From positions 1-27,435 of IMG/VR virus record IMGVR_UViG_3300037852_000085: a DNA stretch of 27,435 nucleotides; one strand, written 5' to 3'. The notes beneath the pieces were generated by a model that worked only from the letters and a program-made list of their open reading frames with translations, made no database searches and was not told where the DNA came from. Positions within the stretch are counted from its first letter, which is position 1. Each line of letters starts with the position of its first letter. The DNA comes from a virus. The position numbers and the translations under genes are program-made. Positions 1 through 27,435 of this stretch are shown here, one piece after another.

Positions 1-2253
1 ATTGCCAACCGACAGCCCGCCAGCTGCCGAAATAACCGCTTGTTTAGTGTTGTTGGCATAAAAGCTGACGGGCTGATTAGAAGCCGTCCCAAAAATCGTG
101 CCACCCGTAACCGCCCAAGCATAGACAGCACCACCGCTGTCGACGCCATATTGCCCCTCGCCAGCGCTATTCTTGATATCAACCAACTGTGTGGTTGCAC
201 CGGCGACGGCAATGCCGATCGGCTGCGTTGCGCTGTCAACTCCAGTGCCGATGACGATTCCCGTCGTCGCCGTCAAATTTGTGACTATCGGGCTGCCGCT
301 GAAGACCGGAGCGCCACCGGCACCTACGAGCACCGTATTGGCGGGGCCAGAGGCCGTCGCCTGTACGGCGCCGGTGCCGTTGCCGTACAGCACGCCGTTT
401 GCAGCCAGAGTGCCGATGCCGATGCCGCCGCGCGAGACCGCGAGCGTCCCGGTCCATCCGGCCGTGATCGAGGCGGCGGCGAGCAGCGCGGTGGACGGGG
501 AGCCGCCCAAGGTCAGCGTGACGTTGGTGTCGCTGACCTGGGTCAGCGCCTGCCCGCTGCCGATGTCGCCCGCCGCGAGCTGCGCGCTGACGAAATTGGT
601 GCCGTTGCCGCGCAGCACATTGCCAGTGGCGGCGGCACCCGCAACCTGAAATCCGGTCGTGGCGTTAAATAGCGGCGAGGTGACCGAAATCCCGATTGTC
701 GGCGCCGCCGAGAACGAGGGCGCCCCGGCATTGGCGGTTAATACCGTATTGGCCGCGCCTTGCGCCGTGCTCAGTGGCGGGTTGCCGGCCCCGCCGCCAT
801 ACATCACGCCATTGAGCGTCATCAAGCCCGATGAGGTCATGGCGGTGGTCGATGAAAAATAGCCAACGCCGCCCGAGGTCGCGCTTACCGGGTAGGTGAT
901 CGTGGCCCAAGCCGGCGTTGCGGTCGCACCGGAGAGCAACGGGAAATTCGCGGTTGCGGTGCCGGCGAGAATTTGGAACTGCGAGGCGTTCGACCAGACG
1001 ATGCCGCCGTTGCTGGCGGCCAACGAAGCGTTGGTGCCCCCGAGCAGCAAAGACTTGCCGGCGAGCGTATCGGTGCCTGCGGGCAGCGTTAGCGTTCCCG
1101 AGGCGACGGCCTGCGGCTGGAGTATCGTCTTGCCGCTGGTCGCGCCGGCAAACGGAAGTGAGCCGCCATCGGCGGTCGGAATGCCGAGCGTGGCGAGCAC
1201 GGATATGTGCAAGGAACAGCCGGCGTTGCGGGTTGGCGTGATCGTGCCGCTGCCGCCGATGAACGCGCCGCTGATCGTGTTGTCGTTGTTGCCGCCGCCT
1301 GAGTCGTTGCAAGTGACGAAGCTTCCCCCCATCACGCCGGAGAATGTGAGCCCGTCGATGGTCGTCCCGTTGGGTTGCGAGCTGCCCAGCGCGGCAGGAT
1401 TGTAGACAATGCCAACGCTACCGCTTACCCCCGCCTGGATGTAGAGGCCATGAAACTTGATATCATCAAGATTAGAAACAAAAACAATGCCATGCCCCCA
1501 ATAGGTCCAGCAGAAAGAATTGAAAATGTCGAAGTCGGTTACTGCCGCAGTGACGTTGAGCGTGCCACCGTTGAAATTGAAACAGTCGTAGACGTTTAGC
1601 GCCCGCAAGTTGAAGAAGCTTCCACCGACACCGGAGGGTTTGAGCAGACCCGCGACGGTGCCGGTCCATTGGAAGGCTTGGCCGCAGTTCTCAACAGCGA
1701 CGTTCTGAACCAGTGGGGTCAGGTTTGATTGGATCAGGACGCCAGTGGCGCTGGTACTGTCGGGCGTTAGCTGACCGCAATTGATGCGTACATCCCGGAT
1801 GCCGCACGCCACGGCGAGATCGGCGCACTGCCAGACCACCCCTCCCTTGGCTCCGGTCCATGTGATAGTGGTGCCAAACTTGGTTGTAGTAGTGCCAGGG
1901 GAGGCACCGGCTATTCCCGCGCCTTGAAGGATGACGCCAGAATTCGATACCGCCGAGGCGTTTATGAGACAGTTGGCACCTTTGCCCGGAAGTTGCGCTA
2001 TACCGCCTGTTGCAGCGGCTGCGGTCATGGTCGCGACGACGTTCGCGGTGTCGTCGGCGACTCCGTTGCAGGGTGAGGCTACATAATAGGTCGTAGCAAT
2101 AGCGGGGGAGCCGCCGCAATCCTTCAGAACTGTAGTTGAGGACCATAGGGCGCAATCGCCCGGGGTAATCGGCCCGATGACCGACACCGCGCTCTGCGCA
2201 AATGCCGCAAACGCGAGCAGGCAGAACAGCAGAGCGAGGGCGGCGCGTTTCAT
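1..2253 (-). CDS. Tail spike/fibre with signal peptide and pectate-lyase-like N-terminus (partial, 3' end off window)
   Basis: This frame is open for 751 codons from the ATG at 2253 to the window edge; I checked it for stop codons and found none. Residues 1-21 look like a Sec signal: MKR, a Leu/Ala-rich core, then AFAQS. Residues 63-70 read NGVADDTA, the N-terminal signature of the pectate-lyase-3/beta-helix family used in tailspikes, followed by Gly/Asn/Thr-rich sequence typical of beta-solenoids. Around residues 480-520 and 620-660 two related fibre units start GVMYGGG and GVLYGNG and contain ANTVL. The last visible part (DIKNSAGEGQYGVD onward) resembles the region before an S74-type chaperone domain, but that domain would lie outside the window. 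Probable role is receptor binding or surface-polysaccharide cleavage at the short tail. It is the last visible gene of the virion string, as in P22. The signal peptide is unusual for a virion protein. Enzymatic activity is not shown. Confidence 0.85.
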   Translation of the reverse strand, partial: MKRAALALLFCLLAFAAFAQSAVSVIGPITPGDCALWSSTTVLKDCGGSPAIATTYYVASPCNGVADDTANVVATMTAAAATGGIAQLPGKGANCLINASAVSNSGVILQGAGIAGASPGTTTTKFGTTITWTGAKGGVVWQCADLAVACGIRDVRINCGQLTPDSTSATGVLIQSNLTPLVQNVAVENCGQAFQWTGTVAGLLKPSGVGGSFFNLRALNVYDCFNFNGGTLNVTAAVTDFDIFNSFCWTYWGHGIVFVSNLDDIKFHGLYIQAGVSGSVGIVYNPAALGSSQPNGTTIDGLTFSGVMGGSFVTCNDSGGGNNDNTISGAFIGGSGTITPTRNAGCSLHISVLATLGIPTADGGSLPFAGATSGKTILQPQAVASGTLTLPAGTDTLAGKSLLLGGTNASLAASNGGIVWSNASQFQILAGTATANFPLLSGATATPAWATITYPVSATSGGVGYFSSTTAMTSSGLMTLNGVMYGGGAGNPPLSTAQGAANTVLTANAGAPSFSAAPTIGISVTSPLFNATTGFQVAGAAATGNVLRGNGTNFVSAQLAAGDIGSGQALTQVSDTNVTLTLGGSPSTALLAAASITAGWTGTLAVSRGGIGIGTLAANGVLYGNGTGAVQATASGPANTVLVGAGGAPVFSGSPIVTNLTATTGIVIGTGVDSATQPIGIAVAGATTQLVDIKNSAGEGQYGVDSGGAVYAWAVTGGTIFGTASNQPVSFYANNTKQAVISAAGGLSVGN

Positions 2254-2258
2254 GGCGA

Positions 2259-2576
2259 TTACTGTGTATATTCCAGGATGACGATCACATTCGATCCCGC
2301 CACCGACGCGATCGCGTTCATGCCGTTCGTCCACGGCGGCGTGTTGGGCGGCCCGAACATGACGCCCTGCAGGGGCTGGATCGCGACCGAGCCGGCGCCG
2401 TTGACCACCGCGGCCATGCCGGTCGGCGACACCCAAAGCGTGACCGTCGCGCTCGGATTGAACACGTACAGACCGGAGCGCTGCAGGTTCGGCTGGGCAA
2501 CCGCAAGACTCGCATTACTCACGGTCGGCGTGCTCAGGCCGTTCGGTGACGGATAGGTGGTCGAGCCGGTGCCCAT
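2259..2576 (-). CDS. Small virion-associated protein, paralogue of the 109-aa protein at 11237-11566
   Basis: A 105-aa protein whose ATG overlaps the stop of the upstream gene by one base (TGATG) and which ends 5 bases before the fibre gene. It is Val/Gly/Asn-rich and predicted all-beta. The pattern GLYVFNPSATVTLWVSP, then VVNGAGSVAIQP, then a C-terminal hydrophobic strand matches the 109-aa protein encoded far upstream (GLIFYNSSVGVAVAICP, VINGAGSITMQPG, TLTILDF), so the two are probably paralogues. Position beside the fibre suggests a tail-tip, fibre-adaptor or decoration role, which is inference. No catalytic residues are evident. Confidence 0.85.
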   Translation of the reverse strand: MGTGSTTYPSPNGLSTPTVSNASLAVAQPNLQRSGLYVFNPSATVTLWVSPTGMAAVVNGAGSVAIQPLQGVMFGPPNTPPWTNGMNAIASVAGSNVIVILEYTQ

Positions 2577-3001
2577 CAGAGTGTCAGCAGCAGGTTGACT
2601 TGAACGGTGTCGAGAACATCGATGTTGGCGGCGTCTAGAATCTGAATGGTGCAGCTCGCCTCAATGGTGAATTGCGTGGGCAGCGGGACGATCTGCTGCA
2701 ACGGCGTGGTGTTGGCGACGGGCTGCACGCCCGCACCGGCGAGCAGCCGCGATGTCTGATTGGCGGTGACCGCCGTACCAAACACCACCGACCAAATGAT
2801 GTTGCCCTCAGACGACAGAATGCGAAGCACCGGCACGCGATTCCCGGCCGTCGCTGTCGCCACATAGACGATGACCACGGAAACCAGGATTTGCGCGGAC
2901 GGGTTGAGCGCGAAGTTCTGTCCGGCGGCGGCGCCGAGTGCAACAGCCGGATAAGAGAGATCGTCGGGGTTGCCGGGCTGGGTGCTCACCCGCGCCTCCA
3001 A
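2576..3001 (-). CDS. Hypothetical structural protein, 141 aa
   Basis: A 141-aa protein starting with ATG (MEARVSTQPGN) inside the last codons of the 86-aa gene, a 16-base overlap. Residues 40-60 are very hydrophobic (ILVSVVIVYVATA) but alternate with polar residues and look like buried beta strands rather than a transmembrane helix. The rest is Thr/Val/Gln-rich, in the style of beta-sandwich virion proteins. It lies between the holin candidate and two beta-rich tail proteins. I do not recognise a family. A part in the tail/fibre assembly is inferred from position only. Confidence 0.8.
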   Translation of the reverse strand: MEARVSTQPGNPDDLSYPAVALGAAAGQNFALNPSAQILVSVVIVYVATATAGNRVPVLRILSSEGNIIWSVVFGTAVTANQTSRLLAGAGVQPVANTTPLQQIVPLPTQFTIEASCTIQILDAANIDVLDTVQVNLLLTL

Positions 3002-3246
3002 TAGAGCGCGACCTGCGGCCCGACGAAGACAATCGAGAACGCAATGGCGGCCTCGAGCCGGTCGCGCGACGGGTCGTAGACCGAAAAGAGCCAGATGGCG
3101 GACCCGGTGAGGACCGAAATCATGAGCAGGACGCGCGTTGCGCAGATCGCGGAAATCTTGCGCGCCACGTCGACGAATTCAGGCCCCAAGTCCTCGATCG
3201 TGGGGCCGGGCTGCTGATCGGAAAACACCAATCGAGGTTCGGTCAT
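2986..3246 (-). CDS. Two-transmembrane small protein, holin candidate
   Basis: An 86-aa protein with a soluble acidic N-terminus (about 30 residues) and two hydrophobic segments. The first, near residues 31-56, includes VLLMISVLTGSAIWLFSV; the second, near 66-83, includes AAIAFSIVFVGPQVALYW. A short charged loop (DPSRDRLE) separates them and the C-terminus is basic (RRG). Size, topology and place among late genes fit a class II holin, which would form the inner-membrane lesion at lysis. No endolysin or spanin is seen next to it, so this is a candidate only. It starts 9 bases after the preceding 62-aa gene. Confidence 0.75.
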   Translation of the reverse strand: MTEPRLVFSDQQPGPTIEDLGPEFVDVARKISAICATRVLLMISVLTGSAIWLFSVYDPSRDRLEAAIAFSIVFVGPQVALYWRRG

Positions 3247-3255
3247 CGATGCCCC

Positions 3256-3444
3256 TCACTTGTTGAAGAAATTGGCTTCCGGCTCCCCGATCCGGTGCCG
3301 GATCATGAGCAGCTTGGCGCCTGCGTTCACGGCCGCCAGCTTGTCGGCCGCGCTGGCTTCCTTATCCTTGAGAACAGTTCGGACTCCGGTTTCAAGAACG
3401 GTCATAAAGTCCTCATCGGGCTTCGTATTTGCTGGTTTGCTCAT
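3256..3444 (-). CDS. Hypothetical 62-aa protein
   Basis: The ATG at 3444 (MSKPANTKPDEDF) is preferred over an upstream in-frame start that would overlap the ejection-protein gene. It follows that gene's TAG by four bases. The protein is charged and predicted helical (VLKDKEASAADKLAAVNAGAKLLMIRHRI), with no transmembrane segment. No family is recognised. It belongs to the coupled late block between the ejection proteins and the holin candidate. Confidence 0.75.
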   Translation of the reverse strand: MSKPANTKPDEDFMTVLETGVRTVLKDKEASAADKLAAVNAGAKLLMIRHRIGEPEANFFNK

Positions 3445-3448
3445 ACGC

Positions 3449-4930
3449 CTATTGGCCCCCGCCCGCAAGAACGGAGGTCGCGCCGGGGGCGAGAGCGGAT
3501 CGAAGGGCGGCGGCGGGGACGGTCATGCGCAACGCAGCCCGCTCGCCCTCCTGCCCCGCCGCGACCGAGCGGCCAACGGGCGATTCCGTCCTCATTAATT
3601 CCTCGAGCTGCCGGATTTGCCGATCGGTGAGGTACTCTCCCAGGTGCTTGGACAGCAGACCGCCGATGCCGACCGCAGCGCCTACCGCCGGCCCAGCGGC
3701 CATGCCGGACAGGATCGATCCCGTCGCTGACACTGGCCCCGATGGCGCAAATTTGCCGACGCGGCGGGCGGCATTGGTCGCCCACGTCCCCATGACGATC
3801 TCTTCCATCTTGTCTTTGGCGTCTTGAGACAGCCCGCGCGATTTTTTATCGCTGTCCAGAATCTTGCGGATTTCCTGCCGAGCCGTGTTGATGCTGTTGG
3901 CACCCGATCCGCTCACACCGGCCCGGTGCTGCGCCACCGTCTCCGACTTTTCGATCGCCTGCAGCCGCTTGTAGGCCGCCCAATTGGCTTGGGCGTGTTT
4001 GAGAATGGCGGCGTCATAGGCGGGGTCGCCGGAAATGACGTGATGCTCGGGAACGTTGGCGATATAGCTGTCAATCGCGTCAATCGCGCGATCAGCCGCC
4101 AGCCGATCGGTTTCATTGGCGATCGGCACCCGACCGAGCAGCCGGCGCACGCCGTCAAGATCACCAATGGTGGCGCCGCCCTTGACGTTCAGCTCCTGTA
4201 CTGCCCTGAATGTGTTCGGGGCCAGATAATCGCGAAACTGATCGGCCTGAAGCGTGCTCTGAATTTCAGCCAAGAGGCCTTGCGTGCCTTCCTCGCTGAT
4301 CCGCACGTCCGATTTTTTGAGGGCTTCATAGCCGGCCTGTGCCGCGGCCTTGATCTTTTCGGTGGTTGGCAGCTCTGCTGCCAGGCGAGCGGCGCCACGC
4401 TCTGCCGCGACCACGCCGGCACCGGTCCCGCCCGCGAGCCCGCCGGCAAAGCGAGCGTATGGCTCGGCCGCCGAGCCCTCGGTGAGTTGGCCCGCCGCTT
4501 CCGAACTGAGCGCAGAAAGCGCGCCGCCGCCCGCCTTGAGCGCGAGACTGCCGGGGCCGATATAGCTCGCCGGGTTGCCGAGCACTTCGCCCACGGCCGA
4601 ACCAAATCGGCCAGCCCGCCCTTCCGGCTTGGGCAGCTCGCCCGTGACGTTTTGCTCCAAAAGTTGCTTGCTCTCTGCGGCGCCAGGCACGCCCTTCATG
4701 CCCATTTGACCGGCCTCTGCCTGTCCGATGGCGCTCGCCGCACTGGTCAGGCCGCCTGCAATTCCACCGGGGATGGACTTGAAGAAATCACCGACTGCCG
4801 AGCGGTCGCCCGTGGGCGGGGTGGTGTGTTGCGCCTTCACGCGCTCAAGCGCCTGTTCTTTGGTAGAGCCCTCCGGGCCGGTCACATCGTATTGCGTGCC
4901 ATCTGGCGCCGTGATCTCGAAATTCGGCAT
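3449..4930 (-). CDS. Probable internal virion (ejection) protein, 493 aa
   Basis: A 493-aa protein. Its start overlaps the previous stop by one base. The N-terminus MPNFEITAPDGTQYDVTGPE carries an aPDG-y-Vt-PEG pattern that I recall from N-termini of podovirus internal and ejection proteins. Residues about 45-185 are Gly/Ala-rich with amphipathic stretches (GGIAGGLTSAASAIG, FAGGLAGGTGAG), suited to membrane insertion during DNA delivery. The middle is helical and charged, and a second Gly/Ala block occurs near residues 405-430. Third of three consecutive genes occupying the place of P22 genes 7, 20 and 16. Expected to be carried in the capsid and injected to help form the trans-envelope channel. 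No lysozyme or transglycosylase motif is evident. Function comes from position and composition. Confidence 0.75.
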   Translation of the reverse strand: MPNFEITAPDGTQYDVTGPEGSTKEQALERVKAQHTTPPTGDRSAVGDFFKSIPGGIAGGLTSAASAIGQAEAGQMGMKGVPGAAESKQLLEQNVTGELPKPEGRAGRFGSAVGEVLGNPASYIGPGSLALKAGGGALSALSSEAAGQLTEGSAAEPYARFAGGLAGGTGAGVVAAERGAARLAAELPTTEKIKAAAQAGYEALKKSDVRISEEGTQGLLAEIQSTLQADQFRDYLAPNTFRAVQELNVKGGATIGDLDGVRRLLGRVPIANETDRLAADRAIDAIDSYIANVPEHHVISGDPAYDAAILKHAQANWAAYKRLQAIEKSETVAQHRAGVSGSGANSINTARQEIRKILDSDKKSRGLSQDAKDKMEEIVMGTWATNAARRVGKFAPSGPVSATGSILSGMAAGPAVGAAVGIGGLLSKHLGEYLTDRQIRQLEELMRTESPVGRSVAAGQEGERAALRMTVPAAALRSALAPGATSVLAGGGQ

Positions 4931-6312
4931 TACCTCTCCTTGACGATCCAGCCGTCCTCGGTCGGCGACGCGGGCACGTCATTCTTGGGGATCACGCCCT
5001 CCCCGCCGCCGCGGTCGCGCATGTCCTGGCGCACCTGGCCGGGCGATTTGAGCGCGGCCTGCATCTCGGCCTGCATCTGCTCGATCGCAGCCTTGTAGGC
5101 CGCGGGCGGCATCGCCGGATTGAGGATTTCGCGGGCGTGCTCGAGGTCGGAAACCGTGCCCTTGCCGCCGCCCGAAATGGCGCGGCCATAGATGTTGATC
5201 AGGGAATTCGTCGCGGCGACGAAGCGTGCATAGTTCGGGTCGCCGGTCTCGGCGTCGTAGCGCTGGGTCGCCTTGTTCCACGTCACCAGGCCGCTGCGCT
5301 TGCTCGCGTCCGACGCGGCGAGCGCCAGCGGGATCATGTTGTCCGCCTCGCGCACCGCCGTTTCGATGTTGGCCTGCTTGAGCGCCAAGGCGCGCTCGCC
5401 CGCTTTCAGCCCCTGGAATTCGGCTTGGGCTTGCGCGATATCGGCGCCCGACATGCCGCGCTCGGTCGCAACCTGGGTGATCGCCTCGTTCACGGCGCGG
5501 ATATCGGCGGCGCCCTGGATACCGCGGCCGATGTTCTGCCGCGCCGTGGAGTCGCCGGCCAAGACTTGCTCGGCAATGCGGCGGCGCGTCTCGGGCGACA
5601 TGGTAGTGGTGCCGCCGTATCGGAGTTGATCGGCGTTGCGCTTCTCCTGCAATGACTGGAACGCCTGCTGCGCCTTCTCGGTCGCCTCGTGCGACTTCTC
5701 GTAAATCTGGGCAACCATCGTGTAGTTCTTGGCCGCCGCTGCGTCGTAGGTCATGCGGTCCTGATACTGAGCGGCCAGCAATTGAATTTGCGACATCTGC
5801 TGATCGATGTTCATCTTACGGTTGGCCAGCACCTCCTTGTACTTGTCGAGCACCATCCGGTTATTCTCGATGGTCTTTTTGGTGTTCTGCTCCCACTCGT
5901 GCGCGCTCGCCTCGTAGGCCTCGCGGTTGCCCTCCTGCCAGCCCTTCATGGCGCCCGCGAACGCGCTGAGCGCGACTTGGCCGGGCACGCGGGCAAAGCG
6001 GCTCGCCACGGCGCCGAGGACCGCCATGGCGGACGCGAAGGCCAGCGCGTCCTTGTTGTTGGCATTGGCATGCGGCGCGTCCGGGAGCTTTTCCTGCTGC
6101 GGCGGGGCCGGGATCGGCGCGGCATTGGCGCGTGACAGCGCCGACATGGGCTTGGCGAGCGCGGACTGATAGTCGCCGTACGCCTTTTGCTGATCCTGCC
6201 CGATGCCCTCCATCTGGCCGGCGTAGCGGTCGAGATAGCCGAGCGGCTGCGCCGATGGGTTCGGTGGCTGGCTGACCATGGGCGAGTCGGGGCTGAAACC
6301 GGCGTCTGTCAT
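4930..6312 (-). CDS. Probable internal virion (ejection) protein, coiled-coil, 460 aa
   Basis: A 460-aa protein with a Pro/Gln-rich N-terminus (residues 1-80), an Ala-rich hydrophobic stretch near 88-120 (DALAFASAMAVLGAVASRF), then a long Gln/Lys/Glu-rich helical region (about 120-240) that looks like a coiled coil, and a helical C-terminal half. It overlaps its upstream neighbour by four bases and touches its downstream neighbour by one base, so the three ejection-type genes are translationally coupled. By place and composition it corresponds to P22 gp20/gp16 or T7 gp15 type proteins. No sequence family is firmly recognised. Confidence 0.72.
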   Translation of the reverse strand: MTDAGFSPDSPMVSQPPNPSAQPLGYLDRYAGQMEGIGQDQQKAYGDYQSALAKPMSALSRANAAPIPAPPQQEKLPDAPHANANNKDALAFASAMAVLGAVASRFARVPGQVALSAFAGAMKGWQEGNREAYEASAHEWEQNTKKTIENNRMVLDKYKEVLANRKMNIDQQMSQIQLLAAQYQDRMTYDAAAAKNYTMVAQIYEKSHEATEKAQQAFQSLQEKRNADQLRYGGTTTMSPETRRRIAEQVLAGDSTARQNIGRGIQGAADIRAVNEAITQVATERGMSGADIAQAQAEFQGLKAGERALALKQANIETAVREADNMIPLALAASDASKRSGLVTWNKATQRYDAETGDPNYARFVAATNSLINIYGRAISGGGKGTVSDLEHAREILNPAMPPAAYKAAIEQMQAEMQAALKSPGQVRQDMRDRGGGEGVIPKNDVPASPTEDGWIVKER

Positions 6313-7112
6313 CCGATTGCACTCCCGGCCGCACCGCCCAAGGTACCCCCGACCATCGCGCCAGCCGGCCCGCCTACGGCCGCGCCGGCCACGGTGCCGA
6401 ACAGCTTGCCGATCGTGCCGAACACCGAGGTCAGGGAATCGCTGTAGGCTTTGTCTTGGGCGAGCTGCGCCTGCCCGGCCTGGACAAGGGCCGAATTGGC
6501 CGCGCCTTCATAGCCGAGCCCAGCGCTCTCGAAACTGAGCCCGGTCCCGGCGAAACTCGAGCCCGAGGTCAGCTCGCCCAAGCCCAGCGCGATCGTGGAT
6601 TGGATCTGCTGCTGCGCCATGACGTTGACTTGCGCGTCGTTCGCCGCGGTCTGGCCGATGAATCCGGTGTCCTGATCGGGATTGCGGCCCATATTGTAGA
6701 ATTGCTGCCGGGTCTGGTTGGTCAGCCCGGTTTCAAATTGGCCGAGCTGCGCCTTCTGCGGGTCGGTGAGTTCGCCGGCCGCCGCCTTGCGCAGCGCCTC
6801 GGTGCCCTGTCCGGTGAGCGCCGACCCCTGGCCGACCAGCGCCTGCCCCTGCCCTTGCAGGAGGCCGGCCTCCGCTTGCAGCCTGGGAACCGAGGCGGTC
6901 AATTGCCCATATTGAGCAGGCAGCTTCTGCTCGCCCTGGCTGAGCATGTAGCCCGCGCCCGCCACACCCAGGCCGAGCGCGCCGGCCTGGAGCGGCGAGA
7001 TCGAGAGGGGCGAGGAACCGCCGCTGAGACTGTTCGCGTCGGCGCTGCCGGCCCGCGGGAAACCCGAGCCCTCATACCCGATGTCGCCATAGCTGGAATC
7101 GATGAAGCTCAT
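6309..7112 (-). CDS. Probable internal virion (ejection) protein, 267 aa
   Basis: A 267-aa protein with a short Ser/Gly-rich leader, a small hydrophobic segment near residues 42-58 (LQAGALGLGVAGAGYML), a Gln/Ala/Gly-rich helical middle with repeating LLQGQGQALVGQGSALTGQG, and a C-terminal glycine-zipper-like segment (VAGAAVGGPAGAMVGGTLGG). This make-up resembles P22 gp7 and T7 gp14, small ejected proteins acting at the outer membrane. It starts one base from the stop of the Pro-rich 88-aa protein and ends overlapping the 460-aa gene by four bases. Role inferred from order, size and composition. Confidence 0.75.
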   Translation of the reverse strand: MSFIDSSYGDIGYEGSGFPRAGSADANSLSGGSSPLSISPLQAGALGLGVAGAGYMLSQGEQKLPAQYGQLTASVPRLQAEAGLLQGQGQALVGQGSALTGQGTEALRKAAAGELTDPQKAQLGQFETGLTNQTRQQFYNMGRNPDQDTGFIGQTAANDAQVNVMAQQQIQSTIALGLGELTSGSSFAGTGLSFESAGLGYEGAANSALVQAGQAQLAQDKAYSDSLTSVFGTIGKLFGTVAGAAVGGPAGAMVGGTLGGAAGSAIG

Positions 7113-7378
7113 CAGAACGCCCTCCCGAGGGGGCCTGCCAGCGGGCTAGGGGCGGCCTGTGATGGGGCGGGCGCCAGCGGGCTCCCGACAGGTGGGGCAG
7201 GAGCCGCAGGCGCACCGCCTGGCTGCGCTGGCGGCTGGCCGGCCGGCATCGGGGCTTGTGGCGGTGGAGCTCCAGCGGGGGGCTGGCCCGCGATCGGCGG
7301 GGCGCCGGGCTGCCCGCCCATGCCGAGCGCGTCCGGGAGGGGGGTGATCTTGAATTGAGACCCGTAATCGCCAAACAT
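7112..7378 (-). CDS. Proline/glycine-rich small protein, 88 aa
   Basis: An 88-aa protein with an ordered-looking N-terminus (MFGDYGSQFKITPLPDALGM) followed by about 60 residues of almost pure Pro/Gly/Ala/Gln with PPAGAPPPQAP-type runs, ending in LAGPLGRAF. It overlaps both neighbours at stop/start junctions. Likely disordered. It could be a linker, a chaperone-like partner for the ejection proteins, or a minor virion protein. No family is recognised. A second Pro-rich protein of similar style is encoded beside the scaffold gene (15657-16073). Confidence 0.7.
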   Translation of the reverse strand: MFGDYGSQFKITPLPDALGMGGQPGAPPIAGQPPAGAPPPQAPMPAGQPPAQPGGAPAAPAPPVGSPLAPAPSQAAPSPLAGPLGRAF

Positions 7379-7728
7379 CAGATTATCCCCAATGCTGACC
7401 TGATCTGTGAATGTTCGTCCCTATGGTATTGCAAGAACGAGTAAAAGTCATCTTGGCTGTCGAGGTCGATCTGGGAATAATCGACCCCGGCCGCCCCGGT
7501 CGCCTGCCGCAGCAGCTTGTGGGCGTCCATGTGGCTCTGCAGCACGGCTTTCCGGGCCGCCCCGCCGGTCAGGAACGGCAGGAGCGGATAATCCGCGATC
7601 ACGATGGGTGGGGTGAGCGAGGCGAGCACGGCCACGAATTGCATGTGCTCGCGCGCATGGCCCACGTCCCAGAAGCCGTAGCCGGGAAGGTCGTCGAAAC
7701 TCACCTGATCAGGCGCAAAGTTGGGCAT
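7378..7728 (-). CDS. Hypothetical late protein, 116 aa
   Basis: A 116-aa acidic, mixed alpha/beta protein beginning MPNFAPDQVSFDDLPGYGF, with several His residues arranged in helices (HAREHMQFV, QSHMDAHKLL, YHRDEHSQI). The His/Asp/Glu spacing suggests a helical bundle with possible metal binding, but that is speculation. It sits between the nozzle-like protein and the ejection proteins, the place of tail-closing or assembly proteins such as P22 gp26/gp14, which it does not obviously resemble. Start at ATG 7728, four bases after the stop of the 721-aa gene. Confidence 0.75.
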   Translation of the reverse strand: MPNFAPDQVSFDDLPGYGFWDVGHAREHMQFVAVLASLTPPIVIADYPLLPFLTGGAARKAVLQSHMDAHKLLRQATGAAGVDYSQIDLDSQDDFYSFLQYHRDEHSQIRSALGII

Positions 7729-7732
7729 TGGC

Positions 7733-9898
7733 TCACTTCGAGAACGGGCGCGAAATCTCCTGATATTCGAGGCCGGCCATGGACAGGGTGAAGTTTTTCA
7801 GCGTGCCGCTGAGCGTCATTCCCAGGTACTCGCCGGACCCATCGGCGGTGAACCCGATGAACTGAAAACCGGCCACGATGGTTTTCGTGTAGGTCTGCGA
7901 GCCGTTGTCGGTATCGACCGCGATGGTGAGGCTCCCGCCCCCGGCCGGGCCGGTGACCGCGCATCCGGCGTGGTCGATCTTCTTGCGCTGCACCGCGTTG
8001 CCGTGATGGGTGAGCGAGGTCTGCGCCAGGAATTCGACCGCTACGGTCGGATCGGCGAATATCTGCGTGATGTCGGTGCCCGAGCTGCCGAACGTCTTGG
8101 TGGTGCCGGTCGCCAGGATCGGCGCGGTGGCGAGCGTGACCAGCGAATCGCCTTGGCTGGTCGGATACCAGCGCTTGCCGTCGAACACGAGGATGAGCGA
8201 GCGCGTGGTTTCGAGCGGGTCCTTGTACCGGACCAGGAACCCGACATTGTGAATGTTGTTGATGTCGATGATCGCGGCCTGCGGCTGCTGAGTGAAATCG
8301 ATCAGCTTGAAGATGCCGTCCATGTCGCCGGAAATCTTCTGCACGCTCGATCCCAGGATGGCATAGACCCCATTGTTGTTCACGAATCCAGACACTCGAT
8401 TGTAGGAGAAGCACGAGCGCGGATAGATCGTGCCTTGGTCGGACGACAGAGTAAGGATCGTGAACAGCGTGACGTTGCCGGCCCCGTTCAGTGAGATATT
8501 GCCGATCTGCTTTACCGACTGGTCGCCGAAGATGTAGAGATAGTTGTTGTAATTGCGCAACGCTGTGATGGCGTGCACCAAGTCCGCATCCGAGATGGTG
8601 AGCGACCCGGAGGCGTTGCCGGCGGCGAAGTCGTCGAACCCCTGCGTGCCGGTGTATTGCAGCAATTGCCCACCCGCGAGCCACACCCGCCCGGCGAAGA
8701 CGGCGATGGTGGTGCCCTTGGGCACGAAGGGCCAGATGTGCGCCGTCGCGGTCGCGGTGCTGGCGCCGCCGGCTATGACGACGCTCGGGGTCGACGTGAA
8801 CCCCGACCCCGCGGTGTCGAGGATGAGCGCATTGACCGCGCCGCCGGATATCGTCGAGTGCGCCGTGGCCCCGGACCCGCCGCCGCCCGTGATGGTCACG
8901 GCCGGGGGGGCACCATAGCCCGACCCGGCGGTGTCGAGGACGATCGTGGCGACGGCCTGCGTCCCGAGAAACACGTTGAACGCGGCGTTCGGCGCCCCCG
9001 GCGGCGTAATGGTGCACGTCGGAGTGGTCGTGTATCCGCTCCCGCCCGAGGTCAAGGAAACACTGACGCAATAGGCAAACCCGCCGATGACGATCAGGGT
9101 GGCGGTGCCGGCCGCGCCACTCCCGCCGCCACCGGAAAAATTCAGTGCATAAGTTCCAGCCAGCGCCGAGATGAACTGGCCGGGATTTGCGATGGTCACG
9201 TTTGCCACCGGGAAGCCCGTCATGGTGACGTGTCCGGTCGCCCCCGACCCGGCGGACCCCGCCGCAATCGTCACCGTGAGGGTGTCGCCCGCGCGATAGC
9301 CATTCCCCTGGTTGTCCAGGACAACGGAAACAACGGAGCCATTCACCACGACCGAATGAGCGGTTGCGCCCGTACCGGAGCCGCCGGAAATGGTGACGGC
9401 GGGCGCCGAGGCATATCCGGCGCCGCCGCTGGTGACGGCAATCACCGGAGAGACGCCGCCCTGCTTGGTGAAAACCGTGCCGTCGAAGGTGCAGTAGCCG
9501 GCGACCGAATCGTTGATGAGAACGCGGCTCGCCGTCCACACCGTCATGTCGGGCGCCGAGCCGAAAGTTCCATCGTTGGCGAATTGGTTGAAAAACCCGG
9601 TGGCCGCATTGACCGCGAACGCGGCCCCTGCCGTGGTGAACACGATCAAGTAATCGGTGCCGGCAATATCGGCATAGAACATCGATTGCGCGGTTTCGAG
9701 GATCGTTCCGAGCGCGGGCGAGAGCGGCGCCGGGACCGTCGTCCAGTTATTGCCGGCGAGCGGTTGAAGATTCTCGGCAAGTGCGAGCTGCTTTTCGGCC
9801 AGGCCCTGCCGCAAATCCTGCGTGTTCACCTTCTCGAAATTCTCGAAGACGATGAACTTGCCGGATGAGCGTTGACGTGCGCCGGGAGGTGCGGCCAT
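7733..9898 (-). CDS. Tail nozzle/DNA-stabilisation-like protein (P22 gp10-like place) with inserted beta repeats, 721 aa
   Basis: A 721-aa protein. Residues 15-145 (FENFEKVNTQDLRQGLAEKQ, then WTASRVLINDSVAGYCTFDG) and 385-560 (IAVFAGRVWLAGGQLLQYTG, SFSYNRVSGFVNNNGVYAIL in outline) read like blades of a beta-propeller, as in P22 gp10-type nozzle proteins that bind adaptor and spike. Residues about 150-385 hold at least five copies of a Gly-rich unit with the core GSGY-x3-P-x-VTI-GG-GSGATA. Two adjacent units have a 39-aa (117-bp) period that is still visible in the DNA. The same unit occurs in the 307-aa and 394-aa virion proteins. The gene directly follows the adaptor-like gene. Homology to gp10 is inferred from order and propeller-like pattern. 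Confidence 0.8.
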   Translation of the reverse strand: MAAPPGARQRSSGKFIVFENFEKVNTQDLRQGLAEKQLALAENLQPLAGNNWTTVPAPLSPALGTILETAQSMFYADIAGTDYLIVFTTAGAAFAVNAATGFFNQFANDGTFGSAPDMTVWTASRVLINDSVAGYCTFDGTVFTKQGGVSPVIAVTSGGAGYASAPAVTISGGSGTGATAHSVVVNGSVVSVVLDNQGNGYRAGDTLTVTIAAGSAGSGATGHVTMTGFPVANVTIANPGQFISALAGTYALNFSGGGGSGAAGTATLIVIGGFAYCVSVSLTSGGSGYTTTPTCTITPPGAPNAAFNVFLGTQAVATIVLDTAGSGYGAPPAVTITGGGGSGATAHSTISGGAVNALILDTAGSGFTSTPSVVIAGGASTATATAHIWPFVPKGTTIAVFAGRVWLAGGQLLQYTGTQGFDDFAAGNASGSLTISDADLVHAITALRNYNNYLYIFGDQSVKQIGNISLNGAGNVTLFTILTLSSDQGTIYPRSCFSYNRVSGFVNNNGVYAILGSSVQKISGDMDGIFKLIDFTQQPQAAIIDINNIHNVGFLVRYKDPLETTRSLILVFDGKRWYPTSQGDSLVTLATAPILATGTTKTFGSSGTDITQIFADPTVAVEFLAQTSLTHHGNAVQRKKIDHAGCAVTGPAGGGSLTIAVDTDNGSQTYTKTIVAGFQFIGFTADGSGEYLGMTLSGTLKNFTLSMAGLEYQEISRPFSK
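8804..8940 (-). repeat. DNA-level tandem repeat within the 721-aa gene (117-bp period)
   Basis: The 20-mers at 8804-8823 and 8921-8940 match at 19 of 20 positions (cgaccc, one differing base, gcggtgtcgagga). They lie 117 bp apart, which is 39 codons, and both encode the LDTAGSG core of successive beta-repeat units. The nucleotide-level identity suggests fairly recent duplication or gene conversion between these two units. Confidence 0.8.
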
Positions 9899-9901
9899 GG
9901 C

Positions 9902-10825
9902 TCACCTCGATACGCGGCGCTGATAGGTCCGGTGGTACGGGTTCGGGATGCGCACGCCGCCAGCCCCGACGATGATGCGCGGCACGCGGTCGGAATAAAT
10001 CTTGCGGTAAAAATCGGCCTGCTCGAAATTCTGCAGCTTCATCAGGCAGAGCATCGCCGCGTAATACTGGACGGCATCGTTCCATGGCGGCACGACCTGG
10101 ACATCATTGTCGGTCAAGTTCGCCAGCGGCATGGGCAGGCAGAGAACGTCCCATTCGGAGACGTAGGCCTGATCCGGTGTCGGCTGGATGAGCACATATC
10201 CGGTCTGCTCGTGAACGGTCCAGATCATCGGGCGCCCCGTGTAGGTCGATTGCGGGCGCATGTAGGCCTGAAACAATGTGAAGGCCCGGAACCTGAGCAT
10301 GTAGCGCTGATTGTTCCAGACATTTGTAATGGAGATCACGTTGAAAGCATTGTTGAACAGCACGGCGCTGGCGGTTGCCCCGCTGCCGCCCCCGGAATCC
10401 GTGATCGTGACGGCAGGCGCGCTGCCGGGGGTATAGCCCTGGCCCCATCGCGTCATGTTGACGCCGGTGACGGCGCCGCCCGTAATGACCGGGGCGCCAA
10501 GGGCGAGCGTGCTCCCGCCCGGCCCGGCCGCAAACGTCACGACGGTCGCACTCGTATAATTGGCGCCGCCCGCGCTGACGTTGGCGCCGACCACCTGCCC
10601 GTTGACGCCGCCGGGGGCGATGAGAGAGTAGACCTCTTGATTTGCTATCAGAGAGACGGGCGCCCCGATCGCATTGAGATAAACCGCGCGCACGCAATGA
10701 AAATCGAGCGCGACCGCGGTGCGGGCGTTGTTGATCGCGTTCGTCAGCTCGGCTTGTGTGAAGTCAGCGTTCGTCTGATCGTGGATCAGAAATTGAACCT
10801 GCGTCGTATAGTCGGACAGCAGCAT
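9902..10825 (-). CDS. Head-to-tail adaptor-like protein with inserted beta repeats, 307 aa
   Basis: A 307-aa protein. Residues 1-60 (MLLSDYTTQVQFLIHDQTNA, then FTQAELTNAINNARTAVALD) match the usual N-terminal helical pattern of phage adaptor proteins such as P22 gp4. The C-terminal half (about 160-295) has a beta part (MIWTVHEQTGYVLIQPTP) and helices (AVQYYAAMLCLMKLQNFEQA) typical of the same fold. Between them, residues about 75-158 hold Gly-rich units (GQGYTPGSAPAVTI, GGGSGATA) like those in the 721-aa and 394-aa proteins. Expected to bind the portal and extend the DNA exit channel. It lies just upstream of the nozzle-like gene, matching P22 order. The insert is the odd feature. Confidence 0.8.
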   Translation of the reverse strand: MLLSDYTTQVQFLIHDQTNADFTQAELTNAINNARTAVALDFHCVRAVYLNAIGAPVSLIANQEVYSLIAPGGVNGQVVGANVSAGGANYTSATVVTFAAGPGGSTLALGAPVITGGAVTGVNMTRWGQGYTPGSAPAVTITDSGGGSGATASAVLFNNAFNVISITNVWNNQRYMLRFRAFTLFQAYMRPQSTYTGRPMIWTVHEQTGYVLIQPTPDQAYVSEWDVLCLPMPLANLTDNDVQVVPPWNDAVQYYAAMLCLMKLQNFEQADFYRKIYSDRVPRIIVGAGGVRIPNPYHRTYQRRVSR

Positions 10826-10828
10826 TCA

Positions 10829-11173
10829 TCACGCCGAGGCCTCTTGCGGGCGTTTGAGCGGCCGGCCCGGCCCGCGGCGCTCGGCCGGGACCTCGGGGTC
10901 TGCCGGGACCGGCGTGCGCGGGTTGGCGTCCTCGACCTCGACCAGCTTATACATGACGGGCCGGATCGCCAGCAGCTCGAAATACTCCTGCGCCTTGTTC
11001 TTGCCGGTCTTGGGATCGACCTTGACGAAATCGGGCGTGTTCCAGCCCTGCCGCTTGGCAATGTGCCGCAGCATCACGGCCGGATCGAAATTCGACGACA
11101 CGCAACCGAAGAAGTGCTCGGCCATGTCGACGGGCAGATTCTCCGACTTGCCCGGCGGGACGCGAACCGGCAC
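10829..11173 (-). CDS. Small head/neck-associated protein with uncertain start (GTG 11173; coding may extend to about 11233)
   Basis: At least 114 aa from the GTG at 11173 (MPVRVPPGKSENLPVDMAEH). The same frame stays open upstream to tandem TGA codons at 11239-11234 and would add STTFDFTDRHDG directly before VPVRVPPGKSENLPVD. That combined stretch reads like one conserved beta domain of small phage proteins, in which a DG/PG turn and a P-x-D-x-A-x-H-x-F element recur. No ATG, GTG or TTG exists in the frame between the TGA pair and GTG 11173, so the true N-terminus is unresolved. The C-terminus has a Pro/Arg tail with a GPGRPLK AT-hook-like core. It lies between the 109-aa protein and the adaptor. 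Confidence 0.7.
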   Translation of the reverse strand: MPVRVPPGKSENLPVDMAEHFFGCVSSNFDPAVMLRHIAKRQGWNTPDFVKVDPKTGKNKAQEYFELLAIRPVMYKLVEVEDANPRTPVPADPEVPAERRGPGRPLKRPQEASA

Positions 11174-11236
11174 GCCGTCGTGTCGATCGGTGAAGTCGAA
11201 CGTAGTTGAGCCTGGCTTCGGTATCGATCGGGTTCA

Positions 11237-11566
11237 TCAGATGAAGTCCAGGATTGTGAGAGTGCCGCCTGCACCGGACGCGATGCCGTTCCAAGCGGAA
11301 GTGCAGGCGAGGTTGTCAACGATGAACTTGTCGCCCGGCTGCATCGTGATCGATCCGGCGCCGTTGATGACCGCAACGCCGAGCTGGAAGCCCGGATAGA
11401 CACCGAACGATCCGACATTGACCACGGCCGGGCAGATCGCGACCGCAACGCCGACCGATGAGTTGTAGAAGATCAACCCGGTTCGCGTCGAGTTTGCGGG
11501 CAGAACCAATCCCGAGACGGTTCCGACCGTAGTTCCCCAACCAACCGGGTTCGCGGCGCTGGTCAC
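11237..11566 (-). CDS. Small virion-associated protein, paralogue of the 105-aa protein at 2259-2576 (GTG start)
   Basis: I choose GTG 11566 (VTSAANPVGWGTTVG) because it lies one base after the TAA of the 219-aa gene and gives 109 aa, close to the 105-aa paralogue. A longer upstream ATG frame would overlap the 219-aa gene with an Arg-rich, shadow-like N-terminus. The protein is all-beta-like, with GLIFYNSS, VINGAGSITMQPGDKF and TLTILDF aligned to the same elements in the 105-aa protein. It ends in tandem TGA TGA. Role unknown; its location suggests a head or neck decoration. Confidence 0.8.
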   Translation of the reverse strand: MTSAANPVGWGTTVGTVSGLVLPANSTRTGLIFYNSSVGVAVAICPAVVNVGSFGVYPGFQLGVAVINGAGSITMQPGDKFIVDNLACTSAWNGIASGAGGTLTILDFI

Positions 11567-11567
11567 G

Positions 11568-12227
11568 TTACACCGGCCATTCCGACCAAATGAAGGTCTG
11601 TGAGGTCGCCGCCGTCTGGGCGGCAAATGCCGCGACCGTGGCCAAAGTTCCGGGTCCGAGCAGTGTGGTCCCGTTGAAGTCGTAGTTTCTCGGCGCGGTC
11701 GAGCTGTCGGTGACGGCGCCCGCGCCCCACAGGACCGGCCCCTGCCACATGTTCGTGGCCATGGTGTTGACCAGGGTCGCGGCGGAATACACGCCGGCCT
11801 TGTTGCTGGCGATCGGGTTGATCGAAGTGCTGGACCACAGCGCGGGGCGGACGGAGAGAGCGGTCAGTGAGGCAGGGACAACGTTGGCGCCGCCCACCGC
11901 CGTCTGAATCCACAGCGCGATCGGGCCGACAACCTGCACGGTCGTGGTCTGCGCAAACGAATAGCGGACCATCTCGACGTTGACGCCGGAGCCGAGCGGA
12001 TTCCAGATCGTAAAGGTCGAAACCAGGTTGGTGGCCTGGACCGGAATGACCGTGCCGGCGACAAGAGTGGTCGCCTGAAACAGGTTGCCGTAATAGGCAG
12101 CCGAGTAGAAATCGCCGTGCAGCTTGGCGTCGAGGATTTCGCCCTGCTTGCCTTGAGGAACTTGCACGGTTCCGCTCTGCGAGGTCGCGGACAGACCGGC
12201 GGCGACTTGACCATACATGACAGGCAT
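11568..12227 (-). CDS. Probable head/decoration protein, 219 aa
   Basis: A 219-aa protein beginning MPVMYGQVAAGLSATSQSG. It is beta-rich and polar (QATTLVAGTVIPVQATNLV, FAQTTTVQVVGPIALWIQTA) with few charged residues, like outer-capsid or neck beta-sandwich proteins. No transmembrane segment or catalytic motif. It lies among small genes between the major capsid and the adaptor. No family is recognised; a minor capsid or head-completion role is inferred from position. A purine-rich stretch lies before the ATG and a 39-base gap separates it from the 64-aa gene. Confidence 0.8.
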   Translation of the reverse strand: MPVMYGQVAAGLSATSQSGTVQVPQGKQGEILDAKLHGDFYSAAYYGNLFQATTLVAGTVIPVQATNLVSTFTIWNPLGSGVNVEMVRYSFAQTTTVQVVGPIALWIQTAVGGANVVPASLTALSVRPALWSSTSINPIASNKAGVYSAATLVNTMATNMWQGPVLWGAGAVTDSSTAPRNYDFNGTTLLGPGTLATVAAFAAQTAATSQTFIWSEWPV

Positions 12228-12266
12228 AGAACTTCTCCGTTGTTATGCGGCCGAGACGCGCCGCAA

Positions 12267-12461
12267 TCAGTTGCCGGGGATGACCGGCGGGACGAGGCCA
12301 AGCTCGAAAGCCTGATCGTTGCGAAGGCGCGACAGCTCGTCTTGCTGCGACCCCGGAGCCTGCTGCTGCAGCAAGTTCGAGATCACGCGCAGCTCGACCG
12401 CCGAAAGCGTGTCGTTTGCGAATCCGGCAACTGTGGTGCTGCCGCCGACATAGCTTGTCAT
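12267..12461 (-). CDS. Hypothetical 64-aa late protein
   Basis: A 64-aa protein (MTSYVGGSTTVAGFANDTLS...) with a central amphipathic helix (VELRVISNLLQQQ) and a Pro-rich end (GLVPPVIPGN). Its ATG overlaps the stop of the 66-aa gene by four bases, supporting translation. No family recognised. Part of the small-gene group after the capsid genes. Confidence 0.75.
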   Translation of the reverse strand: MTSYVGGSTTVAGFANDTLSAVELRVISNLLQQQAPGSQQDELSRLRNDQAFELGLVPPVIPGN

Positions 12462-12658
12462 TGGTCGCGCTCCTGACCTTCCGATTGTTCATCAGACGCT
12501 TCCGGCTGTTCGGCCGACTTGCCGCTGACGGCATCAAAGGCCGCGATGAAAGCGTGAGCGCGAAGCTCCACCCCGCTCCACCCAGCTTCCGAGGCCTCGA
12601 TTTCGGCGAGACGGATCGCCTCCAGGACCGCGGCGTATCGCTTGTCTGTGGTCATCAC
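12458..12658 (-). CDS. Hypothetical 66-aa late protein
   Basis: A 66-aa protein starting MMTTDKRYAAVLEAIRLAEI, with two predicted helices and an acidic Glu/Gln-rich tail (EQPEASDEQSEGQERDQ). Four-base overlaps join it to the genes on both sides, so it is probably co-translated with the 394-aa virion protein and the 64-aa protein. Either of the first two Met codons could start it. No family recognised. Confidence 0.75.
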   Translation of the reverse strand: MMTTDKRYAAVLEAIRLAEIEASEAGWSGVELRAHAFIAAFDAVSGKSAEQPEASDEQSEGQERDQ

Positions 12659-13839
12659 TGGACCCTCGGTTGGAAGATGCAGAAATCATTGATGCCGCCG
12701 ACCACCGCCGTCCCGGTCGCCACGCCGGAGGCAATCGCCGACGTGTTCTGGACCGAGATGAACGGCACTTTTTGCAGGCCGAAACCGGGGTCTTCGATCA
12801 CGAAAGTTGCGACCGCGCCCGCACCGACCGTGGTCACGCCACGCGCGGCACGCGGTTGATAGACCGCGTTGTTGCTGGCCAGTGCCACGACGCCGAGCGA
12901 GGATTCCCAGGTCGGCGGATTGCCGGCGCCAAAGCCGGCGCCGCCGGAAGCGAGCGTGACCGAGGTCATCGAGAAGGACATCATCGCGGTGGCGGCGACA
13001 CCGCCCGCGAGCCCGCCGCCGGTGATCGTGACTGTCGGAATGGTCGTGCCGGTGTAGCCGGTGCCGTAGTTGACGAGCACGATGCCGGTGAGCGTGCCGG
13101 ACCCGGTGAGCGCGACGGGAGTGAGCTGCGCCCCGGTCGGAGACGTGTTCTGATTGCCGGGCGCCGCGTTGGCAGGGAACACAATGCCGGGGGCCGGGAT
13201 GGCACCGGCTGCAAACGAGCCGGAAGCACCGCCCGCATAAGTGCCGAACTGCGGAATGATCCAGAAATTCGGCGTGGCCGCATAGCCGCCACCAACGTTG
13301 ATCATGTTGATGGCGGTGATCGTGCCGGTCGAACTGATCGTGGCGGTGGCGGTGGCTTGGATGCCGCCGGGCGGCGGCGGGTCGATGACGATGAGCGGCG
13401 GCACCAGGAAACCGGAACCGGCCTGCGTGATGGTTGGGGCCGCGACGGAACCGCCGACGACGGCATAACCTGTCGCGGTAACGCCAGCGGCGGGGCCGGT
13501 GAATACCACGGTGGCGCCGGTCGCGACCGAGCCGATGCCGTTCGTTCCGCCCGATCCCGCGTTGGTGATCGAGGCCCCGGCCACGATGCCGGACATGTTG
13601 ATGACACGATAATTGTAGCCATCCGTGCTGATGTACTGAGAGTCACAGGTCGGCGCCGTCACGTTGCGCCAAAGCTGGTTGATCGGATCGAAGAATTGCA
13701 GGCAGGACACCGCGCCGGTTTCGACCACCCACTCACCCGGCGGCAGATAGAAGATTCCGCCCGACGCCAAGGTGACAACCTGCCCGCCTTCGCCGACTTG
13801 CGCGGTGGGGAACGGAAATGCGCCGCCGATTCGAGACAT
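12655..13839 (-). CDS. Glycine-rich beta-repeat virion protein next to the capsid gene, 394 aa
   Basis: A 394-aa protein. Residues 1-70 form a distinct N-terminal part (MSRIGGAFPFPTAQVGEGGQ, then SGGIFYLPPGEWVVETG, FFDPINQLWRNV). From about residue 80 onward come repeated Gly-rich beta units, for example AGSGFLVPPLIVID, VGGGYAATPNF and YGTGYTGTTIPTVTITGGG, the same type of unit as in the adaptor-like and nozzle-like proteins. It starts 9 bases after the major capsid gene, which favours a head-decoration or capsid-fibre role, perhaps binding glycans. That role is inference. No protease or hydrolase motif seen. Confidence 0.8.
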   Translation of the reverse strand: MSRIGGAFPFPTAQVGEGGQVVTLASGGIFYLPPGEWVVETGAVSCLQFFDPINQLWRNVTAPTCDSQYISTDGYNYRVINMSGIVAGASITNAGSGGTNGIGSVATGATVVFTGPAAGVTATGYAVVGGSVAAPTITQAGSGFLVPPLIVIDPPPPGGIQATATATISSTGTITAINMINVGGGYAATPNFWIIPQFGTYAGGASGSFAAGAIPAPGIVFPANAAPGNQNTSPTGAQLTPVALTGSGTLTGIVLVNYGTGYTGTTIPTVTITGGGLAGGVAATAMMSFSMTSVTLASGGAGFGAGNPPTWESSLGVVALASNNAVYQPRAARGVTTVGAGAVATFVIEDPGFGLQKVPFISVQNTSAIASGVATGTAVVGGINDFCIFQPRVQ

Positions 13840-13848
13840 TTGCAGTCC

Positions 13849-14859
13849 TCAGATGTTCAGGAACGCGAGCCCGTCGAACTTGCCGTGCGCCTTGCACTTC
13901 ACGTCGACCAGCTCGAGCAGGGACAGGATCGCGCCGATGTAACCGAGCTGGTTGTTCGGCAGCGTCGATTCGAAACCCGTGAACGAGAACGCCGCCCGCT
14001 CGTGCAGGAACAGCGACAGGTAGTTCGTGTTGATGAGATAGAGCACGCCTTCCGGGCAGTACGGATCGGCGTAGAACGGCACGCCGGCCACGTCGAGCGC
14101 GCGGAACAGTGCTTCCGCCTTCTTGTCGGCTCCGAACGCATCGCCGGGCGTGACGACGTAGCGCTCCTGCGACGTGAAGTCCTGGGCCAGCAGCGTCCAG
14201 GTGCCGAAACCCATGATGCCGATCGATGGCATCTCGCCGGTGGTCTTGCTCACCTGCGAGATGTATTGCAGCATCAGGTTGCGGGTCGGCGTGACGTTGC
14301 CGTTGCCGTGGACGTAGGTCGATTTCCAGAATGTGTTCGTGGCGCGCGTGACGCCGCCATATGCGGCCGCGAAGGAGCCGTCATCGATCGCGGCTGGCAG
14401 CCCGATCAATTGCTGCGCATTGGCCACGTTGTTGTAGAGCGAGGTCGCGAACGTATCGATGGTGACGTTGGTCGAATCGTTCATGCGCGCTTCGATCAGC
14501 GGCACGACCGAATAATCGAGCTGAACCAGCCCTTCCATACCGAGCATGGGGATGGTCGAGACGAAGGCCTTGAGATTGAATTCGGCGTTCTGGATGCCGG
14601 GCTGCACGCCGGGTTGCTGGAACGAGCCTGAATAATCGACCCACTGGCCCGACACCATCGGGGCGCCCTGCAGCGGCGCGGTGATCGGCGACAGGCCGCC
14701 GGACGCGACTTGCGCGGCGGCGAGCAGCGCGGCCATCATCGGGGCCGACTTCCAGAGCTGCACGTAGACGCGCGGCATATAGGCGCGGCGCACCACGGCG
14801 GATAGCTCGGTTGCGACTTGTCCCGCGGCGGGGACGATTCCTGAACCGAAGACCGGCAT
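13849..14859 (-). CDS. Major capsid protein (HK97-fold expected), 336 aa
   Basis: A 336-aa protein, normal length for a phage coat protein without a delta domain or protease. Typical features include an N-terminal helical arm (ELSAVVRRAYMPRVYVQLWK), an acidic/polar long-helix region (LIEARMNDSTNVTIDTFATS), a beta-hinge (PSIGIMGFGTWTLLAQDF), then FGADKKAEALFRALDVAGVP followed by a YADPYCPEGVLYLIN stretch typical of coat P- and A-domains. It directly follows the scaffold-like gene by 20 bases and lies between portal and adaptor genes. This is the expected most abundant virion protein. The HK97 fold is inferred from pattern. Confidence 0.88.
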   Translation of the reverse strand: MPVFGSGIVPAAGQVATELSAVVRRAYMPRVYVQLWKSAPMMAALLAAAQVASGGLSPITAPLQGAPMVSGQWVDYSGSFQQPGVQPGIQNAEFNLKAFVSTIPMLGMEGLVQLDYSVVPLIEARMNDSTNVTIDTFATSLYNNVANAQQLIGLPAAIDDGSFAAAYGGVTRATNTFWKSTYVHGNGNVTPTRNLMLQYISQVSKTTGEMPSIGIMGFGTWTLLAQDFTSQERYVVTPGDAFGADKKAEALFRALDVAGVPFYADPYCPEGVLYLINTNYLSLFLHERAAFSFTGFESTLPNNQLGYIGAILSLLELVDVKCKAHGKFDGLAFLNI

Positions 14860-14879
14860 GTCTCAATCCTTTCAGCGGC

Positions 14880-15431
14880 TCAAGCGCGCTTTCTCATGAA
14901 TTCGCCGATGACGGTGTGCGCCGTGTCGCGCGCCGCCTTGTTCGGGTCTTTGCCGAACTTCGCCCAATCGGGAAATTCCCAGGTCGTGCCGGCCGGCTGC
15001 TCGTGCTTGCCGGGCTTGGGGTCCTCGGGCGGGAGCGTGGCGGCGTAGAGCGTGGCGCCGTCGTCATAGTCCGTGACGCCCTTTTTCTGCATCAGGTCTT
15101 CGATTTTCTTGACGGTATCCTCGTCGTATTTCCGGCCGCCCTCGCCGGACAGGAGCCGGGCGCGCTGCGAATTCATGCGCCGAACGACCTCTTGCTGCTG
15201 GCGCTCGAGCTCCTTGGCCTCGCGCTCGGCTTCGAGCGTCTCGAATTTTTCCTCGACATCGACATCACCAAACGCCGCCGCGTGCGGCGAGTCGGGCTTC
15301 ACCTTCTTGATCGCCTTGGCGATCAGCTTGCGGGTGTCCTTGTTGGCCGACAGCTCGTGCAACAGGTCGCCGAGCTCGGCCGCGGTGGCGGGATCGAGGC
15401 CGCGCTTGGTCCTGGTGGGGGCATCGGGCAT
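14880..15431 (-). CDS. Scaffolding-like protein, 183 aa
   Basis: A 183-aa, highly charged protein without Cys. A long Glu/Lys/Arg/Gln-rich coiled coil (about residues 58-95, VEEKFETLEAEREAKELERQ then QQEVVRR) lies in the middle, and the C-terminal end is basic and helical (VIGEFMRKRA). Scaffolds commonly bind coat through such basic C-terminal helices. The gene is directly upstream of the major capsid gene, the normal scaffold place. Its ATG is at the stop of the 70-aa gene. No protease signature, so a re-usable P22-style scaffold is more likely than a cleaved one; this is inference. Confidence 0.78.
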   Translation of the reverse strand: MPDAPTRTKRGLDPATAAELGDLLHELSANKDTRKLIAKAIKKVKPDSPHAAAFGDVDVEEKFETLEAEREAKELERQQQEVVRRMNSQRARLLSGEGGRKYDEDTVKKIEDLMQKKGVTDYDDGATLYAATLPPEDPKPGKHEQPAGTTWEFPDWAKFGKDPNKAARDTAHTVIGEFMRKRA

Positions 15432-15643
15432 CAGATCGGCTTGCCCTTATGGGCGGTCGGGCCGCCGCGCTCCAGCGACATGCCGCCGGTCGAGTAGCGC
15501 TTGCCGCTCGCGTCGGTCAGCTTGCCCTCGGACGTGAAGCCGCCGAGATGCGTATAGGTCGGCGGGTTGCGGAACATGCCGTTTTCCATGTTGCGCTTGC
15601 CGAGCTGGCCAACCTTCACCTTGGGCCGCAGATAATCGGTCAT
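15431..15643 (-). CDS. Hypothetical 70-aa late protein
   Basis: A 70-aa basic protein (MTDYLRPKVKVGQLGKRNME...), rich in Gly, Lys, Arg and Thr, with GGFTSEGKLTDASGKRYSTGG and a C-terminal GGPTAHKGKPI. It looks mainly disordered. Its end touches the start of the scaffold-like gene and it follows the 138-aa gene by 13 bases. No family recognised; possibly a minor head or assembly factor. Confidence 0.75.
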   Translation of the reverse strand: MTDYLRPKVKVGQLGKRNMENGMFRNPPTYTHLGGFTSEGKLTDASGKRYSTGGMSLERGGPTAHKGKPI

Positions 15644-15656
15644 TGCTGGTCTCCGT

Positions 15657-16073
15657 TCACATCGGCGGGGCCGGCGGTTCCATGCCGGCCGGGGGCTTGG
15701 CGTCGGGCGCGATGCCGGGGGGCGGGGCGGCGCTGAGCGGCCCGGCCTTCCCGGCTTGCGCCATGGTGGCGAGGCCGGCCGGAACCATGTTCTGGCCGTC
15801 GGCCTTGCCGAAAATCGGGTTGAGCGCGCTGATCGCGCGAATCAGGGCCTGCTGCTCTTTCGAGCCGGCCTCGAACGCCATCGACGAATGAAGCAGCGCC
15901 GGGATGACGGCCTTCACCTGTTGGGTGGCCGCCGCCTTGTTGCCGGCGCCGCCGCCGGGCGAGAGCATCGGGGAGCCGCCCGGCCCGCCCGGCCCGCCGA
16001 TCGGCGATTTCGGCACGATTGGGGCCGCTCCACCGGGAGGGCCGCCTTGCGGAGGGGGTTCGGGCATCGGCAT
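15657..16073 (-). CDS. Pro/Gly-rich protein with helical core, 138 aa
   Basis: A 138-aa protein with a Pro/Gly-rich N-terminus (MPMPEPPPQGGPPGGAAPIV), a helical central part near residues 45-90 (AVIPALLHSSMAFEAGSKEQ, then QALIRAISALNPIF) and a Pro-rich tail. It is the first gene after the terminator at 16155-16202. No Shine-Dalgarno sequence precedes the ATG at 16073, and a TTGACA element lies about 32 bases upstream, so leaderless initiation from a local promoter is possible. Starts at the third codon (Met) are also possible. Function unknown; common place for head-assembly helper proteins between portal and scaffold. Confidence 0.75.
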   Translation of the reverse strand: MPMPEPPPQGGPPGGAAPIVPKSPIGGPGGPGGSPMLSPGGGAGNKAAATQQVKAVIPALLHSSMAFEAGSKEQQALIRAISALNPIFGKADGQNMVPAGLATMAQAGKAGPLSAAPPPGIAPDAKPPAGMEPPAPPM

Positions 16074-16080
16074 GCCCGCA

Positions 16081-16110
16081 TTGGTAGTCCCATTTTCGGT
16101 GCTGTGTCAA
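16081..16110 (-). promoter_or_regulatory. Possible leftward promoter for the head-gene block
   Basis: On the minus strand a perfect TTGACA lies at 16110-16105. A weak -10 candidate TACCAA (3 of 6 matches to TATAAT) follows 18 bases later at 16086-16081. Predicted transcription start would be at or next to the ATG at 16073, giving a leaderless mRNA; the gene has no visible ribosome-binding site. A promoter here makes sense because a strong leftward terminator lies just upstream. The -10 is weak, so this is tentative. Confidence 0.35.
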
Positions 16111-16154
16111 CTTTTTGGGACAAATCCTTAAATCGGGACATTAACTCAAGGCAA

Positions 16155-16202
16155 AGAAAAACCCCGCCGGGGGCAGGGGGAGGGAGGCCTGGGCGGGGTT
16201 TC
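16155..16202 (-). terminator. Strong intrinsic terminator, leftward
   Basis: A perfect 10-bp inverted repeat pairs 16159-16168 (aaaccccgcc) with 16192-16201 (ggcggggttt), with a 23-nt loop. On the minus strand the stem is followed by TTTTTCTTT, a good U-tract. On the plus strand there is no T-tract beyond the stem, so it acts mainly leftward. It lies 40 bases after the stop of the 15-codon Arg-rich ORF and separates terminase/portal genes from head genes. Confidence 0.85.
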
Positions 16203-16241
16203 GACGCGACGGACGAAAACAGGTTTGGCGAGCGAAGCCGG

Positions 16242-16289
16242 TTACTTCCTGCGGCTCCGACGCCCTCTTCGCTTGTGTCTGCGCTTCAT
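16242..16289 (-). CDS. 15-aa arginine-rich micro-ORF
   Basis: ATG at 16289, TAA at 16244-16242, product MKRRHKRRGRRSRRK: eight Arg, three Lys and one His in 15 residues. A strong Shine-Dalgarno GGAG (16301-16298) is spaced 8 bases from the ATG. Two perfect palindromes lie just upstream and a strong terminator just downstream, so the ORF looks like a deliberate end-of-transcript unit between portal and head genes. Possible roles are DNA condensation or packaging aid, nucleic-acid binding like the very basic J peptide of microviruses, or a regulatory leader. All are inference. Such a short ORF could also be chance, but the ribosome site and composition argue otherwise. Confidence 0.6.
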   Translation of the reverse strand: MKRRHKRRGRRSRRK

Positions 16290-16299
16290 TTTCGTTTCT

Positions 16300-16330
16300 C
16301 CACATGTGGTTAGAACTGGACTTGCAAGTC
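16300..16330. promoter_or_regulatory. Paired perfect palindromes upstream of the Arg-rich micro-ORF
   Basis: Two perfect palindromes lie 9 bases apart: CCACATGTGG at 16300-16309 and GACTTGCAAGTC at 16319-16330. They sit between the portal stop codon and the micro-ORF. The first partly covers the GGAG ribosome site of the micro-ORF (16301-16298), so an RNA hairpin there could limit its translation. Alternatively they are protein-binding sites. Seen directly; function not known. Confidence 0.5.
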
Positions 16331-16360
16331 AAATATGAACCAAACCGGTGGAAATTGCAA

Positions 16361-18112
16361 CTACCCGACCGCGCGGGGCTTGGCGTGGGGCTTTTGCTCG
16401 GGCGGCATGGCGGCGCGCATCGCGGCCTGCCGCTTCTGGCGCTGGCGCAGCGCATGGATGAGATTGTCCCGGTTCGGCGGATTGATGAGCCGCAGCAGGC
16501 CCTCCTGGTCGATCGCCTGGGCCTTGAACAGGCCGCCAGCCATCTCCTTGGTGTCGTCGGCGAACAGCGGGGAGTGTGAATGGCCGGCGACCCGCAGCGT
16601 GAAGTCGCTCACCAGGTTGTGGTAATAGAACGGGTCGCCCCGGCTGCCGTCCTCTTTCGGGTCGGGCTGGATTTCATCGTCGTTGTTGCGCATCTGCAGC
16701 TTGAGGTTCAGGTCGCCCATCTTGACCAGGGGCGCCTCGAGCTTCACAGCGGTTTTCTTGATCCGGCCCGAGCCGGTGGACGAAAGCTGCTTGGCGTGCT
16801 CTTTCGAGCGCACGCCCGACGCGCCCTTGCCTTGGAGCACCTCGGTCAAGCCCGACGCCTCGATGAACAGCGCGCCGATCTGCATGTAATCGGCGAAGAT
16901 GTCGTCGGGCATCTCGGGATAAAGCTCCTTGATGCTGGCTTGCGGGAGTTGGTCCATGACCCACGAATCGGCGCCGCCGAAAGCGTCCATCTTTTCCTCG
17001 GTCAGCCCGAGGAAGCCCGAGCCGACGCGCGGCGGGTAGGCCTGCCGGTCGAGAATGTCGTGAATCTGCTCCAGCCGTTCGTTCGACCAGATTTGCAGCG
17101 GGATCAGCGATTCGATGTGCGCCTTGCCGAAAAAGTACTCGTCTGCGTCATAAGGTCGCACCTGGACGAAGGGGTGCTCCTTGGGGAAAAACGGATTGCA
17201 TTTGGTGTTGTAGAACTGCTTCTGCTGCTCGTCGATCTTCTCGGGGATCAGCTTGTTGTTTTTCGAGAGCGCCGCGATGACGGTCTTGGAATCCGACAGG
17301 ATGATGTCGCCGGGATCGAGCGCGATGAAGACCCGGTAGTCCTCGCATTCATCGTCCCACACGTAGCATTCGTGCAGCGCGACCAGCGGGCGGTCGACCT
17401 TGGCGTGGTAGGTCGGGCGGCCCAGGAACGTCGGATTGATCGCGCCCGAGTTGGTGCCGCTGATGTTCTCGCCGCCGGTCGATGCGATGATCATGCGGGT
17501 GATCAGCTCGGGGAACGGCGATTCGAACGGCGTGTTGACGACGGTCAGGTCCTTGATCCTCTCGGCGAGGCCGGCGCGGATCAGCCGTTGGCAGGCGTTG
17601 TCGTAATCGATGTGATAGCTGTGGACAAAGGCCTGTTGCGCATCGAGGTCGGGGTTTTCCTCCGCGAACACGCCGAATTTCCAGGGCTGGACCAGCGTGC
17701 ACGTCGCCTCGTCGCGCACGTCATGCCAGCCGACCTTGAGCAGCATCGAATCGTATTCGAGCGCGCGGATGATCGCCTCGCCGAAATAGTCGAACATGCC
17801 GGCATCGCGGAAGTCGCGGTTGAACGCATCTTCCGCCGCCATGAACTGCTTGACCATGGCATCCTCGGAATTGAGCGGCGCCGACAAGGAGAATTGCGCA
17901 TGATCGGGCGAGTAGAGAAACGACGCGACCAGATCGAGATGCGATTCGATCCGGTTGTAGATGACGTTTGCCTGGTCGTCGGCGGTGCCGTACAGGAAGA
18001 ACGCGCGGCGCCGATTGTACATGTCCTTGCGGTCCTTCTTGGACTCCAGGCATGTGTCGACGATGAACTTGATGTAATCGGATTTGTCCGGCTCGGTTTC
18101 GGGGATGATCAT
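16361..18112 (-). CDS. Portal protein, 583 aa
   Basis: A 583-aa protein. The N-terminal region (KKDRKDMYNRRRAFFLYGTA, then IYNRIESHLDLVASFLYSPD) and the middle signature (HPFVQVRPYDADEYFFGKAH, then LIPLQIWSNERLEQIHDILD) are typical of podovirus portal proteins, where the last segment is the clip/stem helix region. Next comes a region resembling the tunnel-loop part, then a basic Gln/Arg/Pro-rich C-terminus. It forms the dodecameric vertex through which DNA enters and leaves. ATG 18112 overlaps the stop of the 63-aa gene by four bases. Terminase upstream and head genes downstream support the call. Confidence 0.88.
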   Translation of the reverse strand: MIIPETEPDKSDYIKFIVDTCLESKKDRKDMYNRRRAFFLYGTADDQANVIYNRIESHLDLVASFLYSPDHAQFSLSAPLNSEDAMVKQFMAAEDAFNRDFRDAGMFDYFGEAIIRALEYDSMLLKVGWHDVRDEATCTLVQPWKFGVFAEENPDLDAQQAFVHSYHIDYDNACQRLIRAGLAERIKDLTVVNTPFESPFPELITRMIIASTGGENISGTNSGAINPTFLGRPTYHAKVDRPLVALHECYVWDDECEDYRVFIALDPGDIILSDSKTVIAALSKNNKLIPEKIDEQQKQFYNTKCNPFFPKEHPFVQVRPYDADEYFFGKAHIESLIPLQIWSNERLEQIHDILDRQAYPPRVGSGFLGLTEEKMDAFGGADSWVMDQLPQASIKELYPEMPDDIFADYMQIGALFIEASGLTEVLQGKGASGVRSKEHAKQLSSTGSGRIKKTAVKLEAPLVKMGDLNLKLQMRNNDDEIQPDPKEDGSRGDPFYYHNLVSDFTLRVAGHSHSPLFADDTKEMAGGLFKAQAIDQEGLLRLINPPNRDNLIHALRQRQKRQAAMRAAMPPEQKPHAKPRAVG

Positions 18113-18300
18113 TGGTAGCCTGCCGGAGCGGCGTGATATCCTCCGCAGCTATAGCCATCATTGAATTGATCTTCCCACATCTCTACTATTTGAGATGCAT
18201 AGGGCTCACCAATGCATTCACAACTGATACTCGATCCATCAGGCATTTTGAAAAACAACTTGCCTTGGATGACGTGCGGCCCGGTACGTTTCTCGCTCAT
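18109..18300 (-). CDS. Hypothetical 63-aa protein between zinc-ribbon protein and portal
   Basis: A 63-aa protein from ATG 18300 (MSEKRTGPHVIQGKLFFKMP). A longer open frame exists upstream, but it is Arg-rich and lies wholly within the 154-aa gene, so I use the internal start. Four-base overlaps connect it to the 154-aa gene and to the portal. It is acidic with three Cys (SCEC, then YSCGGYH) and a Gly/Tyr-rich C-terminus. A metal-binding role is possible but unproven. No family recognised. Confidence 0.75.
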   Translation of the reverse strand: MSEKRTGPHVIQGKLFFKMPDGSSISCECIGEPYASQIVEMWEDQFNDGYSCGGYHAAPAGYQ

Positions 18301-18761
18301 ACGCCACCTCTCGGTCGGTGCGTGGCCTCGATCACGGTCCCGGCGTGCACGCCGGGCACGCTGCGGGAATGGGCGAGCCCGGCGCCGATCGGCGCCTTGG
18401 CCTTGAACGTCACGTTCTGGGTCGACGGCACGCACACCGCGCCGGACGGGTGCGGCACGGCGGCAAAGCCGGGCGCAAACTGGATCGGCGGGGCCGAGCG
18501 CTGGTCGACCACGGGCTGAGCGGCGATCTTCTTGGCCGCCTCGCCGCGCACCGCGGAGCGCAGATCGGACAGCCCGAAACAGTCGGACAGCTTGCGGAAT
18601 TCGGCGTCGGCGCCGGGCGCCACACCCATCAGGTGGCCGCCGCGGGGCAACCACTGGACCCGCACGCCGCCGCAATTCGTGCACGCCGGGTTGAGGTCGT
18701 CCCAGGCTTCGAATTCACTTTCACAACGCCGGTTAAGGCATTGAAATGTTCGGACTATCAT
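18297..18761 (-). CDS. Zinc-ribbon protein (FmdB-like N-terminus), 154 aa
   Basis: A 154-aa protein. The N-terminal 30 residues carry C8, C13, C27 and C30 (FQCLNRRCE and ACTNCGG), a zinc ribbon close to the FmdB-type ribbon often found in small phage proteins next to terminase. The rest is Pro/Ala-rich with no further motif. It follows terminase by 31 bases and overlaps the 63-aa gene. The ribbon suggests nucleic-acid or terminase/portal contact during packaging, an inference. Stop-start overlap argues for co-translation with the portal. Confidence 0.8.
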   Translation of the reverse strand: MIVRTFQCLNRRCESEFEAWDDLNPACTNCGGVRVQWLPRGGHLMGVAPGADAEFRKLSDCFGLSDLRSAVRGEAAKKIAAQPVVDQRSAPPIQFAPGFAAVPHPSGAVCVPSTQNVTFKAKAPIGAGLAHSRSVPGVHAGTVIEATHRPRGGV

Positions 18762-18792
18762 GCGGGCAAATTAGGGCCGCGCCGCGCCGGCG

Positions 18793-20661
18793 TCAAGGAA
18801 CCGAGATATTCATCCGCTTGAGGTAGTTCCCGATCAGCCGGTCCACCGGCTGGGTCCCGCCGCGCTCATCGATCTCGGCCGAGCGGGCAAGCGTCAGGTT
18901 CATCGCCTTCAACCGGGGCTGCACCCACATGTTCCAGCCCTGATAGGCCAGCGCCGCGCCCATGACCCGATCGTCCTTGGCGCGGCCCTCGGCCCCGATG
19001 TGACCCTCATCGTTGACGATCCGGCGCATTTCCTCGAGCAGCGGGACCGAGCGCGGGACGATGCGGCCGAGCTCCACCCCGTTCTTGTACTGGTTCATCA
19101 TGCGTATCTTCAATTCGTGCGTGGTTTTCCACTGATAGACCAGCCCGCCGCTCAGCGAATCGATCCGCTTGTAGAAATAGTGCCGCATGTTGGCGAGAAT
19201 AGCCCGGATATTGTAGTCGTCGTTGCCGGGCTTCATTTCCGCGGTCAGCTTTTGCACCTTTTGCAGCTCGTCGAACACGGCTTGGCCCGGTCCCGTCATC
19301 TCCAGCACCGGCATGCAATAGGTGAGCCCGTAATAACCGCAGAGGTGGGCCAGCACCCAGGCAAATTGATAGGTCGACGGCTCGGCCGAGCAAAATTCGG
19401 CGACCTGGACGAAGGCGTCCGAATAGCAGCGCCAGACCGACGCGCAGCTCCGGTCGGCCTGGTCGCTGGAGCCATAGGCGGGGTCGCCGCCGAGCGCGTA
19501 ATAACCGAATTTGCTGGCCTCTTCCCAGACCCGCAGCGAGGCGCGCGGGTCCTTGAGGCTCTGTAGCGTGGTTTCCTCGAATTTGTGTGTCAGCTTGTAG
19601 CGGTAGGCCTTGAACGGGTGCTTCTTGGCCTCGCGCGTGCACGCGGTCAGTGCCTCGACGGTGAAGAATTTAGAGCCGGTGGCCTGGAAGGCGTCGTCCT
19701 CGGTCCAGGGGTATTCCTGATCCATCAGGGCTTGGTCGCCGTCCTTCTCGGATTCTAGGTGCCAGCGATACCAAGCCACCTGCTGGAGCGATATCTCGAA
19801 GCCGTAGGCCTCCCGGACCTCGCGGATGCGCTTGCGCTCGAGCGGCAGCAGCGCGCTCGCCAGGCCGTCCGGCATGTATTTGCCAAAAAATGGGTGGTCG
19901 AGCGGCAACTGGTTGCGCTCGTCCCGCCACCAGCCGACGAAAATCACCCGTTTGGTCGGGTCCTTGCGGGACATCTCCCACATGTCCCAGAACCAATTAA
20001 AGCCGTTCGCCGTGGTCTCGTAGATTTGCAGCCGGTGCGGATAGAGGGACGAGGTTTGCGAGCGGAATTCGCTCAGGTCATCACCGTTGCCGTAAAACGC
20101 AGTCTCGGTGGAATGAACGAAATTAGCAGAACCGGAACGACCGAGCCCGCCCTTGCGGTTCTCGCTCGTGCCGGCGATAAGATAGCGAAATTTGCTGCCG
20201 TTTTTGAGGATAAGCAGGTTACGATTATGGCGAACGTACTTGACCAGAAAACCCTTAGGCGTCTCGGCGAAGAAGACCTCGATCGCAGCCCGGAAATCAT
20301 CGCGGCTTTCCTCCTTGTGGGTCAGGAACACGCCCAATAGGCCCTTGTGCTCCATCGCCCAGAACGTGTCGAGCAGCAGGAAAAAGGTCGATGAGCCGAG
20401 CTGCCGGGCCTTGAGGATGACGAAGGTCGTTATGCCGGCGGCCAGCCCGTCGCATATCTCGTCCAGGATATAGAGCTGCGAGCCGAGCAGTCGGAACGGC
20501 ACCAGCCCGTAATCCTTCGACTGCACCTTGCATTTCGAAATGAAGGCCAGAAACCGCGCCCGCGGGAACGGCGCAACCTTGGTGAAGGTGAGCTCAAACC
20601 GCTCGGGCTCGGTGCGCGGCGGTTCCGGGGTCGACGCGATCGGGACGAAAGTATCGGCCAT
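18793..20661 (-). CDS. terL: Terminase large subunit, 622 aa
   Basis: A 622-aa protein of normal terminase length. The ATPase domain has a Walker-A-like KARQLGSSTF at residues 84-93 and the STETAFY element at 184-190 in the Walker-B/catalytic-Glu place. It continues with LQIYETTANGFN, the coupling-motif region. The nuclease domain has GGDPAYGSSD (D393), LEMTGPG (E454) and KDDRVMGAALAY (D563/D564), the three acidic clusters expected for the RNase-H-like fold. It pumps DNA through the portal and cuts concatemers. The ATG follows directly on the TGA of a 35-aa membrane peptide gene. No recognisable small subunit is present upstream, which is notable. Confidence 0.93.
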   Translation of the reverse strand: MADTFVPIASTPEPPRTEPERFELTFTKVAPFPRARFLAFISKCKVQSKDYGLVPFRLLGSQLYILDEICDGLAAGITTFVILKARQLGSSTFFLLLDTFWAMEHKGLLGVFLTHKEESRDDFRAAIEVFFAETPKGFLVKYVRHNRNLLILKNGSKFRYLIAGTSENRKGGLGRSGSANFVHSTETAFYGNGDDLSEFRSQTSSLYPHRLQIYETTANGFNWFWDMWEMSRKDPTKRVIFVGWWRDERNQLPLDHPFFGKYMPDGLASALLPLERKRIREVREAYGFEISLQQVAWYRWHLESEKDGDQALMDQEYPWTEDDAFQATGSKFFTVEALTACTREAKKHPFKAYRYKLTHKFEETTLQSLKDPRASLRVWEEASKFGYYALGGDPAYGSSDQADRSCASVWRCYSDAFVQVAEFCSAEPSTYQFAWVLAHLCGYYGLTYCMPVLEMTGPGQAVFDELQKVQKLTAEMKPGNDDYNIRAILANMRHYFYKRIDSLSGGLVYQWKTTHELKIRMMNQYKNGVELGRIVPRSVPLLEEMRRIVNDEGHIGAEGRAKDDRVMGAALAYQGWNMWVQPRLKAMNLTLARSAEIDERGGTQPVDRLIGNYLKRMNISVP

Positions 20662-20769
20662 TCAGCCCGGCGCGATCGCCCATGCCGCCAGCGCCACCAC
20701 GGCGATCACCACCAATATCGCGACGACGAAGCGCGTGTCCGACGTGAGGACGATGGTTTTGCGGGTCAT
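20662..20769 (-). CDS. Single-pass membrane micro-protein, 35 aa
   Basis: A 35-aa product, MTRKTIVLTSDTRF followed by a hydrophobic helix (VVAILVVIAVVALAAWAI) and APG. A short basic N-terminus predicts an N-in single-pass protein. The ATG overlaps the TGA of the 76-aa membrane protein (ATGA) and its own TGA abuts the terminase ATG, so it is tightly coupled on both sides. It could be a small holin, antiholin or pinholin-like partner of its neighbour, or a membrane regulator. No family recognised. Confidence 0.7.
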   Translation of the reverse strand: MTRKTIVLTSDTRFVVAILVVIAVVALAAWAIAPG

Positions 20770-20996
20770 CGCAGGCCCCCGCCGGAAATCCCTATGTGCA
20801 CGCCGGCCAGCATGTTGAGCAGCGGAATCACCACGTAAAATATGATGATCGCCACCACGACGATGATCAGGATCACGTTGATGGCCTGTGAAAAAATTGG
20901 CTCCATCGGGATCAGCCCCAGCACCAAGCGAACCGCCCAGAACACGAAGCCGGCGATCAGCAGCGCGACGATGACCTGAATTAAGAGCGGCAGCAT
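20766..20996 (-). CDS. Two-TM small membrane protein (Thivi_2564-like)
   Basis: I use ATG 20996 because AGGAG lies 7 bases upstream; a longer frame would add an Arg-rich leader. The 76-aa product has two long hydrophobic helices, about residues 1-27 (MLPLLIQVIVALLIAGFVFW) and 36-62 (INVILIIVVVAIIIFYVVIP), with an IPMEPI turn between. The helix-IPM-helix pattern recalls the Thivi_2564 family of small membrane proteins found in bacteria and phages; this is from memory. Together with the 35-aa peptide it forms a membrane pair just ahead of terminase. Holin function is possible but not shown. Confidence 0.75.
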   Translation of the reverse strand: MLPLLIQVIVALLIAGFVFWAVRLVLGLIPMEPIFSQAINVILIIVVVAIIIFYVVIPLLNMLAGVHIGISGGGLR

Positions 20997-21006
20997 CACG
21001 ATTCTC

Positions 21007-21222
21007 CTATTGCGGCCCGCGCCGCCGTTTTGGCCGCACCGGCGCAAATAGCGCTTCGGAAATATGCTTCGTCAACACCTTGCCAAAAAATCTTTTGGGG
21101 CAGACCATGTTGGAGGCGCCTCGATCTTCACACTCGGGACCCATCGACTTTGCGGGGGCCGGCGCGCGCCTGGCTCGCATCTGGGCCGACACCGGACAAT
21201 CGGCGTAACTCGTTGAGATCAT
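21007..21222 (-). CDS. Doubtful 71-aa basic ORF
   Basis: An open frame of 71 codons in the interval between the HTH gene and the two-TM gene, ending 10 bases before the latter's ATG. The product is basic with four Cys and ends KRRRGPQ; the middle reads MVCPKRFFGKVLTKHISEAL. The start lacks a good ribosome site, and internal ATGs would give shorter forms. If it is not a gene, 20997-21350 is a 354-bp non-coding stretch holding only an ATTCT-GCGCT-AGAAT inverted repeat (21299-21313) and a hairpin after the HTH stop. I favour weak coding potential. Confidence 0.35.
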   Translation of the reverse strand: MISTSYADCPVSAQMRARRAPAPAKSMGPECEDRGASNMVCPKRFFGKVLTKHISEALFAPVRPKRRRGPQ

Positions 21223-21335
21223 TTACCCGGTGTGCGTCATGTCGATCTGGCTGTCCGATCCATACTCAGCTAAGCTACTGAAATCATTGATCCGTGATAT
21301 TCTGCGCTAGAATGTCGCCGCGATGCCGCCAGGAG

Positions 21336-21350
21336 GCCCCGCGCCGGGGC
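21336..21350 (-). other. GC hairpin directly after the HTH gene stop
   Basis: Inverted repeat GCCCCG-CGC-CGGGGC lies immediately beyond the stop codon of the HTH gene. No T-tract follows on the minus strand, so it is not a standard intrinsic terminator. It may stabilise the 3' end or attenuate read-through into the late genes. Confidence 0.45.
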
Positions 21351-21572
21351 TCAGGAGGCCGCACGACGGCTCTGACCCGTCGTCGTCATAGGCAACTCAT
21401 CAAGCGCTTGGCCGAGCGCACGCAATGCACGGTCTCCTGCGTGGCCGTTGATGGCATTGTAGACGGCCTGCGTGGACAGCCCCGCCGAGCGGGCGAGGTC
21501 GGTGATCCTGATCCGCGCGTACTTGATCTCGCGTAGGCGGCGGATGGTTTCGGTGTGGGCCTGCGAGGTCAT
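21351..21572 (-). CDS. Small HTH DNA-binding protein, 73 aa
   Basis: A 73-aa protein with a helix-turn-helix near residues 22-48: RITDLARSAGLSTQAVYNAI followed by NGHAGDRAL, the DLA-x-x-AGLS-x-x-AVYNA pattern of Cro/XRE-type regulators. The flanks are short and basic. It has its own TTGACA element and a palindrome in the promoter spacer, suggesting autoregulation. Position just before the membrane/terminase block suggests it could control the late genes. A terminase-small-subunit role is less likely because no oligomerisation part is visible. Confidence 0.75.
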   Translation of the reverse strand: MTSQAHTETIRRLREIKYARIRITDLARSAGLSTQAVYNAINGHAGDRALRALGQALDELPMTTTGQSRRAAS

Positions 21573-21601
21573 GGGTTTCCCGGCGGGGTGGGGGCCGCGC
21601 G

Positions 21602-21631
21602 ATTACGCGCAGTTGTTCACAACCTTGTCAA
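21602..21631 (-). promoter_or_regulatory. Leftward promoter with operator-like palindrome for the HTH gene
   Basis: A perfect TTGACA (-35) lies at 21631-21626 on the minus strand, and CGTAAT (4 of 6 matches to TATAAT) at 21607-21602 after an 18-base spacer. Within the spacer, 21612-21623, is GTTGT-TC-ACAAC, a 5-bp inverted repeat with a 2-bp centre, a likely operator. The predicted start is about 23 bases before the ATG at 21572. The design (operator inside the spacer) repeats that of the main switch. Confidence 0.5.
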
Positions 21632-21717
21632 TCACGTTGTTGCAAGTCATTGTCGCGCCTCAAATTAAGTTCCGTGCCAGATAGAAAATGTTCCATAATA
21701 CTTGTGGCATTGCTGCC

Positions 21718-21885
21718 TTAGTTCGACGGCCGCGCAACATTATTTCGTTCATCGCCAATTTCGATGCTGCTACCCTTGGCTGCATATCTGGTCTTAAACA
21801 AATCGACCATGAACCGCGTATACCGCTCCGCGGCCCGATGGCACTTCCACTGCATTTCCGGCGTCAGGTCCGAGAAATCGTTCAT
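21718..21885 (-). CDS. Hypothetical 55-aa early/middle protein
   Basis: ATG 21885 overlaps the TGA of the 94-aa gene (ATGA). The 55-aa product starts MNDFSDLTPEMQWKCHRAAE and continues RYTRFMVDLFKTRYAAKG with a polar tail; it looks mainly helical and charged. It is the last gene of the early block; the 145 bases after its stop hold the next promoter/operator. No family recognised. Confidence 0.7.
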   Translation of the reverse strand: MNDFSDLTPEMQWKCHRAAERYTRFMVDLFKTRYAAKGSSIEIGDERNNVARPSN

Positions 21886-22166
21886 GGCTCGACCTTGAAC
21901 TCCAGCGCGGGCTTGGCGACGAAATCGTAAATCTCGGCCGCTAGCTTCATTGGGTCGATTGAGGTTGGAACGCGTCGCGGGGCCGTATCCTTGGCCGTAT
22001 CCACAACATAGGTTGGGTTTTTGAAATCATCACTTGAAGAAAAAATTCCAAGTGCTTGATCCACAGCCCATTTCCTCAATTGCATGGCACCAACGACCTC
22101 GCCCAGCTTGTCGCGGGCGCGTTGCTCGATCGCCTGCATCTGCGCTGCATTAAGATTGTCGGCCAT
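21882..22166 (-). CDS. Hypothetical 94-aa early protein
   Basis: I choose ATG 22166 (MADNLNAAQMQAIEQRARDK), which fits coupling with the upstream Cys-rich gene (17-base overlap); an in-frame ATG 14 codons earlier is possible. The product has an N-terminal helix rich in Gln/Arg/Glu and an acidic, helical C-terminus (DPMKLAAEIYDFVAKPALEF). No family recognised. Stop overlaps the 55-aa gene start. Confidence 0.7.
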   Translation of the reverse strand: MADNLNAAQMQAIEQRARDKLGEVVGAMQLRKWAVDQALGIFSSSDDFKNPTYVVDTAKDTAPRRVPTSIDPMKLAAEIYDFVAKPALEFKVEP

Positions 22167-22410
22167 CGTCTTGATCCTCCATTGGTTCCCAAGATCGGCA
22201 CCACTCACCTTTGCTGGTCGGTGGCCAGATGCCTTGCACGATCGGCACCATCTGCGTGCTCAGCGCGTTCTGCTGCCCGATACCCTGAGCCGGCATGGGC
22301 GGACGAGCCCTGCACCACCCTTTCGGGGGTTGATTTGGCAGCGGCACGAATGCGTTGCAATTTCCGCACGACTGCGCCTTGCGCGGTGGTTTGTTAAATG
22401 TGGCGCTCAT
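22150..22410 (-). CDS. Cys-rich small protein, possible zinc binder, 86 aa
   Basis: ATG 22410 overlaps the stop of the 165-aa gene by four bases. The product has CGNC (residues 15-18), then GWCRARPP and GEWCRSWEP, four Cys arranged as CxxC plus two single WC sites, consistent with a zinc or iron-sulphur knot. Trp/Pro-rich flanks (IWPPTSKGEW) are notable. Small Cys-rich proteins of this style occur in rhizobial phages in replication blocks (from memory). Function unknown. Confidence 0.75.
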   Translation of the reverse strand: MSATFNKPPRKAQSCGNCNAFVPLPNQPPKGWCRARPPMPAQGIGQQNALSTQMVPIVQGIWPPTSKGEWCRSWEPMEDQDDGRQS

Positions 22411-22904
22411 GCGTCCGCACCTTCGCCGATGGCGGTCTCGCGCGACGGCGCCGGTCCGCGCAGATCGAACGGCGTGCGCAGCCACGCGGCGAGCTGCTTG
22501 AGCAGCACATGAACTCGCTGGCGCTCTTCCTCGGTCACCGGCGGTTCCGGCGGTGGCTCGAGCCGCGGTTTCCAGGCCGCGACGGACTGATGGAACGAGA
22601 GCCGCCGGTCACACCATTCGACGATCGCCGCCACGGTCGGGGAAAATTCGCGTTGGCTGGCGAGCCCGGACGGATCGCAGCATTCTTCGACCAAGCCCAG
22701 CGGATAATGCGCCAGCGTGGCCGTAATGGCAGCGGCGTATACCTCGGGATTCGGCGGTTTCGAGTGCGGCCACTGGCCGATGAGCCGCTTGGCCGCCTTA
22801 GCCGCTTCGTGGGGTGACGTCGCGCATTGGAGGATCGCTCGGCTCCGCGCCGCCCGTTCCGGCAATGATGCGGTCGAAGGCGTCCATGGTGTCATTTCGC
22901 CCAT
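22407..22904 (-). CDS. Putative replication-associated protein (helicase-loader-like), 165 aa
   Basis: A 165-aa protein. The pattern EVYAAAITATLAHYPLGLVE, then CCDPSGLASQREFSPTVAAI followed by VEWCDRR resembles a family of alphaproteobacterial phage proteins with a YP-x-V...GL...FxPT-x-AE-x-x-x-C signature, in the place of helicase loaders. This is by pattern memory. The rest is Pro-rich linker plus a helical end. The N-terminal 107 bases overlap the preceding gene, a large overlap; a TTG at 22865 would shorten it. Function is tentative. Confidence 0.7.
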   Translation of the reverse strand: MGEMTPWTPSTASLPERAARSRAILQCATSPHEAAKAAKRLIGQWPHSKPPNPEVYAAAITATLAHYPLGLVEECCDPSGLASQREFSPTVAAIVEWCDRRLSFHQSVAAWKPRLEPPPEPPVTEEERQRVHVLLKQLAAWLRTPFDLRGPAPSRETAIGEGADA

Positions 22905-23325
22905 TTATGGTGCTCCTTTCCTGCAGGCAGGCGCGGATGTAGCCGATCGGGTCGGCCGGGCGCTTGTGCTCGGCTTCCTCGACTGCGGTCTCGATGGCGG
23001 CGGCGTTGTCGCGGGTGACTTTCGCCCACTGGCCGAGCATCGTTCGCGCCTTCGCGTCCGGCAGGCCCAGGGCGACCAGATGAGGGACTAGGTTGAACAA
23101 TCGAGCGCGGGCGACGTCGGGTGGTTTTGGTGGCGACGTCGCCTCTTGTCGCTCCGGTGTCGCCTCTTTGTCGCCATTTGTCGCCCTCTTGTCGCTCATC
23201 CGCTTGGCGTCGCGCGCCCGCTTTTTCGACTTCTTGACGTCGGCCATCCGCAGGAATTCGATGATGACTTGAGCGGTCGCGCCCGCCGCCGCCAACCGAT
23301 CGAGCTTGCCAAAGTCGATTTTCAT
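22798..23325 (-). CDS. Putative phage replication protein, 175 aa
   Basis: I use ATG 23325 (MKIDFGKLDRLAAAGATAQV), which overlaps the upstream stop by four bases; the longer frame adds Ala/Arg-rich shadow sequence. The N-terminus, FGKLDRLAAAGATAQVIIEF, followed by a Lys/Arg-rich stretch (KKSKKRARDAKRMSDKRA), resembles N-termini of alphaproteobacterial phage replication/helix-turn-helix proteins. The C-terminal half is helical (AKARTMLGQWAKVTRDNAAA, then DPIGYIRACLQER), a DnaD/O-like style. Probably acts with the next gene as an initiator/loader pair. Family assignment is tentative. Confidence 0.72.
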   Translation of the reverse strand: MKIDFGKLDRLAAAGATAQVIIEFLRMADVKKSKKRARDAKRMSDKRATNGDKEATPERQEATSPPKPPDVARARLFNLVPHLVALGLPDAKARTMLGQWAKVTRDNAAAIETAVEEAEHKRPADPIGYIRACLQERSTINGRNDTMDAFDRIIAGTGGAEPSDPPMRDVTPRSG

Positions 23326-23600
23326 GATTCGCCGCGCAATCTGCGATCGGTCGAATTGTGCGATGGCGGCAGCGGCGGCCAGCCGCGGAAATCCGCGCGA
23401 TCGACGAATTGCCCGCAAACATTAAATGTTCGCACCAGGGTCCCTTTCGATCGCAGGCAGGCCAGAGCCCAGCCGGGCCGCACTTTGGCTTGCCACATCC
23501 ATGCAAAATCAGTTTCGCGCAGTTCCGGATTTGCCGTGCTCCAGGCGCATTGCCAGCAGCACCGAGCTTCATCAGTCGAGACCGGGAATTGTTCGCTCAT
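23322..23600 (-). CDS. Cys-rich small protein, 92 aa
   Basis: ATG 23600 (MSEQFPVSTDEARCCWQCAW) is preferred over a long upstream extension that is Arg/Ser-rich. CCWQC at residues 14-18 plus Cys near 48 and 62 suggest metal binding. It is rich in Trp. It shares the CxxC-plus-Trp style with the 86-aa protein, though I see no clear alignment. It is coupled to the replication gene downstream. A GATTC site lies in its leader, about 10 bases before the ATG. Confidence 0.7.
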   Translation of the reverse strand: MSEQFPVSTDEARCCWQCAWSTANPELRETDFAWMWQAKVRPGWALACLRSKGTLVRTFNVCGQFVDRADFRGWPPLPPSHNSTDRRLRGES

Positions 23601-23829
23601 GATCGTCTTCGATTCTTTCTCGTAATCTGACGATGGACGAAGGCTCGGTTGCGACGCGGAAAGACGAGACCTAGGCCGCCCCGAGAATGAGCGTCCTTTG
23701 AACCGTCTTCCGCGGACCTTCCTGACGAAGGACGTTAGGACGGCGCTTAGCGGAGGTGCCTGCTTCGACCGATCCAAACGCCGCAGCGAGGGATCGGCGT
23801 CGGCCTGCACAGGCAACCGGGGTACTTTT
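23601..23829 (-). other. 229-bp interval without a recognised gene
   Basis: An open minus-strand frame runs through this interval into the 92-aa gene, but its product is Arg/Ser/Pro-rich without features and I do not accept it. A CCTTC-CTGAC-GAAGG inverted repeat lies about 23718-23732. A long leader or an internal promoter is possible. I see no clear -35/-10 pair. Confidence 0.4.
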
Positions 23830-24093
23830 TCAGGCAGACCGCCTGGTGATCGTGGCCACACCCCTTTCGACGAGAGCCACGAGCGCTTTGATCACATCCC
23901 ATCCTTCGCGCTCAGATTTCGTGACAGTCGGCGGATCGGTCTCCGCTTGACCGACTATCGACGCTTCACGCAACAGACGCTTTTTCCATCCCTTGGGCGG
24001 CGGCCACGGCACGCCCCACTGAGCCAACTGCTCCCGAGTCCACCCTCCAGCAGGGGTTTTTGCCGCCTCAATCTCCTGCAAAGTCGGCCTCAT
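23830..24093 (-). CDS. Hypothetical 87-aa early protein with GGWTREQLAQWGVPWPPPKGW motif (split: GGWTREQLAQWG / VPWPPPKGW)
   Basis: ATG 24093 overlaps the GcrA-gene stop by four bases (ATGA). The N-terminal half holds AKTPAGGWTREQLAQWGV followed by PWPPPKGWKKRLL, a motif common in small proteins of proteobacterial phages (recalled, not searched). The C-terminal half is helical. It may be a nucleic-acid-binding or replication accessory factor, but no function is established. Confidence 0.8.
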   Translation of the reverse strand: MRPTLQEIEAAKTPAGGWTREQLAQWGVPWPPPKGWKKRLLREASIVGQAETDPPTVTKSEREGWDVIKALVALVERGVATITRRSA

Positions 24094-24602
24094 TCCGCGG
24101 CTTCCGCGCGCACCGCCGGCCATCGCCCCGGCGAATAGACGACCCGCGCGTGTCGCTCACACCACGAGCAGCCCGGCTCGAGCACAGCCGCCCCACAGAA
24201 CAGCCCCGATCGTTCCTCGGCCGGCCACAGCGGATACCGGCACTGGTCCGGCCCGGCCTCGAGCAGGCTGACCGCGCAATCGGACCGGTCGGGCGGCAGC
24301 TCGGTGACGGCCCCGCAATCGGCCAGCGCGGGCCGCCGGTTGGCCTGGGCGCGCAGGGCAGCGAACTGCCCGACGAAGCCGCCGGCCGCACCGCCGCGCT
24401 TGCGGCTGCGGGGCGCGTGGGATTTGGCGGGGTTGGGCCTGTGCGGCAGCTTGAGCCGGCTGACCTTGCCGATTATGGCGTTGCGGGACAGGCCGCCCAG
24501 GGCCGCGCCGATGGTGGAGCACGACAGTTTCGGTATCTGCGCCCACAGCTCGCGCAGCCGCTCGGTGCGCTCGTCCGACCAGGCGTGGTCTGTCCGGCTC
24601 AT
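24090..24602 (-). CDS. gcrA-like: GcrA-family transcription regulator, 170 aa
   Basis: Residues 8-53 match the GcrA DNA-binding domain: WSDERTERLRELWAQ, then LGGLSRNAIIGKVSRLKLPH. A basic linker (RSRKRGG) follows. The C-terminal part has the GcrA-type element CRYPLW (C121), FCGA (C136) and CSWCERH (C145, C148, H151), ending VVYSP, which in host GcrA contacts sigma-70. Host GcrA activates promoters with methylated GANTC sites, so a phage copy may redirect sigma-70 to phage promoters or alter host cell-cycle timing. Linked by four-base overlaps to the RusA-like gene and the 87-aa gene. Ribosome site GGAGG precedes it. Family call is strong, role inferred. Confidence 0.9.
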   Translation of the reverse strand: MSRTDHAWSDERTERLRELWAQIPKLSCSTIGAALGGLSRNAIIGKVSRLKLPHRPNPAKSHAPRSRKRGGAAGGFVGQFAALRAQANRRPALADCGAVTELPPDRSDCAVSLLEAGPDQCRYPLWPAEERSGLFCGAAVLEPGCSWCERHARVVYSPGRWPAVRAEAAE

Positions 24603-25087
24603 GCGGCCTCCGTTTCACATGAAACAATTTCGGTCAGTGTCACCCGGCAGCCGTGCGGGGCCTCGCCCCAATAGGCGTGCACGTCATCGCAATCGCTGTC
24701 GTTTCGGATGAGCTCGCGCGACTGGCACCAGTCCAGCGTGGCCTTGATCCGGTTGTCGAGGTCGCCGCCGCGGCGCCGCTCGTTCGCGTCCAGCACCAGT
24801 TCGAACGTGAACGGTCCGCTGATCTTGCGCGCCCGCCGCCAGGAACCGGTGTAGAGCACGAATTTGTCGGCCGCGTCCTTCCAGGCCCGGTAATCCTTGG
24901 AAAGCGTCACCCCGTTCGCGCCGCCGTGGCCCCATATCCGGTTGGTGGACGGCGGAAATGGCAAATCCACCACCGTCACGATCGGGCCAGCGGGTTTGCC
25001 AAGCCTTTCCAGACTATTGATCGGCTCCGGCAGCCCGAACGGGCGGTCCCTGAAATCTCCCGGCGTGAACGGCGCGGTGCGCGGCAT
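24599..25087 (-). CDS. rusA-like: RusA-family Holliday junction resolvase, 162 aa
   Basis: The core matches RusA: LPFPPSTNRIW (residues 42-52), an YRAWK segment (67-71), the catalytic acidic motif GGDLDNRIKATLDW (108-121; D109 and D111), then NDSDCDD (129-135) and a C-terminal strand. RusA resolves branched DNA before packaging. I use ATG 25087; a TTG at 25126 would add 13 residues but lacks a ribosome site. The stop overlaps the GcrA start by four bases. The last codons contain a parS-like palindrome (24611-24626). Rad52-type annealing protein at the right edge would be its recombination partner. Confidence 0.88.
   Translation of the reverse strand: MPRTAPFTPGDFRDRPFGLPEPINSLERLGKPAGPIVTVVDLPFPPSTNRIWGHGGANGVTLSKDYRAWKDAADKFVLYTGSWRRARKISGPFTFELVLDANERRRGGDLDNRIKATLDWCQSRELIRNDSDCDDVHAYWGEAPHGCRVTLTEIVSCETEAA
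24611..24626. other. parS-like 16-mer inside the RusA-like gene end
   Basis: The sequence CGTTTCACATGAAACA (and its complement) matches the classic ParB-binding parS consensus TGTTTCACGTGAAACA at 14 of 16 positions, with one outer and one central mismatch. It lies just upstream of the GcrA-like gene ribosome site. The match may be coincidence within coding sequence; ParB binding is unproven. Confidence 0.35.
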
Positions 25088-25135
25088 GGATGGCCCCAAA
25101 TCGAAGGAATACGCACGCAACGACAAACGACGCGA

Positions 25136-25339
25136 CTATTCGGCGGGCGGCAGATTGAGCTTGGCGAGGGTGATCGGACGCTTGCTCTTGCGGGCCTGGA
25201 AGTTCCGACCCTCAACTGCGCGCCGGTTAGCCATTTTTGCGTATTGGCGGCGCACTCGGGCTTGATGAGGGTGGCAAGGCTTTCCGGCCGGTGACTTTGT
25301 GGTGTCGTAGATATCGTCGAGATCGCTCAGGTTGCTCAT
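25136..25339 (-). CDS. Basic 67-aa early protein
   Basis: A 67-aa protein with an acidic N-terminus (MSNLSDLDDIYDTTKS) and a strongly basic middle (HPHQARVRRQYAKMANRRAV, then FQARKSKRP). It could bind nucleic acid. It follows the HTH gene by 9 bases. No family recognised. Confidence 0.75.
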   Translation of the reverse strand: MSNLSDLDDIYDTTKSPAGKPCHPHQARVRRQYAKMANRRAVEGRNFQARKSKRPITLAKLNLPPAE

Positions 25340-25348
25340 AGTCAGCCC

Positions 25349-25615
25349 CTACTGCCTCGCCAGCCGGCGCATGATCTCGCCCATGACGATCGCCAGGACG
25401 GAGAATGGCGGCTGATGCGAGCCATTGAGCCAAGTTTTGATGGTGGTGCGGCCCGCGCCTGTGACGGCACCAAGGGCCTCGATGGTTTTGACCGGGAAGG
25501 CGAAGCGGGCGAGGTCGCCGAACGCAATGGGTGGTATGGGTATATTTTTGGGGCCAGATGTGGGCCTACGGCGATTTGACCTCCCCCTCGGGGAGGGATG
25601 TAAATTCCCATGCAT
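25349..25615 (-). CDS. Small HTH-like protein, 88 aa
   Basis: The C-terminal 55 residues have an HTH-like pattern: FPVKTIEALGAVTGAGRTTI followed by KTWLNGSHQPP and an amphipathic helix (SVLAIVMGEIMRRLA). The N-terminal 30 residues are basic and low-complexity, so the real start may be later than ATG 25615; no other ATG/GTG/TTG in frame is obvious. A strong SD-like GGGGAGG in a hairpin (25580-25596) lies within the N-terminal coding part. Probably an early regulator or DNA-binding protein. Confidence 0.6.
   Translation of the reverse strand: MHGNLHPSPRGRSNRRRPTSGPKNIPIPPIAFGDLARFAFPVKTIEALGAVTGAGRTTIKTWLNGSHQPPFSVLAIVMGEIMRRLARQ
25580..25596 (-). promoter_or_regulatory. SD-containing perfect hairpin near the 5' end of the HTH-like gene
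   Basis: CCTCCCC-CTC-GGGGAGG is a perfect 7-bp stem with a 3-nt loop. On the minus-strand mRNA the GGGGAGG arm is a strong anti-16S match. It could mask a ribosome site for a start further downstream, or be a protein-coding coincidence. No standard start lies at proper spacing, so the role is unclear. Confidence 0.3.
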
Positions 25616-25673
25616 GACACGCCCCCTCTACGCAACACGCCCCGCTGATCGGTCACGAACGCGACCGTCAATA

Positions 25674-25751
25674 GGGTATTCACCTGATCTAAATAGCGGG
25701 GATAACTCTGACTTCGCCCTAGAATACACGCACTACGGGTATTCCCTGATC
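25674..25751. repeat. Direct repeats GGGTATTC-(A)-CCTGATC in a gene-poor interval
   Basis: GGGTATTCACCTGATC at 25674-25689 and GGGTATTCCCTGATC at 25737-25751 differ by one inserted base and are 63 bp apart. They lie in the 190-bp interval 25616-25805 between the Cro-like and HTH-like genes, where I see no convincing gene. They could be binding sites for one of the three small HTH proteins. An open frame crosses here (ATG 25809, overlapping the Cro-like stop) but is low-complexity over its second half and is not accepted. Confidence 0.4.
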
Positions 25752-25805
25752 CGGTCTGGGAGACAGCGGCCGGGAGGGTATGATGGGCGTTGTCATCCAG
25801 ATTCG

Positions 25806-26015
25806 TCATGCGCGGGCAGCCTCGCGGTTGGGGCTGAAAACGGCGGGATTGACTTCGGAGCCGGCGAGCGCCTGCGAGAAGGCGAGGAACTTCGCCGGTG
25901 GGATGAACCCGCGCTTCTTCCAATTACTGACGGCTGACATGCCCACGCCCGCCAAAGAAGCGGCAGCGGCAGGGCCTCCAACGGCCGTGATCACGGCATC
26001 GACGGTATCGAGCAT
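25806..26015 (-). CDS. Cro/YdaS-like repressor, 69 aa
   Basis: A 69-aa protein with the N-terminal HTH: AVITAVGGPAAAASLAGVGM then SAVSNWKKRGFIPP, the GGp-a-A-xLaGV-x-x-AVSNWK-RG-IP pattern of Cro/YdaS-type phage regulators. The C-terminus is short and helical. It is the first gene of the leftward string, opposite the CI-like gene. The promoter at 26022-26050 places the transcription start at its ATG, so translation is predicted to be leaderless. It likely binds the TTCACG-N3-CGTGAA operator(s) and helps set the lytic state. Confidence 0.8.
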   Translation of the reverse strand: MLDTVDAVITAVGGPAAAASLAGVGMSAVSNWKKRGFIPPAKFLAFSQALAGSEVNPAVFSPNREAARA

Positions 26016-26021
26016 TCCGGG

Positions 26022-26050
26022 AGAATATTCACGGCGCGTGAACTTGTCAA
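26022..26050 (-). promoter_or_regulatory. Leftward early promoter with operator O1 in its spacer
   Basis: Minus strand: TTGACA (-35) at 26050-26045, a 17-base spacer, TATTCT (-10) at 26027-26022. The spacer contains the perfect 15-bp palindrome TTCACG-GCG-CGTGAA at 26028-26042. A repressor bound there would block RNA polymerase. The start site falls at the ATG of the Cro-like gene (26015), and no ribosome site is visible. Confidence 0.85.
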
Positions 26051-26103
26051 CCCATCACGGATTGGCAGTGGATTGTTCCCCATTTTCGCGGTTCAAAACG
26101 GCC

Positions 26104-26367
26104 ATGGCCGAGACCGCGAAAACCATTGGAAATAGGCTATTAGTGACGCGTGAGGCGCTCGGCCTCAAGGCCGCGGAAGTGTGCCGGCGGATCGGGTGCA
26201 AGGCGAATCGCTGGTCCCAATATGAAAGCGGTGAGCGCAAGATCACCCTGCCGGTGGCCAATCGGCTCTGCGACGAATACGGGCTGACCCTCGATTGGAT
26301 ATACCGGGCCGACCCCGCCAGGCTACCGCACGAATTGCGCCTCAGAATGCCGAGAACTGCCGCTTAA
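26104..26367 (+). CDS. CI-like XRE-family repressor, 87 aa
   Basis: An 87-aa protein with a clear HTH-XRE domain: NRLLVTREALGLKAAEVCRR, then IGCKANRWSQYESGERKITL, the GLK-x-x-EV-x-R-IG-x-K-x-NRWSQYESGER core, followed by a helix (ANRLCDEYGLTLDWIYR). No C-terminal peptidase domain, so it is not a LexA/CI-type self-cleaving repressor and induction must work differently. Start: ATG 26104 (MAETAKTIG); an in-frame GTG at 26068 is possible, and neither has a good ribosome site. It sits between O1 and O2-O4, the expected place of the lysogeny repressor. Rightward, opposite to the Cro-like gene. Confidence 0.83.
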   Translation: MAETAKTIGNRLLVTREALGLKAAEVCRRIGCKANRWSQYESGERKITLPVANRLCDEYGLTLDWIYRADPARLPHELRLRMPRTAA

Positions 26368-26397
26368 GGGGGACGGCCGGCCTGCAGGAGGGCGCCA

Positions 26398-26562
26398 ATG
26401 ACGATCCGATATGACGAGGACGCCACGGCGACGATGATCGAGGCCGGCGCGCGGGTCATCAAGGAGTCGCCCGGGTTGGACCCCGGCTCATTAGCCGAGA
26501 AGGTTTGGGTCGCCATGGCGCTCGCGAAGCGGACGCCAGGCCCCTCGTTGGCGAGAAAATGA
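26398..26562 (+). CDS. Hypothetical 54-aa protein downstream of the repressor
   Basis: ATG 26398 has a good ribosome site (AGGAG, 7 bases upstream). The 54-aa product, MTIRYDEDATATMIEAGARV then IKESPGLDPGSLAEKVWVAM, is helical and mixed in charge. It follows the repressor by 30 bases and is probably co-transcribed with it in the lysogenic state, so it could be a lysogenic-conversion or repressor-accessory factor. No family recognised. Confidence 0.75.
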   Translation: MTIRYDEDATATMIEAGARVIKESPGLDPGSLAEKVWVAMALAKRTPGPSLARK

Positions 26563-26571
26563 CCGCTAGAT

Positions 26572-26586
26572 TTCACGCCGCGTGAA
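26572..26586. promoter_or_regulatory. Operator O2
   Basis: Perfect palindrome TTCACG-CCG-CGTGAA, identical half-sites to O1. Lies just downstream of the 54-aa gene and upstream of the rightward promoter. Confidence 0.8.
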
Positions 26587-26593
26587 GCAGCTA

Positions 26594-26608
26594 TTCACAG
26601 GCCGTGAA
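26594..26608. promoter_or_regulatory. Operator O3 (one mismatch)
   Basis: TTCACA-GGC-CGTGAA: the left half-site differs by one base from the other operators, so it is likely weaker. Centre is 22 bp from O2 and 32 bp from O4. Confidence 0.7.
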
Positions 26609-26617
26609 TTTTAGCGC

Positions 26618-26647
26618 TTGACTTATTCACGGCGCGTGAACTATGGT
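26618..26647 (+). promoter_or_regulatory. Rightward early promoter with operator O4 in its spacer
   Basis: TTGACT (-35) at 26618-26623 is followed by TATGGT (26642-26647, 18-base spacer) or CTATGG (26641-26646, 17-base spacer). The spacer contains perfect palindrome TTCACG-GCG-CGTGAA at 26626-26640, identical to O1. It drives the rightward early operon starting at 26675. Same design as the leftward promoter. Confidence 0.8.
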
Positions 26648-26674
26648 GCCTCCCGACGCAAATCGGAGGGCACC

Positions 26675-27067
26675 ATGGCCGACACCATCCCCGTGACGGA
26701 TCAGAGCGATCTCTTAGGGTCCACCACATCGAGCCACGCCGGCCGCTCGGTGCGATCCTATGTGCCGAACAGGGAGTTCGACTCTCCCGACGGGGGCCAG
26801 CCCGCGACCGCCCAATCCATCAGCCCGCTCGACGGCGCCACCACGCGCAACGGCAGCGGCATGATGGACCATTTCGACGATCTGGCCATCACGATCATCG
26901 CCGACGCGCACGGCTACACCTATGCCGAGGCCCGCGCCCGCATCGCCGATCGGCTGCGCACGCTCGACCAGACCTCGCGCGCCTTGGCGGGTCAGCCGCC
27001 GCGCGACCAATTGCAGGATGATCTGGTCTGGGACCTGAATAACGCAGAGGGACAGTGGGCGCCATGA
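26675..27067 (+). CDS. Hypothetical first gene of the rightward early operon, 130 aa
   Basis: ATG 26675 with GGAGG at 26665-26669. The 130-aa product has a Ser/Thr/Gly-rich, probably disordered first 60 residues (MADTIPVTDQSDLLGSTTSS) and an acidic helical C-terminal part (MDHFDDLAITIIADAHGYTY, then AEARARIADRLRTLDQ). No family recognised. Its stop overlaps the next start (ATGA). Expected to be expressed early after derepression. Confidence 0.78.
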   Translation: MADTIPVTDQSDLLGSTTSSHAGRSVRSYVPNREFDSPDGGQPATAQSISPLDGATTRNGSGMMDHFDDLAITIIADAHGYTYAEARARIADRLRTLDQTSRALAGQPPRDQLQDDLVWDLNNAEGQWAP

Positions 27068-27291
27068 ACGTACATAGCCTCCCCGACGCACTGCGCCTGA
27101 GCGTCATCGAATGCAAGATCGCCCGTATCCGCTCGGATGCCGCCGAGATCGGAAGCTCGGTCGGGCTGATCTCCGAGCTGCGCAAGCTCAGCCCGGTCAG
27201 CACACCGGTCCTTGATCTGAAATTGGCCGCGCGGGACTTGCGGCTGGCGGCGTTGAAGCTTGATCAGATAGCGAAGGCCGCAGGCCGATGA
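27064..27291 (+). CDS. Hypothetical helical 75-aa early protein
   Basis: ATG 27064 overlaps the previous TGA by four bases and its own TGA overlaps the Rad52-like ATG by four bases. The 75-aa product is almost entirely helical and charged (LRLSVIECKIARIRSDAAEI, then LKLAARDLRLAALKLDQIAK), suitable for a coiled-coil partner of the annealing protein. No family recognised. Confidence 0.78.
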   Translation: MNVHSLPDALRLSVIECKIARIRSDAAEIGSSVGLISELRKLSPVSTPVLDLKLAARDLRLAALKLDQIAKAAGR

Positions 27292-27435
27292 CCTTCACCG
27301 CAGACCAGAACGCCCTTCTCGCCAAGCCCCTTACGTCCGGCAACGTCAAGAAAAACCCGCGCGGCTATAGCTATGTGGAGGGCTGGCACGTCATCGCGGA
27401 GGCAAATCGCATCTTCGGCTTCGACGGGTGGGCGC
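27288..27435 (+). CDS. Rad52-type single-strand annealing protein (5' part, runs off window)
   Basis: The first 49 residues read MTFTADQNALLAKPLTSGNV, KKNPRGYSYVEGWHVIAEAN and RIFGFDGWA. The YSYVEGWHVI-x-EANRIFGFDGW segment is the Rad52/Rad22 N-terminal core. Such phage annealing proteins (Sak-type) pair single strands during recombination-dependent replication. The RusA-like resolvase in the leftward operon could process the joint molecules. Translationally coupled to the 75-aa gene. Incomplete in this window. Confidence 0.88.
   Translation, partial: MTFTADQNALLAKPLTSGNVKKNPRGYSYVEGWHVIAEANRIFGFDGWA

Follow-up and report, generated by a model that had tools for sequence, protein, structure and literature searches.

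The space between the portal gene and the following head genes of a tailed phage from soil holds an open reading frame of only fifteen codons, most of them for basic residues. This raises the question of whether so short an ORF is a gene at all and, if it is, what its product might do. We analysed positions 1 to 27,435 of the IMG/VR record IMGVR_UViG_3300037852_000085, and refer to this whole stretch of 27,435 nt as the window. The features of the window on which the analysis relies are the following.

18793–20661, minus strand: terminase large subunit (phrog_2, E=5e-12)
16361–18112, minus strand: portal protein, 583 aa, directly upstream of the micropeptide gene (31% identity over 95% to the annotated portal of MW202753/MW202825)
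16332–16360, minus strand: promoter-like TTGCAA-17-CATATT, directly 3' of the portal stop codon (8/12 matches, weak in the window)
16298–16301, minus strand: Shine-Dalgarno GGAG with 8 nt spacing (AGGAG-type site in nearly all relatives)
16242–16289, minus strand: micropeptide gene, MKRRHKRRGRRSRRK and stop (translation; kept in 78 of 80 portal-bearing loci; synonymous-only pattern)
16157–16201, minus strand: intrinsic terminator, stem AAACCCCGCC/GGCGGGGTTT and U run
16081–16110, minus strand: promoter-like TTGACA-18-TACCAA, 7 nt 5' of the ATG of the next gene
15657–16073, minus strand: next head-cluster gene, 138 aa, no family, with a start that appears near-leaderless
13849–14859, minus strand: major capsid protein, MCP (phrog_9953, E=7e-27)

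An earlier note on this DNA had described a 15-residue Arg/Lys ORF without stating its strand. The ORF is on the minus strand and runs from 16289 to 16242 (ATG, 14 codons and TAA), and its translation into MKRRHKRRGRRSRRK, with Arg, Lys or His at 12 of 15 residues, bears that description out. The GGAG ribosome site that the note had placed 8 nt 5' of the ATG is seen at 16301–16298. The intrinsic terminator that it had seen downstream is also there: a G+C-rich stem (AAACCCCGCC…GGCGGGGTTTTT, 16201–16157), with GGCGGGG in the 3' arm and then a T run, begins 41 nt past the stop codon. The position between portal and head genes holds as well, with the portal ORF ending at 16361 and the next head-cluster ORF starting at 16073. 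The portal stop codon occupies 16363–16361, and TTGCAA-17-CATATT starts immediately after it.

Conservation at the portal junction and selection on the peptide

When IMG/VR was scanned for the portal, 21 loci were obtained first and 80 once an alignment was used as the query. We scored 80 portal-bearing loci, each with a mapped portal end and sequence beyond it, for the short basic ORFs that the earlier note had proposed to look for at related portal junctions. A basic (Arg/Lys/His) micropeptide ORF of about 11–22 residues with a ribosome site was present downstream of the portal in 78 of the 80, the exceptions being L006, whose contig stops 428 nt past the portal, and L067. When a fixed ORF test (9–25 aa, at least 65% RKH, ribosome site) was applied to the 80-odd related loci, it returned 66 ORFs in 80 kb of portal-junction sequence versus 4 in the other 1.49 Mb. 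Since numerous loci are almost identical in sequence, these counts and that of the 78 loci are not independent. Three of the four off-junction ORFs are displaced or inverted copies of the micropeptide gene.

We also performed a portal-blind scan of 2.9 million viral contigs using two degenerate patterns (AGGAG, spacer, ATG, basic codons). It matched 72 stretches, including four chance matches in long ORFs. The remaining matches lie nearly all 100–300 nt past a portal homologue and before the MCP, with portal identity down to 24–31%, and for several in which a portal was initially not found, a phrog_156-type portal or a phrog_9953-type MCP adjoins the peptide. The portal proteins of divergent relatives match the phrog_156 portal, and even at portal/MCP identities as low as 23–25% the micropeptide still lies between the two genes.

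Codon differences were counted in 36 independent close pairs. Single-nucleotide differences were synonymous in 160 cases and non-synonymous in 6, compared to an expectation of 52 and 114 (p~1e-71); all pairs together gave 447 synonymous and 20 non-synonymous differences. Although choosing basic ORFs could bias this test, the filter corresponds to about 55–60% basic residues, well under the 80–90% observed, and the bias is therefore not forced. Arg codons interchange freely among the copies, and amino-acid exchanges are mostly between K and R. Since the codon changes are overwhelmingly synonymous, selection appears to act on the peptide itself, and we take this as strong evidence that the micropeptide is selected as a peptide, under strong purifying selection. 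Translation of the ORF, which the earlier note had claimed, is strongly supported by the same bias.

Short ORFs are frequent in G+C-rich DNA, and a chance ORF would be the simplest alternative. We give it practically no credence, as it is refuted by the presence in nearly all scored loci, the junction enrichment, the portal-blind scan and the excess of synonymous differences. Judged by these sequence comparisons, the micropeptide gene is a real gene, conserved across a large and mostly uncultured group of phages.

The usual length of the peptide is 11–17 residues. Its composition is about 48% R, 20% K, 10% H and 10% G, with almost no acidic or hydrophobic residues, and it is probably unfolded. 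The conservation of a core His-[KR]-[KR]-Gly, or [RK]-H-[KR]-R-G, among micropeptides hints at a function beyond bare charge.

Expression signals, variants and loss

In most copies the gene is a free-standing cassette, and in much of the group it is predicted to be its own transcription unit. Terminators were found within 200 nt 3' of the gene in 76 of 101 copies, compared to 10 of 101 shuffled sequences. The upstream promoter signal is weaker across all copies (57 versus 36 shuffled), with TTGACA or TTGACG overlapping the portal stop codon or directly following it in many close relatives. Beyond the terminator, a TTGAC-17/18-TA-type promoter ends about 7 nt 5' of the next gene's ATG in 45 of 100 copies, compared to 4.8% of shuffles. 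Promoter-like sites before the micropeptide gene and before the next gene are thus recognisable in part of the group. The short distance to the ATG suggests that the late transcript of the next head gene is near-leaderless. In L052 (1762, minus strand) the whole cassette is inverted between the portal and the next gene, and in L082 and L085 inserted genes have moved the micropeptide about 2 kb downstream; these inverted and displaced copies suggest that the micropeptide acts as its own gene.

Several details of the junction can be added. In close relatives such as L008, L011 and L014, the -35-like TTTGACA of the micropeptide promoter contains the portal stop codon TGA. The downstream promoter shared by the window and its relatives has the conserved form TTGACG-18-TATCAA, that of the window being TTGACA-18-TACCAA (16081–16110). 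In two copies (L019:8363 and L070:4588) a good ribosome site is followed by what looks like an ATC or ATA start codon, and both have an insertion upstream. L002, L019 and L070 have additional ORFs, HNH-like by eye, inserted between portal and peptide, and a 176-aa ORF after the portal in L124 (3846–4376) matches HNH endonuclease families.

Close relatives carry a hairpin, GGGCG-[variable stem]-CG(A/C)CC, directly before the ribosome site of the micropeptide gene. Its inner stems covary and are paired, with G-U pairs (25 unique stems, combined chi2 167 on 50 df), and of the 25 times that the hairpin occurs in 2.8 Mb of strand sequence, about 18 are right upstream of the micropeptide gene. Neither the window nor the divergent and aquatic members that encode the peptide have this hairpin. 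The fold of the window transcript is no more stable than those of shuffles (z +1.4), and we therefore claim no structured leader for the window; an Rfam search of the junction gave no match. In those relatives that have it, the hairpin may stabilise the mRNA or serve as a site to which the peptide binds.

The micropeptide is Arg-rich in soil members and more Lys-rich in aquatic members, where it often occurs as a tandem pair, for example MYKAHKRGRKTRR and MRKARKHKRK. Both Manatee Spring phages (MW202825 and MW202753) have such a pair. Some variants have an N-terminal extension (e.g. MNYKDIKADIAKRENAAHGRRGKRHKRRGRR), one version has 53 aa, and the oriented contig L110 contains at 6681–7450 three basic micro-ORFs of 16, 17 and 34 aa, which overlap or abut one another, and after them longer basic ORFs, so that very basic proteins form a small group there. 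To judge by the tandem copies, the 53-aa version and the run of basic ORFs in L110, selection may act on the sum of positive charge.

A scan with the MCP as query gave at least 584 relatives, of which 80 were kept. In a derived aquatic subclade (L201, L215 and others, 11 rows of the tree), the neighbours and head genes are the same and the micropeptide is missing. The earlier note had held that conserved flanks without such an ORF would speak against the gene; this arrangement is confined to that one subclade and perhaps L171. On the MCP tree of 52 rows, the presence/absence label changes 4 times, compared to a mean of 16.4 when shuffled. The tree, whose deep placements on long branches are uncertain, fits early presence with one loss in the aquatic subclade, and absence in L171 and in the Mx8/Mx9/BUCT555-type outgroup. 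This pattern points to early presence with later loss rather than to a chance ORF. In the isolated phages with distant MCPs (Mx8, Mx9, BUCT555, 45A6, KPP25, ppBjS10J-1 and a TM7 phage), no such ORF was found between portal and MCP. A portal scan of genome contigs for hosts gave no relatives. The corresponding MCP scan gave 8 contigs (L165–L172) binned to MAGs of Acidobacteriota, Pseudomonadota, Balneolota, Saccharimonadota and Chloroflexota, and as these bins are too inconsistent across phyla, we name no host.

Possible functions of the micropeptide

The composition leaves binding to nucleic acid or to an acidic surface as the main options. The reading that we favour, and to which we assign about an even chance, is that the peptide is expressed late and strongly, binds nucleic acid and neutralises the DNA packaged by a tailed phage. 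A part in genome condensation or packaging had already been suggested in the earlier note, and it would still be the most plausible role. The micropeptide would be made in large amounts, late and together with the head proteins, would bind nucleic acid through its charge, and would be packaged with the phage DNA or act on it. Phosphate would then be neutralised during genome filling or retention in the head, and a tailed phage with a packaging motor would have a peptide that acts like a protamine. The constant place in the head cluster, the separate expression signals and the multiplied or lengthened basic peptides favour such a bulk role with packaged DNA. The aquatic subclade stands against it, and since the peptide was lost there while the same head genes were kept, it would not be indispensable. 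The conserved core, with its hint of a function beyond charge, also counts against it. So does a charge survey in which motor-driven tailed phages form a group of their own, separate from viruses with a capsid charge that follows the genome charge (PMC7096446), and it is this separate cluster of ATP-driven tailed phages that would make the peptide notable here.

Microvirus J and gokushovirus VP8 are Arg/Lys-rich DNA-binding proteins of 25–40 aa (PMC3091885) and, like the micropeptide, are very small and encoded with capsid genes. However, they are found in small icosahedral phages with ssDNA and no terminase motor, and their gene lies beside the MCP F/VP1, whereas the micropeptide belongs to a phage of the dsDNA tailed type and has terminase, portal and a tailed-phage-type major head protein as neighbours. 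With 15 aa in the window and 11–17 in most relatives, it also falls below the length range of J/VP8, and we found no homology between them. Adenovirus core peptide X (mu), a 19-residue Arg-rich peptide in the mature virion, helps condense dsDNA (PMC7998265). It is cut from a larger precursor by the viral protease, whereas the micropeptide would be made directly from its own micro-ORF, and the viruses are unrelated. As virus type, length and making differ, the micropeptide is a member of neither J/VP8 nor mu. What would be new is a small basic viral peptide, of a known and here presumed nucleic-acid-binding kind, in an unexpected type of virus. Internal head proteins of the T4 IP type and the ejection proteins of P22 are packaged in the tailed-phage head with the DNA. 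These proteins are full-sized, unlike the micropeptide with its 11–17 residues; internal head proteins of tailed phages are treated in PMC9026906 and PMC8402733.

Charge alone cannot separate DNA binding from RNA binding, and the main rival to DNA packaging is an RNA-binding regulator, that is, a free-standing arginine-rich motif that would bind the hairpin in its own leader (autoregulation) or other late transcripts. The arginine-rich motifs of N-type proteins bind boxB, and the RNA-binding part of N-type antiterminators resembles the micropeptide in length and Arg/Lys content, with a hairpin near the gene in a subclade. The covarying hairpin right before the gene in close relatives and the conserved core [RK]-H-[KR]-R-G would agree with such a regulator. 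However, N-type antiterminators combine the Arg-rich motif with a host-factor-binding region, whereas nearly all versions of the micropeptide are a basic segment only, and peptides of 11 residues have no second domain. The hairpin, unlike in an N-type system, occurs only before the micropeptide's own gene in close relatives; it is missing in the window and in divergent and aquatic members, all of which have the peptide, and as a leader it could merely stabilise the mRNA. We consider an RNA-binding regulator rather unlikely on balance.

A host-directed polybasic peptide, binding host nucleic acid, ribosome or membrane for shut-off, anti-defence or help in lysis, is distinctly unlikely in our view: cationic peptides are capable of such action and the cassette is expressible alone, but the gene is always in the head cluster and not among early or lysis genes, its composition is kept over hosts and habitats that must differ, and the peptide has no hydrophobic part. 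The gene neighbourhood would also suit a head-assembly cofactor bridging acidic surfaces of scaffold, portal and capsid, for which packaging with DNA is not required, and the N-terminally extended versions such as MNYKDIKADIAKRENAAHGRRGKRHKRRGRR resemble an anchor with a basic tail. Most versions, however, lack the anchor part, and one subclade builds heads without the peptide, so that we regard this role as improbable. Finally, a short ORF followed by a terminator is what one would see in a cis-acting leader peptide or attenuator that uses its Arg codons and terminator to regulate the head genes behind it. The promoter of the next gene, where recognisable, lies beyond the terminator and the L052 copy is inverted, which contradicts this mechanism; other copies are in tandem or displaced by about 2 kb, and it is the amino acids rather than particular Arg codons that are conserved. 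Taken together, the separate transcription unit and the inverted copy mean that a leader peptide cannot be the general explanation, and we leave it only a very slight chance.

With respect to the favoured packaging of DNA, we tentatively propose a wider possibility, in which this large and for the most part uncultured set of tailed phages, filling their heads by an ATP motor, would also make protamine-like micropeptides (down to 11 residues) that neutralise packaged DNA. In some of these phages the supply of the peptide would be tuned by its binding to a conserved leader hairpin. If the micropeptide is packaged, some tailed phages would add their own condensing peptides to the motor, like small ssDNA phages and adenoviruses, and this would explain the charge balance in those phage heads. 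The gene class lies far under the size limit of gene callers, is conserved across phages of considerable breadth and is central in the packaging cluster; the cassette with basic codons at the portal junction provides a search recipe for other missed micro-genes.

Annotation and further ORFs

The expectation in the earlier note that gene callers miss such ORFs agrees with the GenBank annotations of MW202825 and MW202753, which omit the micropeptides; both copies in MW202825 are unannotated. For the longer homologues (21–53 aa), no match was found in Pfam, PHROG or NCBIfam, which speaks against membership of these versions in a known curated family, the 15-aa peptide being too short for such searches. 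The 31-aa homologue had a PDB match at chance level only, and tblastn of the 53-aa version in phages gave no match, as expected for a low-complexity sequence. No description was found in the literature covered, outside of which lie most subscription papers and the small phage gene catalogue of Fremin et al. 2022.

In the MW202825 annotation, the first micropeptide (8277) is overlain by a hypothetical CDS called on the other strand (L023:8246–8506, minus strand). In the window, a 493-aa ORF at 3449–4930 (minus strand) matches phrog_21712 'major head protein' (E 3e-22), besides the MCP at 13849–14859; either it is a second head-like protein or phrog_21712 is misnamed. A 195-aa ORF at 25780–26367 (plus strand) has a transcriptional regulator/repressor match, which hints at possible lysogeny control.
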